DNA from: Alteromonadaceae bacterium BrNp21-10
GTDB taxonomy: Bacteria > Pseudomonadota > Gammaproteobacteria > Enterobacterales > Alteromonadaceae
Length of the DNA: 64,000 nt
NCBI GenBank assembly: GCA_030418115.1
Contig: JAUHQD010000016.1
Location: 1-64,000 of the forward strand
Direction of reading: 5' to 3'
The notes beneath the pieces are model-generated. The model searched no databases. It was not told the DNA's origin and was given only the letters and a program-made list of their open reading frames with translations. Every line of letters starts with the position of its first letter. The first letter of the stretch is position 1. A program made the translations under genes and the position numbers. Below, one piece after another: positions 1 to 64,000 of this stretch.

Positions 1-17
1 ACATCGCAGTACAACTC

Positions 18-96
18 AACTAAATTCTTCATGCCTGTTCCTTGTTGATTGAACCTTTCTTGGTCGAAAGATCCGATCTTGGAACAGGCATTTAGT
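18..96 (-). terminator. Long hairpin downstream of the TonB receptor gene
   Basis: An 11-bp perfect inverted repeat pairs 31-41 with 81-91, and a shorter A/T pair (18-23 with 91-96) can extend it. The 39-base loop holds a small inner hairpin (ctttc/gaaag). It lies 54 bases past the stop of the minus-strand receptor gene. The T-run is weak, so it may be a terminator or only an RNA-stabilising structure. Confidence 0.35.
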
Positions 97-144
97 TCAA
101 TTTCTTAAACCGAGCTGAGGTTAATTATGCATCTTAGTCGGGTA

Positions 145-3090
145 TTAGAACTTAAATTCTGCACCTGCATAATAATAGGCGCCGTTAAAGCCGAAAGGCG
201 CTGAACGGCGAGAGTAGGTGAATACTCCCGGGCTGCTGACAATGACGTTACCGGCATCATCGACAATCGTGCCATTACGTGAATTACCTACGGCATTTTT
301 ATCGGGCATTACATCAAATAAGTTATTGGCACCGAAATTAACCGAAAAATTATCCGATACTTGGTAACTAACACGCAAATCCGTTAGCACTTCTGCGCCA
401 TAAGTTTGGGTGTCACCATCGGTAACGGTGTATTCGCCATAACGGTTGAACGCTAACGTCATTGACCAGCTATCCAATTTATACAAACCGCTTAAGCTAA
501 TGCGACTTTCTGGCTGCCATTCTTCGATAATCGATACATCTTGAGCAGAAAATACCACATCGGTAGACAAGGTTTCTAAACCACTACCTACGGGAGTAAA
601 TAAGCTTACGACTTCAGTATCGGTAAAGTTAGCGGCTAAAGTTAGGTCTAAGTCACCACCAGCGATATCGGTATTGTAAGTCGCAACAATATCCACACCA
701 GAGGTTTCAGTATTCGCGCCATTTAAGAAAAACTGACCAGCGCCAGCGCCTGCTGCAACTAAGGCTGAATCTAAGGTAGCGGAAATACCTTTACCTAAGC
801 GATTACTGATAACAATACGATCGTCAATATCGATAGCGTAGTAATCCACTGTGACATTCACATTATCAAAAGCATTGAATACGGCACCGATGCTCCAGTT
901 GGTTGACTCTTCTTCTTTCAATTCTGGAATACCAATGGCTTGTGCGAGAGTACTATCGTTTCTAAAAGTACCCACTTCTTCAGCCACTAAGTTGCCCTCG
1001 CCGTTAACCACAAATTGGGTACTGACGTTGTTGAAGTAAAGTTGCTGCATTGATGGCGCTCTAAAGCCAGTACTGATGGCACTACGTAACGATAAGCTTT
1101 CAGTCACTGACCAGTTGGCTGCCAGCTTAAGGTTGGAGGTATCACCGAAACCATCATAGTCGTCATAGCGGATCGCTGCGCTTAAGATAAAGTCTTGAGT
1201 GAGTTCTGCTTCAGCATCAATGTAAAAAGAAATCACATCACGGGATTCATCCACCGATGAGGCCGGCCCTATGCCTGGGAATCCTTGAATTCCGCCTGCT
1301 GCATTTTCACTTCCAACACCACCGCTCATGCCGGTGTATAAGTTAATGCCATTAACAGAGTCATAATCTTTATAGGCGTATTCATCGCCGGCAATGATAC
1401 GGTATTCATCAGTACGAATTTCAGAGCCCATGGCGAGAGATATTATGTCAAAGCTCTGAGTGTAATCTAAATTAATGGTTTGTAGACTTAGTTCTAAACC
1501 GTAGGCGTAAGCACTAGTCGGAATAGTATTTCTAATCTCACTGGCACCTAAGCCTCTGGCATAGCGTAGTTCATTGGCATAGGAAGAATTAATGGAGTCA
1601 CTAGTGGTGTAATCAATGGCATTTTCACCATAGGTATATGATAAATCTAATGTGGCGCCGTTGTTGAAATCGGTTTTGTAGCCAAAATTGTAAGAGATGT
1701 CATCAATTTGCGAATTGATTTTAGGTAAAAAGCCTGCCGGTATAGTGGCATCACCGTCTTGCAATGGTGCATTGCCGTCGGTATTAGCATTGTGGCGGAA
1801 AAACGCAGCAGATTGATTTTCACGGTTTGAGTAAGTAATAAAACCATAGAGCTCACCCGCCCCTAATTGAAAATCGGTATTAATGGTTAATGCCAATTGG
1901 CTTGAGTCGGCATCACCAATGCGAAACGTATTACGCGGCGCAGTCAGTTCAGGTGGATCACCGGCTAGCAATGTGCCATCAGCTAAGGTTGTACAACCGG
2001 GAAATTGGCATGAACCATGTAAGCCAGCGCGGTTAGTATTGCCGCGGTCACGATAGTTAATAGTGGCATTCAAGAAGCCGCTGTCACCTAAGGCAAAACC
2101 TTTAGTGAGATCCATATTGGTGCTCTGGCCATCACCTTCGGAAAATTCACCGTAATTGAGGGCAAAGCGGCCGCTGTCTTCTACGTCATCTTTAAGGATG
2201 ATATTGATCACGCCAGCAATCGCATCAGAGCCATATTGGGCTGCCGCACCGTCGCGCAATACTTCGATGCGTTTAATGGATGCTGCCGGTATGGCGTTCA
2301 TGTCGGTGCCCGCGGTACCACGACCTACAGAAGTGTTGATATGAATCAAACTCGCTTGATGGCGGCGTTTACCGTTGATTAGCACTAAGGTTTGATCTGG
2401 GCCTAAACCTCTTAATGTGGCGGGTCTTAAAGCATCAGTACCATCGCTGATAGCTGAACTGGAGAAATTAAAGGAAGGGGCGATGGCTTGTAGCATTCTG
2501 CCCACTTCGATTTGTCCGGTATTGGCTAATGCTTCTGCGGATAAAATATCTACCGGCACAGGTAAATCATCAGCTGAACGCCCTGCTACGCGGCTACCGG
2601 TAACGGCTATTTTTTCAATTCGGGGTTCGGCTTGTTCTTGAGCTAACGCGGTTTGACTTGCACTGCTTAGAATGAGTGGTAACGCCGCTACTTGAAGTAA
2701 TTTATTTGATTTCAACTTATTGATGCTCCTGTCATTATTATCATTATCGAGTGTAATGCCCAGTTGACCCGATTGATCGATGACAGCAGTTAGCCCGGAA
2801 CCTTGAAGTAATTGTTGAAGTCCCTTCTGTGCCGAAAAAGTGCCCTTTAACTCATTGGCTTGATATTGCTTCGCCAAGTCAAAAGAAAACAAAATTGTTT
2901 GATTAGCTTGCTGACCAAATTCAATAAGCGCTTTATCGGCACGCTGCATGTCGATATCAAATCGAATCATATCGCTGGCGAATCCTTTAGGTGCCAATAA
3001 TAGAAAAGTCCAGAATATTAATTTGAAGACTTTCAGTATTCGCTTATCCGTAAATAAACGATATTGGTCTAAGATTCGTCGCCTGTGCAC
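145..3090 (-). CDS. TonB-dependent outer-membrane receptor with N-terminal STN signalling domain
   Basis: Outer-membrane active transporter that takes up a large ligand using TonB energy. In order: a signal-anchor-like stretch (about 20-39), an STN domain (about 42-113) of the kind that contacts a FecR protein in the periplasm, a second signal-peptide-like stretch (126-150, ending TALA-QE), a plug domain (about 157-300, with the segments GKRRHQ and LRDGAAAQYGSDAIAGV), and a beta-barrel to the C-terminal F-K-F. At 981 residues it has normal length for an STN-bearing receptor. The start used is GTG; no strong ribosome site was seen. It is last in a sigma-fecR-receptor row, the layout of FecIRA-type surface signalling. 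The substrate is not shown by the sequence; neighbouring mannan genes suggest manno-oligosaccharides, but an iron chelate is possible. Confidence 0.88.
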   Translation of the reverse strand: MHRRRILDQYRLFTDKRILKVFKLIFWTFLLLAPKGFASDMIRFDIDMQRADKALIEFGQQANQTILFSFDLAKQYQANELKGTFSAQKGLQQLLQGSGLTAVIDQSGQLGITLDNDNNDRSINKLKSNKLLQVAALPLILSSASQTALAQEQAEPRIEKIAVTGSRVAGRSADDLPVPVDILSAEALANTGQIEVGRMLQAIAPSFNFSSSAISDGTDALRPATLRGLGPDQTLVLINGKRRHQASLIHINTSVGRGTAGTDMNAIPAASIKRIEVLRDGAAAQYGSDAIAGVINIILKDDVEDSGRFALNYGEFSEGDGQSTNMDLTKGFALGDSGFLNATINYRDRGNTNRAGLHGSCQFPGCTTLADGTLLAGDPPELTAPRNTFRIGDADSSQLALTINTDFQLGAGELYGFITYSNRENQSAAFFRHNANTDGNAPLQDGDATIPAGFLPKINSQIDDISYNFGYKTDFNNGATLDLSYTYGENAIDYTTSDSINSSYANELRYARGLGASEIRNTIPTSAYAYGLELSLQTINLDYTQSFDIISLAMGSEIRTDEYRIIAGDEYAYKDYDSVNGINLYTGMSGGVGSENAAGGIQGFPGIGPASSVDESRDVISFYIDAEAELTQDFILSAAIRYDDYDGFGDTSNLKLAANWSVTESLSLRSAISTGFRAPSMQQLYFNNVSTQFVVNGEGNLVAEEVGTFRNDSTLAQAIGIPELKEEESTNWSIGAVFNAFDNVNVTVDYYAIDIDDRIVISNRLGKGISATLDSALVAAGAGAGQFFLNGANTETSGVDIVATYNTDIAGGDLDLTLAANFTDTEVVSLFTPVGSGLETLSTDVVFSAQDVSIIEEWQPESRISLSGLYKLDSWSMTLAFNRYGEYTVTDGDTQTYGAEVLTDLRVSYQVSDNFSVNFGANNLFDVMPDKNAVGNSRNGTIVDDAGNVIVSSPGVFTYSRRSAPFGFNGAYYYAGAEFKF

Positions 3091-3189
3091 TATCCATAAA
3101 CAGGTCAGAATAAAAAATCCTCTATGCTTAATTTAAATTTCTAACAATCATTCAAAATTTCGCTAAAAAAGTAAATCTTTTAGGGCTCA

Positions 3190-4251
3190 TTATGAGTTAT
3201 TTGCATGCAAGATAATATGTTGAGGAGACTGGTAATGAGTTTTTATGTTGAAGTTTTGGTGTAATGATTTAATTAAACCATCGATATCATCAGCTTTGAA
3301 ATAGCCCGATACTTTGACCTCCGCTAATGTCGGGTCGGCTAAAGAGAATGTTTTGGTAGTATAACGGCTAATATCATCCAGCACTTTATCTAGATTTTCA
3401 CCATCAAAAATTAGCATCCCTTGTTGCCATGCTAAGTCCCGTTGTACTTCATCTAAAGAAATGCTTTTTACTGGAGTGGAAATATTATCGTTAATAATGG
3501 CTTTTTCCCCGGAGCGTACAATCACGTCATTGGCGGATAAGGGGGATGAGTGCTCAAAGGACGCTAATACCTCAGGCAAGGATATATTCACGGCGGCCAT
3601 CAATACTTTGCCTTCAGTGACCACTAGCTCAATATCATCATCTTTATGTTTGCGTACATTAAATATTGTTCCAAGCGCGGTAAAGGATTTTTTACCGACG
3701 CTAACAGTAAAGGGGCGATGTGGATCAGAAGCAACATCAAACTGAACTTCGCCTTGAATCAACTCTATGCGGCGACTGTCATTGGTATATTCCACTTTGA
3801 CCATGCTATTGGTATTTAAGTGAATTAAGCTGCCGTCTGTGAGTGAAAAGTGTTGTTGTTGACCAATAGCTGTTTGGTAATGATGGGCCTTAACCGCTCC
3901 TGGAAACCATGCAGGAAGTTGTTGGCTATCTACTAATAAGGTGGCTGAGAAAAATGATGTCAGTACTAAAGATGCCGCTATCATCCAGACCTTAAACTTA
4001 GGTCTATTGTTCTTTTTAACATGCTGTGGAGTGGAATCTAAAGGGAACAATTCACTGAGTTGATCGAGTACGCTGATATCATCCCAAAGCGCGGCCATAA
4101 AGAACATGGCGTCACGATGATGCTCATTTTTAAGCCATGCTATCAATAATGTCAATTCGGTTGTAGATAAGCCTCTATCTAGTCGGCTGACCCACAAACT
4201 GGCTTGTTCTTGTATAGCAGCTTTGCTATGAAAAGTGGCAACGTTACTCAT
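3190..4251 (-). CDS. FecR-family transmembrane anti-sigma regulator
   Basis: Inner-membrane protein that would hold or activate the adjacent ECF sigma factor in response to the loaded TonB receptor. Visible parts: a short cytoplasmic N-terminal domain with the W-V-x-R-L-D-R-G and A-W-L-x-x-x-x-x-H sequence typical of FecR, one membrane segment (about 88-108, after a basic KKNNRPKFK stretch), then a periplasmic FecR domain (about 120-240) and a C-terminal region of DUF4974/STN-like type (about 280-350, KVSGYFKADDIDGLI). The gene starts only two bases after the sigma stop, so the two are surely co-transcribed, and the receptor follows after 99 bases. Which ligand system it serves is inferred from the neighbours. 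Confidence 0.87.
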   Translation of the reverse strand: MSNVATFHSKAAIQEQASLWVSRLDRGLSTTELTLLIAWLKNEHHRDAMFFMAALWDDISVLDQLSELFPLDSTPQHVKKNNRPKFKVWMIAASLVLTSFFSATLLVDSQQLPAWFPGAVKAHHYQTAIGQQQHFSLTDGSLIHLNTNSMVKVEYTNDSRRIELIQGEVQFDVASDPHRPFTVSVGKKSFTALGTIFNVRKHKDDDIELVVTEGKVLMAAVNISLPEVLASFEHSSPLSANDVIVRSGEKAIINDNISTPVKSISLDEVQRDLAWQQGMLIFDGENLDKVLDDISRYTTKTFSLADPTLAEVKVSGYFKADDIDGLIKSLHQNFNIKTHYQSPQHIILHANNS

Positions 4252-4253
4252 TG

Positions 4254-4808
4254 TTATCTCTTTTTTGCACTATGTTGTGCATGGGTATTGATTTTCGCAT
4301 GCTGATGTTCAATTTTTTGCATGTACTGCGCTGATTGCAGTAACCCTTTTGCCACATGCTTTTCCACCGTACTCTGGCTTAATTGTAAATAATCGGCTAT
4401 TTCTTTTTGTGTTAAACCGTAGACTTTTTTTAATATAAAAGCTTTGCGTACGTTACCGTCCAGTTGTTCGGTTGCTTTGCAAAACAAAAGGAAGCGTTCC
4501 TTACTGGCAAATTGTGATTCAAAACTTTGGGTATTTAACTCGACAGGCGGAAAAGCAAAATCCTCTAATGAATCGTTATATTTATTATCCCATTTAGCTA
4601 AATGATTTAGAGCTAAATGCTTTGCTGTTTGCAGCATATAACTACGAACGTACTTGATTTCGCTTTTGAGATCCGCTTCATAACTGCGAATAAAGGTTTC
4701 TTGCACAATATCATCAATGTCGTCACGGCTGACAAATCTTCTGAGCAAGTGTTTTACCGCATTGGTATTAGGGAGAAATCTGCTGATAAACGAAGATTGA
4801 TTAGACAC
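4254..4808 (-). CDS. ECF-type RNA polymerase sigma factor (FecI-like)
   Basis: Small sigma-70 family factor of 184 residues with region 2 (about 15-80, including DDIDDIVQETFIRSYEAD and the promoter-melting area) and region 4 (about 115-165, with the helix-turn-helix GLTQKEIADYLQLSQSTVEKH). The DDIxDIVQETF box is typical of FecI-like factors. It would direct transcription of the receptor gene and probably its own row. It precedes fecR by two bases. Its own promoter must lie in 4809-4925, just after the esterase stop, so it may be read separately from the sugar genes or by read-through. The C-terminal tail is unusually rich in H, Q and K. Confidence 0.88.
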   Translation of the reverse strand: MSNQSSFISRFLPNTNAVKHLLRRFVSRDDIDDIVQETFIRSYEADLKSEIKYVRSYMLQTAKHLALNHLAKWDNKYNDSLEDFAFPPVELNTQSFESQFASKERFLLFCKATEQLDGNVRKAFILKKVYGLTQKEIADYLQLSQSTVEKHVAKGLLQSAQYMQKIEHQHAKINTHAQHSAKKR

Positions 4809-4925
4809 GTTTTTATTATTTTATTGTTTATTTGTTGAGCAGTTTAGGGCGGATAGAGACAAAAAACAAATGCTAATCGGCTGATGGGACGAGTTAACGC
4901 CACATCAGCACTAAAACCTACTTTG

Positions 4926-6848
4926 CTACTGTACTTGCTCAGCAGTCCAATTGTCGGTTCTAAACGGGATTGCCGGTAATCCTTGTTGGTTAACTAAATT
5001 AACCTGTGGATAATCGGCCCAAGCATAGCGTACCGCTTTGGGTTGTTTAACCTTCGGGTGACTCAAGCGCACTATTTCGCCATCAATGTTGGCGTTGGCC
5101 GGATAAAACTGCTTGTCGGCACCAGCAATGATAAAACCTTTTATTGGCAGCTTATCGTTGCTGTGTAGTTGTTCTGCATAATCAAAATGTAGAATGACGT
5201 TCTCACCATCAATTTCATGGTGGCTATAGTCTGGGCCGCTGGGAACGTTGTTCTGTCCGTATACCATGCGCTTGGCTTGTAACCATAAGCGCTTACCCAC
5301 ATCTTGTTTGTTCGCAGGATGGATATTATCCGCTTCGCCAATATCAATGGTGGTGGCCATCGCGGTATTCGGCAGTGTTAACGTCTGTCGCTGGCTGTCC
5401 CGTAAATAGGCCCAAGGGCTTTTAGGTTGTAAGGCTTGAGGCTTTAAATAAGCGGCTAATTGTACAAATAAGAACGGCAATGAAGCGTCCTGTGCACGCT
5501 CCCGCCAGTTAGTGATCATCGTGCTAAATAGCTCATGGTATAGGGGATGTTCACCGACGTTATTTTCACCTTGATACCAAATTACGCCTTTAGTGGTGTA
5601 GGGCAGTAAAGGGTGGATCATGGCGTTATATAAAAATCCAGGGGTAAAACTAAAGCGCTTAACCTTAGGCAGAGGTGGTTGCAGCTTGTTGTTAACGTAC
5701 CACTGGCCTTCTAAATTGATTTTCTGTGATTCACTTTGCAGCCACATTTCGCCGGGACGACCGGCAAAAACGTTATTATCCCAGTCATTAGCGACGCGAA
5801 GGGTTATTTGATTATCGCCAACAACGAACTTGTCTTTAGCTATTTGATGGCGGGATTCACTGTCTTGCCATGATTCCTCTGCAATGAGTTCGTCGTTGAG
5901 GAATATCAATGCATTTTGCACTAAATCGCCCAAGAACAATTCAGAATCTGTGGTAGGTAAAGCGTCTAGAGTAAATGACTTACGCAACCAAACTAAATCA
6001 TGCAGTGGTTGTTTGTTGGGTAAATCCACGGTTTGCCAGTTGGAGAGGTCGATATCATTTTTATAGGCATTGGTTGCGCGGGCTAGGTCTAAATCACCAA
6101 TAAGTTGATATTTACGTTGTTCTTGTAGACTATTTTCTGCCATAACGGCGTCCCAGTCTGCGGTTTTGATAACCTCTTGTGCGCGTTGTTCATAACCGTT
6201 AACTGCAGTGAGTTTATTAACTTCGGTCCATGCCTCGGCAGGAGTGCCGCCCCAATTTGAATCGATGATCCCTACAGCGACATTCTGCTCTTGGTGCAGG
6301 TGTTTGGCGAAAAACCACGCAATAGCAGAGAACTCCATGACATTTTTTTGATTGGCAAGTTTCCAGCTGGCATCGGGTAACATCTGTTGTTTTTCATGAG
6401 CGACAATATTCGGCACTTCAAACACTCTTATTTGTGGGTACTCGGCGTCGAGCGTTTCTTGTTCAAGATTATCGATGCCCCAGCTGAGTTTCCATTCCAT
6501 GTTGGATTGGCCACCGGCAATCCACACATCACCAAAATACACATCATCAATAGACAGTATTTCGTCAGCATTAATCTTGAGTGTATAGGGCCCTCCTTTA
6601 CTGCTGGCGGGTAACATCACTTGCCAATTGCCGTCACTGTCTGCTTTAGTGTTGAGCTGGTGCTTGGCAATACTAATGCTCAATGTTTGCCCTGCCGCGG
6701 CGGTTCCCCAAACACGTACGGGTTTGTCTCGTTGCAATACCATATGCTCGCTAAATAATGGCGACAAAGTTATTTGGGCGATTGCTGAAGTACTAAGCAT
6801 CAGCATTAACCCCAGCAGTATAGTTTTGCAGAAAATGCTTTTGGGCAT
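4926..6848 (-). CDS. Secreted sialate O-acetylesterase-family carbohydrate esterase
   Basis: SGNH-hydrolase-type esterase of 640 residues. It has a signal peptide (1-24, cut near SAIA-Q), a beta-rich N-terminal part, the nucleophile block G-G-Q-S-N-M-E-W (Ser115), an inserted jelly-roll-like module (about 270-370) and the second SGNH half with GVIWYQGENNVGEH. A family member of this shape removes O-acetyl groups from sugars. Sialic acid genes are absent here, while mannan enzymes surround it, so deacetylation of acetylated mannan or glucomannan is the better reading; this is inference from context. It lies 16 bases after the AGE-family gene and probably shares its transcript. The periplasm is the likely site. 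Confidence 0.82.
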   Translation of the reverse strand: MPKSIFCKTILLGLMLMLSTSAIAQITLSPLFSEHMVLQRDKPVRVWGTAAAGQTLSISIAKHQLNTKADSDGNWQVMLPASSKGGPYTLKINADEILSIDDVYFGDVWIAGGQSNMEWKLSWGIDNLEQETLDAEYPQIRVFEVPNIVAHEKQQMLPDASWKLANQKNVMEFSAIAWFFAKHLHQEQNVAVGIIDSNWGGTPAEAWTEVNKLTAVNGYEQRAQEVIKTADWDAVMAENSLQEQRKYQLIGDLDLARATNAYKNDIDLSNWQTVDLPNKQPLHDLVWLRKSFTLDALPTTDSELFLGDLVQNALIFLNDELIAEESWQDSESRHQIAKDKFVVGDNQITLRVANDWDNNVFAGRPGEMWLQSESQKINLEGQWYVNNKLQPPLPKVKRFSFTPGFLYNAMIHPLLPYTTKGVIWYQGENNVGEHPLYHELFSTMITNWRERAQDASLPFLFVQLAAYLKPQALQPKSPWAYLRDSQRQTLTLPNTAMATTIDIGEADNIHPANKQDVGKRLWLQAKRMVYGQNNVPSGPDYSHHEIDGENVILHFDYAEQLHSNDKLPIKGFIIAGADKQFYPANANIDGEIVRLSHPKVKQPKAVRYAWADYPQVNLVNQQGLPAIPFRTDNWTAEQVQ

Positions 6849-6864
6849 AATGTCATCCTAATAA

Positions 6865-8016
6865 TTATTGTTCGCAATATTTAACGGCTTCAATACAGGC
6901 CAAAATTAAATGATATAGAGTACTTGCCGGTGCCAACTCCATGGCGACATTATTGTTGCCATCAAGCTGATCAATGTACGAACCTGCTACGGAATCGGAA
7001 ATATAGTATTTAAACAATAATTCAATGGCATCGGCCGCGCCTTGCTCGCAAGATTTATCGCCCGCCCAAGCTTGCGCAATATTGGCTTTAAGCATTTCTG
7101 TTGTGGTCCAACAACGTTTACTGGCACTGACAATGTCACCCGTGGGGGAGATTTCATCAAACAGTAAACCGGTGGCTTTGTCTTGGCCTAAACTGAGGGC
7201 ATTGTTGTAGAGTGCCTGACAATACTTTTCTACTGGGGTGCCAGTAAACTGTTGGTATTTACGCAGCAACCACACCCATTCCATCATATGGCCGGGTTCA
7301 ATAATTTGACCTTTCGCGCCGGCTGCATGTTGCCAATCATCGCTGAAAAATTCTCGTAGTACTTGATATTCGGCATCAAAAAATACGGTTTCAAATAAAC
7401 AAAAAATTTCGCCGGCTTTGGCCAGCCATTTACCATCTTTGGTGGCTTCATACAGCGCTAAAAACGCTTCAAATAAATGCATGTGTGGATTCTGACGGCG
7501 TACTGGGGCGTTGTAGTTGCCTTCCATCCAACCGCCGGGGGCGACTTTTAAATTATTCTCAATGTGGGCTAATAGGGCATCGGCTTGAGCGAGTGCGGTA
7601 AGATCATTAAAAACTTTATAGCGATAACCTGCGGCCAAAAAGAAAAAGGCCATATCGTAAAGATCTTGCATGTCATCAAGAGGGTTATTGTCTTTATCCA
7701 ACAAGTGCATAAAGGTGCTGTTGGCGTGGGGATTAATCGCGTGTTGGTTTAAGAAACCAACAATCCCATTGACGGTCTCTAAGCCGTTGTCCATCCAACC
7801 CATTTCTGTGGCAATGCAGTAGGAAAATAATTGGCGACATTGTACACGGATGCGCTTAGTTGATTGTAAATCCGGAGTGCCATCGGTCAACAGGCGTTCA
7901 TGGCTAGCACCTGTAGTAGCTTCAATGCCGGTACTTGACCAAAATGGTAAGGCTTGATGAATCATCCAAGTTTTAAATTTTTCAGAGGCTTGTAATAGCG
8001 GGGTAGAAATTGTCAT
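6865..8016 (-). CDS. AGE-family sugar isomerase/epimerase (probable D-mannose isomerase)
   Basis: Cytosolic (alpha/alpha)6-barrel enzyme of the N-acylglucosamine 2-epimerase superfamily, 383 residues, no signal peptide. Family landmarks are R-V-Q-C-R-Q near residue 57, R-R-Q-N-P-H-M-H-L-F-E-A near 174, E-P-G-H-M-M-E-W near 242 and K-R-C-W-T-T-T-E near 314; the two histidines in the middle motifs are the usual proton-transfer pair. Members with these motifs turn D-mannose to D-fructose (mannose isomerase) or epimerise mannose/glucose. It differs clearly from the second AGE enzyme at 10800-11996. Placed between lacI and the esterase in one strand, it would deal with free mannose released from mannan. 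Exact substrate is not settled by sequence. Confidence 0.8.
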   Translation of the reverse strand: MTISTPLLQASEKFKTWMIHQALPFWSSTGIEATTGASHERLLTDGTPDLQSTKRIRVQCRQLFSYCIATEMGWMDNGLETVNGIVGFLNQHAINPHANSTFMHLLDKDNNPLDDMQDLYDMAFFFLAAGYRYKVFNDLTALAQADALLAHIENNLKVAPGGWMEGNYNAPVRRQNPHMHLFEAFLALYEATKDGKWLAKAGEIFCLFETVFFDAEYQVLREFFSDDWQHAAGAKGQIIEPGHMMEWVWLLRKYQQFTGTPVEKYCQALYNNALSLGQDKATGLLFDEISPTGDIVSASKRCWTTTEMLKANIAQAWAGDKSCEQGAADAIELLFKYYISDSVAGSYIDQLDGNNNVAMELAPASTLYHLILACIEAVKYCEQ

Positions 8017-8046
8017 GTTAATTCACTTATTTTTAAACGGAGAAAG

Positions 8047-8067
8047 TGCAAGGTGATGTGCCTTGCA
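8047..8067 (-). terminator. Hairpin between lacI-type regulator and the AGE gene
   Basis: A 7-bp perfect stem (8047-8053 with 8061-8067) and a 7-base loop lie in the 101-base gap between the regulator stop and the next minus-strand gene. Only a broken pyrimidine tract follows on the minus strand, so it may attenuate or stabilise rather than fully end transcription. Confidence 0.3.
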
Positions 8068-8117
8068 TTACTAATTGTCAAAATTATAGATAGATATTCG
8101 TCGGTTATCTCTTTGGA

Positions 8118-9110
8118 TTATTTACGTATGCCTGAACTTTGTCTAACGACAAACTCGTGGGGCATGACGTATTCAGTTTGTGCTGGTTCTTCACCGTGGA
8201 TCAATTGAAAAAGTAACTCGGCTGCTTTTTCCCCTATATCAATAGCGGGTTGTGACACTGTGGTGAGTGGCGGATCGCAATAATTAGACACATCTAAATT
8301 ATCAAAACCGGTAATGGAAATATCGCCAGGTACTTGAATATTTTTTTCCTTCAGACCTTTTATTGCACCGATAGCCATTTCGTCATTCATACAAAAAATA
8401 GCACTGGGGCGGTCTGGCATCTGCACAAAGTGTTGTACTGCATTCATACCCGACCACAGGGTAAAGTCACCTTCGGCAATTAGGTTGTCATCAAAGGCAA
8501 TCCCCGCATTGGCTAACCCTTGCTTATAACCTTTTAAACGGTCACGAGTATGAGGATTATCACGCATACCTGATATTACGCCGATACGTTTATGCCCATT
8601 ATCGATAAGGTAACTGATCACCTTCTCTGCGGCATCGACATTATCTATTCTTACCGATGGGTAGGGGGTAAATTCACAGCCTCCAGCATTGACGGCTAAT
8701 ACATTTTTACAGGGCAATACCGACTGTCCTTCATAATGGGGACGGAGTTGGATAATGCCATCGGCTTGGCGGGTTTCAACCAAGTTGACATAATCTTTGG
8801 TACGCTGGTGAGAGTTACGAGTGTCGCCCAATAAAACGTTGTAGCCATTTTTTTGGGCGACATCTTCAATACCACTGATCACTTTGGCGAAGAATAAGTT
8901 TGAAATATTAGGCACTAGGATAACAATGGTATTCGAGCGTTTATTGCGAAATTTTTGCGATAGCATATTCGGTTGATATTGTAGCTTATCAATGGCTTTC
9001 TGCACTTTTTTCAAACTTTCTCGAGATACTTTTTCGGGATTACTGATGGCGCGCGATACCGTGGCAATGGAGAGTCCAGATTCTTTTGAAACATCGCGAA
9101 TTGTAGCCAT
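8118..9110 (-). CDS. LacI-family transcriptional regulator of the mannan locus
   Basis: DNA-binding regulator of 330 residues. The N-terminal LacI helix-turn-helix is plain (ATIRDVSKESGLSIATVSRA, residues 2-21, then the hinge helix near 45-60), followed by a periplasmic-binding-protein-like sugar domain (about 62-325, with VPNISNLFFAKVISGIE and CMNDEMAIGAIKGL). It heads the minus-strand group with the mannose isomerase and the esterase and faces the GH130-epimerase pair. Two palindromes with the LacI-type central CG (9244-9255 and 9525-9534) lie in the shared intergenic region, so self-control and control of the divergent operon are expected. The inducer is unknown; a mannan-derived sugar is the natural guess. 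Confidence 0.92.
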   Translation of the reverse strand: MATIRDVSKESGLSIATVSRAISNPEKVSRESLKKVQKAIDKLQYQPNMLSQKFRNKRSNTIVILVPNISNLFFAKVISGIEDVAQKNGYNVLLGDTRNSHQRTKDYVNLVETRQADGIIQLRPHYEGQSVLPCKNVLAVNAGGCEFTPYPSVRIDNVDAAEKVISYLIDNGHKRIGVISGMRDNPHTRDRLKGYKQGLANAGIAFDDNLIAEGDFTLWSGMNAVQHFVQMPDRPSAIFCMNDEMAIGAIKGLKEKNIQVPGDISITGFDNLDVSNYCDPPLTTVSQPAIDIGEKAAELLFQLIHGEEPAQTEYVMPHEFVVRQSSGIRK

Positions 9111-9243
9111 AAGGTGTATTCCGTATTATTTAGTCATATCGAGTTATACTCTAAGTTTGCCTAAATTAATTAAATTTAAACAGATTTTTAAACAATTAAA
9201 TATTGATTTGTAGTAGTCTGAACCGATTCATTTTAGTACAATA

Positions 9244-9255
9244 GTAACCGGTTAC
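9244..9255. promoter_or_regulatory. LacI-family operator 1
   Basis: Perfect 12-bp palindrome GTAACCGGTTAC with the central CG pair characteristic of LacI/GalR-family operators. It lies 134 bases upstream of the regulator start, suitable for self-repression. Confidence 0.65.
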
Positions 9256-9524
9256 ATTAATTGTTTCAAAAAACATAAGTCTAATACTGAGAAAGATTAT
9301 ACTGCTTTTTTAGTTTGAAGCGGCATGTTGAGCATAACTCAATATGCGTTTTACAGATTTTACATCCCATTTTTTAATTGAGAATGGATGAATACAGTTA
9401 TCAATAAGACTTAGCTAGAATCAATTATTACTATGTATAACCGCCACCAAGCTAGATCCATGGTGTATTGCACGAAAGATGAAACATTAGTTTTCATTTT
9501 GTTATCTTTGATAAGATAGTGCTG

Positions 9525-9534
9525 TAACCGGTTA
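9525..9534. promoter_or_regulatory. LacI-family operator 2
   Basis: Palindrome TAACCGGTTA, sharing its whole core with the site at 9244-9255 and lying 57 bases before the GH130 start. The repetition of one exact palindrome in one intergenic region is the main support. Confidence 0.65.
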
Positions 9535-9591
9535 ATATTTGGTGTTGGTACTCAACAACACCATATGCGCAATATTTTAACGAGAATATTT

Positions 9592-10785
9592 ATGACAGTT
9601 CAGAACCAACATTTTGCACAACAGCTCGAATCTCTTTTTAGTCGATACGAGACATTGGTGACTAAACCCAACCAGCCCGCAGAAAAATACAATGGTATTT
9701 ATCAGCGTTGGCAAAATCCTATTATCACTGCAGAACATGCGCCTATTTTTTGGCGCTTCGATGTTAATTCAGCAAGTAATCCGAAATTGTTGGAGCGCAT
9801 AGGTATCAATGCCACGTTGAATTCTGGTGCAATTTATTGGCAAGGTAAATACATCTTAGTGGTACGGGTTGAAGGTAATGATCGCAAATCCTTCTTTGCG
9901 GTAGCCGAAAGTGATAATGGTGTGGATAATTTCCGTTTCTGGGACTATCCAGTAACGATGCCGGAAACCGAAGAGCCTGACACTAATGTTTATGATATGC
10001 GCCTTACTGCTCACGAAGATGGCTATATTTATGGACTTTTTTGCACCGAGCGTAAAGATAAAACGCGCCCAGAAGATACGAGCGCTGCTGAAGCTCAATG
10101 CGGTATTGCCCGTACCAAAGATTTGGTGACGTGGGAGCGCTTACCGGATCTAGTGACCTATTCTGGGCAGCAGCGTAATGTGGTGCTACATCCTGAATAT
10201 GTGGATGGAAAGTATGCATTGTATACCCGTCCGCAAGATGGTTTTATCAGTGTTGGCGGCGGCGGCGGTATTGGCTGGGGCTTATGCGATTCAATGGATG
10301 GCGCTGAAGTCAAAAGCGAAGTTATTGTGGATTCTAAGCAATACCATACCATTACCGAAATCAAAAATGGTCAGGGTCCAGCCCCCATTAAAACCGATAG
10401 TGGATGGTTGCATTTAGCTCATGGTGTGCGTAATACCGCTGCCGGTTTGCGTTATGTGTTGTACATGTTCATGACTGATTTACAGCAGCCTTGGAAAATC
10501 ACTCATAAACCTTCTGGACATTTTATTGCACCTGAAGGTGATGAGCGCGTTGGTGATGTATCTAACGTGACCTTTGCTAATGGCTGGGTAGTGAATGAGA
10601 AAAAGGAAGTCTTTATCTATTATGCTTCTTCCGATACCCGCATGCATGTTGCCACCAGCAGCATCGATCAACTGATTGATTATGTGACGAATACGCCTCA
10701 AGACGGGCTACGCTCTGCTGCGTCGGTACAGAATTTAAATACCTTGATTAGCCAGAACCTGAAACATATGCAGGGCATTAAATAG
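9592..10785 (+). CDS. GH130 4-O-beta-D-mannosyl-D-glucose phosphorylase
   Basis: Cytosolic inverting phosphorylase that splits beta-1,4-mannosyl-glucose with phosphate into alpha-mannose-1-phosphate and glucose. The 397-residue sequence has the five-bladed beta-propeller pattern and GH130 motifs: [11 protein letters not shown] near the start, [20 protein letters not shown], the acid-bearing [19 protein letters not shown] (Asp as general acid), RNVVLHPE, and [12 protein letters not shown]. This set is typical of subfamily 1 (mannosylglucose phosphorylase). An ATG at 9565 is in frame, but AACGAG lies 7 bases before the ATG at 9592, so the latter is preferred. The 2-epimerase gene follows at once; the pair is the known mannobiose route of mannan use. 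Free mannose-1-phosphate would need a mutase encoded elsewhere. Confidence 0.9.
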
Positions 10786-10799
10786 TGTCAGGGGCCACA

Positions 10800-11996
10800 A
10801 TGCTGACCAAAGACGTCGCTTATCAAGAATTATTGAATATCGCTGATTGGTGGATTGAACATGCCACCGATAAAGCCTTTGGCGGTTACGTCGGTCAAAT
10901 TAATTACGATGCCAGTGTGGAAAATCAAGCCAATAAAGGGGTGGTTTTAAATACGCGCATATTGTGGTTTTTTGCTGAAGCGGCTCGGTTTACCGGTAAA
11001 GTCGAATATCGACAAGCAGCGGACAACGCCTACCAATACTTACTCAATTATTTTGATGACAAAAATGAGGGCGGAGTGTTTTGGGAGTTGGATTTTCTCG
11101 GCAAAATCGTTAGTGATAAAAAGCAAACCTATGCCCAAAGTTTTGCTATTTACGCCTTGTGTGCTTATTACAAATTAACCAATGAACAAGCTGCATTGGA
11201 TAAAGCATTAGAATATTTTGCGCTGATTGAAAGTCATTGCTGGGATGATATTGACGAAGGTTATATTGAAGCTTTAAATGGTCATTGGTTGCCACTAAAC
11301 GATGTGCGTTTAAGTGAAAAAGATCAAAACACGCCGAAGTCCATGAATACTCATTTACATGTGCTTGAGGCATATACCTCGTTGTATCAACTGTGTCCTA
11401 ATCCACAAATTAAAAAAGCTTTGTCTACGCTAATTGATTTATGCGTGGAGCGCATCATTGACCTTGATACTAGTCATTTAAAGTTGTTTTTTAATATGCA
11501 ATGGCAGGATTGTTCAGAGTTTTACTCTTACGGTCATGATATTGAATGCAGCTGGTTGCTATGGGAAGCGTTGGAAGTGTTAAATGACACGGCCATGATA
11601 ACTAAGTACAAACCGGTCGTCATAGCAATGGCTAAAGCCTGTAGTACTCAGTCCTTAGGTGAATACGGGCAGGTATGCGATGAGTATGTATTTGCTACCA
11701 AGCAGACTAAGCAAAGTAGTGATTGGTGGGTACAAGCAGAAGCCTTAGTCGGTTTTTTAAACGCTTATCATCTTACTCATGACCCAGTGTATTTATCGCT
11801 GTGCCATCAGGTGTGGGATTTTACCCAGCGCTATCACATTGATGCTGAGAAAGGCGAATGGCACTGGCAGGCAACGGTGTATCAGCAGGACAATGATCCA
11901 GACCCTAAATACAAGGTCGGTTTTTGGAAAGCACCCTATCATAATGGTCGAGCTATGATGGAAGTGTGCCGCTTATTTGATTTAATCGGCGATTAA
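10800..11996 (+). CDS. Cellobiose/mannobiose 2-epimerase (AGE family)
   Basis: Cytosolic enzyme that epimerises the reducing-end sugar of beta-1,4-disaccharides; with mannobiose it yields mannosyl-glucose, the substrate of the upstream phosphorylase. Landmarks of this AGE branch are visible: Y-A-Q-S-F-A-I-Y-A near residue 115, K-S-M-N-T-H-L-H-V-L-E-A near 185, F-Y-S-Y-G-H-D-I-E-C-S-W near 245, W-W-V-Q-A-E-A near 310 and the C-terminal GFWKAPYHNGRAMMEV, including the His residues used for proton transfer. A GTG at 10785 overlaps the upstream stop, but CAGGGG stands 5 bases before the ATG at 10800, so that start is preferred. Translational coupling with the GH130 gene is likely. About 399 residues, normal for the family. 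Confidence 0.9.
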   Translation: MLTKDVAYQELLNIADWWIEHATDKAFGGYVGQINYDASVENQANKGVVLNTRILWFFAEAARFTGKVEYRQAADNAYQYLLNYFDDKNEGGVFWELDFLGKIVSDKKQTYAQSFAIYALCAYYKLTNEQAALDKALEYFALIESHCWDDIDEGYIEALNGHWLPLNDVRLSEKDQNTPKSMNTHLHVLEAYTSLYQLCPNPQIKKALSTLIDLCVERIIDLDTSHLKLFFNMQWQDCSEFYSYGHDIECSWLLWEALEVLNDTAMITKYKPVVIAMAKACSTQSLGEYGQVCDEYVFATKQTKQSSDWWVQAEALVGFLNAYHLTHDPVYLSLCHQVWDFTQRYHIDAEKGEWHWQATVYQQDNDPDPKYKVGFWKAPYHNGRAMMEVCRLFDLIGD

Positions 11997-12020
11997 GTTA
12001 ACTATCAGTGTGTTTATATA

Positions 12021-12053
12021 ATGGCAGCGTATTTGATGATCAATAGCTGCCAT
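12021..12053. terminator. Bidirectional hairpin between epimerase and dgkA
   Basis: An 8-bp perfect stem ATGGCAGC (12021-12028) with GCTGCCAT (12046-12053) lies in the 72-base convergent gap. Short T-runs flank it on both sides, so it can serve both transcripts. Confidence 0.5.
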
Positions 12054-12068
12054 ATTTCTCTTCATGGG

Positions 12069-12446
12069 CTAAAGGTTGCTATAAAATACGCACGCCCATA
12101 CCAAACCTAAAATAGTCAGTGACACCAGTACAGCGGCGGAGGCTAAGTCTTTGGCCAATCCCGATAATGGGTGTATTTCGTAACTAATACGGTCAATGGC
12201 GGCCTCGATTGCGGTATTGATGATTTCTGCAAATAGCACCAACAAGGTGGCACAAAGCAGCATTAGGCGTTCATACAAGGCAATATCCCATAGGCCGATA
12301 ACGCAAAGTGAAACCACAAGCAGAACCAGTTCTTGTCGGAATGCGGACTCATTAGCTATCAGCCATTTGTAGGCTCTTAATGAATTATGCAAGGCTAAAT
12401 AAATACGCTTGAGTCCAACTGGTTTATTACTACTATCAAAAGTCAT
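12069..12446 (-). CDS. dgkA: Diacylglycerol kinase
   Basis: Small inner-membrane kinase (125 residues, three membrane helices) that phosphorylates diacylglycerol to phosphatidate. The family signature E-I-I-N-T-A-I-E-A-A-I-D-R is present near residue 68, with the acidic and amphipathic N-terminal helix before it; length matches the bacterial DgkA family. The gene begins one base after the eptA stop on the same strand. This pairing makes sense: phosphoethanolamine transfer from phosphatidylethanolamine to lipid A releases diacylglycerol, which DgkA returns to phospholipid synthesis. It would follow the PmrA-type control proposed for eptA. Confidence 0.93.
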   Translation of the reverse strand: MTFDSSNKPVGLKRIYLALHNSLRAYKWLIANESAFRQELVLLVVSLCVIGLWDIALYERLMLLCATLLVLFAEIINTAIEAAIDRISYEIHPLSGLAKDLASAAVLVSLTILGLVWACVFYSNL

Positions 12447-12447
12447 A

Positions 12448-14088
12448 TTACTTGCCTATTGCGACGGTTAAGGTTGAGTTACAGGTTCTGAATATATCTA
12501 ATTCTGGGCGATACAACTTACTAGATACTTGCGTCAGTCCTAAAATAGTATCGAAAATATCATCATGAGATAATGATTGCATAACAAGCTTATCAATACA
12601 TCCAGCATACTCGGTATTCTGCAATTGATTACTCCAATATAGCAGTGGTACTTCGGTTTGTTCTTTTGGTGCGATACTGTACGGGAAACCGTGTAGATAG
12701 AGCCCTTTTTCCCCTAAAGACTCCCCATGGTCGGATATATAAAGCATGGATTTAGTCTGCACATCCGTATTATTCAATACGTCGATAATTTTACTTAGCA
12801 CGTAGTCGGTATAAGCAATGGTATTGTCGTAGGTGTTTTCTAACTCTAAAGCTGAGCAGTTTTGAATATCACTTCTTGGGCAATCAGGAGTAAATACACG
12901 ATGCTGTTGCGGATAACGGCGGTAATAGGTGGGCCCATGTGAGCCAATCATATGCAGTACGATCAAGGTGTTGTCTGCTTCGCTATTCGCTATTTTGCGT
13001 TTGAGTTCTTCCAGTAATATTTCATCAAAACAATATTTGCCATCGCAGAGCTCATCGTTGGAGGTAGGCGAAATGGTAAGATTGTTAACTCGGGCACAGA
13101 CACCTTTGCAACTACTGTTATTGTCTATCCATAATACGTCCACTCCAGCGCGATGAATGATGTCTAAAGCATTTTCTTGGCTTTCTGCCTGTCGTTGATT
13201 AAAGGTGTCTCGGCTAAGGCGTGAAAACATACAAGGTACTGATATCGCAGTGGCTGTGCCGCAAGAGGTCACATTACCGAAAGACTTCACCCCGCGACTT
13301 GGGGTAAATGCATTGGTTGGTTTGCCATAGCCATTGAGGGAAAAATTCTTTGAACGCGCTGTTTCGCCGACTACCATTACCGTAATAGATTTTGTATTGG
13401 GTGCAGAAGTAGAGTGCGGCGATTTATCCAATACTTGAAAAGGTAAAGGTGGAAAAAAGTATTTGTCCCGCAAGAATTTATAAGCAGCATTGTAAAATGC
13501 AAAAGGCGTAATATAAGCGCCAAGCTGGCGATTGTTACGGCCCACAGATGCATAGTCTTGGTAAAATAGTGAGGCAATTAACCCACAGACAATAACGCAG
13601 ATCAGGTTAACCACTAGCCAGTTTTTTATCCGACTCAACATGCTTTGAGTGTTCTTATAGCGTCCCAAAATAAGGCTTGGGATCACGCCAAAAACGGTAA
13701 TATAAAACAGTAGACTGCCGTTGAGGTAAGACAACGCCTCTCCAGTATCGGTTTCCACCATATTTCGAATCATGTGTTTGTCGAAGATTACGCCATAATT
13801 TACAGTCGCATAGAACAGCACCGCCGAAATCAAAATACTCAGGATCACCACAGGCTTAATAAAAGTAACCAGTGATAACCAACTGAGAATAATCACGCTT
13901 AAGCAAAATAGCAGAATGGGGACGGATAGCAGAAACAGCCAATTCCACTGACCGGTTGACACTGTCGCGGTATAGACTTTGTACAAAAAATGACTATTGA
14001 GAACGAGGACAATATACAACGATGCATAAATCAGCATTGCCGCATAGGTTTTAGGGACTAGCTTGTCTAAGGCTTGAAACATCAACAT
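12448..14088 (-). CDS. eptA: Lipid A phosphoethanolamine transferase
   Basis: Inner-membrane enzyme of 546 residues that adds phosphoethanolamine to lipid A phosphates and lowers binding of cationic peptides. Five membrane helices fill residues 1-180; the periplasmic sulfatase-fold domain follows with the metal/nucleophile motif VVGETARSKNFSLNGYG (Glu and, further on, the catalytic Thr in the CGTATAISVPCMFSR segment), HMIGSHGPTYY, and SDHGESLGEKGLYLHG. Cysteines are paired as in EptA proteins. It is followed by dgkA and preceded by a degenerate PmrA-box-like site at 14133-14149, and the PmrAB-like regulators are encoded 2 kb away. It could be named eptA or mcr-like; chromosomal placement with dgkA favours the intrinsic enzyme. 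Confidence 0.92.
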   Translation of the reverse strand: MLMFQALDKLVPKTYAAMLIYASLYIVLVLNSHFLYKVYTATVSTGQWNWLFLLSVPILLFCLSVIILSWLSLVTFIKPVVILSILISAVLFYATVNYGVIFDKHMIRNMVETDTGEALSYLNGSLLFYITVFGVIPSLILGRYKNTQSMLSRIKNWLVVNLICVIVCGLIASLFYQDYASVGRNNRQLGAYITPFAFYNAAYKFLRDKYFFPPLPFQVLDKSPHSTSAPNTKSITVMVVGETARSKNFSLNGYGKPTNAFTPSRGVKSFGNVTSCGTATAISVPCMFSRLSRDTFNQRQAESQENALDIIHRAGVDVLWIDNNSSCKGVCARVNNLTISPTSNDELCDGKYCFDEILLEELKRKIANSEADNTLIVLHMIGSHGPTYYRRYPQQHRVFTPDCPRSDIQNCSALELENTYDNTIAYTDYVLSKIIDVLNNTDVQTKSMLYISDHGESLGEKGLYLHGFPYSIAPKEQTEVPLLYWSNQLQNTEYAGCIDKLVMQSLSHDDIFDTILGLTQVSSKLYRPELDIFRTCNSTLTVAIGK

Positions 14089-14132
14089 TCACTTCGAATG
14101 ACTACAACATGTTGACAAGATAACTAGCCAAC

Positions 14133-14149
14133 CTTTAGTAAAGCTGAAG
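14133..14149 (-). promoter_or_regulatory. Degenerate PmrA-box-like site upstream of eptA
   Basis: Two half-sites CTTTAG and CTGAAG are separated by five bases, each one base away from the CTTAAG half-site of the PmrA box. It lies about 45 bases before the eptA start. Its spacing matches the two better sites at 16192-16208 and 16251-16267. Confidence 0.45.
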
Positions 14150-14184
14150 ACAAACTGATTTTTGTATATTTATTTAACCTGAAG

Positions 14185-16176
14185 TTACTTGGTCTCAAGG
14201 CGATACAGTTGTTGCTTATAAGCCAAATTGGCAAACAGCACATGGGCAAGGGCTTTGTTTTTTAGCAACACATCCGCGGCAATAGCTGGGCGCTGAGATT
14301 GACTTTTATCCTGCAAATTGTAGCGCCAGTAACTTTCTGGTTGTCCTGGAGTGAGGATCACCGCTTGACCATTCTCCAAATAAGCATAGTTATCGTAGTA
14401 CTGCATAATGGCCCGTTCGACGGGATACTCTTTGGTTAGATCCAACCCCGTCATTGGCGTTGGGCTATTAACCCCTAATAACGACAGTAGTGTGACCGGT
14501 AAATCAATTTGGCTTACTAATCGATTATCCTGCTTTTGGTCAAAGTCGGTATTGAGGATAACTGCCGGCACATGAAACGATTTAATGGGTACAGGTTCTG
14601 AACCAAATACCCGAACATCATGATCAGCCACAATTAAAAATACCGTATTCTGCCAATAGTCTTGTTGCTTGGCTTTAGTTATAAACTGACCTAAAGCATA
14701 GTCAGCATATTTAATCGCTAAATCCCGTTTATAGGTGCTGCTATCATAACCTTGCGGTAAAGAGACATTGTCTGTGGGGATATCAAAGGGGTCATGATTA
14801 CTGGAGGTAAAAATTAAACTAAAAAACGGCTTGCCAGCATTATTTAACTCGGTTAATTCGCTGTCGGCTTGGGTAAATAAGTCTTCATCCGAGACCCCCC
14901 AAGAAGCAACAAATTTGGGGTTGGCAATATCATGGGAGTCGACAATATCCTCAAAGCCATTGCCTAGAAAAAAGCTCTTCATATTGTCAAAATGGCTTTC
15001 ACCGCCATAAATGAATTGTGTGGTGTAACCTTCGTTGGCCAGTACGTCAGCCAATGTAAAAAACTGCTGCTGTGACTTGGATAATTTAACCACCGAACGT
15101 GATGGCGAAGGTAAAAAGCCACTAATAACCGCTTCAATCCCCCTTACCGAACGGGTTCCTGTGGCGTATAAGTTATTAAATCCCCAACCTTGTTGATACA
15201 GCTTATCTATTTCTGGGGTAATGCCGTTGCCGCCTAAACTACCCACAAAACGGGCGCCTAAACTTTCCTCAAGAATAATAACTAGATTTTTCCCTTTAAT
15301 ACTGTTGTAAGGTTGGTTATGGGCCAGCGTTGGCAGTTCATCAGAGACAAAGTTCTCGCGGTAGCTTGCTTTGCGGACAACATCTATTATTTGAGCGGTG
15401 GGCAAATCACCATACAGGCTGGCGGCACTTTTTTCATTGCCCATATTTTTAATTGCAAAAGCTACGCTATAAGGAGAATTAAGTACTAAAGAATTAACTA
15501 AGGAATCTTGAGAGAAAAACACCAATGACGGATTTAATGGGCGATGCCCTATTGTTCCGCGAGCGCATAGCAATATAACCATAAAGGTTAGTAATAAACT
15601 GATACCACCGCCTAACTTCGAACTATTTGGCGTATCCCCATTAATTTTGCTACATAAGCGATACGCCATGATGGCGGCAGCACTACAAAATACGGTTGCC
15701 AATAAAAGGCTAATTAAATGGCCGCTGATCAACATTGAAAAGACTTCTTTGGGATAGGCCAGATATTCTACAAAGAGTCGGTTAGGGCGTACGTCATACT
15801 GCAAAATAAAGGTAGGAGTGGCAATCTCAAACAGCACTACGAGGGTGGTAATGATCACCATGTACAAGGTTTGCAACTTAGTTAACCAAGGTTTAAGTAC
15901 ACTTGAGCAATGGCCTATAACCACGAGTAAAAATAATGGTGTGGTTAAATAGGCGGCAGTACTAAGATCGACCCGTAAACCACCGAGTAATAATTTATCG
16001 AGTTGGAATAATTCAATACGTTCAAATTGCCATAACATCAGACCTAGACGACTAATAAAAAAAATAAATAATAGTGAGAAGAATAAAATTCCAATCGGCT
16101 TTAGAGGATTAATATGTTTTTTTACAACGATATAGTCTGACACTATTACAACTTTTAAGGACAGTATTTGAACCAA
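14185..16176 (-). CDS. LTA synthase-like sulfatase-family membrane phosphotransferase
   Basis: Membrane protein with about five N-terminal helices (roughly residues 25-205) and a periplasmic sulfatase-type domain (about 290-610). The motif V-I-I-L-E-E-S-L-G gives the metal-binding Glu, Y-A-T-G-T-R-S-V-R-G the likely catalytic Thr, and V-A-D-H-D-V-R-V-F-G the late metal site. This is the layout of lipoteichoic acid synthase and of Gram-negative phosphoglycerol or phosphoethanolamine transferases. The target is not known; addition of phosphoglycerol or phosphoethanolamine to an envelope glycan or lipid is likely. The 16176 start is TTG; a GTG at 16143 fits the PmrA-like site (16192-16208) better and may be the true start. 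Divergent from the PmrA-like regulator gene. Confidence 0.8.
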   Translation of the reverse strand: MVQILSLKVVIVSDYIVVKKHINPLKPIGILFFSLLFIFFISRLGLMLWQFERIELFQLDKLLLGGLRVDLSTAAYLTTPLFLLVVIGHCSSVLKPWLTKLQTLYMVIITTLVVLFEIATPTFILQYDVRPNRLFVEYLAYPKEVFSMLISGHLISLLLATVFCSAAAIMAYRLCSKINGDTPNSSKLGGGISLLLTFMVILLCARGTIGHRPLNPSLVFFSQDSLVNSLVLNSPYSVAFAIKNMGNEKSAASLYGDLPTAQIIDVVRKASYRENFVSDELPTLAHNQPYNSIKGKNLVIILEESLGARFVGSLGGNGITPEIDKLYQQGWGFNNLYATGTRSVRGIEAVISGFLPSPSRSVVKLSKSQQQFFTLADVLANEGYTTQFIYGGESHFDNMKSFFLGNGFEDIVDSHDIANPKFVASWGVSDEDLFTQADSELTELNNAGKPFFSLIFTSSNHDPFDIPTDNVSLPQGYDSSTYKRDLAIKYADYALGQFITKAKQQDYWQNTVFLIVADHDVRVFGSEPVPIKSFHVPAVILNTDFDQKQDNRLVSQIDLPVTLLSLLGVNSPTPMTGLDLTKEYPVERAIMQYYDNYAYLENGQAVILTPGQPESYWRYNLQDKSQSQRPAIAADVLLKNKALAHVLFANLAYKQQLYRLETK

Positions 16177-16191
16177 GACTAGGGAGCTAAA

Positions 16192-16208
16192 CTTAAGATA
16201 AGCTTAGG
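16192..16208 (-). promoter_or_regulatory. PmrA-box-like site facing the LTA synthase-like gene
   Basis: CTTAAG, five bases, then CTTAGG: eleven of twelve half-site positions agree with the PmrA box CTTAAG-N5-CTTAAG. It lies just upstream of the minus-strand phosphotransferase gene. Confidence 0.55.
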
Positions 16209-16250
16209 GAAAACTGAATTGTGTCAATATATTAAGTAACTTCAGCTAAT

Positions 16251-16267
16251 CTTAAGTAAAACTTAAG
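16251..16267 (+). promoter_or_regulatory. Perfect PmrA-box-like site upstream of the response regulator
   Basis: CTTAAG-TAAAA-CTTAAG is an exact match to the known PmrA box pattern with 5-base spacing. A -10-like TATGTT follows at 16283-16288, placing the box where it overlaps the -35 region, the usual place for OmpR-family activators. It suggests self-activation of the two-component operon. Confidence 0.65.
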
Positions 16268-16318
16268 TTTAGGGTTTTACAGTATGTTGAATTCAGTTGT
16301 ACCTAAGGAACTATCCCG

Positions 16319-16993
16319 ATGAAATTGCTTTTAGTTGAAGATTCTAGTTCCCTTAGGCGCAGCCTCAGGGTTGGTTTGGAAAACCTCGGTTTTACCGTTG
16401 ATGATACTGCGGATGGTGCCGAAGGCTTGAGCATGGCGTTAATGGGTGATTACAATCTGCTGCTGTTGGATATTATGCTACCCAGTATTGACGGTTTGAC
16501 CCTGCTCAAAGCAGTAAGAAAAGAAAAGCAGGATCTAAGGGTATTAATTTTATCTGCTAAAACGCAACCAGAAGAGCGCGTACAAGGCCTATTATCCGGT
16601 GCCGATGATTACCTGTGTAAACCCTTTTCTTTCGACGAGTTACATGCTCGCTTATTATGCCTGATGCGCAGAGGCACCTTAAAAAACGACAGTGATATTG
16701 TCATTTTGGGTCAGTTGGAATTGGACTTACAATTAAAAACCCTCAAAGCGACCAATAAGATGATTGACCTTACCCCCAATGAATACAAGATTATTGAGTG
16801 TTTGTTTACTAACCAAAATAAAGTGGTTACCCCAGAAAAATTAAGCTCTTATATTGCCGGTCAGTATGACGCGGTATCAAAAAATTCCATTGAAGCACAT
16901 TTGTCCTCAGCACGGAAAAAAGTGCGGGCTGCTGGTAGTGAGCTCCCTATTCGCACTAAACGTGGTTTTGGCTACGTCATACAGGATGTATAA
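16319..16993 (+). CDS. OmpR-family response regulator (PmrA/BasR-like)
   Basis: Two-domain transcription factor of 224 residues. The receiver (1-115) shows the acidic pair E-D at 7-8, the phospho-acceptor Asp in LLLLDIMLPSIDG (about 51), the Thr/Ser switch in LILSAKT and the conserved Lys in DDYLCKPF (about 102). The winged helix (about 128-222) ends in R-T-K-R-G-F-G-Y-V. AAGGA lies 9 bases before the ATG. The kinase gene begins directly after its stop. The exact CTTAAG-N5-CTTAAG upstream, the same sequence before the LTA-like gene, and adjacency to eptA-dgkA point to PmrA rather than another OmpR-type regulator. Confidence 0.88.
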   Translation: MKLLLVEDSSSLRRSLRVGLENLGFTVDDTADGAEGLSMALMGDYNLLLLDIMLPSIDGLTLLKAVRKEKQDLRVLILSAKTQPEERVQGLLSGADDYLCKPFSFDELHARLLCLMRRGTLKNDSDIVILGQLELDLQLKTLKATNKMIDLTPNEYKIIECLFTNQNKVVTPEKLSSYIAGQYDAVSKNSIEAHLSSARKKVRAAGSELPIRTKRGFGYVIQDV

Positions 16994-18403
16994 GTGAAAT
17001 CAATTCGTAACAAACTGGTGCGCACTCTTTCCTACACTATAACCGGTGTTATCGTGCTTATATTACTGGCGATTGATGTCTCGGTAGATACTTGGATTGA
17101 TGGTGAATTTAATAAAGCCATGCACGCTAAGGCAGGCATGTTAATGACCTTAGTCAGTGAGGATAATGAGGGAGTAGAGCTGCACTTTAGTGGTGAATTT
17201 ATGCCTGAATTTGAAGGGGTAACAGAGCCTGAATATTTTCAATTCTGGCTAGCCGATGAAGTCTTTGAACGCTCTGATAGCTTGAGTTTATTTACCATCA
17301 ACGAGTTACCACTGTTACCAGTGGAGCTGGACAGTTTTCAAGTGATTGAAGCCCCGCTGCCAGATGGTCGCCCAGGGCGTATTATTTATACACGCTTTAT
17401 ACCGCAAATTGATAGTGATGATCGCGATAGTGTTTTATTTAATCTGGGTGATCGTAAACCACAAACCATGTTGCTGGCCTATGGGACATCGGCAGAAGGT
17501 ATCAATTTTGTGCTGTGGTTGCTGGATATTGTTTTTGTGGTGACCACGCTAACCGTGGTTATTTTTATTCGGATGTTTGTGCGTAAATCTGTTGATGATG
17601 GATTATCACCACTGATTAAATTTAATCACAGCATTAGCAACCTCAGTATCAAAGACAGCGCTGCCGAAGTACAACTGCATGAGACAGTGCAAGAATTGAA
17701 GCCGATGGTCGACAGTCTTAATCAGTTTATTGTCGAAAATCGTCTACTTTATCTTCGAGAAAAACGCCTGACATCGGATATTGCTCATGAGTTAAAAACC
17801 CCCATTGCTGAGTTGATTAGTTTGTCTGAAGTGATGTTACGTTTTCCCGATAACAATGAGCTTGAAAAAGATTTTGGGCCTGAAGTGTTACGCATCAGCA
17901 AGCGACTGAAAACCATTGTGTCAAATCTTTTGTTGCTACATAAGCATGCCAATACCAAGCTGGAAAAAGCTGATGTTTTTGATATTAATCAGGTGATTGA
18001 ACGCTTATTACCGGCGGACTGTCAATCGCGCAGCCAGTTGCAGTATGATGAATCCATGCCATCGATTGTGTCTAATTTATTCGCAGTGGAGCTAATTTTA
18101 TCCAATCTCATCAATAATGCTTTCACCCATAGCCCAGAAGGGTCAATGGTGGTCATCGAGACAGCATTGAATAATGCTGGCCAAGTCTTGATTCAGATCA
18201 TGAATGAATGCAGCAGTTTACAACAAGGGGATTTGCCGCAATTGTTTGAGCCCTTATGGCAAAAAGATACTTCACGTACCTCAGATGAAAATTTTGGCCT
18301 GGGTTTGTCTATTGCTAAGACGTTAGCCGAGGCTATCGATGCCCCTCTAGAAGCCAGCTTGCAGCAAGGCAAAGTGACATTTCAACTGTTGCTGGATGTG
18401 TAA
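16994..18403 (+). CDS. Sensor histidine kinase (PmrB/BasS-like)
   Basis: Inner-membrane kinase of 469 residues: TM1 about 12-30, a periplasmic sensor of about 145 residues rich in Asp and Glu (EDNEG, DSDDRDS), TM2 about 176-197, a dimerisation helix with the phospho-accepting His in TSDIAHELKTPIAEL (about 263) and an ATPase domain with N-box ILSNLINNAFTHSP and G-box FGLGLSIAKTLAEA. Translation begins with GTG immediately after the regulator stop. An acidic periplasmic sensor is what iron- or peptide-sensing PmrB proteins carry, but the stimulus here cannot be told from sequence. The normally strict N-box and G-boxes look intact. Confidence 0.88.
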   Translation: MKSIRNKLVRTLSYTITGVIVLILLAIDVSVDTWIDGEFNKAMHAKAGMLMTLVSEDNEGVELHFSGEFMPEFEGVTEPEYFQFWLADEVFERSDSLSLFTINELPLLPVELDSFQVIEAPLPDGRPGRIIYTRFIPQIDSDDRDSVLFNLGDRKPQTMLLAYGTSAEGINFVLWLLDIVFVVTTLTVVIFIRMFVRKSVDDGLSPLIKFNHSISNLSIKDSAAEVQLHETVQELKPMVDSLNQFIVENRLLYLREKRLTSDIAHELKTPIAELISLSEVMLRFPDNNELEKDFGPEVLRISKRLKTIVSNLLLLHKHANTKLEKADVFDINQVIERLLPADCQSRSQLQYDESMPSIVSNLFAVELILSNLINNAFTHSPEGSMVVIETALNNAGQVLIQIMNECSSLQQGDLPQLFEPLWQKDTSRTSDENFGLGLSIAKTLAEAIDAPLEASLQQGKVTFQLLLDV

Positions 18404-18430
18404 ATCTACTAGGGTTGGTGATTATTAGGT

Positions 18431-18895
18431 TTATAAGGCGCCATTAAACCCTAACTGACGCCATGATTCATATACAAATACCGACACGGCATTAGCTAAG
18501 TTCATACTGCGGCTATTGGGGGTCATGGGAATACGTAAGCGTTGTTCGACGGCTAACGATTCAATAATATCCATCGGCACACCGCGACTTTCTGGGCCAA
18601 ACATCAACGCATCGCCCGTTTGATATTGTGCCTCGGCATAATTTGCGGTGCCTTTGGTAGTACACACAAATAAGCGTTGTGGTTGTTCGGCGGCCAAATA
18701 GGCTTGATAGTTAGCGTGGCGTTTTACCTCGGCAAATTCATGATAATCCAAGCCAGCGCGTCGAACCTTTTTATCGTCCCAGGCAAAGCCTAACGGCTCA
18801 ATTAAGTGCAAACGGTAACCGGTATTGGCGCATAATCGAATGATTGCACCAGTATTTTGTGGAATTTCGGGTTCAAATAAAACAATATCTAACAT
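18431..18895 (-). CDS. trmL: tRNA (cytidine/uridine-2'-O)-methyltransferase
   Basis: SPOUT-family methylase that acts on the wobble base of tRNA-Leu. The knot motifs are clear: [20 protein letters not shown] near the start, [11 protein letters not shown] in the middle and [22 protein letters not shown] at the end. Counted from MLDIVLF the protein is 154 residues, the usual length; an in-frame start at 18949 would add 18 residues not found in the family, so 18895 is used. Convergent with the sensor kinase and divergent from fieF. Confidence 0.93.
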
Positions 18896-18998
18896 GAGTT
18901 TTTCAGCAAACAATTTCAGTAAACGAGCAATTAGCCGCAAGCATAGCAAAGCTTAGCCGCTGGGCACAGCTTGGATTATAGGGTTTAGCTTAAACGCA

Positions 18999-19907
18999 AT
19001 GGGTCGAGGCAGTATGCAACAAAAACACTTCGTTGAAAATTATCAGTTTTGGCTCAAGTTAACCAGCTCATTAGCGGTGTTCGCGGCTGGCTGCATGATC
19101 CTAGTAAAAGTTTATGCTTGGTATCAAACCGATTCGGCGGTGATGTTGGCTTCACTCACTGATTCAATGTTTGATATTGCCGCTTCGATCATCAATTTTT
19201 TTGTCATTCGTTATGCGTTAACCCCTGCAGACGAAGAACACCGTTTTGGCCATGGTAAGGCTGAGGCGTTGGCCGGTTTGGCGCAGGCTACCTTTATTAT
19301 GGGCTCGGCGATGCTGTTAGCATTTCATAGTATTGAACGTTTAAAAAATCCCTTACCCTTAATACGCCCAGAGTTGGCCATTTACGCCAGTGTTTTTAGT
19401 ATTGTTATTACCCTTGCCCTTGTATGGGTGCAGCGAATAGCGATCAAACATACCCAGTCTGTGGCGATTAAAGCGGATTCATTGCATTACCAATCAGACT
19501 TATTAATGAATATGGCGGTGGTGCTGGCCTTGTATCTAAGTACTTTGGGCTTTTACGCCATGGATGGCGCATTTGCCATCGGCATTGCGCTGTACCTAGT
19601 GTGGGGAGCAAAAAGTATATTTGTCGAAGCCGGTGCCGCGCTGATGGACAAGGAGTTGCCAGAACTCACCGAGCAGATAGAAGCCATCGCTAAACGCCAG
19701 CCTTTAGTTTACGGGGTGCATGCAATACGTACTCGCCAAGCCGGAGCGACCAAATTTATCCAAATGCATTTAGAGCTTAATGACAATATGACGTTACTTG
19801 ATGCTCATCGAGTGACCCATGATGTTGAGCTGGCTATAGAGGCAGAAATTCCGGGGGCCGATGTACTGATCCACCAGGATCCGATTTCGGTGGTTAAAAA
19901 GTCATAG
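18999..19907 (+). CDS. fieF: Cation diffusion facilitator (ferrous iron / zinc efflux)
   Basis: Inner-membrane metal/proton antiporter of 302 residues with six membrane helices and a cytosolic C-terminal domain (about 215-300). Metal-site motifs of the FieF/YiiP group are present: D-S-M-F-D in helix 2 and H-Y-Q-S-D in helix 5, giving the DxxxD / HxxxD zinc site, and HRFGHGKAE in the loop. An ATG at 19014, with GAGG just before, is an alternative start that drops five residues. It lies alone, divergent from trmL. Iron efflux versus zinc efflux cannot be told with certainty. Confidence 0.9.
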   Translation: MGRGSMQQKHFVENYQFWLKLTSSLAVFAAGCMILVKVYAWYQTDSAVMLASLTDSMFDIAASIINFFVIRYALTPADEEHRFGHGKAEALAGLAQATFIMGSAMLLAFHSIERLKNPLPLIRPELAIYASVFSIVITLALVWVQRIAIKHTQSVAIKADSLHYQSDLLMNMAVVLALYLSTLGFYAMDGAFAIGIALYLVWGAKSIFVEAGAALMDKELPELTEQIEAIAKRQPLVYGVHAIRTRQAGATKFIQMHLELNDNMTLLDAHRVTHDVELAIEAEIPGADVLIHQDPISVVKKS

Positions 19908-19938
19908 TTTCAGCTCTAAACAACAGCGTCGCCAAATT

Positions 19939-21012
19939 TTAATCAGCTTGTAAAAAGGCCTGTAGATAACTCATAACCGGCTGACGGAATTCGTCGCTCT
20001 CCATAAATAACTCATGTTTGGCGTTTTCGATACGGTGCTTGATGCAATGGGGGAACTTATCGCAAACGCGATCTTGTGCTTCGTTATCCACCACCAACTC
20101 ATTACCGGCTTGCAGCATTAATACCGGTATCTGAATATCCCTAGCATGCTCTTCGATGCGGTTCATACCGGCAATGGCGGCTCTTAACCATTTAAAGGTG
20201 ACGCCACCGAGTTTCACCTTTGGCTGGGCATCATATTCCTGACGGAATAGTTGATAACGTATTTTGCTGTTGCTGATGGTGTTCAGAGCAAAGGGGACGG
20301 GTAGGTAATCCGTCTGACCAATAAAATACCAAGGCTTTACTGACAATACCGAGTTAATACGGATGCCGGTGCTAATTAAAACGTCAGCTAACCATTGTGG
20401 TAAAGGCGCTTTGATACCAAACATCGGTGATGAAAACACCACTTTGGCAAAGTGGTGCGGATTTTTTAATAAATACAAAGCGCCAATTGCACTACCCATG
20501 GAATGACAAATGAGGATGGGCTGATGGCGACTATTGACCTTGACCACCTCAGTATAAAACTGTTCGAAGTCGTTAACGTAATCGTCAAAATCTTCTACAA
20601 AGCCACGCTGAGGAAAGTCATTCATACGCTCTGACAAGCCCTGCCCACGGTGGTCGATGATGTACACCGAATATTCTTGTTGGTACAGCTCATACATGAA
20701 CTCTTTGTATTTTATCAGCGACTCAATACGCCCAGAAGAAATGACAATGTCGCCAATGCTTTGTGGATGCAGCACATAGGCGTAATGCAATTTAAGTCCA
20801 TCACTGGCGCTCAATTGACCTTGCACAACGTCGCTTTGCCACCAAGGTTGAATGGTGTCGACATAGTGAGATTCGAGGTCGGCTTCATTACTGTAAAACT
20901 GGGTCATGGCGTGTTCGCTGGCATTAGTGGTTGCGCAATACAGCATTATTAACGTTAAACATGCTGCGGGTAGGGTGGCTATAAGGCGTTTACTAGTTTC
21001 TATCAGCAGCAT
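19939..21012 (-). CDS. Alpha/beta hydrolase, lysophospholipase-like (PldB family)
   Basis: Hydrolase of 357 residues with a hydrophobic N-terminus (about 12-31) that may be a signal or anchor. The serine hydrolase fold is visible: oxyanion/turn segment D-H-R-G-Q-G-L-S near residue 118, nucleophile elbow I-C-H-S-M-G-S-A near 168, and the Asp-His partners in the last third (V-L-M-L-Q-A-G-N-E-L-V-V-D-N and A-K-H-E-L-F-M-E-S-D). The E-L-F-M-E-S-D ending matches PldB-type lysophospholipases. It likely cleaves lysophospholipids or monoglycerides; substrate unproven. It stands after fieF in a convergent arrangement. Confidence 0.78.
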   Translation of the reverse strand: MLLIETSKRLIATLPAACLTLIMLYCATTNASEHAMTQFYSNEADLESHYVDTIQPWWQSDVVQGQLSASDGLKLHYAYVLHPQSIGDIVISSGRIESLIKYKEFMYELYQQEYSVYIIDHRGQGLSERMNDFPQRGFVEDFDDYVNDFEQFYTEVVKVNSRHQPILICHSMGSAIGALYLLKNPHHFAKVVFSSPMFGIKAPLPQWLADVLISTGIRINSVLSVKPWYFIGQTDYLPVPFALNTISNSKIRYQLFRQEYDAQPKVKLGGVTFKWLRAAIAGMNRIEEHARDIQIPVLMLQAGNELVVDNEAQDRVCDKFPHCIKHRIENAKHELFMESDEFRQPVMSYLQAFLQAD

Positions 21013-21075
21013 GAAATTGCAACAATAAGTTGATGTTGAGTAAAGCTAACATAGTTTGACTGGTTAAATATATCA

Positions 21076-21759
21076 CTACAAGGCTGCCGTAACCTTGGGT
21101 AACAAAAAGTTATCTAGGGCACTTTGCAATGTAGGCAGTTTCAAATCCGCCTGGGCAAAACCACTATCTTGATAGTTAATGGATTCGGGTACCACAATAG
21201 TAAACAGCCCAGCTGCCTGCGCCGCTTGCATGCCGCGAACGGAATCTTCTAAGGCAATGCATTGTTCAGCGCTAACCCCCATCTTGGCTAATGTGGTTAA
21301 GTAGACTGCGGGGTGAGGCTTACCCTGAGCTTCGTTCTCTGCCGAATGGCATAATTCGAAATACTCGCCAATCTCTAGCTTGGCGAGTACCGCTTGGATA
21401 ATCTGTGGCGCTGAGCCGGACGCCACCGCCATTCGAATACCAGCCTGCTTGAGGACTTTTAGTAAGCTTAAAACGCCGGGCAGGGCACGCCCATGCTGCT
21501 GAATAAGGTCAATCACCTTTTGTTCCATTTGGGTTTTGATTTGCTGATTGCTAGCCCCTTGCCATGGGTAGCGTTGTCGCCAGTATTCCACCACTTCGGC
21601 ACTGCTTAAACCCGTGGTTTGATGACACATGGTTTCGCTTAAGGTAATGCCCACTTGCTGGAAAACCGCTTGCTCGCTTTCACGCCACAGCGGTTCTGAA
21701 TCAATAATCAACCCGTCCATGTCAAATATAACAGTATTAAATTTGGGCAATGAGCGCAT
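21076..21759 (-). CDS. HAD-superfamily sugar-phosphate phosphatase (HxpB/YniC-like)
   Basis: Cytosolic HAD phosphatase of about 227 residues with all four motifs: F-D-M-D-G-L-I-I-D-S-E-P-L-W (nucleophile Asp and acid Asp), A-V-A-S-G-S-A (motif II), the Lys in G-K-P-H-P (motif III) and L-E-D-S-V-R-G (motif IV). The D-S-E-P-L-W cap sequence resembles the 2-deoxyglucose-6-phosphatase/hexitol phosphatase group. The start at 21759 (ATG with AGAAGGA four bases before) is preferred to the upstream TTG at 21783. It follows argE on the same strand, 10-35 bases downstream, and may share its transcript, though no role in arginine synthesis is apparent. Confidence 0.82.
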   Translation of the reverse strand: MRSLPKFNTVIFDMDGLIIDSEPLWRESEQAVFQQVGITLSETMCHQTTGLSSAEVVEYWRQRYPWQGASNQQIKTQMEQKVIDLIQQHGRALPGVLSLLKVLKQAGIRMAVASGSAPQIIQAVLAKLEIGEYFELCHSAENEAQGKPHPAVYLTTLAKMGVSAEQCIALEDSVRGMQAAQAAGLFTIVVPESINYQDSGFAQADLKLPTLQSALDNFLLPKVTAAL

Positions 21760-21793
21760 AAGATCCTTCTCTCCCTTTCTCAACTCAGTGACC

Positions 21794-22936
21794 CTATAAA
21801 CAGGTTTGGGCTATCACTTGGGTTAATAAATGTAGGGTCGGGTCCACATAATCCAGCGCAAGATATTCATCGGGCTGATGAGCTTGGTCAATACTTCCTG
21901 GCCCCAGCACAATGGTGTCGCAACCGAGCTCGCTAATAAACGGTGCTTCGGTACAGTAATTGGCAGAATGTGGATCTTCACCAGTTATGGTTTTCACCAA
22001 AGCTAATATATCTGCCTCTGTGTTACAGGAAAATGACGGTACCGTGGCGTACATTAGTTCACGGCTGACTCGGCCCGGCCATTTCTGGGTAACTGGCGCC
22101 AATACTTCATCAATCTGCGCAATGATGGCATCGTCTTGCATACCTGGTAATAAGCGCAAATCGAAATTCATCTGACAATGGCCACAAATACGATTTTCAC
22201 CATCGCCGCCATGGATATGCCCTAAATTCATGGTCGCCTGCGGCACATTGAAAGTGGCATCGTTATTGGTTTCAAATTGTTTTTTAAAATCTAACAAACG
22301 ATTGATGGAGTCGACCATGATTTCAATGGCGTTCACACCTTTAGCTGGGTCGCTGGAATGACCGGCTTTACCCTGAATATTTAAACTATGGGCCATATGA
22401 CCTTTATGTTTATAAATAGGTTTAAGTTCGGTGGGCTCACCAATAATGGCCACATCGGGCTTAATCAACTGTTGTTGAGCAAAAAAACGTGCGCCAGCCA
22501 TGGAGGTTTCTTCATCGGCACTGGCTAACACATAAATTGGCTTTTGCAGTTTTTTAACATCTATTTGTTTCACCGCTTCGAGGATGAAAGCAAAAAAGCC
22601 TTTCATATCGCAGCTACCTAAACCATATAGCCGATTATCCGCTTCCCGAATTTTAAAGGGGTCGGATTGCCATTTTCCTTCATCAAAAGGCACAGTATCG
22701 GAATGGCCAGCGAGTAATAATCCGCCTTCTCCACTACCTAATTGGGCCAGTAAATTGAATTTATTGCGACTATCCGGTACAGAATGAATAGATATCTTAA
22801 ATCCTAAGTCAGAAAATTGCTCAGATAAATAGTTGATCAGATTGAGATTTGATTGATCAATTGCAGAATCAAAGGCGCTTATGCTAGGGATAGCAATAAT
22901 ATTTTTATAATTTTGTAAAAAATTTAATCCAGTCAT
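21794..22936 (-). CDS. argE: Acetylornithine deacetylase
   Basis: M20-family zinc peptidase fold, 380 residues, hydrolysing N-acetylornithine to ornithine. Motifs: G-H-S-D-T-V-P-F near residue 77 (metal His and catalytic Asp), G-S-C-D-M-K-G-F near 109 (bridging Asp), A-D-E-E-T-S near 143 (general base Glu), a dimerisation domain in the middle, and G-P-G-S-I-D-Q-A-H-Q-P-D near the end (last metal His). It is divergent from argC with a 220-base gap holding an ARG-box-like site, the arrangement of the E. coli argE-argCBH divergon. No argJ is seen, so the linear acetyl pathway is used. Confidence 0.95.
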   Translation of the reverse strand: MTGLNFLQNYKNIIAIPSISAFDSAIDQSNLNLINYLSEQFSDLGFKISIHSVPDSRNKFNLLAQLGSGEGGLLLAGHSDTVPFDEGKWQSDPFKIREADNRLYGLGSCDMKGFFAFILEAVKQIDVKKLQKPIYVLASADEETSMAGARFFAQQQLIKPDVAIIGEPTELKPIYKHKGHMAHSLNIQGKAGHSSDPAKGVNAIEIMVDSINRLLDFKKQFETNNDATFNVPQATMNLGHIHGGDGENRICGHCQMNFDLRLLPGMQDDAIIAQIDEVLAPVTQKWPGRVSRELMYATVPSFSCNTEADILALVKTITGEDPHSANYCTEAPFISELGCDTIVLGPGSIDQAHQPDEYLALDYVDPTLHLLTQVIAQTCL

Positions 22937-22946
22937 ATGAAATAAT

Positions 22947-22964
22947 TATGCATAATTGTTGAAT
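22947..22964. promoter_or_regulatory. ARG-box-like operator in the argE-argC divergon
   Basis: The 18 bases agree with the ArgR consensus TNTGAATWWWWATTCANW at 15 of 18 positions by hand alignment. A second, overlapping-start match of similar quality sits at 23156-23173 across the argC ATG and may be chance. ArgR usually binds paired boxes; a good second box three bases away is not seen. Confidence 0.4.
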
Positions 22965-23156
22965 AAGTATATTAATAATGGCATTCTTCACGCTTGTGCC
23001 GCTTAACGCAATAAAAGAATGCTATGAAATTACAATTTGCCCCTATACATAAGTCGGCTTTCTGCCATTATCTGCGACGATCTTAATTTTAGGGACGGGT
23101 TCTCCCCGCTGTTTTTTTCCTTTTTTCAAATCTAACAAATAGTTAAACTTAATTAT

Positions 23157-24173
23157 ATGAATATTAAAGCATGTGTATTTGGAGCTAGTGGTTATGCCGG
23201 TGCAGAATTGGTTGCGTTATTGCAACGGCATCCGGTGTTTTCTGTGCAATCTGTATTGGTGTCGGCGAACAGTCATGACGCCGGTGAGTACTTGCAAGAC
23301 CTTTACCCACAGCTAGTAGGTTTGCAAAAATTACAGCTACAAGCCGGTACTGATGAACAGTTGCAGTTAATGGCCGACAGCATGGACGTGATCTTTTTAG
23401 CCACGCCCCATGAATTTAGTCATGACCAAATGTCGGTATTTACCTCAGGTAAAGCACGGGTCATGGATTTATCCGGCGCCTTTCGGATAAAAAATGCCAC
23501 TACCTTTGAAGAATATTATGGCTTCGCTCATCAACAACCTGAACTGTTGGAGAAAGCAGTATACGGTTTAGTCGATTGGTTTGAAGCACAATTAAAAGAT
23601 GCCACTTTGGTCGCAGTGCCAGGCTGTTATCCCACTGCCTCTTTATTAGCGCTAAAACCGTTGTTTAATGCGGGTTTATTAGATAAAAGCCAATGGCCAG
23701 TAATTAATGCGGTCTCCGGTGTCAGTGGCGCGGGTCGTAAGGCATCGATGACCAACAGCTTATGTGAAGTCAGTTTGCAGGCTTATGGGGTGCAACAGCA
23801 TCGTCATCAGCCAGAAATCGTAGACTGGCTAGGTACCGACGTTATTTTCACTCCGCATCTGGGCAATTTTAAACGTGGCATTCTCGCTACTATTACAGTG
23901 CGCTTGAACCAAGGCGTAACTGAGCAGCAAATCCAAGACTGCTATCAAAACAGTTATGCCAATAGCCCTATGGTTAGATTGCGTTCGCGTTTTCCTAAGG
24001 TTGATGATGTGGTGGGGACGACTTGCTGCGATATCGCTTGGAAATATAATCCACAAAGTGGCTATTTAGTGGTGGGAAGCGCCATTGATAACTTACTTAA
24101 AGGCGCCGCCGGTCAAGCCGTACAATGTGCCAATATCAGTTTTGGTTTAGATAAAAATACTGGGTTTATGTAA
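23157..24173 (+). CDS. argC: N-acetyl-gamma-glutamyl-phosphate reductase
   Basis: NADPH-dependent reductase of 338 residues, third step of arginine synthesis. N-terminal dinucleotide fold F-G-A-S-G-Y-A-G-A-E-L, the catalytic Cys in V-P-G-C-Y-P-T (about 158), and the late H-R-H-Q-P-E and G-A-A-G-Q-A-V-Q motifs match the family. No clear ribosome site lies before the ATG (the preceding bases are A/T only), so a leaderless or weakly initiated mRNA is possible. The stop overlaps the argB start by one base (TAATG). First gene of the argCBFGH-A row. Confidence 0.95.
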   Translation: MNIKACVFGASGYAGAELVALLQRHPVFSVQSVLVSANSHDAGEYLQDLYPQLVGLQKLQLQAGTDEQLQLMADSMDVIFLATPHEFSHDQMSVFTSGKARVMDLSGAFRIKNATTFEEYYGFAHQQPELLEKAVYGLVDWFEAQLKDATLVAVPGCYPTASLLALKPLFNAGLLDKSQWPVINAVSGVSGAGRKASMTNSLCEVSLQAYGVQQHRHQPEIVDWLGTDVIFTPHLGNFKRGILATITVRLNQGVTEQQIQDCYQNSYANSPMVRLRSRFPKVDDVVGTTCCDIAWKYNPQSGYLVVGSAIDNLLKGAAGQAVQCANISFGLDKNTGFM

Positions 24174-24976
24174 TGAAAACGCCTTTGGTGATTAAAGTTG
24201 GCGGTGCGCTGCTGGATAGCCCGATGCATTTACAGCGGCTGTTTGACGTTATCTGCAAATTACAGCAAAAGCGGCCGGTACTATTGGTGCATGGCGGCGG
24301 CGCGTTGGTACAACAGTGGTTAGATAAACTTGGTTTAGAGTCGGTCAAGTTAGATGGCTTACGGGTTACCCCAAAAGAGCATATTCCTTATGTGACTGGT
24401 GCTTTAGCCGGTGCGGCAAATACCCAGTTAGTGCTCATGGCCAAACAAGCGGGTATTAAAGCCGTGGGTTTGAGCTTAGTTGACGCTGATGTAGCTAATT
24501 GCCAAGTGCTAGATGAAAAATACGGCAATGTCGGCACGGCAACACCGGGGCAGGCTTATGTATTATCCGCATTAATGGCTAACCATTTTTTTCCGATTAT
24601 TAGCTCGATTGGTGCCAGTGACGACGGTGAGTTACTCAACGTCAATGCGGACCAAGCCGCGGTCGCCATTGCCCAAAGTGTTGCTGGTGAGTTGTTGTTA
24701 TTGTCAGATGTGCCCGGCGTGTTAGATGCTGAAAAGCAGCTGATCAGTGCTTTGAATAAAGATTCTATTGCGACTTTAATCGCCGATGGTGTGATCACCG
24801 ATGGTATGATGGTCAAGGTTAATGCCGCGCTGGAAACAGCCAATAAGCTTGATAATGCGGTGATTATCGCTGGTTGGAAAACACCAGAAAAACTTTCAAT
24901 GTTGTTGGCAGGGGAATCTGTTGGCACCACCATTTATCCGGATACAGCTATCCATTTAACTTCAAGTTCAGTGTAA
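24173..24976 (+). CDS. argB: N-acetylglutamate kinase
   Basis: Amino-acid-kinase fold enzyme of 267 residues, second step of arginine synthesis. The N-terminal K-V-G-G-A-L-L-D (ATP/phosphate-binding Lys), V-H-G-G-G-A-L-V (acetylglutamate site) and the later D-V-P-G-V-L-D and D-G-V-I-T-D-G-M-M-V-K segments identify ArgB. It overlaps argC by one base and argF begins 10 bases later, so it is part of the same operon. The short N-terminus without the extra regulatory helix suggests the arginine-insensitive form used in the linear pathway, where ArgA is the controlled step. Confidence 0.93.
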   Translation: MKTPLVIKVGGALLDSPMHLQRLFDVICKLQQKRPVLLVHGGGALVQQWLDKLGLESVKLDGLRVTPKEHIPYVTGALAGAANTQLVLMAKQAGIKAVGLSLVDADVANCQVLDEKYGNVGTATPGQAYVLSALMANHFFPIISSIGASDDGELLNVNADQAAVAIAQSVAGELLLLSDVPGVLDAEKQLISALNKDSIATLIADGVITDGMMVKVNAALETANKLDNAVIIAGWKTPEKLSMLLAGESVGTTIYPDTAIHLTSSSV

Positions 24977-24986
24977 GGGACGTCCT

Positions 24987-25895
24987 ATGAAAGCGGACTT
25001 ATTGAGTTTTCAACATCACAGCGCGCAACAAATTCGCGACTTATTGGCCTTAGCCGCGGACTTTAAAGCTAATCCGGCAAAGTACAGTCAAGCGCTTGCA
25101 GGTAAATCCATTGTGGGTCTATTTGAAAAGCCTTCATTGCGAACCCGCGTTAGTTTTGATGTGGGCATTCACAAATTGGGTGGACATTTTGTCTATCTGG
25201 ATTGTCAGGATGGTCAGTTATCCGGCCGCGAAAGCTTAAAGGATATCGGCGCTAACTTAGCCTGTTGGGCTGATGGTATTATTGCTCGGGTGTTTAAGCA
25301 CGATACGCTTATTGAGTTATCCCAAGGGGCCAAAGTACCGGTGGTAAATGCCCTATGTGATTTGTACCATCCTTGTCAGGCATTGGCGGATTATCTAACG
25401 TTAACCGAAGCTTTTCCGAATAAGTCCCAATTCAAATTGGCTTATGTGGGCGATGGCAATAATGTGACCCATTCATTGATGATTATGGGTGCCATTTTAG
25501 GTTGTGAAGTACGAGTGATTACACCGGTGGGCTACGAAGCCAGCGATGAATTAATCCAACTTGCACAAAAATTGGCAGCAGATAACGGCGGCAAAATTGT
25601 TATCAGTACCAGCATGGATGATTTGAAAGGCGTGGATGCAGTGTATGCCGATACGTGGATCTCCATGGGCGACAATACTAAATTCAGTGATATTGAGCAG
25701 ACTTTTATGCCCTATCAGTTGAGCTCAGCGGTGATGGCGGATGCCGGTGCAGAATTTGTACTGCATTGTCAGCCGGCACACCGTGAGCAAGAAATAACCA
25801 GTGAATTGATGGATAGCAAACATTCGTTGTTATTGCAGCAAGCAGAAAATAGAATGCATGCGCAAAACGCCATCTTAATTGAATTAATGAAATAA
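24987..25895 (+). CDS. argF: Ornithine carbamoyltransferase
   Basis: Cytosolic transferase of 302 residues joining ornithine and carbamoyl phosphate to citrulline. The carbamoyl-phosphate loop is S-L-R-T-R (about 51-55), [11 protein letters not shown] is the second substrate motif and the late H-C-Q-P-A-H-R carries the active Cys. In most relatives the last motif reads H-C-L-P-A-H; the Q here is a small deviation from memory of the family. AAGGGACG precedes the ATG. Lies between argB and argG with short gaps. Confidence 0.93.
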
Positions 25896-25906
25896 CGGAG
25901 CGAAAC

Positions 25907-27118
25907 GTGACCGCTAAAAAATTTAACAAAGTCGTATTAGCCTATTCAGGCGGCTTGGATACCTCAGCCATTATTCCATGGTTGAAAGAGAATTATGATT
26001 GTGAAGTTGTCGCTTTTGCTGCCGATGTCGGTCAGGGCGATGAAGAGCTAGAAGGCTTGAAAGAAAAAGCCCTAGCCACCGGTGCCAGCGAATGTCATAT
26101 CGTTGACCTAAAAGAAGAGTTCGTGCGTGATTACATCTATCCAACGGTAAAAACCGGTGCGGTATATGAAGGCCAATATCTATTAGGTACGTCAATGGCG
26201 CGCCCCGTTATTGCTAAGGCCCAAGTTGAGATCGCCCGTTTAGTGGGTGCTGATGCTTTGTGTCATGGTTGTACCGGTAAAGGTAATGACCAAGTACGTT
26301 TTGAAGGTGCCTTTGCAGCCCTTGCTCCAGACTTAACGGTTATCGCCCCATGGCGTGAGTGGGACTTAAGCTCCCGTGAAGATTTACTCGACTATTTAGC
26401 CGAGCGTAAAATTAAAACCACCGCATCAGCGGCCAAAATTTATAGCCGTGATGCCAATGCGTGGCATATCTCCCACGAAGGTGGCGAACTAGAAGATCCA
26501 TGGTGTGAGCCAACAAAACAGGTTTGGACATTAACCGTTGACCCAGAAGATGCACCCAATACCCCAGAGCGTATTACCTTAAGCTATGACAAAGGTGAAT
26601 TGGTTGCCGTTAATGGCGAGCAACTTAGTCCTTATAACGCCTTAGTTAAATTGAATGATTTAGCGGCGGCTCACGGTGTCGGTCGTATCGATATCGTTGA
26701 AAACCGCTTAGTGGGCATGAAGTCTCGCGGCTGTTATGAAACGCCGGGCGGCACTGTATTAATGGCCGGTTATAAAGCTATTGAAGCGTTAATTCATGAT
26801 AAGCGTACCTTGCAATATCGTGAGCAATTAGCCTTAGAATTCTCGCATCTTGTTTATGACGGTCGTTGGTTTACACCGTTGTGTAATGTGATGTTGGCTT
26901 CAGCCAATGAGTTCGCCAGCAAGGTTACCGGTGATGTAGTGATCAAACTGTATAAAGGTCAGGCGACTGTTGTACAACGTCGTTCGCCGAACAGCTTGTA
27001 CTCAGAAGATTTTGCTACCTTCAGTAAAGATGAAGTGTACGACCAGAAACATGCTGAAGGCTTTATTCGTTTGTACAGCTTATCTAGCCGTATCCAAGCG
27101 TTAAAAAATCAGAAGTAA
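25907..27118 (+). CDS. argG: Argininosuccinate synthase
   Basis: ATP-dependent ligase of 403 residues condensing citrulline and aspartate. The P-loop-like A-Y-S-G-G-L-D-T-S is at residues 12-20 and the later G-N-D-Q-V-R-F and P-W-R-E-W segments are typical of the ArgG type 1 family. GTG start with CGGAG seven bases before it, 11 bases after the argF stop. A hairpin follows at 27135-27160 and a 166-base gap separates it from argH, so a promoter or processing site could lie there. Confidence 0.96.
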
Positions 27119-27134
27119 AAAATTTATAAATTAC

Positions 27135-27160
27135 AGGTGAATGGGTTCGTGCATTCACCT
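27135..27160 (+). terminator. Hairpin between argG and argH
   Basis: A 9-bp perfect stem AGGTGAATG (27135-27143) with CATTCACCT (27152-27160) and an 8-base loop, 16 bases past the argG stop. No real T-run follows, so partial attenuation or mRNA protection is more likely than full termination. Confidence 0.4.
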
Positions 27161-27284
27161 TAGTATTTAAATAAGTGGATGCAATTTAGGTTGTGTCCAT
27201 TTTCATTATCTGGTGGTTGCTCGTTGTAGTCTCAGCAACCATCGATAATTAGCCAGTTAGTTAAGCAAAAAGAGAGGTTTCCAC

Positions 27285-29225
27285 ATGGCACTTTGGGGTG
27301 GTCGGTTTAAACAAGCAGCCAGCGCACAATTTAAAGCGTTTAATGATTCATTGCCGGTAGATTACCGTATGGCAGTGCAGGATATACAAGGCTCCATGGC
27401 GTGGGCTGAGTCATTGCACCAAGTGAATGTATTAAGTGCAGATGAATTAAGTCGCTTACAGGCGGCGTTAGCCGATTTACAACAATCCGTGGCTGCCGAT
27501 CCAGAGCAAATCTTGACCTCAGATGCGGAAGATATTCACAGCTGGGTAGAAACTGCCCTTATCGAGCGTACTGGTGATTTGGGTAAAAAATTACATACCG
27601 GCCGTAGCCGTAATGATCAAGTCGCCACCGATTTGAAATTATGGTGCAAAGAAACTGGCGGCGAATTATTAGTCGCGCTAGTTAATTTACAGCAAGCGTT
27701 GATGGATTTAGCCAGTCGCGAGAGCGCCACCGTCTTACCCGGTTATACCCATTTACAACGTGCCCAGCCGGTGACCTTTGGCCACTGGTGTTTAGCCTAT
27801 GTGGAAATGTTCGACCGTGATATTGGCCGTTTAAAAGACACCTTATATCGTGCCGATACCTCGCCATTAGGTTCAGGCGCATTAGCCGGAACGGCTTATC
27901 CTATTGACCGTGAAAATTTAGCCGAGCGCTTGGGCTTTCGTCGTGCCACTATCAACAGCTTGGATGCGGTTTCTGATCGCGACCACGTGTTGGAATTATT
28001 GTCCTCGGCCAGCATCAGCATGATGCACTTATCGCGTTTTGCAGAAGATTTGATTTTTTATAACTCCGGTGAAGCCGGTTTTATTGAGTTGAGTGACTTA
28101 GTGACCTCTGGCTCATCGTTAATGCCACAAAAGAAAAACCCCGATGCGTTAGAACTTATTCGTGGTAAAACCGGCCGCGTTATAGGCTCACTTGCCGGTA
28201 TGTTAGTGACCATGAAAGCCTTGCCTCTTGCCTATAACAAAGACATGCAAGAAGACAAAGAAGGCTTATTCGATGCGCTGGATACGTGGATGCAGTGTAT
28301 GGAAATGGCGGTGATGGTCGCCGAAGGTTTAAAAGTGAATCGCGTGCGTACTTTGGCCGCGGCCCAGCAAGGCTACGCCAACTCTACCGAGCTTGCCGAT
28401 TACTTGGTAAGTAAAGATATCCCCTTCCGTGAAGCCCACCATATTGTTGGTGAAGTCGTATTGGCAGCCATTGAAGCTGGCCATGCTTTGGAAGATTTTA
28501 CGCTGGCAGAATTACAAAAATACAGTGAGCGTATTGGCCAGGATGTATTCCAACATTTGTCCATTGAATCGTGCTTGGATAAACGTGAAGTACTCGGCGG
28601 CACTTCTAGAGCCCAAGTACAAAAAACCATTGAGCACATTCAATCCGGTCATCACACCACCTTGAATGCACAAGTATTAGGTGCACCAGGGAAAGGCCAA
28701 ATTCAACACGCCCTTAAGCAAGTGCAGCAACGTTTAAATGCGCAGCGGGCCGAAGTAATGTGTGTACGTCGTGCACGTATGACCGATGTTGATCAGCTGC
28801 TTGGCTTAGTGACCTATTGGTCTGATGCCGGTGAAATATTACCCCGCAGCCGCGATAACATTATTCACGACATCCAAAATTTTGTGGTCGCCGAAGTCGA
28901 CAATAAAGTTATAGGTTGTGCGTCGTTGTATATCTACCAAACCGGTTTAGCGGAAATTCGCGGCGTAGCTGTAGATGCTAATGAACAGCACAAAGGCTTA
29001 GGTACAGCGTTGGTGCAGTATTTATTAGAGTTGGCGCTGGAAATTAAACTCGATAAAGTCATTGTTCTAACTTACACCCCAGAGTATTTCGCCAAGTTAG
29101 GTTTTGCCGCCATTGATAAGAGCACTTTGTCTGAAAATATTATCAATGACAGTGAGTTCTTTAGTCATAAGAGTGCGGATGACGAAGTGGCAATGGAATA
29201 CTTGTTGAATATAACGCTAGGTTGA
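27285..29225 (+). CDS. argH: Argininosuccinate lyase fused to a GNAT acetyltransferase, ArgH(A)
   Basis: Bifunctional protein of 646 residues. Residues 1 to about 465 are argininosuccinate lyase (A-L-W-G-G-R-F start, [21 protein letters not shown], and the superfamily loop [12 protein letters not shown]). A linker near 475-490 leads to a GNAT domain (about 492-640: [16 protein letters not shown], and the acetyl-CoA loop in the [11 protein letters not shown] segment) resembling the catalytic part of N-acetylglutamate synthase. Such ArgH(A) fusions are known in marine gammaproteobacteria. GAGAGG lies before the ATG. Odd point: a full-length argA follows, so two acetylglutamate synthases may be present. 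Confidence 0.94.
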
Positions 29226-29236
29226 GCAGATAAGTC

Positions 29237-30571
29237 ATGAATACCAGAACTGAATTAGCATCGCAAAACGGCAGCAAAGATTACGTAAAGTGGTTTAGAA
29301 ATGCTGCGCCCTACATTAATGCCCATCGTGGTAAAACCTTTGTTTTGATGTTTGGCGGTGAAGCGGTAGAAGATCCTAATTTTGCGAATATTATTCATGA
29401 TATCGCCTTGCTTAATAGTCTCGGTGTCAAGCTGGTATTAGTGCACGGTGCGCGTCCGCAAATTGAAGAGCGTTTAAAACTGCGCAATTTGGTAGAGCAC
29501 ATTGAAGACAACTTACGGGTGACCGATTCGCAAACTTTGGACTCGGTAAAAGATGCTATTGGCTCGTTGCGCTTACAGATTGAAGCGTTGCTGACCACGG
29601 GGTTAATTAACTCGCCGATGCATGGTTCCCATATTCGCGTGAATAGTGGCAACTTTGTTATTGCGAAGCCCTTGGGCATAAAAAATGGCGTCGATTATAA
29701 GCATACCGGTGTGGTACGCCGTATCGACGTGAGTGGCATTAATACGCAATTACACAATGGTTCAATTGTGTTGTTATCGCCTGTGGGTTACTCGCCTACC
29801 GGAGAAGTGTTTAATTTGTCGGTGGAAGATGTGGCGACCCAAGCGGCCGTAGCCCTAAAAGCCGATAAACTGATTACCTTTGCCGAACAAGATGGTTTGA
29901 TTGACGACAAAAATCGTCTGATCAAAAGCTGTGATGCCAGCACGGTAAAATCATTGCTGAATAACACTCAGGATCATATTCGCCAATTGCTGATCAAAGT
30001 GGTGGAGCTTAGCGGAGAAAATGGCATTCAACGTTGTCATGTTATCAGCTATCAAAATGATGGCGCGTTATTGCAAGAATTGTTCACCCGCGATGGTTCC
30101 GGCACTCTGATCGCTCAAGATTATAAAGAGCAGTTACGCACCGCTACTATTGAAGATGTGGGGGGTATATTGGATTTGATCGCCCCCATGGAGCGTGAAG
30201 GAATTCTGGTAAAGCGTTCTCGTGAATTACTGGAAATTGAAATCGAGCGCTTTGTAGTGATTGAAAAAGAAGATACCATTATTGCCTGTGCGGCCTTGTA
30301 TCCCTATCCAGAAGCTAACTGTGGTGAGCTGGCCTGTGTGGTGGCGCACCCTGATTATCGCGGTAGTAATTTTGGTTTGCGCTTGTTAAATGCGGTAGAG
30401 ATAAAAGCCCGTAATATGAATCTAACCTCGTTGTTTGTATTAACTACGGTCAGTGCCCATTGGTTCCGCGAGCAAGGCTTTGTTGAACAACCATTGGAAA
30501 TGCTACCCGAAGGCAAACAAAAAATGTATAACTTCCAACGCAAATCCAAAGTCTTTATCAAACAAATTTAA
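29237..30571 (+). CDS. argA: N-acetylglutamate synthase, classical two-domain type
   Basis: First enzyme of arginine synthesis, 444 residues: an amino-acid-kinase-like regulatory domain (about 20-290: MFGGEAVEDPNF, LVHGARPQIE) and a C-terminal GNAT domain (about 300-440: R-G-S-N-F-G-L-R-L-L as acetyl-CoA loop, then FVLTT and W-F-R-E-Q-G-F). This is the E. coli-type ArgA, normally feedback-inhibited by arginine through the kinase-like domain. It starts 12 bases after the ArgH(A) stop. Together with the fusion it gives the operon two potential acetylglutamate synthases, a redundancy discussed in the findings. Confidence 0.94.
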   Translation: MNTRTELASQNGSKDYVKWFRNAAPYINAHRGKTFVLMFGGEAVEDPNFANIIHDIALLNSLGVKLVLVHGARPQIEERLKLRNLVEHIEDNLRVTDSQTLDSVKDAIGSLRLQIEALLTTGLINSPMHGSHIRVNSGNFVIAKPLGIKNGVDYKHTGVVRRIDVSGINTQLHNGSIVLLSPVGYSPTGEVFNLSVEDVATQAAVALKADKLITFAEQDGLIDDKNRLIKSCDASTVKSLLNNTQDHIRQLLIKVVELSGENGIQRCHVISYQNDGALLQELFTRDGSGTLIAQDYKEQLRTATIEDVGGILDLIAPMEREGILVKRSRELLEIEIERFVVIEKEDTIIACAALYPYPEANCGELACVVAHPDYRGSNFGLRLLNAVEIKARNMNLTSLFVLTTVSAHWFREQGFVEQPLEMLPEGKQKMYNFQRKSKVFIKQI

Positions 30572-30585
30572 GAGATTACTAAGCT

Positions 30586-31344
30586 ATGTTGAATCAACTG
30601 AAAGTTTATCGCCAAGGGTTATTAGCCAGTCTATTGTTGTGCTGTGTCTTTAGTGTTTTGGCAGAATCTACTGCTACACAAGCGACACCTAGAATTAAAG
30701 AACATTCGTGGATGTCGGTGGCGCAGTGGCAGCAAAAACACCAAGCAATTAAAACTCAAGCTGAAACAGCCGGTGACATTGACGTGTTGTTTGTTGGCGA
30801 TTCTATTACCGAAGGCTGGCAGTGGGGTGATAATCAAAAGGTATTCGATAAGCATTTTAGTAAGCTGCGTACGCTCAATATGGGGATAGGCGGCGACCAA
30901 ACGCAAGAAGTGTTATGGCGCTTACAGGATATGGCTAGCATCACATTACACCCTAAAGTGATTACCTTGCTGATTGGCGTGAATAACTTTGGTCATAGTA
31001 ATCACAGCGCTGAGGAAGTCTTTAGTGGTGTAAAGGCGGTGGTTGAAACCTTGTCAAAAAACTATCCACAGGCGCAAATTTTGATCAACGGCATACTGCC
31101 CTACGATGCTTCACACAGCAGCGCTAATCGTCTGCGGGTGCGTAATACCAATACTCAAATTGCGGTATTAGCAGAACAGCCAAATATTCATTTTGTCGAT
31201 TTTGGTGGTGCATTTTTAAATGAGGAAGGGGATATCTCTGCTGAGATTATGGCGGATTTTTTACATCCTACTGCCCTAGGGTATCAGCACTTTGCTGAGC
31301 AATTATTACCTTCAGTGCAACAATTACTGCGTGCCGCTAAGTAA
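30586..31344 (+). CDS. Secreted SGNH/GDSL-family hydrolase
   Basis: Hydrolase of 252 residues with an N-terminal signal peptide (about 10-26, cut near VLA-E). Block I F-V-G-D-S-I-T-E-G-W holds the Ser nucleophile (about 64), G-I-G-G-D-Q carries the block II Gly, G-V-N-N the block III Asn, and D-F-L-H-P-T-A the C-terminal Asp-x-x-His pair. Resembles PAF-acetylhydrolase-like/rhamnogalacturonan acetylesterase-type proteins. It starts 14 bases after argA, so it is read from the arginine operon, with no evident link to arginine. The substrate is unknown; an envelope or polysaccharide ester is likely. Confidence 0.82.
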   Translation: MLNQLKVYRQGLLASLLLCCVFSVLAESTATQATPRIKEHSWMSVAQWQQKHQAIKTQAETAGDIDVLFVGDSITEGWQWGDNQKVFDKHFSKLRTLNMGIGGDQTQEVLWRLQDMASITLHPKVITLLIGVNNFGHSNHSAEEVFSGVKAVVETLSKNYPQAQILINGILPYDASHSSANRLRVRNTNTQIAVLAEQPNIHFVDFGGAFLNEEGDISAEIMADFLHPTALGYQHFAEQLLPSVQQLLRAAK

Positions 31345-31367
31345 GTTGTTATTCCCATTTCTCTTTA

Positions 31368-31403
31368 GTTAACACCCGCTTGAACGGCGGGTGATTCGTT
31401 AAC
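31368..31403. terminator. Convergent hairpin after the SGNH gene
   Basis: Inner stem CACCCGC (31373-31379) with GCGGGTG (31387-31393), and outer GTTAAC arms (31368-31373 / 31398-31403). It lies between the plus-strand operon and the minus-strand toxin gene and may end both. Confidence 0.5.
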
Positions 31404-31407
31404 CCCA

Positions 31408-31770
31408 TTAAAACTCATAAGCAATGCGAATACCGGGGTGATCTACAGGAAAGTGTTGGCCATTACGAGTGACCATAATCAGGTTATGTTGTTGCGCTGC
31501 AGCTAGGGTAATGGCATCGGGCAATTTCATGTTTTCGGCTACTTTGATATTAACCGCTAACTCCCTGACATCTCGATTAATATCGATAATCTGATATTGT
31601 TTCAAATAAGCTTCGGTTGTTTGTTTGTGCTCGGGGGCGGCGCTAGAGACAATCTGCATCCACGAAATAACGCTCAAGTATTTATCCTCATAGCGCGCCA
31701 ACTCCTGTTGTGCCTCTACTACACCTTTGAGGTAATCGATGACTAAGCAGGTATCAAATAACGCTTTCAT
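31408..31770 (-). CDS. PIN-domain VapC-like toxin, probably degenerate
   Basis: Small PIN-fold protein (120 residues from the ATG at 31770, which overlaps the antitoxin stop by four bases; an extra upstream 9 residues are unlikely). PIN proteins use four acidic residues to cut RNA. The first is present in ALFDTCLVIDYL and the third in L-P-D-A-I. The second, normally the Glu in the W-M-E motif, is Gln here (ISWMQI), and the fourth, normally Asp in T-R-N-x-x-D-F, is His (TRNGQHF). Hence ribonuclease activity may be lost, while fold and antitoxin binding stay. The comparison residues are recalled from family knowledge. Confidence 0.8.
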   Translation of the reverse strand: MKALFDTCLVIDYLKGVVEAQQELARYEDKYLSVISWMQIVSSAAPEHKQTTEAYLKQYQIIDINRDVRELAVNIKVAENMKLPDAITLAAAQQHNLIMVTRNGQHFPVDHPGIRIAYEF

Positions 31771-31949
31771 GCTGATTCCTCTGAGCCCGGTTGCCACAAC
31801 GCAAAGGCATCCACTTCCTCGGTTTCATAGGTCGCTAGCAACATATTAATCGCCCGATTAATTAACACATTACGAGACACTTTTTCAGTGTCTTTAATCT
31901 GATCAAGCCGGTCAATCTCGGTTTTGGGAACATCGATAATAGTACGCAT
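31767..31949 (-). CDS. Ribbon-helix-helix antitoxin (VapB/CopG-like)
   Basis: Sixty-residue protein with the ribbon-helix-helix pattern: beta strand M-R-T-I-I-D-V-P, then two helices (TEIDRLDQIKD and VSRNVLINRAINMLLATYE). The C-terminal tail is acidic with a Trp, suited to binding a PIN partner. ATGA overlap with the toxin gene gives translational coupling. Antitoxins of this type repress their own operon; a specific operator was not identified. Confidence 0.8.
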   Translation of the reverse strand: MRTIIDVPKTEIDRLDQIKDTEKVSRNVLINRAINMLLATYETEEVDAFALWQPGSEESA

Positions 31950-32182
31950 GTTATATCCTTATTAACGTGGATTGCTGTCAGATGTCACATCCTAGAAGTT
32001 AATAGGGTGATGTGCAAATAATCACCCACAGTGACATTGAATATTAAAGGGAGTTAGGATTGTTCAATTCTTTGAACAGCACGCAGGTGCTGGATAATGG
32101 ATTTACCTTTACATCTGCAATAAATAATAAGAAGTTAGTAAAAGTAAGTTGTAAAAATTATCTAAACAACAAGGAACCCACA

Positions 32183-34060
32183 ATGCGTCAAAAATTCACT
32201 ATTGCGTTAATGGCCGGACTGTTAGCTGCATGCCAACCTTCTTCCGATGTGCAAAAACCAGTTACAACCTCAGCTCCGAGCGCCGAAACCGCTGCAGCAG
32301 ATATGACAGAGTCACAACGAATTAATCATTGGTTCGATGAAAAGTACGAAGAACAGCTGCAAATGAGCCCGTTAGAAATGACATTCTTGGGGCGTAAAGA
32401 CCGATACGATGAATTCGATGATTTAACTGTGGCACAGGAAAAGCGCAAACTAGCTTGGCAAGCAGCCACCGTTGAAGAAATGACTAAGCAGTTTGATTAC
32501 GACAAGTTAGATTTAGAAGCCAAAACTTCTTACGACGTGTGGCTTTACCAGTATGAGCAAGCACGAGCGAATTTACTGTTTATAGAAAACGATTATACGT
32601 TTACCCAAATGAATGGTTTTCAGGCGTTTGCTGCACAATTTTTGATGAGTTTTCATAAAGTGGAAACCGAAAGCGACATGGTCGCCTATAACAAACGTAT
32701 TGGCGGCGTAGCGCGTGGTATTAGCGAGTTATTGGATAGAGCAAAGCACAATGCTAGTAAAGATGTACGCCCCCCCAGATTTGCTTATGAAGGAGTTATT
32801 GAACAAGCGACTAACTTGATCACAGGTGCCCCCTTTACCGACACTGAAGCCGACGCACCATTATGGGAAGACGCTAAGAAGAAAGTGGCATCGTTGTTGG
32901 AACAGGATTTGATATCTGATGATCGGGCTAAAGAATTAGAGGCGCAGGCCAAAGAAGCCTTGGTCACGCAATTCTTACCCACCTACAACGCTTTGTTAAC
33001 TTGGTTTAAAAGCGACATGGAAAACACCGATGCCGAAGCTCAGGGCGCTGGTGCATTACCCAACGGCACTACCTTTTATAACCATATGTTAAAAGCCAGA
33101 ACCACCACAGACTTGACGGCCGATGAAATTCATACCATTGGTCTAAGCGAAGTAGATCGTATCTATAAAGCCATGGAAGCAATTAAAACGCAGGTCGGTT
33201 TTGAAGGCACCTTGCAAGAATTCTTCGTGGATATCAAAAAAGATAAAAACGATGAACGTTTTTATTACCCTAATACCGATGCAGGACGCAAGGCTTATAT
33301 AGATGACACCGAAGCTCACTATGCGGTGCTCAAAGCGCAGTTACCTAACTACTTTGGTATTTTGCCCAAAGCAGATATTGAAGTGAAACGGGTTGAAGCG
33401 TTTAGAGAACAAGACGGTGCCGCTCAGCATTATTTCCCGGGCACGCCTGATGGTTCACGTCCCGGTGTGTATTACGCGCATTTATCAGATATGAGCATGA
33501 TGCCGAAAAACGAAATGGAAGCCGTGGCCTATCACGAAGGGCTTCCGGGTCACCATATGCAAATCTCCATTGCCCAAGAGCTGACTAGCGTACCGCAATT
33601 CAGAACCCAAGCGGGCTTTACCGCCTATGTGGAAGGTTGGGGCTTGTACTCCGAATTATTAGCTAAAGAAATGGGTGGTTATCAAAATGCGTATTCTGAC
33701 TTTGGTCGCCTAGTCACCGAAATGTGGCGTGCGGTGCGTTTAGTGGTGGATACCGGTATTCATGCTAAAGGCTGGACAGAGAAACAAGCGAATGATTACT
33801 TTAAGATCAACACCCCGATTTCTGATGGCGCGATTAAGTCTGAAGTACGGCGTTATTTTGTGCTACCAGGACAAGCGACTGCATACAAAATTGGTATGCT
33901 GAAAATTCTAGAGTTACGTCAATATGCCAAAGATGCCTTGGGTGACAAATTTGATATCCGTGGATTCCACGACACCATTTTAGGTGGCGGCGCCTTGCCA
34001 TTAGGCGTGTTGCAAAAACGTGTTGAGAACTGGGTGTCTGAAGTAGCAGTGCAAATTTAA
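32183..34060 (+). CDS. DUF885-family lipoprotein, probable metal-dependent hydrolase (copy 1)
   Basis: Exported lipoprotein of 625 residues from the ATG at 32183, which has AAGGA 7 bases before it and begins a proper lipoprotein signal (L-L-A-A-C, Cys19). The family hallmark H-E-G-L-P-G-H-H sits near residue 455, followed by Y-V-E-G-W-G-L-Y, both typical of DUF885 proteins and thought to bind metal in a peptidase-like fold. The function has not been settled for this family. A closely similar second copy follows at 34341-36209. An upstream-extended reading from 32060 would lose the lipoprotein signal and is rejected. Confidence 0.85.
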   Translation: MRQKFTIALMAGLLAACQPSSDVQKPVTTSAPSAETAAADMTESQRINHWFDEKYEEQLQMSPLEMTFLGRKDRYDEFDDLTVAQEKRKLAWQAATVEEMTKQFDYDKLDLEAKTSYDVWLYQYEQARANLLFIENDYTFTQMNGFQAFAAQFLMSFHKVETESDMVAYNKRIGGVARGISELLDRAKHNASKDVRPPRFAYEGVIEQATNLITGAPFTDTEADAPLWEDAKKKVASLLEQDLISDDRAKELEAQAKEALVTQFLPTYNALLTWFKSDMENTDAEAQGAGALPNGTTFYNHMLKARTTTDLTADEIHTIGLSEVDRIYKAMEAIKTQVGFEGTLQEFFVDIKKDKNDERFYYPNTDAGRKAYIDDTEAHYAVLKAQLPNYFGILPKADIEVKRVEAFREQDGAAQHYFPGTPDGSRPGVYYAHLSDMSMMPKNEMEAVAYHEGLPGHHMQISIAQELTSVPQFRTQAGFTAYVEGWGLYSELLAKEMGGYQNAYSDFGRLVTEMWRAVRLVVDTGIHAKGWTEKQANDYFKINTPISDGAIKSEVRRYFVLPGQATAYKIGMLKILELRQYAKDALGDKFDIRGFHDTILGGGALPLGVLQKRVENWVSEVAVQI

Positions 34061-34154
34061 TGTTATAGCCTTTAGTGGTGTAGTTTTAGACTTCGCTCAG
34101 CATTGCTAATTGGCATATCAGTGTTGGTCGCTGTTTACGCCAACAATATTAGTT

Positions 34155-34200
34155 AACGCCGTTCGTCCTTAGTTTACCGAAGGATGAACGGCGTTTTTGT
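34155..34200 (+). terminator. Rho-independent terminator after DUF885 copy 1
   Basis: A 16-bp perfect stem (34155-34170 with 34180-34195) with a 9-base loop runs directly into TTTTTG. The stem carries the CGTTCGTCCTT...AAGGATGAACG sequence that recurs as a repeat family in this area (see 36221-36257). Confidence 0.8.
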
Positions 34201-34340
34201 TTATAGGCAATGCCTAGCGCTCCCCCAAGTTCTGATTATTTACCTTTACATCGATGACGGATCGTAACAGTGTAGTTCGTTATTCATACAGTTAACCGTT
34301 GGCATTATCTAGCAACTCACAAACCATAAGGGAATATACA

Positions 34341-36209
34341 ATGCATCAAAAACTGACCATCGCGTTAATGGCTGGACTATTAGTGGCATGTCAACCAGCA
34401 AGCGAAATGCAAAAGCCGGCGGCTACCGTAGCACCGAGCACAGAAACAGCTGCAGCTGATATGACAGAGTCACAACGCATCAACCAATGGTTTGATGCCA
34501 AGTATGAAGAAGAATTACAAATGAGCCCGTTGATGATGACGTATCTGGGGCGTAAAGATAAATATGATGAATTTGACGACATGTCTGTAGCCGAGGAAAA
34601 ACGCAAGTTAGCCTGGCAAACGGCCACTGTTGAGGAGATGACGACTCAGTTTGATTATGACAAATTGGATTTGGAAGCTAAGACCTCTTACGACGTCTGG
34701 ATTTATCAGTATGAGCAGGCTAGAGCCAATCTGCTTTTTGTGGAGAATAAATATAATTTTGAGCAGATGGATGGTTGGCAAGCGTTTGCACCGCAATTTT
34801 TAATGAACTTTCATGCAGTTGATAATGAAAGCGATATGCTCGCTTATATCAAACGTATAGGTGGCGCGGCTAATGGAATTAGCCAGTTACTGGAACGGGC
34901 TAAACATAATGCCAGCAAGGGCGTCCGCCCACCACGCTTTGCCTATGAAGGCGTAATTGAACAGGCCACAAATGTGATAACAGGCGCACCTTTTACTGAG
35001 TCGGATATCGATTCACCACTACTCGAGGATGCCAAGAAAAAAATCGCAGCGTTGCTGGATAAAGACCTAATTGACGAAGCCCGTGCCAAAGAGCTTGAAG
35101 AATATACCAAAGAGGCGTTATTAGGCCCGTTCGCGCCTAGTTATAGTGCCTTATTAACTTGGTTTAAATCGGATATGGAAAATACAAATGCCGAGGCACA
35201 AGGTGTTGGTGCATTGCCTAACGGCACCACCTTCTATAACCATATGTTAAAAACCAATACCACCACAGACTTGACCGCCGATGAAATTCATACCATTGGC
35301 TTAAGTGAAGTCGATCGTATTTATAAAACCATGGAAGCAATTAAAAATCAGGTCGGTTTTGCAGGCACCTTGCAAGAATTCTTCGTGTACATCAAAAAAG
35401 ATAAAAACGATGAACGCTTTTACTACCCCAATACCGATGAAGGGCGCCAAGGTTATATTGATGATACCAAAGCTCATTACGCAGTAATAAAAGCGCAGTT
35501 GCCTAATTACTTCGGTATTTTGCCCAAGGCAGATATTGAAGTGAAACGGGTTGAAGCGTTTAGGGAACAAGACGGTGCCGCTCAGCAGTATTTCTCCGGC
35601 ACGCCTGATGGCTCTCGTCCCGGTGTGTACTACGCGCATTTATCGGATATGAGTATGATGCCGAAAAATGAACTGGAAGCCGTTGCCTATCATGAAGGCT
35701 TGCCCGGTCACCATATGCAATTATCAATTGCTCAAGAATTGACGAGCGTACCGCAATTCCGCACGCAGGCCTTTTTTACAGCCTATGTGGAAGGTTGGGG
35801 TTTGTATTCCGAATTGCTGGCTAAAGAAATGGGTGGCTATCAAAATCCTTATTCAGATTTCGGTCGTTTGGTGGCTGAAATGTGGCGCGCAGTGCGCTTA
35901 GTAGTGGATACCGGTATTCATGTTAAAGGCTGGACAGAGAAACAAGCCAATGATTACTTTAAGATCAACACCCCGATTTCTGATGGTGCGATTAAGTCTG
36001 AAGTACAGCGTTACTTTGTGCTACCAGGACAAGCGACTGCTTACAAAATTGGTATGATGAAAATCTTAGAATTACGTCAGTATGCCAGAGATGCTTTAGG
36101 TGACAAATTTGATATTCGTGGATTCCACGATACCGTGTTAGGCGGTGGCGCCTTGCCATTGAGTGTATTGCAGAAACGTGTAGAGAATTGGGTTGCTGCG
36201 CAGCAGTAG
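34341..36209 (+). CDS. DUF885-family lipoprotein, probable metal-dependent hydrolase (copy 2)
   Basis: Tandem paralogue of the gene at 32183, 622 residues from the ATG at 34341 (AAGGGA eight bases before). The lipoprotein signal (L-L-V-A-C), the H-E-G-L-P-G-H-H motif and the Y-V-E-G-W-G-L-Y segment are retained; the second half is nearly identical to copy 1 and differences cluster in the first half (about 140-330). A terminator separates the two and each has its own upstream region, so separate control is possible. Both genes look intact. Periplasmic or outer-membrane location is expected from the lipobox. Confidence 0.85.
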   Translation: MHQKLTIALMAGLLVACQPASEMQKPAATVAPSTETAAADMTESQRINQWFDAKYEEELQMSPLMMTYLGRKDKYDEFDDMSVAEEKRKLAWQTATVEEMTTQFDYDKLDLEAKTSYDVWIYQYEQARANLLFVENKYNFEQMDGWQAFAPQFLMNFHAVDNESDMLAYIKRIGGAANGISQLLERAKHNASKGVRPPRFAYEGVIEQATNVITGAPFTESDIDSPLLEDAKKKIAALLDKDLIDEARAKELEEYTKEALLGPFAPSYSALLTWFKSDMENTNAEAQGVGALPNGTTFYNHMLKTNTTTDLTADEIHTIGLSEVDRIYKTMEAIKNQVGFAGTLQEFFVYIKKDKNDERFYYPNTDEGRQGYIDDTKAHYAVIKAQLPNYFGILPKADIEVKRVEAFREQDGAAQQYFSGTPDGSRPGVYYAHLSDMSMMPKNELEAVAYHEGLPGHHMQLSIAQELTSVPQFRTQAFFTAYVEGWGLYSELLAKEMGGYQNPYSDFGRLVAEMWRAVRLVVDTGIHVKGWTEKQANDYFKINTPISDGAIKSEVQRYFVLPGQATAYKIGMMKILELRQYARDALGDKFDIRGFHDTVLGGGALPLSVLQKRVENWVAAQQ

Positions 36210-36220
36210 TTAGCTAAGCA

Positions 36221-36257
36221 TAACGTTCGTCCTGAGGCTCTCGAAGGATGAATGTTA
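36221..36257. repeat. GTTCGTCC...GGATGAA hairpin repeat
   Basis: Stem 36221-36233 with 36245-36257 (two G-T pairs). The same unit occurs perfectly at 34155-34195 and as a half at 36332-36355. Confidence 0.55.
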
Positions 36258-36278
36258 GTTATCATTTTGTTTTATCTA

Positions 36279-36304
36279 AGTCGGCTTTAAGCCGACCTTT
36301 TTTA
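36279..36304 (+). terminator. Rho-independent terminator after DUF885 copy 2
   Basis: GTCGGC pairs with GCCGAC around a TTTAA loop (36280-36296), followed by CTTTTTTT (36297-36303). This is a strong intrinsic terminator. Confidence 0.75.
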
Positions 36305-36417
36305 TAGGTGCCCATATTGTCCACTGCGTTGGTTCAGGGCTTGTCGAAGGATGAAATTTAATTGGCTACGCCAGCCGCCATTCCATGGCTTTTTTCGAGC
36401 CCCTCCCAAGGGCCCGA

Positions 36418-36600
36418 GTCACTTTCTTGTGGATAAGAAAGTGACCAAAGAATCCTAGCTCCGCCAACTTTCTGAATCCGAATTAAATGTCCATTCTAAT
36501 ATCGAACCGGCGCGAGGTAGCTTCCTTGCAAAGCGCGCGCCTTGGCAAAACGTCCTGTTTTGCCATTCGACGAATGGTCATTTAATTCGGGAAAGTTGAG
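36418..36600. repeat. Cluster of palindromic intergenic repeats
   Basis: Stem-loops in tandem: an 11-bp perfect hairpin (36418-36428 / 36435-36445), an 18-bp near-perfect pair with one mismatch (36479-36496 / 36572-36589), inside which lies an 8-bp GGCAAAAC/GTTTTGCC hairpin (36544-36564). No coding frame fits. The nested symmetry suggests a REP/MITE-like element. Confidence 0.6.
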
Positions 36601-36692
36601 TCGCAATTTACCGATCTGAAGAGCCGCCAATGAATGTCTCTGTTGTGCCAACAGCAGTAATTCCGCACTTTAATCATAACTTCTGGTCTACG

Positions 36693-36767
36693 CCCAAAGC
36701 GGACTAAATAACTTAACGGGTTGAACGGTAAACTTGGTGTGACAAATGATACGTTTCAGCGAACCTG
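36693..36767 (+). repeat. Left inverted repeat of the VPA1262-like gene cassette
   Basis: This 75-base block is matched, in reverse complement, by 40172-40244 with only a few substitutions and a 2-base gap, about 90 percent by hand alignment. The outer end begins CCCAAAGCGGAC. The two copies face each other across the single gene 36794-40105. Confidence 0.85.
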
Positions 36768-36779
36768 ACCTCGCAGGTT
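36762..36779 (-). terminator. Small hairpin past the VPA1262-like gene
   Basis: AACCTG (36762-36767) pairs with CAGGTT (36774-36779), 15 bases beyond the minus-strand stop. No T-run is visible, so it is weak evidence of a terminator. Confidence 0.3.
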
Positions 36780-36793
36780 CTATGTGAATAAAA

Positions 36794-39700
36794 CTAACTA
36801 GTCGTTTTTTCTTCTCGTAATTTATCAGCTTTTTCAATAAATGAAAGTAAGTCTTGTTCTGTAGTCCATTCAGAATGAGGCCTTGTCATGGATAAATTAT
36901 GTGCTTTTTCAGTTAGACTATTTAGCTCACAGTGATTGTTAACTCCTAGTTCATTAAGGTAGTACTCACACCATTTTGTAAATGCAAAAATCCAAAGTGA
37001 CACTTTTAAGGCATCGTTCCATTTTGACCAGTTAGTTGTACTTGCAAGAGGTTGATGAATAACTTGTCTCTGTTTATTAAGAGCTTCACCAAGTAATTGT
37101 AAAGATACACTTTGCTGCTTTGAGCTACTGTACGCAAAAAGATAGGCACAAATATTAGTTGCTTTCGCTTCACAGCCACTAGTAAATAGAAGGGAGTTAC
37201 CTCTGTTTTTCTTGTCTAGTGAGTCTAATAAGTCTTTGAGCCAGATTTTACTTGCATCATCAAAATTTGCACGAGAGTTAGATAGAAGAGGATTAATTAT
37301 ATCGTTAAATTGCCATAATTCCATCCACCCTAATTGGTTCATATGCCCTCTCATAGAATCTATAAGAAGGTCTAAATCTTCATAAAGAACTTCTGGCGGT
37401 AGCGAACTATGCAATTCTGAGATTACTTTTTCACAAAGCTCTTTATTTTCTTCTCTTTTAGACATGCGGTTAAGCACCCATCCATAGAACTGAATTTGCT
37501 CTTTAGTGCTAAAGGCCGAAACTTGAGCCAACACATCTTCAACATCATTTAACGTTTTCAGTTTTTGCTCAAGAATATTCCACCCAAGCCACTTAATGAA
37601 AGGTAAGCTACTATTTAATAATGTTTTTTGCTGGAAATCATGAACATTATCAAATGCATGGCTCAATGATATTTCATTTATAATCTGACCTAGAAGTGAT
37701 AGCCGAATCGTTTCTGTAGATGAGAACTCACTAGTTAAGTGGTTAACCTCTTTTTCAATATGCTTTACAAGTATCTCGGGGGCGTTAACCCAAATTAGTT
37801 TAACTGCGTATAACTCAGCCCATGTAAGACATTTATGTTTGACCATGCGGTGAAAATGTTCAAGCCTGATAGGATCACTTAAACAGTCTTTAAGTGAACT
37901 GTTAAAGTAGCAGGGATCAATTACAGATACATAATTTTCATCATCAGTTCTCTTTCTTTGAAACGAAGATGATAAAAAAGCAGATAAAAAAGCTATAAAC
38001 TTTGTCTCTTTTTTTAGCTCTGTGAGGTTGTCATCCCCGACTGGGGTGTAAGCTAATATTTCACCAGCTATATTCCATGCCGATTCTGAATTAACCAGCC
38101 CTCCTCCTATTTCTCTGGCACAATTGATAAAACCTTTCTTTTCTAATTTATGCAGTGACTTGTTTTCTAGAATGCCCAATTCTGCCATTTTATTTTTTAA
38201 GTCAGCTCTACTTAGGCCTTTCAATTTCGGTTGTTCGAGCCATAAAGCTAGCAAGTCACCAGCAATTTCATTATCAAGAACTGTTAGAGGTTCATGCAGT
38301 ACTGTTGCCTCTTCTTTTATGTTTTCAGAATCAAATAACAAAGATAAAGCATCACGTGAGTTATCTTCATTAGGTATATTCAACTTTTGAACTAAATCGA
38401 ATGAGTATTGATTGACCTTATACAATACATCTGTAGGAATTGGAGTTATCAATAAAGGGTAGTTTTCAGCTGCTTTTTGAAATGAGTTAGATAAGTGAAA
38501 CCCTTCAATAGGAAGCCCATCTTGTCCATGAATCAATATATACCGATCGTGGAGACTTCCTTCTTTCATTCCATATATAACAAGCTTGTTATTTTTAAGC
38601 TGCTTTTTGTGATGATTACAGTTGGCTATCAGGTTATTGATTCCATTGCTTACTTTAGTGTCAGAATCCCTTCTTCTTGGTTTATCGGGATCTATAGGCT
38701 TTGGAATACTTCTAAAAACTGTACAGCTTGCCATTGAGGGAATATAAAGTGTCAATAAACCCAATCCAGCATCCTCAAAGTAAGGATCTAAGATAGTTAT
38801 ATGTTGTTTATGGTGCTTCTCTATTATCCCCTTAAACCACTCTACAAACTGTAATCGTCCTTCACCACTACTCTCACTGATTCTAGGGAAAAACTGCCCT
38901 TTAGATTTCTTTGGATACAGTGTTTTGAAAGTGTTCTTTAGTTGCTGATTTACCGTAACCCATGAGTCAACCTTTCTACCACCAATCTTAGTATTCGATG
39001 CATGATTCTTTAAAGAAGAAGTCAAAGCTTTAACAACTCGGTCACTTTGTTTTTTATTAGTTGTTTTATCAAGCCAATCAAAATTTACAGAGTTAGAATT
39101 ATTATCTGAAAATCCAATATTAAAGTTCATTTCACGAACATAACTTACTTTGTAGCGGCTACAAAGATATCCCTCATTCGGTGGTGAGGCTGGAAACCCG
39201 AATATTTCAATATATGTGCTATCCGCTGATTTGAATAACTTCTCAGTTAAATCAAAAGTGTAAGTGAACAGCCCATCTTTGTTTTTTGTCGTTTCAACTA
39301 TACTGGAATGCAAAATTTGTGAGCCGCTTTCAACACTTAGACGAAACTGAAACCGTTCAAATTTTGGTAATTGTGAAGATTCAAATTGAATTTTAACCCC
39401 TTCATTGTGATTGAAATCTACTGTTAAAAGGCTCTTTTCATGTTCATCAAGCGTGGGGAAAATTAGTAATTCAATATCACCTAATCTAGCGTTATCAGCC
39501 TTACCAAAGTCCATCCCTGTGTCAGTATTAAGACTATTTACAATCATCTCTATTACATTGATATCATAGCTTTCCAGTACGGATAATAACTTTAGTTTGT
39601 CATTTTGTATGACTGATGCACTTAAAGCTCCAGCACACCCATGTGGGCTTGTCAGGGTATGTGGAGAGTGAGCATCACGGTTGAGTAGATATGCTACTGG

Positions 39701-40105
39701 CCTATAAATAACATTTTCATTGTCAAAACGAGTACTACCAAACTTCTTTGATAGCTTTTTCGAATGAAACCTCAGATTTAGCTCTGTACTTATCTCTTCA
39801 ATAGTCTTGCCTTCAACAACTTTTGTAAGAAGCTCTTTACATTGACTACTTGAAATATAAAGGTTTAACTTATGTACACTAGCTTTAATGGAATCAAAGG
39901 TCTGAGATGTATCTTTATCACTGCCTGACCAAGTATCATTGATAAAATTATAAGGGAGTAAGCGGCCATAAATTATGCGGTTTTCTATGCCTTCGTTATC
40001 GTTAATCTGTAGTATCCATAACTGCAATACACATGAGTGTTCTCCTATAGAGAACAATTTTTCTAATCTACTATCACTTAACAGATCAGTAAGATCGTAA
40101 GACAT
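36794..40105 (-). CDS. Large AT-rich protein with PLD-like motif, probable VPA1262-type defence protein
   Basis: Protein of 1103 residues, no signal peptide or membrane segment. The N-terminus (1-330) resembles what I recall of VPA1262-family proteins. Residues about 435-550 look like a PLD-fold half: I-L-D-P-Y-F-E-D (438-445), then L-H-D-R-Y-I-L-I (518-525) in place of HxK, then H-L-S-N-S-F (537-542). Residues 600-1100 are predominantly helical and unassigned. One PLD half suggests a dimeric or defence-type nuclease. The composition is AT-richer than neighbours (19/60 G+C in 37021-37080 versus 29/60 in argG at 26281-26340). It is flanked by 74-bp inverted repeats, so it is an inserted gene. 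Anti-phage function is inferred; the name is from memory, not a search. Confidence 0.55.
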   Translation of the reverse strand: MSYDLTDLLSDSRLEKLFSIGEHSCVLQLWILQINDNEGIENRIIYGRLLPYNFINDTWSGSDKDTSQTFDSIKASVHKLNLYISSSQCKELLTKVVEGKTIEEISTELNLRFHSKKLSKKFGSTRFDNENVIYRPVAYLLNRDAHSPHTLTSPHGCAGALSASVIQNDKLKLLSVLESYDINVIEMIVNSLNTDTGMDFGKADNARLGDIELLIFPTLDEHEKSLLTVDFNHNEGVKIQFESSQLPKFERFQFRLSVESGSQILHSSIVETTKNKDGLFTYTFDLTEKLFKSADSTYIEIFGFPASPPNEGYLCSRYKVSYVREMNFNIGFSDNNSNSVNFDWLDKTTNKKQSDRVVKALTSSLKNHASNTKIGGRKVDSWVTVNQQLKNTFKTLYPKKSKGQFFPRISESSGEGRLQFVEWFKGIIEKHHKQHITILDPYFEDAGLGLLTLYIPSMASCTVFRSIPKPIDPDKPRRRDSDTKVSNGINNLIANCNHHKKQLKNNKLVIYGMKEGSLHDRYILIHGQDGLPIEGFHLSNSFQKAAENYPLLITPIPTDVLYKVNQYSFDLVQKLNIPNEDNSRDALSLLFDSENIKEEATVLHEPLTVLDNEIAGDLLALWLEQPKLKGLSRADLKNKMAELGILENKSLHKLEKKGFINCAREIGGGLVNSESAWNIAGEILAYTPVGDDNLTELKKETKFIAFLSAFLSSSFQRKRTDDENYVSVIDPCYFNSSLKDCLSDPIRLEHFHRMVKHKCLTWAELYAVKLIWVNAPEILVKHIEKEVNHLTSEFSSTETIRLSLLGQIINEISLSHAFDNVHDFQQKTLLNSSLPFIKWLGWNILEQKLKTLNDVEDVLAQVSAFSTKEQIQFYGWVLNRMSKREENKELCEKVISELHSSLPPEVLYEDLDLLIDSMRGHMNQLGWMELWQFNDIINPLLSNSRANFDDASKIWLKDLLDSLDKKNRGNSLLFTSGCEAKATNICAYLFAYSSSKQQSVSLQLLGEALNKQRQVIHQPLASTTNWSKWNDALKVSLWIFAFTKWCEYYLNELGVNNHCELNSLTEKAHNLSMTRPHSEWTTEQDLLSFIEKADKLREEKTTS

Positions 40106-40373
40106 ATCATTACCTAAAGCTAGTTGGGTTGTTAAATTTCTAACATGAAACTACTGTGGAAACTGTGGGGACAGGTTCGCTGAAACTTATCATTGACCAC
40201 CAAGTTTACCGTTCAACCTGTTAAGTTATTTCGTCCGCTTTGGGTCGAAAAACTGACCTAAATCCAGACTATCAGACAATTTCCAATATGTCTGCTCATC
40301 GCTCAATGGCGCCGGTTGGCGTAGCCAATAAATTTCCATTATTGATGGCAATCCCAAAGGATGCCGATGCTAG
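40106..40373. other. Right flank of the cassette
   Basis: Contains the right inverted repeat and, at 40310-40335, a GTTGGCGTAGCCAATAAA segment that is matched in reverse near 36360 and again, less well, at 41661-41677. No gene is seen. Confidence 0.6.
40172..40244 (-). repeat. Right inverted repeat of the VPA1262-like gene cassette
   Basis: Reverse-complement partner of 36693-36767. It ends CCGCTTTGGG on the outer side. A 2-base difference in length and about five substitutions separate the copies. Confidence 0.85.
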
Positions 40374-40571
40374 CTAGTCACCATGAATCACTTTCACTCT
40401 TCCCACTTGGCCGTCTTCTAGTCTGACTTTTATGCCATGTGGGTGGTTGGGGGAGTTGGTTAGTAGGCGTTCTACTATGCCTTCGGTGAGGGTGCCGGTG
40501 CGTTGGTGTTTTTTTAATACTACTGATACTTTTGCGCCAATTTTTATGCTGGCTCTTATGTTTCCGCTCAT
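40374..40571 (-). CDS. YwbE-family small protein
   Basis: A 65-residue protein with the YwbE (DUF2196) pattern: R-x-x-I-x-I-G-A-K-V-S-V-V-L-K-K-H-Q-R-T-G-x-L-T-E-G-I-V, then H-P-H-G-I-K-V-R-L-E-D-G-Q-V-G-R-V. It is probably a small beta-rich nucleic-acid-binding or ribosome-related protein; the biochemical role is unknown. It follows rlmF by 33 bases on the same strand, so a translation-related role is plausible. Confidence 0.85.
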   Translation of the reverse strand: MSGNIRASIKIGAKVSVVLKKHQRTGTLTEGIVERLLTNSPNHPHGIKVRLEDGQVGRVKVIHGD

Positions 40572-40604
40572 TATTATTCCTTGTTTAGCTAAAAGCTGTA
40601 GCGT

Positions 40605-41510
40605 CTAAAATCGCCACGCGACAAAGCGGCTGATTTTGCTGCCTTGGCTCATGTTGATGGTTTTTACGTCTGTTGCTTGTATGTCGTTTAATTGCTGATA
40701 GATAGCATGTAAATTCTGTTTTTTCGAAACTAAACAAGTAAACCATTGTACCTGTTTGGCGTAATCCAAACTTTCGATAATCATCTGTTTGATAAACGCC
40801 GCTTCGCCCCCGTGGCACCATAGTTCGTTGTGCTGACCGGCAAAATTCAGATGTTGTTTCTCGTGCTTAGTGAAAGGTGTGCTTTTGTTGCCGCGTTTTT
40901 GTTTGTTTCTACCAAGGTTATGGTTTTTACGTTGGCTGCCGGCATTGGCCTCTTGAGCGCTGGCATGAAATGGCGGATTACACAGGGTAAAGCTAAATTG
41001 GTCATCTGGCTGGATAATGCCTTTAAAAATCTGGGCAGGGTTTGTTTGTTGACGAATAGTGACGCTATTTTTGATGTTTTTATTGGCGTTAACAATCAGC
41101 TGTGCAGATTTAAACGAAGTGGGGTCAAGCTCACTACCGACAAAATGCCAGCCAAACAGTTGGCTGCCAATAATAGGGTAAATAACATTAGCACCCACAC
41201 CAATATCTAACCCGACGATCTTGTTCTTTTGGCGAGGAGGAGTTGTGGCTAACAAATCGGCAATATGATGAATATAGTCGGCTCTGCCGGGTACCGGAGG
41301 GCATAAATAACCGTCGGGAATATCCCAAATCTCTAATTTGTAATAGTGCTTGAGTAACGCGCGGTTAAGGGTTTTTACGGCTAGAGCATTACTAAAATCA
41401 ATAGTCGGTCGTCTATCTGCTTGATGCACTACAAACTGCGCCAATTCCGGCGATGCTTTAAGTAGCCGACTAAAGTCGTAACCCTCTTTATGTAAATTGT
41501 TGGGATGCAT
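40605..41510 (-). CDS. rlmF: 23S rRNA m6A1618 methyltransferase
   Basis: SAM-dependent N6-adenine methylase of the large ribosomal RNA, about 301 residues from the ATG at 41510. The SAM site is G-L-D-I-G-V-G-A-N-V-I-Y-P and the catalytic N-P-P-F-H occurs in TLCNPPFHAS; the K-R-x-x-K-x-T-P-F-T-K-H segment is basic and likely contacts RNA. The start at 41510 (M-H-P-N-N-L) matches the usual length (about 300); the longer frame from 41573 would add 21 residues without family similarity. ywbE follows in the same direction. Confidence 0.9.
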   Translation of the reverse strand: MHPNNLHKEGYDFSRLLKASPELAQFVVHQADRRPTIDFSNALAVKTLNRALLKHYYKLEIWDIPDGYLCPPVPGRADYIHHIADLLATTPPRQKNKIVGLDIGVGANVIYPIIGSQLFGWHFVGSELDPTSFKSAQLIVNANKNIKNSVTIRQQTNPAQIFKGIIQPDDQFSFTLCNPPFHASAQEANAGSQRKNHNLGRNKQKRGNKSTPFTKHEKQHLNFAGQHNELWCHGGEAAFIKQMIIESLDYAKQVQWFTCLVSKKQNLHAIYQQLNDIQATDVKTINMSQGSKISRFVAWRF

Positions 41511-41844
41511 GCTGTCTCTAATTTCGTCTAAATCAATGCACGGATTGGTGCTATAAGAGCAATTCAATGGCAAGAGTTTAGCATTAGCTCGTATTCAAAG
41601 AATGTCTATTTCTAATGGTTTTGATTGGCATGAATGCCTGCCGAAAAGTTAGCTGCGGGAGTTGGCGCAGCCAATAAAAACCAGCTCAGCGGCTCAATGT
41701 TTTAAAATATCCTATAGCAACTCACCAATGGTTTAATTGCTGTGGGCAATACATTTGGATTACTAGGTGTAGACCCTTAATTTTATTATGGTGTGAATAT
41801 TGCTCTCCATCGGATTCATTTAAGTGAATTTGAGAGGTTTCACC
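41511..41844. other. Intergenic region before the chemoreceptor gene
   Basis: No credible gene in this 334-base stretch between divergent starts. It contains a small hairpin (GCTGCG 41652-41657 with CGCAGC 41666-41671) and a GTTGGCGCAGCCAATAAA segment like the one right of the cassette. Confidence 0.5.
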
Positions 41845-43995
41845 TTGGTGCAATTGAAAAGTACTGTTATGCAGCTGTCTGCTAAAGAACGAACTTGGTT
41901 ATCTTGGTTTGGTGCCAACGGTAAGTTAGCCCTTGGATGTTCTTGTTATTTGAACAAAAGTACCTATTCAATTGTTGAGCAAACGTTTGAGGGGATCGCG
42001 GCTACCAGAGTCCAGTTATTAAAAATGTGGACTAACAATCATTGGGATCATCTTGGTGCGGTGCGCTCTTTACTGGTGCATGGTGATGAGGGGGATTTAA
42101 TAACATGCCTGCAACATAAATGTGAAGCGATCGCTGACTTCTCTGAATTATTCTTAGTGGATGAGAGTGGAATCGTTATCGCATCCAGTTATGCGCCTCG
42201 GATTGGCCAGAAACATCTCCAAGAAAAAGCACTGTATCAAGCGGGCCATTCTGAACGTTTTTTACATGGTCCTTATATTGATGATGTAACGCTCAAAATT
42301 GGTGCGTCTAGTTCCAAGTTTCACGACGAAGTGACATTGATGTTTTATCTACCTATTAAGCAGGCTAATAATTCGATTCAGTTGCTATGTGCGCGGGTGC
42401 CAAACGATGTGATTGGCGACATCATTCAGCGTGAAGCCGGTCATATTTTTTCCGAGTCCGGTGATAACTATTTATTTATGGTGAATTCGAAATTTGATCC
42501 CACTATCAAGCCTGGTATTGCGCTGTCCCGTTCTCGCTTTGAAGATAACGCTTTTAGTCATGGGGAAAATTTAAAATCAGGAGTTAATACAGACTTTGGT
42601 GTAGTTAAAATTGATAAGCACACAGAATTTGAAATCCGCTTTACTGACCCCGCTACCGGAGAGTTACATCCGGGCGTAAGAGAAACCATTAAAAAAGGTG
42701 AGAACTTATTTGTTACATATCCCGGCTATTCTGATTACCGTCATATTCCGGTAATTGGTAAAGGTGTGACTTTCAGTTTGCCGGGCTCCTTGGATACATG
42801 GGGAATGATGTGTGAAGGTGATTTAGAGGAAGTTTACCGCCGCCGTTCAATTAATCTCAGTTTAATGAGAATTTATCTGTTTTCGTTAGTAAGCGTTATT
42901 GGCGTTAACTCAAGCCTATTTCATTTCACCCATTTAGATACGTTAGTTGTTAATGGCATTACTGCTGCAGTTGGAGGGCTGAGTTGTTTGTTATTCTGGC
43001 TAGCAGGCACCAATAAAGTCTCTAATCGACTTAATGAAATGACCTCGGTTATTCGCACCATAGCTGAAGGCGGCGGTAACTTAACGCAACGTTTAGACCC
43101 TAATGCTATTAAGCATGATGAAACTGGCGATATGAGTCGTTGGATCAATAGCTTTATCGATAATTTGGACGGCATTGTTGGTCAAGTTATTCAAGCCTCG
43201 CATAATGTTAAGCTGACGAATGAAAATATGTTGGTACACAACCAAGATGCACTAGTGTGTTCAAATCAAGTTCATCAATCTATGTTACACATGCAAGGTT
43301 TGATTGGTGTGCAAAGGAATGAAATCTTGAATGCCGCAGCAGGTGCTGAAGACATGAAAGTGACCATGGCAAAAGTGGTGGCTGAAGCCAACGCCAGCTA
43401 TAACAATGCTCGTTCGGGTACCCAAGCTATTCGTGATATTGTTGATAATACGGCGAAGAGCGTTCATTCAATTGATTCCCGTATGAGTGATATAGGTAAT
43501 ATTATTTCGGTCATAACGGGTATTACAAATCAAACCAATTTACTGGCTCTTAATGCCGCAATTGAGGCCGCGCGCGCAGGCGAACATGGCAGAGGATTTT
43601 CGGTTGTTGCTGACGAGGTTAGGAGTTTAGCTGCAAGAACTGCGACCGCCGCAACGGATATTCAAAACATGATCCAAGGTTTGCAAAATGAGACACAACA
43701 AGCCGTAGAGTTTATGGAAGCCGGGGTTAAAGATGTTGATCAAAGTTTAAAATTAACCGAAGCCAATTCTAGCGAAAACACCGAGTTACATGAATTAGTG
43801 CAAAACATGTTTGATACCATTAACGTCATAGAGCAGAACAGTTCTAAGAATGGCCAGACCGCGCGTGAAGTAACCAGTGTTACCGAGAGAATGGCGGATG
43901 TAATACATGAGTTAGCTGGCAGCTCAAATCAGGTGGATACCACTGCCAATAAGTTACAACAACTTGTTAGTGAATTTCAGGTGAGTAGCCGCTGA
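41845..43995 (+). CDS. Methyl-accepting chemotaxis protein with N-terminal cytosolic sensor
   Basis: Chemoreceptor of about 716 residues. Unlike the common type there is no hydrophobic N-terminal segment: about 340 residues of sensor (with Cache/PDC-like wording, [12 protein letters not shown]) come first, then two adjacent membrane helices (about 342-362 and 366-388), a HAMP-like region and the signalling hairpin with [20 protein letters not shown] near 570-590. The frame can be read back to GTG 41824 right after a stop, but GAGAGG (41832-41837) lies 7 bases before TTG 41845 and 10 before GTG 41848, so one of these is the likely start. Ligand unknown. A 14-bp terminator stem follows. Confidence 0.82.
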
Positions 43996-43997
43996 TG

Positions 43998-44041
43998 AAA
44001 CCATTGGGAGTATGGTGAAATACATTTACTCCCAATGGTTT
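43998..44041. terminator. Bidirectional terminator between MCP and PBP1A genes
   Basis: A 14-bp perfect stem, 43998-44011 with 44028-44041, begins right behind the chemoreceptor stop. The convergent PBP1A gene ends at 44074, so it can serve both. Confidence 0.7.
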
Positions 44042-44073
44042 AAAGGTTTTGTGTTTAGACAAACTGGGTTTGG

Positions 44074-46791
44074 CTAAAAAATATCCTCTGGTTCCGCCAG
44101 CTGATTCTCTTGACCTTCCACAAAGGGATCAACCAACTCATCATCGCGCACATATTGCGTGGGTTCGCTGCCTTTTTTGAAGTACTCGAATAACGATGTA
44201 TGGTCGGAGCGTTGGGTTAATTTACCGGTGCCGCGATCGATACGCACTGTGGCGATGCCTTCAGGCATGTAGAAGGGGCGTTCCGGTACACCATCAGTGG
44301 CAACCTGCATATAGCGGATCCAAGCTGGCTGCGCTACCCGTGCGCCGTCTTCACTGCCGATCATGGCATTACCCATCCAGTTAAATCGCTGTGGATTTTT
44401 ATTGATTAAATACTGGTTACGGGAAGTACGGCCGAGCACTCGGCCCATATTATCGAAGCCTACCCAAATCGTGGTGACTAAATCCGGTGAAAAGCCACTA
44501 AACCAAGCGTCACGAGCGTCATTGGTGGTACCGGTTTTACCGGCAATATCATCCCGCTGTAATATATTTCGGGCTCGCCAACCGGTGCCTTGCCAATAGG
44601 TATTTTTACTGTAATTACCGCCGCCGCGGATGCCGGTGCGTAGCATTTCGGTGACCAAAAACGCATTCTGTGGATCTAATACCTGCGGCGCCATATTTAC
44701 TGGTGTCGGCTTGGGTGTTAACGGGTCGTCGAAAAGCTGGTCGGGTAAAAATCCCTGGGCATTACATTCTCGACAGGCGACTTTGGGGTTTGCCTTCCAG
44801 ACTATCTCGCCTTGTAAGTCTTCAATACGTTGTATCAAATAAGGGGTAACGGCATAGCCACCATTGTTAAATACCGCAAAGCCGGTCGCCACTTCCATTG
44901 GAGTTAATGATGCTGAGCCTAAGGACAAGGATTCATCTCGTGGTAGCTCGTTGGGGTTAAAGCCAAAGCGGGCTAAATGATTAATGATTTTATCGAGGCC
45001 GACACCACGTAATAAGCGCACTGACACCACGTTTTTAGATTTACCTAAGCCAACGCGCATGCGAATAGGACCATCATACACTTCCGGTGAATTTTTGGGG
45101 CGCCATGCCATGCCGGACGCTCTGTCCCAGTTATTAATAGGGGCATCGTTGATAATGCTGGCAATGGTATAGCCAGAATCGAGGGCCGCTGAATAAATAA
45201 AAGGTTTAATGTTCGAGCCCACTTGCCGCTTGGCTTGAGTGGCACGGTTAAACTGACTTTGATAGAAACTGTAGCCACCGATCAATGCTTGAATAGCACC
45301 ATCCTTAGGGTTGAGTGACACCAATGCACCACTAACGCCGGGGAATTGACTCAATTGCCATTGGCCACTATCCGAGTTCATTTTAATATAAACCAGTGCG
45401 CCGACTTTAACGATATCCGCCGCCTTTTGGGGAGCGGGGCCTTGGTGAGTATCGGAAATGTAGGGGCGGGCCCAAGCCAAGCCATCCCAATTAATATTGA
45501 GATATTCGCCTTTACCGTTAATGACCTGAATGGATTGTTCTTCAACCCCCAGTACCACTGCGACTTCGAGCGGACTGTAGACATCAGTTTGTTTAATAGT
45601 GCGGATCAATTGTTCATCGGTCCAGCGGGGGCTATCTGGGTTTGGTTCACGGACGTTTTGCAGAATACTTTCTATGGAGTCTGCCATTTGCGTAGCGGCT
45701 TCTGTAGCCATTTCATTGCTGTCGGTGCCGTCATCCAGCATGTCTTGATCTTCAATGTTGTTATCGAGCATGTCGTCAGCATCGGTTATTTGTTCTTCGA
45801 CTACTACCGGCTCTTTCCATAACTGGCGAATAATGCCGCGATAACCGTGACGTTCATCATAATCATGTAAGTTTTGAATAACGGCATGTTGTGCGGCATT
45901 TTGTAGATGTGCTGAAGTGGTTAAATAAACATTAAAACCGGCGGTTTCTGCTTGTTCTTTACCGTAACGCTCAATCATTTCGTTATAGGCTAATTCTGCT
46001 ACATAGGGTGCTTTGAGCTCAATTTCAGCCCCATGATGTATGGCAGTAACGGGGGCCGCTGCCGCTTCGTCAAATTGCGCACGGGTAATGAGGTTTTCGT
46101 CGAGCATCCGCAATAACACGATACGGCGGCGTTGTTTAGAGCGTTCAGGGCGGCTAATGGGGTTCAAAATCGACGGCGCTTGCAATAAACCGGCAATTGT
46201 CGCCATTTGCGCTAAGGTTAACTCATTGACATCTTTGCCGTAATACACTTGGGCGGCGGCGCCTACACCAAATGCACGGTGGCCTAATTCGTTCTTGTTC
46301 AAGTACAGTTCGAGGATTTCCTCTTTGCTCAACAATTGTTCGATGTGCCAGGCAATGAAAATCTCTTTGATTTTACGCATGTAGGCTTTTTCTCGGGTTA
46401 AGAAAAAGCCGCGGGCTAACTGCATTGTCAGGGTGCTGGCACCTTGGCCCTTTTCACCCGTGGTGATAAGGTTAATGGCTGCTCGAACGACGCCGATAAT
46501 ATCTATACCAGGGTGATCGTAAAAACGACTATCTTCGGTGGCAATGACGGCATTGATGAGATGTTGTGGAATTTGATCTAAGGAAAGTGGAATTCGGCGT
46601 TTAATGCCATACTGAGAAATCAGTTTTCCGTCCTGAGAATAGATTTTCATCGGCGTTTGTAGGTGAACATCTTTCAATATTTCGACACTGGGTAGCTCCG
46701 GACGCATATAAATATAGAAAGAGGCGATGACAATAATGCCCACTAAAAAACCGGTCAATGATAGGATGAATAAGGGTTTGAGATACTTCAC
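44074..46791 (-). CDS. mrcA: Class A penicillin-binding protein 1A
   Basis: Bifunctional peptidoglycan synthase of 905 residues, anchored by one N-terminal helix (8-28). Glycosyltransferase: catalytic Glu in T-E-D-S-R-F-Y-D-H-P-G (about 86) and Q-G-A-S-T-L-T-M-Q-L-A-R. Transpeptidase: S-x-x-K in G-S-N-I-K-P (Ser526, Lys529), K-T-G-T-T in the last third. Odd: an acidic stretch (about 335-380, many D, E, N, Q) after the W-K-E-P-V-V segment lengthens the protein relative to E. coli PBP1A (850). It sits beside pilM in divergent order, as in many gammaproteobacteria (ponA-pilM). The 111-base intergenic region holds both promoters. Confidence 0.95.
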   Translation of the reverse strand: MKYLKPLFILSLTGFLVGIIVIASFYIYMRPELPSVEILKDVHLQTPMKIYSQDGKLISQYGIKRRIPLSLDQIPQHLINAVIATEDSRFYDHPGIDIIGVVRAAINLITTGEKGQGASTLTMQLARGFFLTREKAYMRKIKEIFIAWHIEQLLSKEEILELYLNKNELGHRAFGVGAAAQVYYGKDVNELTLAQMATIAGLLQAPSILNPISRPERSKQRRRIVLLRMLDENLITRAQFDEAAAAPVTAIHHGAEIELKAPYVAELAYNEMIERYGKEQAETAGFNVYLTTSAHLQNAAQHAVIQNLHDYDERHGYRGIIRQLWKEPVVVEEQITDADDMLDNNIEDQDMLDDGTDSNEMATEAATQMADSIESILQNVREPNPDSPRWTDEQLIRTIKQTDVYSPLEVAVVLGVEEQSIQVINGKGEYLNINWDGLAWARPYISDTHQGPAPQKAADIVKVGALVYIKMNSDSGQWQLSQFPGVSGALVSLNPKDGAIQALIGGYSFYQSQFNRATQAKRQVGSNIKPFIYSAALDSGYTIASIINDAPINNWDRASGMAWRPKNSPEVYDGPIRMRVGLGKSKNVVSVRLLRGVGLDKIINHLARFGFNPNELPRDESLSLGSASLTPMEVATGFAVFNNGGYAVTPYLIQRIEDLQGEIVWKANPKVACRECNAQGFLPDQLFDDPLTPKPTPVNMAPQVLDPQNAFLVTEMLRTGIRGGGNYSKNTYWQGTGWRARNILQRDDIAGKTGTTNDARDAWFSGFSPDLVTTIWVGFDNMGRVLGRTSRNQYLINKNPQRFNWMGNAMIGSEDGARVAQPAWIRYMQVATDGVPERPFYMPEGIATVRIDRGTGKLTQRSDHTSLFEYFKKGSEPTQYVRDDELVDPFVEGQENQLAEPEDIF

Positions 46792-46902
46792 GAATTATAC
46801 GTTTACCAGGCAAATTTGTTGAAATGATTTATATTTTATACCTATGTACCGTTATTAGAACCATTAAGAAAGAAAAAATAGTTAATAATGGTAACAAGTT
46901 AA

Positions 46903-48009
46903 GTGAAAGCGGATTGGAAAATCATTGTGCTTAAAGACCTTTTGCAAAAGAAAACACCGCAGATTCTCGGCCTAGATATTGGCACGCGCTATGTCAAAGC
47001 TGTGTTATTAAGCATGACGAACGGTGTCTGTCATGTTCAGGGCTTTGCCTGTGAGCCGATTGTCGGTAATGCCTTTGTTGACCGCGAAATTAAAAATTTC
47101 GATGCCGTCAGTAATGCCTTACGCAAAGTAAAGATGGCTTTGAAAATCAAATCCAAAGATGTCGCAGTGGCGGTATCTGGCTCGACGGTTATTACTAAAG
47201 TAGCGTTTATGGATCCGGATCAAACCGATATCGAGATGGAATCGCAAATTGAAATTGAAGCCGATAGTTTAATCCCGTATCCGTTGGATGAAGTCTATAT
47301 CGACTTTGAAGAGCTCGGGCCCAGTACCATGCATGAAGGCAAGGTGGATGTATTATTAAGCGCTGCCCATCGGGATATGGTGGATTCTAGAGTCACCTTA
47401 TTACGTGAAGTGCAGTTCGAACCCAAAGTGGTCGATATTGAAGGTTATGCTTTAGGCAATGCGGTTAATCAATTTGCTACTTTTGATACTAATACCGATG
47501 GTAAATCCTTACCCCTTTGTTGTATCAGTGTGGGTAATAGTCAGTTATTAATTAGTGTGGTGGAAGACGGTCAGGTGATATATGCCAAAGAACACAACTT
47601 TGGTATGGATGTATTACTGCAAGATTTAGCCATAATGAATACCTTGGATAAAGTGGAAGCCGAGCAACAAATGCTCAACAATGAATTACCGGTGACGTGG
47701 AAAGAAGACGTGTTACCACAATTTATCTCTAACTTATCTCAACAAATTGGTCGTGCCATTCAAATGTATGTAGCGACTAGCAGAAAAGAACAGCCTAAGC
47801 GTATTTTAATTGCTGGAGGCGGTGCCTGTTTAGATAATATCGCTACAGAATTAGCTGCGGATTTAGCCATTGAGGTGGAAACCTTCAATCCATTTAGTCA
47901 TATGCAAATCAGTGAACAGATTGCGGCCCAAGGACTGGAAAAAATAGCCCCACAATTGGCTATCGCCGCTGGTTTAGCAAGTAGAGGTTTTACTCCATGG
48001 CACATATAA
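46903..48009 (+). CDS. pilM: Type IV pilus inner-membrane assembly protein PilM
   Basis: Actin-like cytosolic protein binding the N-terminus of PilN. The ATP-site phosphate loop L-G-L-D-I-G-T-R-Y-V-K-A-V is near residues 22-34 and a second, I-L-I-A-G-G-G-A-C-L, near 302. Length 368 is normal. The frame opens with GTG directly after a stop, but an in-frame GTG at 46927 matches the family start better (L-K-D-L-L-Q-K-K-T-P before the phosphate loop); the ribosome site is weak for both. It overlaps pilN by 13 bases. First gene of pilMNOPQ. Confidence 0.93.
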   Translation: MKADWKIIVLKDLLQKKTPQILGLDIGTRYVKAVLLSMTNGVCHVQGFACEPIVGNAFVDREIKNFDAVSNALRKVKMALKIKSKDVAVAVSGSTVITKVAFMDPDQTDIEMESQIEIEADSLIPYPLDEVYIDFEELGPSTMHEGKVDVLLSAAHRDMVDSRVTLLREVQFEPKVVDIEGYALGNAVNQFATFDTNTDGKSLPLCCISVGNSQLLISVVEDGQVIYAKEHNFGMDVLLQDLAIMNTLDKVEAEQQMLNNELPVTWKEDVLPQFISNLSQQIGRAIQMYVATSRKEQPKRILIAGGGACLDNIATELAADLAIEVETFNPFSHMQISEQIAAQGLEKIAPQLAIAAGLASRGFTPWHI

Positions 48010-48578
48010 ACTTATTGCCGTGGCGTGAAGGCTTACGGCAGAAACAGAAAAAAGATTACCTTGGTGTGCTCGGGCTAGTTGCTCTTGTTGTCGCGGGGAT
48101 GATTTATGTAGTGGGTCTTGGTTTTGATAGCTTGATTGATAATCAGCGGTATCGTAATTCGCATATGCAGAAACAAATTGCCCAATTGGATGCGCAAATC
48201 GACAAAATTAAAAAGGTCAAAGAGCAAAAAGAAGCCATTGAAAGACAAATGGCGTTGATTGAACAATTGCAGTCTAGCCGTAATGTGGCTCCGCATATTC
48301 TTGATGAAATGGCTAAGATCGTACCTGCAGGGGTGTCGTTTAGCAGTATCAAACGGGTAGAGAACCAAATATCAGTGGAAGGTCACAGCGAATCGAATAA
48401 CCGTTTAGCCGAATTTATGCGCCAATTGCAAAATTCAAAAGTGTTTGACCGCGAAGATTTGTCATCGATTGTCTCCAATACCAGTGGTGTTGGCGCCGTT
48501 AGTGATTTCAAATTGACCTTTCATATTAGTCAAAATGTATCGCCAGCACCGGTCATCGTAGAGGAGAAAAAGAAATGA
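47997..48578 (+). CDS. pilN: Type IV pilus assembly protein PilN
   Basis: Bitopic inner-membrane protein (193 residues). The N-terminal I-N-L-L-P-W-R-E is the PilM-binding motif, followed by one membrane helix (about 22-42), a coiled coil (about 55-95) and a small periplasmic ferredoxin-like domain. Pairs with PilO to form the alignment complex linking PilM to PilP/PilQ. Overlaps pilM by 13 bases and pilO by 4. Confidence 0.93.
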   Translation: MAHINLLPWREGLRQKQKKDYLGVLGLVALVVAGMIYVVGLGFDSLIDNQRYRNSHMQKQIAQLDAQIDKIKKVKEQKEAIERQMALIEQLQSSRNVAPHILDEMAKIVPAGVSFSSIKRVENQISVEGHSESNNRLAEFMRQLQNSKVFDREDLSSIVSNTSGVGAVSDFKLTFHISQNVSPAPVIVEEKKK

Positions 48579-49171
48579 AGTTTGATTTCTCCAAACTGAA
48601 GGAAATGAACGACTTAGATTTCGAGCAAGTAGCCTATTGGCCATTTGAAGTCAAAATAGTGGTGGTTGTTGTTGAGGCTATATTGATTGGGGTGTTGGCA
48701 TTTTATTTGTTAGTGAATGATAAATTGCCGGTGTTAGAACATGAACAAGCGACGGAAATTGAGTTGCGCGGGCAGTTCGAAGCAAAATACCGAATTGCGG
48801 TTAATCTTAAAGCCTATGAAGAACAGTTAGAGCGTATTCAAGCGGACTTTTCTTCGATGTTAAAATCCTTACCTACCAGTGATGAAACCCCTGGGCTGTT
48901 AGATGATATTACCTATGTGGGTATTTCTGCGGGTTTGAATTTTAAATTACTTAATTGGCAACAAGAGATCCCTAAAGAGTTTTACACTGAATTACCCATT
49001 CAGATGGAAGTCGCCGGCTCGTATCACGAAATTGGTAGCTTTGTCTCTGACCTAGCGGGATTACCTAGAATTGTCACCGTACATGATTTTGAAATTAGAC
49101 GTGATGGCGAAACCTTAAAGCTGAATTTACAAGCTAAAACCTACAGAACAACGGCAACGGGGGCACAATAA
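48575..49171 (+). CDS. pilO: Type IV pilus assembly protein PilO
   Basis: Bitopic protein of 198 residues: short cytosolic N-terminus, membrane helix (about 28-48), coiled coil (about 55-100) and periplasmic domain with the G-L-N-F-K-L-L-N-W-Q-Q-E segment and G-S-Y-H-E-I-G-S-F typical of PilO. Forms heterodimers with PilN. Four-base overlap with pilN, one with pilP. Confidence 0.93.
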   Translation: MKFDFSKLKEMNDLDFEQVAYWPFEVKIVVVVVEAILIGVLAFYLLVNDKLPVLEHEQATEIELRGQFEAKYRIAVNLKAYEEQLERIQADFSSMLKSLPTSDETPGLLDDITYVGISAGLNFKLLNWQQEIPKEFYTELPIQMEVAGSYHEIGSFVSDLAGLPRIVTVHDFEIRRDGETLKLNLQAKTYRTTATGAQ

Positions 49172-49710
49172 TGATGAAAAAATTATTGTTACTCAGTAGC
49201 CTATTGGCGTTAACTGCCTGTCAGCCCGATATATCTGATCTGCAAGTTCAGGTTGATCAAATTAAGGCCAATACGTCGGTGTCGATTGAACCCTACCCAG
49301 AGTTCAAGCCGATGACGCCTTTTGTCTATCAAGCACAGAGCAGAAGAAGTCCTTTTCAGTTGCCTAAATCTGAATTGGTGTCGATGCCAGAAGCTTACAA
49401 AGCGAATTGTTTACAACCGGATTTCAAACGTAAAAAACAGCCATTAGAAAAAGTGGGTATTGATGCGTTGGAAATAAGGGGCTCGTTTACCTCAAAAGGG
49501 AATGTTTGGGCGCTTATCCAAACTAATAGCGGTAGTTTGCATAAAGTCAAAACCGGTGATCACATCGGCTTGTTTTATGGCCAAATTACATCAATCACAA
49601 AAGATGCAGTTTTCATCACTGAAATGCTGCCTGATGGCACAGGGTGTTGGCAGAAAAAAGAGGCCAAATTAACCCGGTCTTCAACGGCAGGAGAGAAAGA
49701 TAATGTCTGA
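49171..49710 (+). CDS. pilP: Type IV pilus lipoprotein PilP
   Basis: Lipoprotein of 179 residues with lipobox L-T-A-C (Cys17). A proline-rich linker leads to a beta-domain with R-S-P-F near 55 and G-x-F-Y-G-Q-I; this is the part that docks on PilQ. Bridges the inner-membrane PilNO pair and the outer-membrane secretin. Overlaps pilO by one base and pilQ by 8 bases. Confidence 0.92.
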   Translation: MMKKLLLLSSLLALTACQPDISDLQVQVDQIKANTSVSIEPYPEFKPMTPFVYQAQSRRSPFQLPKSELVSMPEAYKANCLQPDFKRKKQPLEKVGIDALEIRGSFTSKGNVWALIQTNSGSLHKVKTGDHIGLFYGQITSITKDAVFITEMLPDGTGCWQKKEAKLTRSSTAGEKDNV

Positions 49711-51463
49711 GCGGTACATTTTTAATAAAAAATTGAATAAGTCCAATCGAGTATGGGCATGGGCGTCATTGTTATTGCTGAGCTTTGTGGCCTATCAAGC
49801 CAACGCGCAAGCGGCAAAAGACGGCGCAGTATTAGTGGACCCGGACGCAGTGACGGCAAACTATACCCATACACTGGTCAACATTAATTTTCATCGAACA
49901 CAAAATGGTGGGGCTAAAACGATCTTTGTGTTTGACCATGATGGTTATAAACCGCAATTTGAGCAGCAGGATAAATTGCTGATTGTGACCCTGCCCAATG
50001 TAGAAGTGGCTCAAGCCCATTTATACAAACTGGATGTACTGGATTTTGGCAGCAATGTTAATTATCTGGAAACCTTTCAGGATAAACAGGGTGCGCGAGT
50101 ACATTTCGAAATTAATGATAAATATGCTTTTGTACAACAAAGCAGCGATACCAGTTTAGTGATTGAAATTGAACCCGTATTAGCCGGTAAAACTGGCGGT
50201 GGGGTGGTGTCCGATTATGAAGGCGCACCGATTTCTCTAGATTTTCAGGATGTGCCGGTACGTCAAGTGCTACAAATTATTGCCCAAGTAAATGGCTTTA
50301 ATTTGGTTACTACCGATTCCGTTAACGGCAATGTGACAATTAGTCTAAGTGGTGTGCCATGGGATCAAGCGCTAGACATGATCCTTAAAATTAAAGGCTT
50401 AGGTAAGCGTGTAGAAGGTAATATTCTGCTGGTGGCACCCTCTGAGGAGTTGTCTGCCCGAGAAGCCCAAGCATTGCAGTCGCAACAACAAGTTGCCGAT
50501 TTGGCACCGCTAAAATCGGCCACCTTACAAATTAATTACGCTAAAGCGGCGGCTATTGCCACTATCTTAAAGTCGACCGAAGGTGGCATTTTAAGTTCAC
50601 GTGGTTCGGTGACAGTGGATGATCGTACTAACATGATCTTGGTTAAAGATACCGCTGAATCGATTGAGCAAGCGCAAGCGATGATTGAGGCACTGGATAT
50701 TCCGGTTAAACAGGTACTTATTGAAGCGCGTATGGTCACTGTGCGCGATAGCGTAACCGAAGAGCTTGGTGTGCGTTGGGGCTTTAGTGACCAACAAGAT
50801 TCTGATGGTTTCTCTGGTTCTTTAGAGGGAGCTAACAGCATTTCTAATGGCGTCATTCCAGCGTTAGCCGATCGCCTGAATGTGAACTTGCCGGTGGCCA
50901 ATGCTGCAGGTCGTTTTGGGGTGAATATCGCCCGTTTAATCGACGGTACTATTATCGATTTAGAATTGTCGGCCATGGAACAAGAAAACAAGGGTGAAAT
51001 CATTGCCAGTCCACGTATAACGGTGGCCAACCAGCATGATGCTTATATTGAGCAGGGTACGGAAATTCCTTATGTGCAGGCCACATCAAGTGGGGCGACG
51101 TCGGTAGAGTTTAAAAAAGCAGTATTAAGTTTAAAAGTAACGCCGCATATCACTCCGGATAACCGCATAATTCTCGACTTAGTGGTTACTCAAGATACTC
51201 GTGGTGATACGGTATCGACGTCGACTGGCCCAGCAGTGGCCATAGATACTCAAGAAATCAGCACTCAGGTGTTAGTGGAAAATGGTGAAACCATCGTCTT
51301 GGGTGGTATATTCCAGCAAAACGCTACTAATGCGAATACCCAAGTGCCGTTATTAGGGGATATTCCTTTCCTTGGTCACCTGTTTAAAAACACTAGTGAA
51401 ATTAGTGAGCGCCGTGAGTTATTGATTTTTGTTACTCCTAAAATCATTGTCGACGCTTTGTAA
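49703..51463 (+). CDS. pilQ: Type IV pilus secretin PilQ
   Basis: Outer-membrane secretin of 586 residues. Signal peptide (about 15-35), a single AMIN domain (about 55-150, peptidoglycan binding), STN/N0 and N1 domains (about 170-310, V-P-V-R-Q-V-L-Q-I-I-A) and the secretin pore (about 340-585 with V-L-I-E-A-R-M-V-T-V, Q-E-N-K-G-E-I-I-A-S-P-R and E-L-L-I-F-V-T-P-K-I). It is on the short side for PilQ (often 650-720) because only one AMIN domain is present. Ends the pil operon; a strong hairpin follows. Confidence 0.94.
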   Translation: MSERYIFNKKLNKSNRVWAWASLLLLSFVAYQANAQAAKDGAVLVDPDAVTANYTHTLVNINFHRTQNGGAKTIFVFDHDGYKPQFEQQDKLLIVTLPNVEVAQAHLYKLDVLDFGSNVNYLETFQDKQGARVHFEINDKYAFVQQSSDTSLVIEIEPVLAGKTGGGVVSDYEGAPISLDFQDVPVRQVLQIIAQVNGFNLVTTDSVNGNVTISLSGVPWDQALDMILKIKGLGKRVEGNILLVAPSEELSAREAQALQSQQQVADLAPLKSATLQINYAKAAAIATILKSTEGGILSSRGSVTVDDRTNMILVKDTAESIEQAQAMIEALDIPVKQVLIEARMVTVRDSVTEELGVRWGFSDQQDSDGFSGSLEGANSISNGVIPALADRLNVNLPVANAAGRFGVNIARLIDGTIIDLELSAMEQENKGEIIASPRITVANQHDAYIEQGTEIPYVQATSSGATSVEFKKAVLSLKVTPHITPDNRIILDLVVTQDTRGDTVSTSTGPAVAIDTQEISTQVLVENGETIVLGGIFQQNATNANTQVPLLGDIPFLGHLFKNTSEISERRELLIFVTPKIIVDAL

Positions 51464-51504
51464 TTTCATCGATTTGGTGGATTCTTAGCCACTTCGGTAA
51501 CATA

Positions 51505-51545
51505 TATGCAAGCATTGTCCGCTTTCAGTCATCAATGCTTGCATA
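51505..51545 (+). terminator. Hairpin downstream of pilQ
   Basis: A 13-bp perfect stem (51505-51517 with 51533-51545) with a 15-base loop, 41 bases past the pilQ stop. The short T-rich tract after it (ACTTTTAAC) is modest, so it likely ends or attenuates the pil transcript before aroK. Confidence 0.5.
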
Positions 51546-51637
51546 GAACTACTTTTAACTGAGATAATCCCGCACTTGAAAAAAGTGACTTAGGTTTTGG
51601 ATTTATCAATATTAAGAGTTGTGTGATTTAGACAAAT

Positions 51638-52153
51638 ATGGCTGAAAAACGAAATATATTTCTAGTTGGTCCAATGGGTGCAGGTAAAAGCACTATTGGT
51701 CGACACCTCGCAGATGAACTTCATCTTGAATTTTATGATTCCGATCAAGAAATCGAACGCCGCACAGGGGCTGATATTGCCTGGGTATTTGATTTAGAAG
51801 GAGAGGAAGGATTTCGTGTGCGCGAAGAAGACGTGATCACCGACCTCACCGACAAGCAAGGCATTGTTTTGGCAACCGGTGGTGGCTCGATTATCAGTAA
51901 AGGTATTCGTAATCGTTTATCGGCGCGCGGTATCGTGGTCTATTTGCAGACAACCATCGAGAAACAAGTTGCTAGAACACAACGTGATAAGCGTCGCCCG
52001 TTGTTGCAAACCGATGATCCTGAACAGGTATTAGTCGATTTAGCCGCAATGCGTAATCCTTTGTATGAAGAAGTTGCTGACTATGTCGTGCAAACTGACG
52101 ATCAAAGTGCACGTGCTGTTGCCAACCAAATAATAGAAAAAATCAGTCAGTAA
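51638..52153 (+). CDS. aroK: Shikimate kinase I
   Basis: NMP-kinase-fold enzyme of 171 residues phosphorylating shikimate. P-loop G-P-M-G-A-G-K-S-T (residues 11-19), shikimate-binding D-S-D near 34-36, G-G-G-S near 80 and the lid R-x-x-R-R-P-L are present. Lies between pilQ and aroB, in the classical pilMNOPQ-aroKB-damX order. Confidence 0.95.
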
Positions 52154-52178
52154 TATTTGACCTAGAGGTACTGCGCTC

Positions 52179-53243
52179 ATGACTATGTTAACAGTAGATT
52201 TGGGTGAGCGTAGCTACCCGATCCATATCCAATCCGGCTTATTACAACAGCCACAATTTATACAACCTTTTCTAACTACCCCTAAAGCGGTGGTAGTGAC
52301 TAACGACACTATTAAGCCTTTATATGGCGACTATATTGAAAAAGCCTTAGACGGTGTGGATTTTCAATGGATCAGTTTGCCTGACGGTGAGCAATTCAAA
52401 ACCCTTGCCAGCTTCGAGCATATTCTGAGTCAGTTACTGCAATGTGGTGCTGGCAGAGACACCACGCTAATTGCCTTAGGTGGTGGTGTGATAGGTGATA
52501 TTACTGGATTTGCAGCCGCTTGTTATCAGCGTGGTATTCCCTTTATCCAAGTTCCTACCACCTTATTAGCCCAGGTCGATTCTTCCGTTGGCGGTAAAAC
52601 CGCGGTTAACCATCCTCTAGGCAAAAATATGATTGGTGCCTTTTATCAGCCACAAGCAGTGCTGATAGATATTGATACGATTAATACCCTGCCGGATCGT
52701 GAATTTGCAGCGGGTATGGCAGAAGTGATCAAGTACGGCATTATCTATGACGGTGTTTTTTTTGAGTGGTTAGAAAACAACGTTGCTGCCCTTAAGGCTA
52801 AAGATCCACAAGCGTTGGCCTATGCGGTGCAACGTAGTTGTGAAGTAAAAGCGGAAGTCGTCGCTCAGGACGAGAAAGAGCACGGTATTCGCGCGTTGCT
52901 AAATTTAGGTCATACTTTTGGCCATGCCATTGAGGCTGAACAAGGCTACGGCAACTGGCTTCACGGTGAAGCGGTAGCTGCTGGTATGAATCTTGCCTCA
53001 TTGGTTGCAAAACAGTCTGGTTGGTTATCAGAGTCAGAACTTTGGCGCATTCAGCAATTAATACAAGCCTTTGACTTACCTATAGCCTTTCCTGAAGACA
53101 TGACGTTTGATGTATTTATGCAGCATATGCAGCGCGACAAAAAGGTCAAAGCAGGGCGTATAAGATTCATCATTCCAAAGTCTATTGGGCATGCAGTGGT
53201 AACCGAGCTGACTAACGAACAATTACAGAATTTATTTAATTAG
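52179..53243 (+). CDS. aroB: 3-dehydroquinate synthase
   Basis: NAD- and zinc-dependent cyclase of 354 residues, second step of the shikimate pathway. Motifs [36 protein letters not shown] and the metal ligands in H-T-F-G-H-A-I-E match the family. 25 bases after aroK. Confidence 0.96.
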
Positions 53244-53295
53244 GTACTTTTCGCTAGTTGCATTGAAGAGTCCCTCCGATTAGGTATGGCGGCCG

Positions 53296-54837
53296 ATGCA
53301 GGATTATGTCAATTTATCTGGCTATGCTGATCTACACGATAGATTAGATCATTTAGTCACTTACTCATCACAACTGATTTTTATCAGTGGTGATGCTATG
53401 GGTAAGGAAAAAGATTTTGTCGAATCCTATTTAGCGCAGAAAAGTGAAGTCGCTAATATTGCCTACTTCAGCGGCTCAGCCCGGCTTTCTGTCACCCAAT
53501 ACCGTCAGCGCATTGTTGAGCAGTTGGTGGGTAAACTACAAGTTGATTATTCCCGTCCGTTAACCGAACTCTTGCCACGTATGTTAGGCAAAGATGAACA
53601 ATTCATCTTGTTGGTAGTGACCCGTGCCCATGAAATGGACAATGTGGTCTTGCGTGAATTGTGGGATGTGGTGCTGCAAAACCGCTTTGCCCGTCAGCGT
53701 CATCATTTGAATATTTTGTTATTTGGTGAACATCAATGGGCAGAGGACGCTAAGTCCTGGCTACCGACTAATCACAGTGATCAACCGGTGTTGTTGAGCC
53801 ATCAATCCTTATCGGTGGGCGAATCAGCCCCCCTTGAAACAGAACTTGAGCTGATGATCCGCGAAAAGCGTCGCCTGTTTGAAGAGCGCCTGCAACGACG
53901 TAATGAGATTGTTTATCGCCAGCCGATTATGCAAAACTGGTGGGCGAAAATACTGGTAATGCTGGTGTTTTTAGTTAGTTTTGGTGGACTCATCCAATGG
54001 CAATATGCAGAACAAACAGATGCATTTCTGGCTGATGTTTACTCCATGTTGTTCGAGCCAATGCCCGAAGCGGTGGTTGCCGAACAGACAGAGCCTGTTG
54101 ATGTTGATACGGCGATTGAAACCGCAGGCGCAGCTCCATCTCAAAGCGACAATAGTGACGCGCAAGGATTGTCGAATGTCGCTACTGACAATGCCGTTGT
54201 CCCAACCCCTAATGATGTTGTAAACGCAGAATCCACAGAAGCTACTGAGGACGATGGTCAGGGATTAGTTACCGATTGGCAAACCGCGTCGCAAGCACTT
54301 TCGGCGAAATCGGCCGCGAATAAAATTAACACCACTGACACAGAGCCAACAGTCGACTCAATTGCTCCCGCTACAGTGAATAATGTCAGTGAAGACCAAC
54401 TTGCGGCCCTTGATGAGACTATAGAAATTAGTCAAGATGATGATGCGGTGAATGATTATCCGGTTGCCGATGTGGTTACTTATGCAGCTGATACCCCTTC
54501 TGCCGATGTCGAGGTGATTGAACCACCGGTGGATATCTATCGTTTTGATGAAGCCAATATTTTACAACAATCCGCCAATAGCTATTTTTTGCAGCTTTCT
54601 GCCATGAGTAGTGAATATGTACTGAATGAGTATTTGATTGATAACAATCTCAGCGGTCAAGTGTGGGTGTATGTCACTCAGCGTTACGGCGGCCCATGGC
54701 ATGTGGTGGTGTTAAACGAATCCTTTGATAATATTGCCGATGCTCAACAAACCGCTAGCAAGTTGGCGGCGCGAATTCAGTCAGCAGAGCCCTTTGCTAA
54801 AGCAGCCAGTCAGGTGTTTAGCGAAATCAATCGTTAG
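53296..54837 (+). CDS. damX: DamX-like cell-division SPOR protein
   Basis: Inner-membrane protein of 513 residues. Residues 1-180 resemble an ExeA/AAA-type domain but with a worn nucleotide loop (S-G-D-A-M-G-K-E), so ATP binding is doubtful. One membrane helix lies near 217-237, then a long low-complexity acidic linker (about 245-415), and a SPOR domain near 425-505 (Y-F-L-Q-L-S-A-M-S and V-V-L-N-E-S-F). SPOR domains bind denuded peptidoglycan at the septum. Between aroB and the methylase gene as in E. coli. The methylase is separated by 278 bases with a repeat element. Confidence 0.88.
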   Translation: MQDYVNLSGYADLHDRLDHLVTYSSQLIFISGDAMGKEKDFVESYLAQKSEVANIAYFSGSARLSVTQYRQRIVEQLVGKLQVDYSRPLTELLPRMLGKDEQFILLVVTRAHEMDNVVLRELWDVVLQNRFARQRHHLNILLFGEHQWAEDAKSWLPTNHSDQPVLLSHQSLSVGESAPLETELELMIREKRRLFEERLQRRNEIVYRQPIMQNWWAKILVMLVFLVSFGGLIQWQYAEQTDAFLADVYSMLFEPMPEAVVAEQTEPVDVDTAIETAGAAPSQSDNSDAQGLSNVATDNAVVPTPNDVVNAESTEATEDDGQGLVTDWQTASQALSAKSAANKINTTDTEPTVDSIAPATVNNVSEDQLAALDETIEISQDDDAVNDYPVADVVTYAADTPSADVEVIEPPVDIYRFDEANILQQSANSYFLQLSAMSSEYVLNEYLIDNNLSGQVWVYVTQRYGGPWHVVVLNESFDNIADAQQTASKLAARIQSAEPFAKAASQVFSEINR

Positions 54838-54980
54838 GGTCTGTTGATCTCTAGGGGACATCTAAACGCTCCCTGCTGTTGCCACTCGTCGTTCACTTAG
54901 AACAACTAAGTCGCCCTCCTTGTTTCGCGACCAGAAGTGGTTTGATTGAACAAAATTTATACCTAAAAGATCAACAGACC
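54838..54980. repeat. MITE-like element with 13-bp terminal inverted repeats
   Basis: GGTCTGTTGATCT (54838-54850) begins directly after the damX stop and is repeated in reverse at 54968-54980; TTTTTT follows. The 117 bases between contain no gene. A terminator built by a mobile palindromic element is the likely reading; no obvious target duplication was found. Confidence 0.55.
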
Positions 54981-55115
54981 TTTTTTCTAACAATAATAGC
55001 GAGTTAAGGTACAATGCGCCTTTCCTTAAGCGCGAGCTTATTGCTAAAGTAAACCTTTTCATTTTGATGATTGATGCGTTGTTAACGCTCACCGATAAGC
55101 GGATTAAGTTGTAGT

Positions 55116-55940
55116 ATGTCGAATTTGTTGACGCCACCATTAAAATGGGCCGGCGGAAAGCGCTGGTTAACGCCAATATTACAGGATGTATGGTCGCAGC
55201 ATCAGTCTCGCCGGTTGGTGGAACCCTTCGCCGGTGGCTTGGCTGTGGCATTAACGTTAAATCCGAAAACCGCACTGTTAAACGACACCAATCCCCATCT
55301 GATCAACTTCTATCAGCAAATTAATCAGGGCTTAAAAGTCACTAAACGTTTAAGTAATTCGTCGGATTATTTTTATCGCCGCCGTCAGGAGTTCAACGAT
55401 AAAATTCGCCGCAATGATTTTCTAACCGAAGACGCCGCACAATTGTTCTATTTTTTAAACCGTACGGGCTATAACGGTTTATGTAGATTCAACAACAGCG
55501 GTTTATTTAATGTGCCCTTCGGGCGCTATAAGAAAATCAATTACCGTCAAGACTTTGATGAGTTCAGTGGTACGTTTAAGCACTGGGATTTTAAAAATGT
55601 GGATTTCGCAGAGCTGAACATAGAGTCCGACGACTTTCTTTATTTAGACCCGCCCTACGATTCTGAATTTACTAAATATTGTAAGAAAGACTTCACTTGG
55701 GATGACCAAGTGCGCTTAGTGGAATGGTTAGCGGATAAAGACGGGCCAATCATTTCTTCTAACCAAGCCACGGATAGGGTGTTAAGTCTTTACCGCCAGC
55801 ATGGATTTCAAATTGCGTTATTAAAAGCGCCACGGATGATTTCTTGTAATGGGGATAGAAAACCCGCGGTTGAAATGTTCGCTTGGAAGAATATGGATAT
55901 TCAGCTTAAGCCCTGCAAATTTTTATTAGAGCAATTATAA
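55116..55940 (+). CDS. dam: DNA adenine methyltransferase (Dam family)
   Basis: N6-adenine methylase of 274 residues, expected to act on GATC. The SAM-binding L-K-W-A-G-G-K-R is at residues 8-15 and the catalytic D-P-P-Y near 178, with N-G-L-C-R-F-N and F-N-V-P-F-G-R-Y-K-K in between, all in Dam order. Location after damX fits housekeeping dam. However the N-terminal part (T-P-I-L-Q-D-V-W, T-A-L-L-N-D-T-N-P-H-L) and the C-terminal third differ from the enterobacterial Dam in my memory, and a repeat element separates it from damX. So this may be a divergent or replaced Dam. Followed closely by convergent marR. Confidence 0.82.
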   Translation: MSNLLTPPLKWAGGKRWLTPILQDVWSQHQSRRLVEPFAGGLAVALTLNPKTALLNDTNPHLINFYQQINQGLKVTKRLSNSSDYFYRRRQEFNDKIRRNDFLTEDAAQLFYFLNRTGYNGLCRFNNSGLFNVPFGRYKKINYRQDFDEFSGTFKHWDFKNVDFAELNIESDDFLYLDPPYDSEFTKYCKKDFTWDDQVRLVEWLADKDGPIISSNQATDRVLSLYRQHGFQIALLKAPRMISCNGDRKPAVEMFAWKNMDIQLKPCKFLLEQL

Positions 55941-55944
55941 GCCC

Positions 55945-56430
55945 TTAACTCGTTAGCGTCGGTTGTTGAATTTGTCCTACTTCTAACAATGGCGAAGCGT
56001 CTAAATCTTCCGCATTCATCATCTTCGCTACGCGTTGCATGGTGGCCAACATTTGTGTTTGTTCCCATTCTTCCATCGCTTCAAAACGGTTAATAAAATG
56101 CTCTTGCAAAGGCTTAGGAGCATTTTCTAATGCGGTGTGGCCATTCTCGGTTAGGTGTACACCTACTTTTCTTTTGTCGGTGGCGGAACGTTGTCGAATA
56201 ATGAATTTTCTCGCCTCTAGGCGGTCGAGTATGCTGGTAACTGTTGCTGAGCTGAGGGTAATATTATCGGCAATTTTTTTGACGGTGACGCCATCACATA
56301 GTGCGATTTCTTGCATCACAATAAGTTGCGGGCTAGTAAGGCCGGTTTCTTTATTGAGCTTTTTAGAATATAAATCGATAGCGCGGATGACTTGGCGTAA
56401 CGCCACTAACAACTCTTCATATTTTTGCAT
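55945..56430 (-). CDS. MarR-family transcriptional regulator
   Basis: Winged-helix dimer of 161 residues. The recognition helices lie around V-K-K-I-A-D-N-I-T-L-S-S-A-T-V-T-S-I-L (50-70), followed by the wing K-R-K-V-G-V-H-L-T-E-N-G. Divergent from the putP gene with a 410-base gap in which an inverted repeat ACGAA-CCA-TTCGT (56638-56650) may be an operator. The signal is unknown. Confidence 0.88.
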   Translation of the reverse strand: MQKYEELLVALRQVIRAIDLYSKKLNKETGLTSPQLIVMQEIALCDGVTVKKIADNITLSSATVTSILDRLEARKFIIRQRSATDKRKVGVHLTENGHTALENAPKPLQEHFINRFEAMEEWEQTQMLATMQRVAKMMNAEDLDASPLLEVGQIQQPTLTS

Positions 56431-56840
56431 GTGAGTAACTACTTAAACTAGACAGCCAGCACTCTATCAAATTATTGGGGCTTTGCCATCTATTCTCTGG
56501 CAATTAAAGATTGCCCACTAAACATTGTTAGCGCCCAGTTAGTTGTCATAGAAAGTCCACAATCAGCGCCTACACTATGTTTTACAACTTGGGTTAAATT
56601 GTTCCCTCTTTAAATTTGCCCATTTTTTTGTTAGTATACGAACCATTCGTGGTGTGACCATGTAGATTAATAATTAAACCATCGTTTAGACAAATATTGA
56701 TATTGATTCAATTAGTCGCAAAATATTTAAGAAAAATTAGCCGAGTTACTAATCTAATGCTGTGTGTCAGTGATTGACTTGCAGGTATTTAGTTCGTATT
56801 CAATTAACTTCGAAAACAAAAAATATAAAGGGTGATTATA
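56431..56840. other. Divergent intergenic region marR / putP
   Basis: This 410-base AT-rich region has no credible gene. It contains GTATAC and the dyad ACGAA-N3-TTCGT around 56633-56650, candidate MarR-type sites. Promoters for both sides must lie here. Confidence 0.5.
56638..56650. promoter_or_regulatory. Dyad possibly bound by the MarR-family regulator
   Basis: ACGAA-CCA-TTCGT, a 5-bp perfect inverted repeat with 3-base spacer, is about midway between the divergent genes. The assignment is by position only. Confidence 0.25.
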
Positions 56841-58346
56841 TTGGCAACGTTAAGTTACGTGTCGTTAGCTTTGTACTTTATGGCGATGTTAGGAATTGGT
56901 TTGTTTGCATACCGTACCGCTTCCTCTGACTTAGCTGGTTATATTCTTGGTGGACGTAAGGTGAGTCCACAAGTTACTGCATTATCGGCAGGTGCGTCGG
57001 ATATGAGCGGCTGGATGTTAATGGGGTTGCCTGGAGCCATGTATGTCAGCGGTTTTGATACGATTTGGATAGCGGTAGGTTTACTGATTGGCGCTTGGAT
57101 GAATTACATGATCGTGGCACCACGCTTGCGGGTTTATACGCAATTTGCCGATGATTCTCTGACTCTTCCAGAGTTTTTCAGTAAACGCTTTAAGCAGAAT
57201 AATGCGCCTATTCGGATTATTTCAGCTGCGGTGATTATTGTATTCTTTACCTTATATACCTCTGCTGGATTAGTTGGCGGCGGCAAGTTGTTTGAAAGCG
57301 CCTTTGGCTTGAGTTATGAACTCGGTCTACTGGTTACCATGTTAGTTGTTGTCTCTTATACCTTATTAGGCGGCTTTCTTGCGGTCAGCATGACTGACTT
57401 TGTACAAGGCTGCATTATGTTTTTAGCTTTGGCATTGGTTCCCGTAGTGGCCTATTTTCAGTTTACCGATACCGCTGAAATGCTCAGTTACACCACCGAA
57501 AATATTCCGAGTTTAACCGAGAGTATGCAGGGGCTTGGCGTGGTATCTATTATTTCCAGCCTTGCTTGGGGTTTAGGTTATTTTGGTCAGCCACATATTG
57601 TGGTGCGTTTTATGGCCATCCGTTCAGTGAAAGATATTAAAGTGGCTCGCCGCATTGGTATTAGCTGGATGTTGGTGACAATTATTGGTGCGCTTGCCTG
57701 CGGATTAGTAGGGCTCGCCTATGCTAATAAGTATTCTATTACTGTAGACGACCCAGAAACTATCTTTATCATTTTATCGCAAGTGCTGTTTAATCCGTTG
57801 ATCAGTGGCTTTTTATTGGCTGCAATTTTAGCTGCGATTATGAGTACAATTTCGTCACAGTTATTAGTGTCTTCGAGTTCATTAACCGAAGATATGTATC
57901 GCAGCTTCTCAGGTAAAGAGCTGGATCAAAAATGGTTGGTAACGCTAGGGCGTATTGGTGTTCTAGTCGTTGCTGTCGTGGCTTGTGTGCTGGCACTTGA
58001 TCGTTCAAGTAGCATTTTGTCGCTGGTCAGTAATGCATGGGCTGGCTTTGGTGCTGCATTTGGACCGTTAATAATCTTTAGCTTGTTTTGGTCGAGATTG
58101 ACTCATACAGGCGCCGTGGCAGGTATTGTCAGCGGTGCAGTGACTGTTATCGCGTGGATACTTTGGCCGGAGCTAGATAATGGCCAAACGTTAAGTAATA
58201 TTATGTATGAAATTGTTCCGGGTGCGATTGTCAGTACTTTGAGTATATGGCTAGTCAGCCTAGCGAGTGGCCCAGTAGATGATGAGGTTATTGAATCATT
58301 TTCTGCGGCACAAGCCGAATTACAACTTCAACTAAATAAAGGGTAA
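56841..58346 (+). CDS. putP: Sodium/proline symporter
   Basis: Solute:sodium symporter (SSS family) of about 501 residues with 12-13 membrane helices. The Na-site motif G-A-S-D-M-S-G-W-M-L-M-G-L-P-G is near residue 50 and the A-A-I-L-A-A-I-M-S-T-I-S-S-Q-L-L-V helix-8 motif near 335, both PutP signatures. The start is probably TTG at 56841 with AAAGGGTGA just before; a GTG at 56832 is also in frame. proB begins 3 bases after its stop, so the two are one operon. Confidence 0.92.
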   Translation: MATLSYVSLALYFMAMLGIGLFAYRTASSDLAGYILGGRKVSPQVTALSAGASDMSGWMLMGLPGAMYVSGFDTIWIAVGLLIGAWMNYMIVAPRLRVYTQFADDSLTLPEFFSKRFKQNNAPIRIISAAVIIVFFTLYTSAGLVGGGKLFESAFGLSYELGLLVTMLVVVSYTLLGGFLAVSMTDFVQGCIMFLALALVPVVAYFQFTDTAEMLSYTTENIPSLTESMQGLGVVSIISSLAWGLGYFGQPHIVVRFMAIRSVKDIKVARRIGISWMLVTIIGALACGLVGLAYANKYSITVDDPETIFIILSQVLFNPLISGFLLAAILAAIMSTISSQLLVSSSSLTEDMYRSFSGKELDQKWLVTLGRIGVLVVAVVACVLALDRSSSILSLVSNAWAGFGAAFGPLIIFSLFWSRLTHTGAVAGIVSGAVTVIAWILWPELDNGQTLSNIMYEIVPGAIVSTLSIWLVSLASGPVDDEVIESFSAAQAELQLQLNKG

Positions 58347-58349
58347 AAT

Positions 58350-59450
58350 ATGATTTCGTGGAAAAGGATCGTGATTAAAGTCGGTAGTGCTTTAATATCA
58401 CCAAATCGCAAAGGATGTAGTACAAAATATCTATCAGGAATTGCTAATTTTATCACCGAATGCCGTCAGCAAGGGGTGGAAGTGGTATTAGTTTCTTCTG
58501 GCTCAGTTGCTGCTGGTGCGCAACTGTTTTCTGAATCTGATCGTTCAGCAACTACCATTAAAAAAGCCATGGCCGCCGCCGGGCAAACCGCCATGATGGC
58601 GACATGGGATAGTCTATTTGATTTCCCATCTGCGCAAATTTTATTATCTCAAGCAGATTTATGTGAGCGTGATCGCTACGTCAGTATTCGTGAAACCATT
58701 TTTTCGTTACTAGAACACAATATCATTCCCATCGTGAATGAAAACGACACAGTGACCTGTGATGAGACCAAAGTTGGTGATAATGATAATTTATCAGCGA
58801 TGGTAGCCGCAGCTGCAGAAGCCGATGCCTTGATTATTTGCTCGGACGTAGATGGTTTATTTAATAAAAATCCGAATTTACATGATGATGCGGAATTGAT
58901 CCCGCAAGTACATCAAATTGATGCCAGCATTTATGCCATGGCTGGCGGTGTAACCAGTGATGTGGGCACCGGTGGTATGCAAACTAAAATAGAAGCCGCA
59001 GAGAAAGCCACCGCCCATGGAATCGGTACTTTTATTATCAATGGTATGAAGCAGTCTGGTTTTGATATGCTATCTCAAGGTAAAAATCCAGGTACGCTAT
59101 TCTTACCTTATCCAGAACCGATGCAAGAGCTAGTACACTGGATGACCCATACCTCGATGGAACAGGGTGAAGTCATCATCGAGTCGGAAGACGACATTGA
59201 TAGCTCAGAGCCTATTACCAGTAACGATGTTCTGGAAATTCGTGGCGAGTTTTCTGTGGGTGACACGGTATTGTTGCGTAGCCATAGCGGTAAGCGCTTA
59301 GCTAAAGCACGAGCCAACTACAGTAGCTGCTTGTTGAATTTTATTACTGATGATGAACATACAAGCTCGCTAGCGACTCAGTTTGAGCAACGCACTGGTC
59401 CTATTCTTTCTGAGAAAAACATGGCAGTACTTGAAGAGAGTAATCAGTAA
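58350..59450 (+). CDS. proB: Glutamate 5-kinase
   Basis: First enzyme of proline synthesis, 366 residues: amino-acid-kinase domain (about 1-250, with I-K-V-G-S-A-L, V-S-S-G-S-V-A-A-G, N-E-N-D-T-V and G-T-G-G-M-Q-T-K) and a C-terminal PUA domain (about 275-360). It is normally followed by proA; here proA is absent and the gene follows putP instead. Coupling of proline uptake and synthesis in one transcript points to osmotic or nitrogen-linked use. proA must be elsewhere. Confidence 0.9.
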   Translation: MISWKRIVIKVGSALISPNRKGCSTKYLSGIANFITECRQQGVEVVLVSSGSVAAGAQLFSESDRSATTIKKAMAAAGQTAMMATWDSLFDFPSAQILLSQADLCERDRYVSIRETIFSLLEHNIIPIVNENDTVTCDETKVGDNDNLSAMVAAAAEADALIICSDVDGLFNKNPNLHDDAELIPQVHQIDASIYAMAGGVTSDVGTGGMQTKIEAAEKATAHGIGTFIINGMKQSGFDMLSQGKNPGTLFLPYPEPMQELVHWMTHTSMEQGEVIIESEDDIDSSEPITSNDVLEIRGEFSVGDTVLLRSHSGKRLAKARANYSSCLLNFITDDEHTSSLATQFEQRTGPILSEKNMAVLEESNQ

Positions 59451-59511
59451 GGGCGCAATATTTTTACAGTGTTACCTTCAGCGACCTAGATGCTCTAGAG
59501 CACTAGGTCGT

Positions 59512-59697
59512 TTAGGTTACTGCGTTGTTAACAATGACGAGTAAAGTGCTGATAAATAATAATACGAAAATCACACCGACAATAATAAAAGGGATAATGG
59601 ATTTTTGTTGAAAGTCATGTTGTCTATTGGCTTCTGTCTGCACACCAAACGCGCCAGCGGCGACACTTTTGAATACCTTCCACCAACTTTTTAGCAT
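59512..59697 (-). CDS. DUF2970-family small membrane protein
   Basis: A 61-residue protein with W-W-K-V-F-K-S-V-A-A-G-A-F-G-V-Q-T-E at the start and one membrane helix (about 34-56), the DUF2970 pattern. Its function is unknown. The start overlaps the stop of the upstream gene (TAATG), so they are coupled. Confidence 0.8.
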   Translation of the reverse strand: MLKSWWKVFKSVAAGAFGVQTEANRQHDFQQKSIIPFIIVGVIFVLLFISTLLVIVNNAVT

Positions 59698-60005
59698 TAA
59701 CTGCGACTCTGTTTGTGACTAATAGTCTCATCAGTATGACGGCTAAGTAATTCTAGTAAATCAAGAAAGTGAAACTGACCATTATGGCCGTTACCTAATA
59801 TCCATGAAGACCAGCTGACTTCTGAAGTTTGCTGATTAGCACAACGGTTAGTTGGGTGACTCATAGGTAATGACTTATCAATTTTTACATTGTTAGCGCA
59901 GGCACAAGTTGCTAAGCCTTCGCGGGCTTGCAATGTAAACGCCGATAGTGATGCCACTACCAATGCACTTGATAATATTACTGAAAATCTAATTTTCTGA
60001 CGCAT
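59697..60005 (-). CDS. Small exported or membrane-anchored hypothetical protein
   Basis: I do not recognise this 102-residue protein. It begins M-R-Q-K with a hydrophobic signal stretch (about 6-25, cut near LQA-R), then holds cysteines in T-C-A-C and R-C-A-N, and a C-terminal H/D-rich tail. AGGGAG lies 9 bases before the ATG at 60005, favouring it over the ATG at 60056. The one-base overlap with the DUF2970 gene suggests a shared role. Confidence 0.6.
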   Translation of the reverse strand: MRQKIRFSVILSSALVVASLSAFTLQAREGLATCACANNVKIDKSLPMSHPTNRCANQQTSEVSWSSWILGNGHNGQFHFLDLLELLSRHTDETISHKQSRS

Positions 60006-60179
60006 TCTAAGCAACTCCCTGTGTGGCAAAGCGGGGTCAATTATAAACGAGTTCAAATATTCAACAACACCTGTTTTATCGCAGGAAATCGGGTGTTTAA
60101 CTTAAATACCACTAATGTGCGGTAATTTACTGGTTTTATTCAGGGAATGAGGGGCTGTAGGCTCAGGAACTATATAGAA

Positions 60180-60201
60180 AATGGCGGAAAACTCCGCCAT
60201 T
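60180..60201 (-). terminator. Rho-independent terminator after the TorF-type gene
   Basis: AATGGCGGA (60180-60188) pairs with TCCGCCATT (60193-60201) around a 4-base loop; on the minus strand a T-run follows (TTTCTAT). Confidence 0.75.
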
Positions 60202-60230
60202 TATTTAATCAAAAAAGTAGAGCAAGCTAC

Positions 60231-60860
60231 TTATAGATCAAAGCTTTTGCTAATGCTGAAGACTAAGGTTTCGTCGCCACCAAGGTCAGAGTCGGCAGCA
60301 ATAATTGCTACTCCGGTGTCAAATCCACCCACTTCCATACCGTAACCTACTTCTACGTAGCTGCCATCAAAATCGCCACCGTGGAAACCAAGGGTACCGT
60401 ATAAGCCTGATTCAGCTTCTGCAGTAAGGCCGATAAAGGTGTAATCTTGATCGTCACCACCTTCTACTTCCCAAACACCTTTGCTTACTTCTAAGCTAAA
60501 AGCACCATAGCCTAAACCTAAATTAATTTCGTTGTACGAAGAGTCGAAGTCACCAGTATATTGGTAAGTAGTGAAGCCAGCACTAAGGCTTAGGCCACTT
60601 TCAGTTTCGATACCGTAACCAGCATAAACATCGACTTCTAAACCGTCTTGTACGTCAGCAGCCCAAGTACCAAGATAAAAGCCGCCATTTTCATAATCAA
60701 CGCCAGCACTACCACTTGCTGCACCAGTTTGAGTGATACCACGGAAAACGTAATCGCTTACTAGACCAACATTAGCAGAAAGATCGGCTTGAGCAGCTGG
60801 AACAAAGGCAGTAGCAGATAATAAAACAGCACTAAGTGTAGAAATTTTAAATTTGTTCAT
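60231..60860 (-). CDS. TorF-family putative outer-membrane porin
   Basis: Exported beta-barrel-like protein of 209 residues. Signal peptide 1-25 (cut near AQA-D), then S-A-N-V-G-L-V-S-D-Y-V-F-R-G-I-T-Q-T, the hallmark of the TIGR02001 group, repeated Gly/Tyr/aromatic strands and a terminal aromatic F-D-L. GGAGA lies about 9 bases before the ATG. In related bacteria this family lies beside glnK-amtB, as I recall. A sigma-54-type promoter (60919-60932) and NtrC-like sites (61050-61109) upstream agree with nitrogen control. Transport of a small nitrogen compound is an inference. Confidence 0.82.
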   Translation of the reverse strand: MNKFKISTLSAVLLSATAFVPAAQADLSANVGLVSDYVFRGITQTGAASGSAGVDYENGGFYLGTWAADVQDGLEVDVYAGYGIETESGLSLSAGFTTYQYTGDFDSSYNEINLGLGYGAFSLEVSKGVWEVEGGDDQDYTFIGLTAEAESGLYGTLGFHGGDFDGSYVEVGYGMEVGGFDTGVAIIAADSDLGGDETLVFSISKSFDL

Positions 60861-60918
60861 TGTTGTATGTCTCCGGATTGTTATTGTATTAAGTTGTTGT
60901 TTTCTGATTTAACAAAAA

Positions 60919-60932
60919 GCAAAACCAATGCC
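60919..60932 (-). promoter_or_regulatory. Sigma-54-type promoter of the TorF-type gene
   Basis: On the minus strand GGGCATTGGTTTTGCT has the -24 GG (60931-60932) and -12 GC (60919-60920) exactly 10 bases apart, with C-A after the GG and T-T before the GC as in the consensus TGGCAC-N5-TTGC. It lies about 60 bases before the ATG. Confidence 0.6.
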
Positions 60933-61049
60933 CACTTTCAAAAAAAGCTTAATTATTAATATAACCATTTGATTTTAAATGTTTTTAAATTAAAGGGTTG
61001 TATATTACTGACGGATCGTGGAATACGTAAAATGACGTATATTCACTAC

Positions 61050-61109
61050 TGGTGCACCAATATGGTGATTGGGCTTTATCTTGGTGCGAGGCGTTTTCCG
61101 TTGTGGTGC
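61050..61109 (-). promoter_or_regulatory. NtrC-like enhancer sites
   Basis: Dyad TGCACCA-ATA-TGGTG (61053-61067) has the layout of the glnA NtrC site, and further TGGTGC copies occur at 61050-61055, 61082-61087 and 61104-61109. The distance to the sigma-54-type promoter, about 120-170 bases, is typical of enhancers. Confidence 0.5.
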
Positions 61110-61224
61110 AAGATGGCTTTGCTTTTTAACTGCTGCGAATTTGGGTAAAGTAGAAGAAGATAAAAAGTAAATTCACATCGAATAAAAATTAGATAATTAA
61201 CCTACTGATTTTTCAGGAGTAACA

Positions 61225-61899
61225 ATGAAGCCCTATTTAATTGCACCGTCAATTTTGTCTGCGGATTTCGCCCATTTGGGGGATGACGTGAAAAAGGTGA
61301 TCGCTGCGGGTGCCGATATTATCCATTTTGACGTCATGGATAATCATTATGTACCCAACCTAACTTTTGGGCCGATGATCTGTGAGGCGCTGCGTAAAGA
61401 TGGCATTGATGCCATTATTGATGTTCATCTGATGGTTGAGCCGGTCGACAGTATGGTGGATATGTTTGCTGATGCGGGGGCAAATTGGATCAGCTTTCAT
61501 CCAGAAGCGTCTAAACATGTCGATAGAACCTTACAGTTAATTAAAAGTCGCGGTTGTAATGCGGGCTTAGTCCTTAATCCAGCAACATCTCTGGAGCATA
61601 TTGAGCATGTGTTGGATCGTTTAGATCACGTATTGATAATGTCAGTCAATCCCGGATTTGGGGGGCAGTCTTTTATTCCTTCAATGCTGGATAAAGTGCG
61701 TAAACTGCAACAAATGATTACATTAAGTGGCAGGGATATTCGTATACAAATTGACGGCGGCGTAAAAGTCGATAATATTCGCGCCATCGCGGAAGCCGGT
61801 GCCAATGTCTTTGTGGCGGGCTCTGCCATTTTTAATCAACCTGATTATCAGTATGCCATCACGCAAATGCGTGAGCAGCTGGCAACACTGAATACATAA
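61225..61899 (+). CDS. rpe: Ribulose-phosphate 3-epimerase
   Basis: TIM-barrel enzyme of 224 residues interconverting ribulose-5- and xylulose-5-phosphate. [20 protein letters not shown] and G-F-G-G-Q-S-F-I-P supply the family motifs (metal His/Asp and phosphate loop). AGGAG lies 6 bases before the ATG. trpS follows after 25 bases; the gph gene usually between them is absent. Confidence 0.95.
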
Positions 61900-61924
61900 T
61901 TTTATAAAATAGAAGTATTTCATT

Positions 61925-62932
61925 ATGACAAAACCCATTGTACTAAGCGGATGCCAACCATCCGGACAACTCACCATTGGTAATTATATGGGCGCGTTGC
62001 GTCAATGGGTGGCAATGCAACAAGATTACGACTGCCTGTATATGTTAGTGGATTTACACTCTATTACTGTGCGCCAAGATCCCAAGGCACTTTATGATGT
62101 GTGCTTAGACGGTTTAGCGTTGTATTTAGCCTGCGGTATTGACCCTGAGAAAAGTACTATCTTTATGCAATCCCATGTGCCAGAGCATGCGCAATTATCT
62201 TGGGTGCTAAATTGCTATACGCAAATGGGCGAGCTCAATCGCATGACCCAGTTTAAAGATAAGTCGGCGCGCAACGTCACTAATATTAATGCGGGCCTAT
62301 TTACTTATCCTACCTTAATGGCAGCCGATATTTTGGCTTATCAGGCTGACCAAGTACCGGTTGGCGATGATCAAAAGCAACATCTTGAGTTAACCCGCGA
62401 TATCGCCATGCGTTTTAACAATCAGCATGGTGATACCTTTACAGTGCCAGAACCTTATATTCCGGAATTTGGTGCGCGCATTATGAGTCTGCAAGAGCCG
62501 ACCAAGAAAATGTCGAAGTCAGACGACAATGCCAATAACTTTGTGGGCTTGTTGGAGTCGCCCAAAGCGGTGGCTAAAAAGATTAAAAAAGCCATGACAG
62601 ATTCCGATGAGCAAGCACGTATTTATTTTGATCCTAAAGAAAAACCTGGGGTAGCTAATTTATTAACTTTATTATCCGGTGTAACTGGCAGCAGTATTGA
62701 AAGTTTAGTCCCTCAATACGAAGGTAAAATGTATGGTCACTTAAAAGTGGATGTCGCTGATGCGGTGGTATCCCTATTAGAGCCATTACAAGCACGTTTT
62801 AACGCTTTACGTAGTGACCGTGCTGAATTAGACCGAGTAATGCGTATTGGTGCAGATAAAGCTTCTGAGCGGGCTGCCGTTACTTTAGCCAAGGTTTATC
62901 AGGCGGTAGGATTTATTCCTCGCCCACGTTAA
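61925..62932 (+). CDS. trpS: Tryptophanyl-tRNA synthetase
   Basis: Class I synthetase of 335 residues. HIGH-like motif is in [10 protein letters not shown] near residue 13, and the KMSKS motif K-K-M-S-K-S near 195. Length and motif order agree with bacterial TrpS. pabA/trpG lies 18 bases downstream. Confidence 0.95.
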
Positions 62933-62950
62933 GCAAGGCAAGTTTGGCCC

Positions 62951-63532
62951 ATGTTGTTACTGATTGATAATTACGATTCTTTTACCCATAACCTAGCGCA
63001 TTATTTTGCTGAGTTAGGGCAACAGGTAAAAGTCTGTCGTAATGATGAACTGACATTAGCCGATATAGAGATAATGGCACCGCAATACATTGTTCTTTCT
63101 CCCGGGCCCGGTACACCAGATGATGCTGGCATTAGCTTAGCGCTGATCCAGCAATTTGCTGGCAAGATACCCATTTTGGGGGTATGTCTTGGTTATCAGG
63201 CCATTGGTCAGGTTTTTGGTGCAAGTGTGGTACGGGCTAGCAAAGTATTACACGGTAAAACTTCGCAAGTTGAGCATGTTGGTTCATTGTTGTTTAGCGG
63301 TGTCGACAATCCGTTTACGGCCACTCGTTATCATTCGTTGATAATAGATGCCAAGACACTGCCTGAGGATTTTAAGGTGACGGCGGTGTGTAAAAATAGC
63401 CAAGGCGAAGTTGAGGCGATTATGGCTATAGAGCATCAGCATTGGCCATTGTGTGGGGTGCAGTTTCACCCAGAATCAGTTCTTACTACAGCCGGGCATC
63501 AGATATTACGAAATTTTCTAAATATGAAATAA
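62951..63532 (+). CDS. pabA: Class I glutamine amidotransferase, PabA (or TrpG)
   Basis: Aminotransferring subunit of 193 residues giving ammonia to chorismate synthases. [10 protein letters not shown] at the start, catalytic Cys in [10 protein letters not shown] (about 79), and the His-Glu pair in F-H-P-E-S-V. PabA and TrpG are close; the absence of trp genes nearby and the R-N-D-E-L start favour PabA (4-amino-4-deoxychorismate, folate route). TTGGCCC precedes the start. In related bacteria pabA often leads to argD, but no argD is seen here. Confidence 0.85.
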
Positions 63533-63654
63533 TAACGAATATACTATATGCAATTTAAAATGCTGGTGAGTAAATTTTTCCCACAAAGAGATGAAATTTC
63601 TGTAGTATGCCCAACGTTTTTGCAACCTTAACAGTAAGTGATTAATCCCTATTC

Positions 63655-64000
63655 ATGAATACTACGACCGATTTTAACATTGTCGACGATATCGAATTCC
63701 GCATTCAAATGATGATGACGGATTTGACTGCCGTGAAAGACATGGTCGCAGTGGCAGCTGAAGGTCAAATTAAATTTAAAGAGACCGAGCAAAATAACGC
63801 CCGCCGACAATTACTGCGAGTAGAAAAGCTTGCTCAGCGTGACAAAGAATTGCATGCACGCTCACAAAAAACCGTTATGGAACGGGTCGCTGTGGAGCTA
63901 CATGACAAAATAAAGCTACGACTTGAAGAAAATCTTGTAGAAACCGATGCTATTTACCGCAAAATTCTGGGGGGCCATGAAAACCTTCCCGATGCCTTAG
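63655..64000 (+). CDS. Partial hypothetical protein at the window end
   Basis: An open frame from ATG 63655 (M-N-T-T-T-D-F-N-I-V-D-D-I) runs to the end without a stop, 115 codons so far. It contains no membrane segment. Residues about 40-95 are rich in charged residues (E, R, K, L heptads) and look coiled-coil-like. I do not recognise the family. No good ribosome site precedes it, so the start is uncertain. Confidence 0.6.
   Translation, partial: MNTTTDFNIVDDIEFRIQMMMTDLTAVKDMVAVAAEGQIKFKETEQNNARRQLLRVEKLAQRDKELHARSQKTVMERVAVELHDKIKLRLEENLVETDAIYRKILGGHENLPDAL

What the first reader, a model, noticed from the sequence alone, without database searches (positions are those of the whole stretch)
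36693..40244. Single-gene cassette bracketed by ~74-bp inverted repeats, carrying a PLD-like defence-type protein
Two near-identical repeats (36693-36767 and the reverse of 40172-40244, about 90 percent by hand) face each other with one 3.3-kb AT-rich gene between. No transposase is present. The gene has I-L-D-P-Y-F and H-D-R-Y-I-L-I segments that look like a PLD-fold nuclease half, plus a long unassigned helical C-terminal half. This is the shape of a one-gene mobile defence unit, perhaps moved in trans as a cargo between non-autonomous repeats. The identity as VPA1262-type is from memory.
Basis: partly seen in the sequence, partly recalled or inferred. Interest (0 to 1): 0.85.

Follow-up and report, generated by a model that had tools for sequence, protein, structure and literature searches.

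The report
Transposase-less gene cassette with shared ends
A single probable phage-defence gene sits between two facing repeats that, in this and related marine bacteria, also bracket other genes, several of them phage-defence genes, which suggests a family of small gene cassettes that carry no mobility enzyme of their own.

Summary
In detail: facing arms of 88 and 86 bp, 86-89% alike, around one 1,103-codon VPA1262-family gene (NF040699, 973 bits), no transposase. The ends are rare: in 800 kb of the same genome only a copy already known was hit. The arms are two different ends, A and B, sharing an inner part. All 10 convergent pairs found (E<=1e-3) are A plus B, but six helped define the classes; one weaker B/B-like pair exists (L076). 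The same genome holds a second A/B-bounded unit (UvrD-type helicase, multi-ubiquitin/E2, JAB-E1, DUF6527) and perhaps a third over two contig ends. In relatives, A/B pairs enclose TIR/patatin genes, an HNH effector-like gene, an FRG gene and non-defence cargo; a CBASS operon has a clear A end and a weak B-like element. So the cassette reading is partly supported. What moves it is unknown: no clean empty site, no target duplication, no confirmed recombinase. Of 53 ends, 33 are in no convergent pair, and the excess of defence genes inside is not significant (10 of 34 versus 3 of 20, p = 0.33). Defence by VPA1262 is inferred.

The parts
36638..36742 (+). A end (3' side of the gene): outer A-specific part, 12-mer CCCAAAGCGGAC, start of shared core
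   Evidence: A profile hit 87.2 bits, E 3.6e-25; the window copy was one of the 17 seeds of that profile
36693..36780 (+). left inverted arm (12-mer, core C, REP-like hairpin R)
   Evidence: alignment
36761..36780 (+). REP-like hairpin GAACCTG-ACCTCG-CAGGTTC
   Evidence: fold of 36754-36785, z -2.68; the same hairpin flanks a 257-aa ORF in L085 that I read by eye as a RAYT-type transposase
36794..40105 (-). VPA1262-family protein, 1103 aa
   Evidence: NF040699.1 E 1.6e-292, 973 bits, cut-off 325; NF040700.1 E 2.7e-117
38783..38788 (-). invariant D440-P441 (ILDPYF segment)
   Evidence: invariant in 6 of 6 aligned proteins; codons checked
38543..38551 (-). invariant H519-D520-R521, PLD-like HxK/R motif
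   Evidence: that it is PLD-like is recalled knowledge
38483..38491 (-). invariant S539-N540-S541
40159..40244 (-). right inverted arm (12-mer, core C, degenerate hairpin R)
40196..40307 (-). B end (5' side of the gene): outer B-specific part with CAGACA..TGTCTG hairpin, 12-mer, start of shared core
   Evidence: B profile hit 109.1 bits, E 5.8e-32; the window copy was one of the 7 seeds of that profile

Best explanation
The stretch is one member of a family of small gene cassettes of Alteromonadaceae. Each is bounded by two different conserved ends: B usually on the 5' side of the cargo and A on the 3' side. They mostly carry no mobility gene of their own and several carry a complete phage-defence gene or operon. 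Here the cargo is one VPA1262-family gene, most likely a defence protein with a PLD-like, perhaps nuclease, half. Shown: the shared ends, their pairing in the loci sampled, their rarity in this genome, and the change of cargo between them. Inferred: that the ends are recombination sites on which an enzyme supplied in trans acts, or that they serve as portable homology, so that cassettes spread between sites and genomes; and that VPA1262 defends against phage.
For: In the loci sampled, 53 ends at E<=1e-3 (34 A, 19 B, in 39 of 45 sources) give 10 convergent pairs within 16 kb, all 10 A plus B, none divergent; four of these pairs (L061, L118, L121, L122) were found after the classes had been defined. 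Same genome: a second pair, 8.4 kb apart at C1:405.9-414.4 kb, encloses six genes on one strand (Sigma70_r4-like, 200 aa, M78-UvrD-PDDEXK, Multi_ubiq/Prok-E2_E, JAB-ThiF, DUF6527). With 4 A and 4 B ends, two or more pairs within 10 kb have a chance probability of 1.8e-4 (see the bias named under evidence against). Relatives: ThsB-type TIRs plus SLOG-patatin (L078), HNH CBASS-effector-like (L073), a single FRG gene (L121); a CBASS operon with an A end on its 3' side and a weak B-like element on its 5' side (L072); a reverse transcriptase and a DEDDh/PDC-S15 protein beside an A end (L070). In 7 of 8 pairs within 10 kb B is on the 5' side (one-sided p 0.035). Ends rare in this genome. Cargo GC 0.355-0.466, below the flanks in some units and above in others. 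An exact scan with an inner motif over 84,980 species genomes gave 7 loci, titled Alteromonas, Glaciecola and Paraglaciecola; no match in plasmids (A and B queries) or viral contigs (exact motifs).
Against: No clean empty site and no target duplication (by eye). No recombinase linked firmly. 33 of 53 ends are in no convergent pair, though loci reach only about 16 kb inward, and many lie beside genes that look ordinary. The A and B classes were drawn by eye from six of the pairs, so only four of the ten mixed pairs are independent of the definition. L076 holds a convergent B and B-like pair, the second below threshold (E 0.0032). The chance figure for the own genome is favourable: the B end at C1:405.9 kb is not in the whole-genome BLAST list and was found by profile in a stretch fetched because of its A end. 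Nearest inward genes are not significantly richer in PADLOC hits than outward ones, 10 of 34 versus 3 of 20, p 0.33; bracketed units 4 of 8 versus 3 of 20, p 0.14. L074 has the opposite polarity; L065, L074 and the 585-aa gene of L077 match no defence model. L118 and L122 (11.4 and 15.2 kb) enclose mostly ordinary-looking genes.
Confidence: 0.5

Rival explanations
1. The A, B, core and hairpin modules are an old dispersed intergenic repeat family (REP/BIME/MITE-like mosaic). Foreign genes arrived by other means (phage, plasmid, transformation) and ended up between repeats because such intergenic places tolerate insertion.
For: 33 of 53 ends are in no convergent pair and four tandem pairs exist (L075, L080, L083, L119). 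The R hairpin flanks a 257-aa RAYT-like ORF in L085 and occurs without A or B in stretches of G008 and G220. At the L077 site the relative G127 lacks the cassette but has a similar GAGCG-type module at the junction. Overall defence enrichment is not significant.
Against: All 10 convergent pairs at E<=1e-3 are A plus B (with the caveat on class definition), cargo fits tightly here (14 and 53 bp from the arms to the gene), and ends are very rare in this genome.
Confidence: 0.28
2. Cassettes are exchanged by the cell's own homologous recombination between scattered copies of the ends, with no dedicated recombinase.
For: No recombinase in the window unit; no target duplication seen; arms are up to 91% alike between copies, also between genera.
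Against: Ends are rare (four A and four B found in this genome), so recipient sites are few; a fixed A/B pairing and polarity is not expected from homology alone.
Confidence: 0.12
3. The ends are expression or boundary elements (promoter, insulator, terminator) that belong to defence operons rather than recombination sites.
For: B lies on the 5' side in 7 of 8 pairs; only 53 bp separate the right arm from the start codon here.
Against: The one promoter-like pair between the right arm and the gene (TTAACA-18-AATGAT, 9 of 12) ends one base before the start codon, and the region has fewer promoter-like sites than its shuffles; no terminator-like site at the A end; ends also occur beside unrelated genes.
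Confidence: 0.06
4. Chance: two unrelated repeats happen to face each other.
For: Small numbers, and the second pair of this genome was found in a stretch fetched because of its A end.
Against: Expected chance pairs within 10 kb in this genome 0.019 against 2 seen; background of 800 kb with one known hit.
Confidence: 0.02

Closest known systems
VPA1262 family (NCBIfam NF040699/NF040700)
   Same: Full-length match, 973 bits; invariant DP, HDR and SNS residues. VPA1262 lies in the Vibrio parahaemolyticus genomic island VPaI-6, VPA1254 to VPA1270 (PMC1464126, passages seen).
   Different: VPaI-6 is a 27-kb island with an integrase; here the gene is alone between A and B ends. Two other genes of the class that match the family (G029; G772, below the cut-off) have no clear A or B end nearby.
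Mobile insertion cassettes / MITE-bounded genes (recalled, not from a call)
   Same: Passenger gene between conserved ends, no transposase.
   Different: Known ones have symmetric IS-type inverted repeats and target duplications (recalled); here the two ends differ and no duplication was seen.
Integron gene cassettes (recalled)
   Same: Small directional units with a fixed element on the 3' side; defence cargo is reported for them.
   Different: Two ends rather than one attC; by eye A holds direct, not mirrored, copies of its 12-mer; the units lie at separate sites. No integron integrase search was run.
REP / REPIN repeats with RAYT transposases (PMC2817692: listing and start of abstract only)
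   Same: The inner hairpin R looks like a REP and flanks a RAYT-like ORF in L085.
   Different: REPs are said there to occur usually in more than 100 copies per genome; whole ends here number about four each in this genome and enclose kilobase cargo.

Membership tests
VPA1262 family protein (NF040699) | score over the curated cut-off of 325 bits | tested here: met
   973.1 bits, model positions 2-1025 of 1026
PLD superfamily nuclease | profile match to a PLD family or a solved PLD structure | tested here: not met
   No Pfam family at E<=1; PDB by sequence: best E 0.049, unrelated proteins; profile of six proteins: no hit at E<=10
PLD superfamily nuclease | conserved HxK/R motif followed by S/N residues | tested here: met
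   H519-D-R521 and S539-N-S541 invariant in 6 of 6; that this is a PLD motif is recalled knowledge
PLD superfamily nuclease | PLD fold | tested here: inconclusive
   AlphaFold without alignment failed, mean pLDDT 36.7 and 38.1
Known anti-phage defence protein | match in PADLOC-DB | tested here: not met
   0 families at E<=1
Classical transposon or MITE | terminal inverted repeats at the outermost ends plus target-site duplication | tested here: not met
   Outermost parts A and B differ; no duplication seen by eye in the printed flanks; exact outer limits unknown
Site-specific integrative element | common core at both junctions and a reconstructable empty site | tested here: inconclusive
   12-mer CCCAAAGCGGAC at both ends, but no exact mirrored site with a gap up to 30 in 395 genomes and no full-length joined A-B site in 22 genomes of genus g5
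Integron cassette | attC with mirrored R and L boxes on the 3' side | tested here: inconclusive
   Judged by eye only: direct, not mirrored, 12-mer copies in A; no attC search was run

The most novel reading that the evidence does not exclude
A so far undescribed class of directional defence-gene cassettes in Alteromonadaceae, with asymmetric B and A ends, moved in trans by a separately encoded recombinase, possibly the 207-aa tyrosine recombinase found inside one A/B pair (L077) and within 1.5 kb of another (L078), and swapping whole anti-phage systems at scattered chromosomal sites.
Probability: 0.3. Interest if true: 0.87.

Novelty: new variant of a known kind. Interest (0 to 1): 0.68.

Why it matters
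How single defence genes and small operons move between genomes without a visible mobile element is an open question. A defined pair of end sequences gives a handle: it can be searched for, it marks the limits of a unit to within tens of bases, and an unknown gene between the ends becomes a candidate defence system (here VPA1262, and the 585-aa protein in L077). It also makes mobilisation in trans directly testable by a joined-end PCR.

Tried and rejected
Insertion into a pre-existing palindrome: exact CCAAAGCGGACN{0,30}GTCCGCTTTGG is absent from 395 of 395 family genomes. Empty site in the one congeneric genome G001: no collinear junction; the left flank of the second cassette is collinear, the right is not. 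Empty sites for four g5 cassettes: the L077 left flank is shared with G127 up to the outer edge of B and then differs; the two L073 flanks are matched in G344 on two different contigs; no clean junction. VPA1262 in Pfam and PDB: nothing significant. AlphaFold of the whole protein and of residues 385-600 without alignment: unusable, so no fold search was run. Rfam: no match in five sources at gathering scores. Relatives of VPA1262 in genome contigs and viral contigs by peptide patterns: none; phages none at E<=1e-5. Motif GAGCGAAAAGCGGACATT as a recombinase site: written down after seeing one copy, so its exact match there is circular, and the third recombinase copy has none with up to 6 mismatches; kept as a weak lead. 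A Tn7-like reading of the ends (resemblance to Tn7 end sequence, recalled) was not tested. Papers: of searches I saw the listed rows (not all rows for 87, 89, 90, 126), and nothing there describes these ends or cassettes; that is a statement about those listings only. Odds changed on checking: best explanation lowered from a drafted 0.55 to 0.5, because six of the ten pairs served to define the A and B classes and because the own-genome chance figure is favourably biased.
Full report
What is there. The arms 36693-36780 and 40159-40244 are 88 and 86 bp and 86-89% identical, and they enclose a single 1,103-codon gene on the minus strand, 36794-40105; two shorter frames of 88 and 80 aa overlap it on the other strand. 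Thirteen bases separate the gene's stop from the left arm and 53 its start from the right arm. The cargo has GC 0.353 against 0.430 in 800 kb of the same genome, and 0.25% of 797 windows of 3.3 kb are as low. No integrase or transposase lies between the arms.

The gene. It is a VPA1262-family protein: NF040699.1, 973 bits, cut-off 325, model positions 2-1025 of 1026. No Pfam or PADLOC family matches at E<=1. HxR followed by SNS resembles one half of a PLD-type active site, but that reading is recalled knowledge. PDB sequences give nothing significant (best E 0.049, unrelated; none by profile), and AlphaFold without an alignment failed twice. The family is patchy: over the cut-off in 1 of 369 genomes of the class, the own one, with one weaker match; found in 1 of 97 other genomes searched as relatives and not in the one other genome of the genus; on 5 of 72,556 plasmid records at E<=1e-10; in no phage record. 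VPA1262 itself lies in island VPaI-6 of Vibrio parahaemolyticus (PMC1464126, passages seen). The genes of G029 and G772 have no A end nearby and no B end except one weak partial hit (14 bits) in G772, about 8 kb away, so gene and ends are independent.

The ends are two different things. Aligning copies from the own genome and relatives shows that outside the shared 12-mer CCCAAAGCGGAC the two sides differ. One side (A) carries, in its main form, a sequence ending ..TTACTTCGGCTATACG, the other (B) one ending ..ATAGTCTGGATTAAGGTCAGTTTTCGA. Inside the 12-mer many copies share a core and a REP-like hairpin. It is optional: the B ends of L061, L065 and L077, for example, lack it. I drew the two classes by eye from six pairs (window, L065, L073, L074, L077, L078) and built profiles from 17 A and 7 B copies. 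Over 45 sources, 39 had ends, 53 in all at E<=1e-3 (34 A, 19 B). Convergent pairs within 16 kb number 10, all one A plus one B; there are 3 tandem A-A, 1 tandem A-B and no divergent pair. At the observed proportions ten mixed pairs have a probability of about 4e-4, but only four of them (L061, L118, L121, L122) are independent of the definition; at 0.46 per pair these four alone would be mixed by chance about once in 20. Below the threshold, L076 holds a convergent B and B-like pair (E 0.0032 for the second), which is against a strict rule. 33 of the 53 ends are in no convergent pair.

Rarity in this genome. Whole-genome searches with the left arm and with the B end plus profile hits in fetched stretches give four A ends (C8:36.7 kb, C1:414.3 kb, C1:65.9 kb, C7:3.4 kb) and four B ends (C8:40.2 kb, C1:405.9 kb, C1:545.8 kb, C10:1.2 kb). 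A background of 40 stretches of 20 kb gave hits at one place only, the C7 copy, in a stretch that I had chosen to include it. Two convergent A/B pairs within 10 kb, as found, have a chance probability of 1.8e-4. That figure is favourable, because the B end at C1:405.9 kb was found by profile in a stretch fetched for its A end; the background rate still says that such ends are rare, so these are not ubiquitous palindromes.

Other cargo in the same genome. At C1:405.9-414.4 kb a B end and an A end lie 8.4 kb apart around six genes on one strand: Sigma70 region 4-like (below cut-off), a 200-aa protein, an M78 peptidase-UvrD-PDDEXK fusion, a Multi_ubiq/Prok-E2_E protein, a JAB-ThiF protein and a DUF6527 protein. 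The helicase matches GajB-type and the ThiF protein E1-E2 models of PADLOC. A third unit is possible. C10 begins with a 311-aa frame that is LmuA-like (PADLOC E 1.5e-10) with a sub-threshold nSTAND3 match, next to a B end. C7 begins with a 1,054-aa open frame that I read by eye as the rest of a STAND protein, next to a weak A end of 32 bits; that frame matches no PADLOC model at E<=1e-5. That these contig ends adjoin is inference; they were not joined.

Other cargo in relatives. Convergent pairs within 10 kb: L078, ThsB-type TIR frames and a SLOG-patatin protein; L073, an HNH protein like CBASS effectors plus a 145-aa protein; L121, one FRG-domain gene; L077, a 207-aa tyrosine recombinase and a 585-aa protein without matches; L065 and L074, no defence match in the proteins scanned. 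Half-bracketed: L072, a CBASS operon (cyclase, E1-E2, JAB, two 2TM effectors) with an A end on its 3' side and a weak B-like element on its 5' side, E 6e-5 in a targeted 600-bp search and 0.083 in the general one; L070, a reverse transcriptase and a DEDDh/PDC-S15 protein beside an A end; L076, an AAA_13 protein of a PADLOC candidate family, with weaker ends. In 7 of 8 pairs the B end is on the 5' side of the coding majority (p 0.035 one-sided).

What else speaks against. Taking the nearest inward genes that I scanned, 10 of 34 have a PADLOC hit at E<=1e-8, against 3 of 20 nearest outward genes (p 0.33); for bracketed units 4 of 8 against the same 3 of 20 (p 0.14). The 34 leave out the nearest inward genes of L062, L067 and L069, which look like insertion-sequence genes by eye, and those of L063, L068, L083, the A end of L118, L119, L120, L124, L125 and L127, which were not scanned; L123 had none, and the C7 gene was scanned apart. 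The 20 outward genes are also a part. One outward hit is a general transporter ATPase (L073). So 'defence cassette' rests on particular units, not on a significant excess. No clean empty site was found, and no target duplication by eye.

Mechanism. Best reading (0.5): a family of cassettes with a B end on the 5' side and an A end on the 3' side, mostly without a mobility gene. How they move is not shown. The A plus B pairing argues that the two ends have different roles, as the left and right ends of an element do. A candidate enzyme is a 207-aa tyrosine recombinase (PF00589). It lies inside the L077 pair, occurs again elsewhere in L077 and 1.4 kb outside the B end in L078, and as a remnant in L084; tblastn found no copy in the 800-kb sample of the own genome or in the window. 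The rest of the own genome was not searched for it. This is a lead on few copies. Exchange by homologous recombination between ends, or an old repeat family with cargo that came by other routes, remain open. Range: the arm was found in 20 of 395 genomes of the family at E<=1e-4 (two candidates scored per genome) and, in a sample of 98 genomes of family and order, in 3, all of the own family; an exact scan with an inner motif over the GTDB species collection gave 7 loci titled Alteromonas, Glaciecola and Paraglaciecola; plasmids and viral contigs gave no match.

Novelty. The protein family is known by name; the two papers found name VPA1262 within islands or as a marker (listing; passages of one). 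I found no description of these ends or of such cassettes in the rows listed by the full-text searches, which cover only that library. Rated a new variant of a known kind: passenger genes between conserved ends without a transposase are known (recalled), but asymmetric ends with changing, often defence-type, cargo in this family appear new.

Noticed in passing
window 36382-36608: Just outside the A end lies part of another dispersed intergenic repeat; 20 of the 23 matches of this region in the congeneric genome G001 fall on it. It is unrelated to the A/B ends.
   Followed up: partly
window 32060-34060 and 34299-36209: Two adjacent DUF885 genes that look like a tandem duplication.
   Followed up: no
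window 31408-31797: A lone PIN-domain (VapC-like, by eye) ORF; no antitoxin partner looked for.
   Followed up: no
G000 C10:1-1241 and C7:1-3511 (L090, L223): Two contig ends hold what may be the start and the rest of one LmuA-like nuclease-STAND gene, one beside a B end and one beside a weak A end.
   Followed up: partly
L085 15306-16149 (G220): A 257-aa RAYT-like ORF (by eye) flanked by two inverted copies of the R hairpin, suggesting the hairpin is a REP of that transposase.
   Followed up: partly
L067 14646-15750 (G344): An IS110-type transposase gene (by eye) lies beside an A end whose R hairpin is cut in its middle, as if the insertion had split it.
   Followed up: no
L170 about 4690-4790 (G344): A possible integron attC-like sequence next to the flank shared with the L073 cassette site; judged by eye only.
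   Followed up: no
L077 13577-15334 (G354): A 585-aa protein without Pfam or PADLOC matches between A and B ends: candidate unknown cargo.
   Followed up: no
L077 12626-13249 and 2227-2898; L078 7688-8359; L084 14294-14593: A short tyrosine recombinase recurs near A/B ends; GAGCG..GCGGWC-type motifs lie upstream of two copies and not of the third.
   Followed up: partly
G000 C1:545149-545860 (L022): A B end without a clear A partner; about 0.7 kb inward lies another module-like sequence (CATAAGCGGACATT) beside a 140-aa ORF.
   Followed up: no
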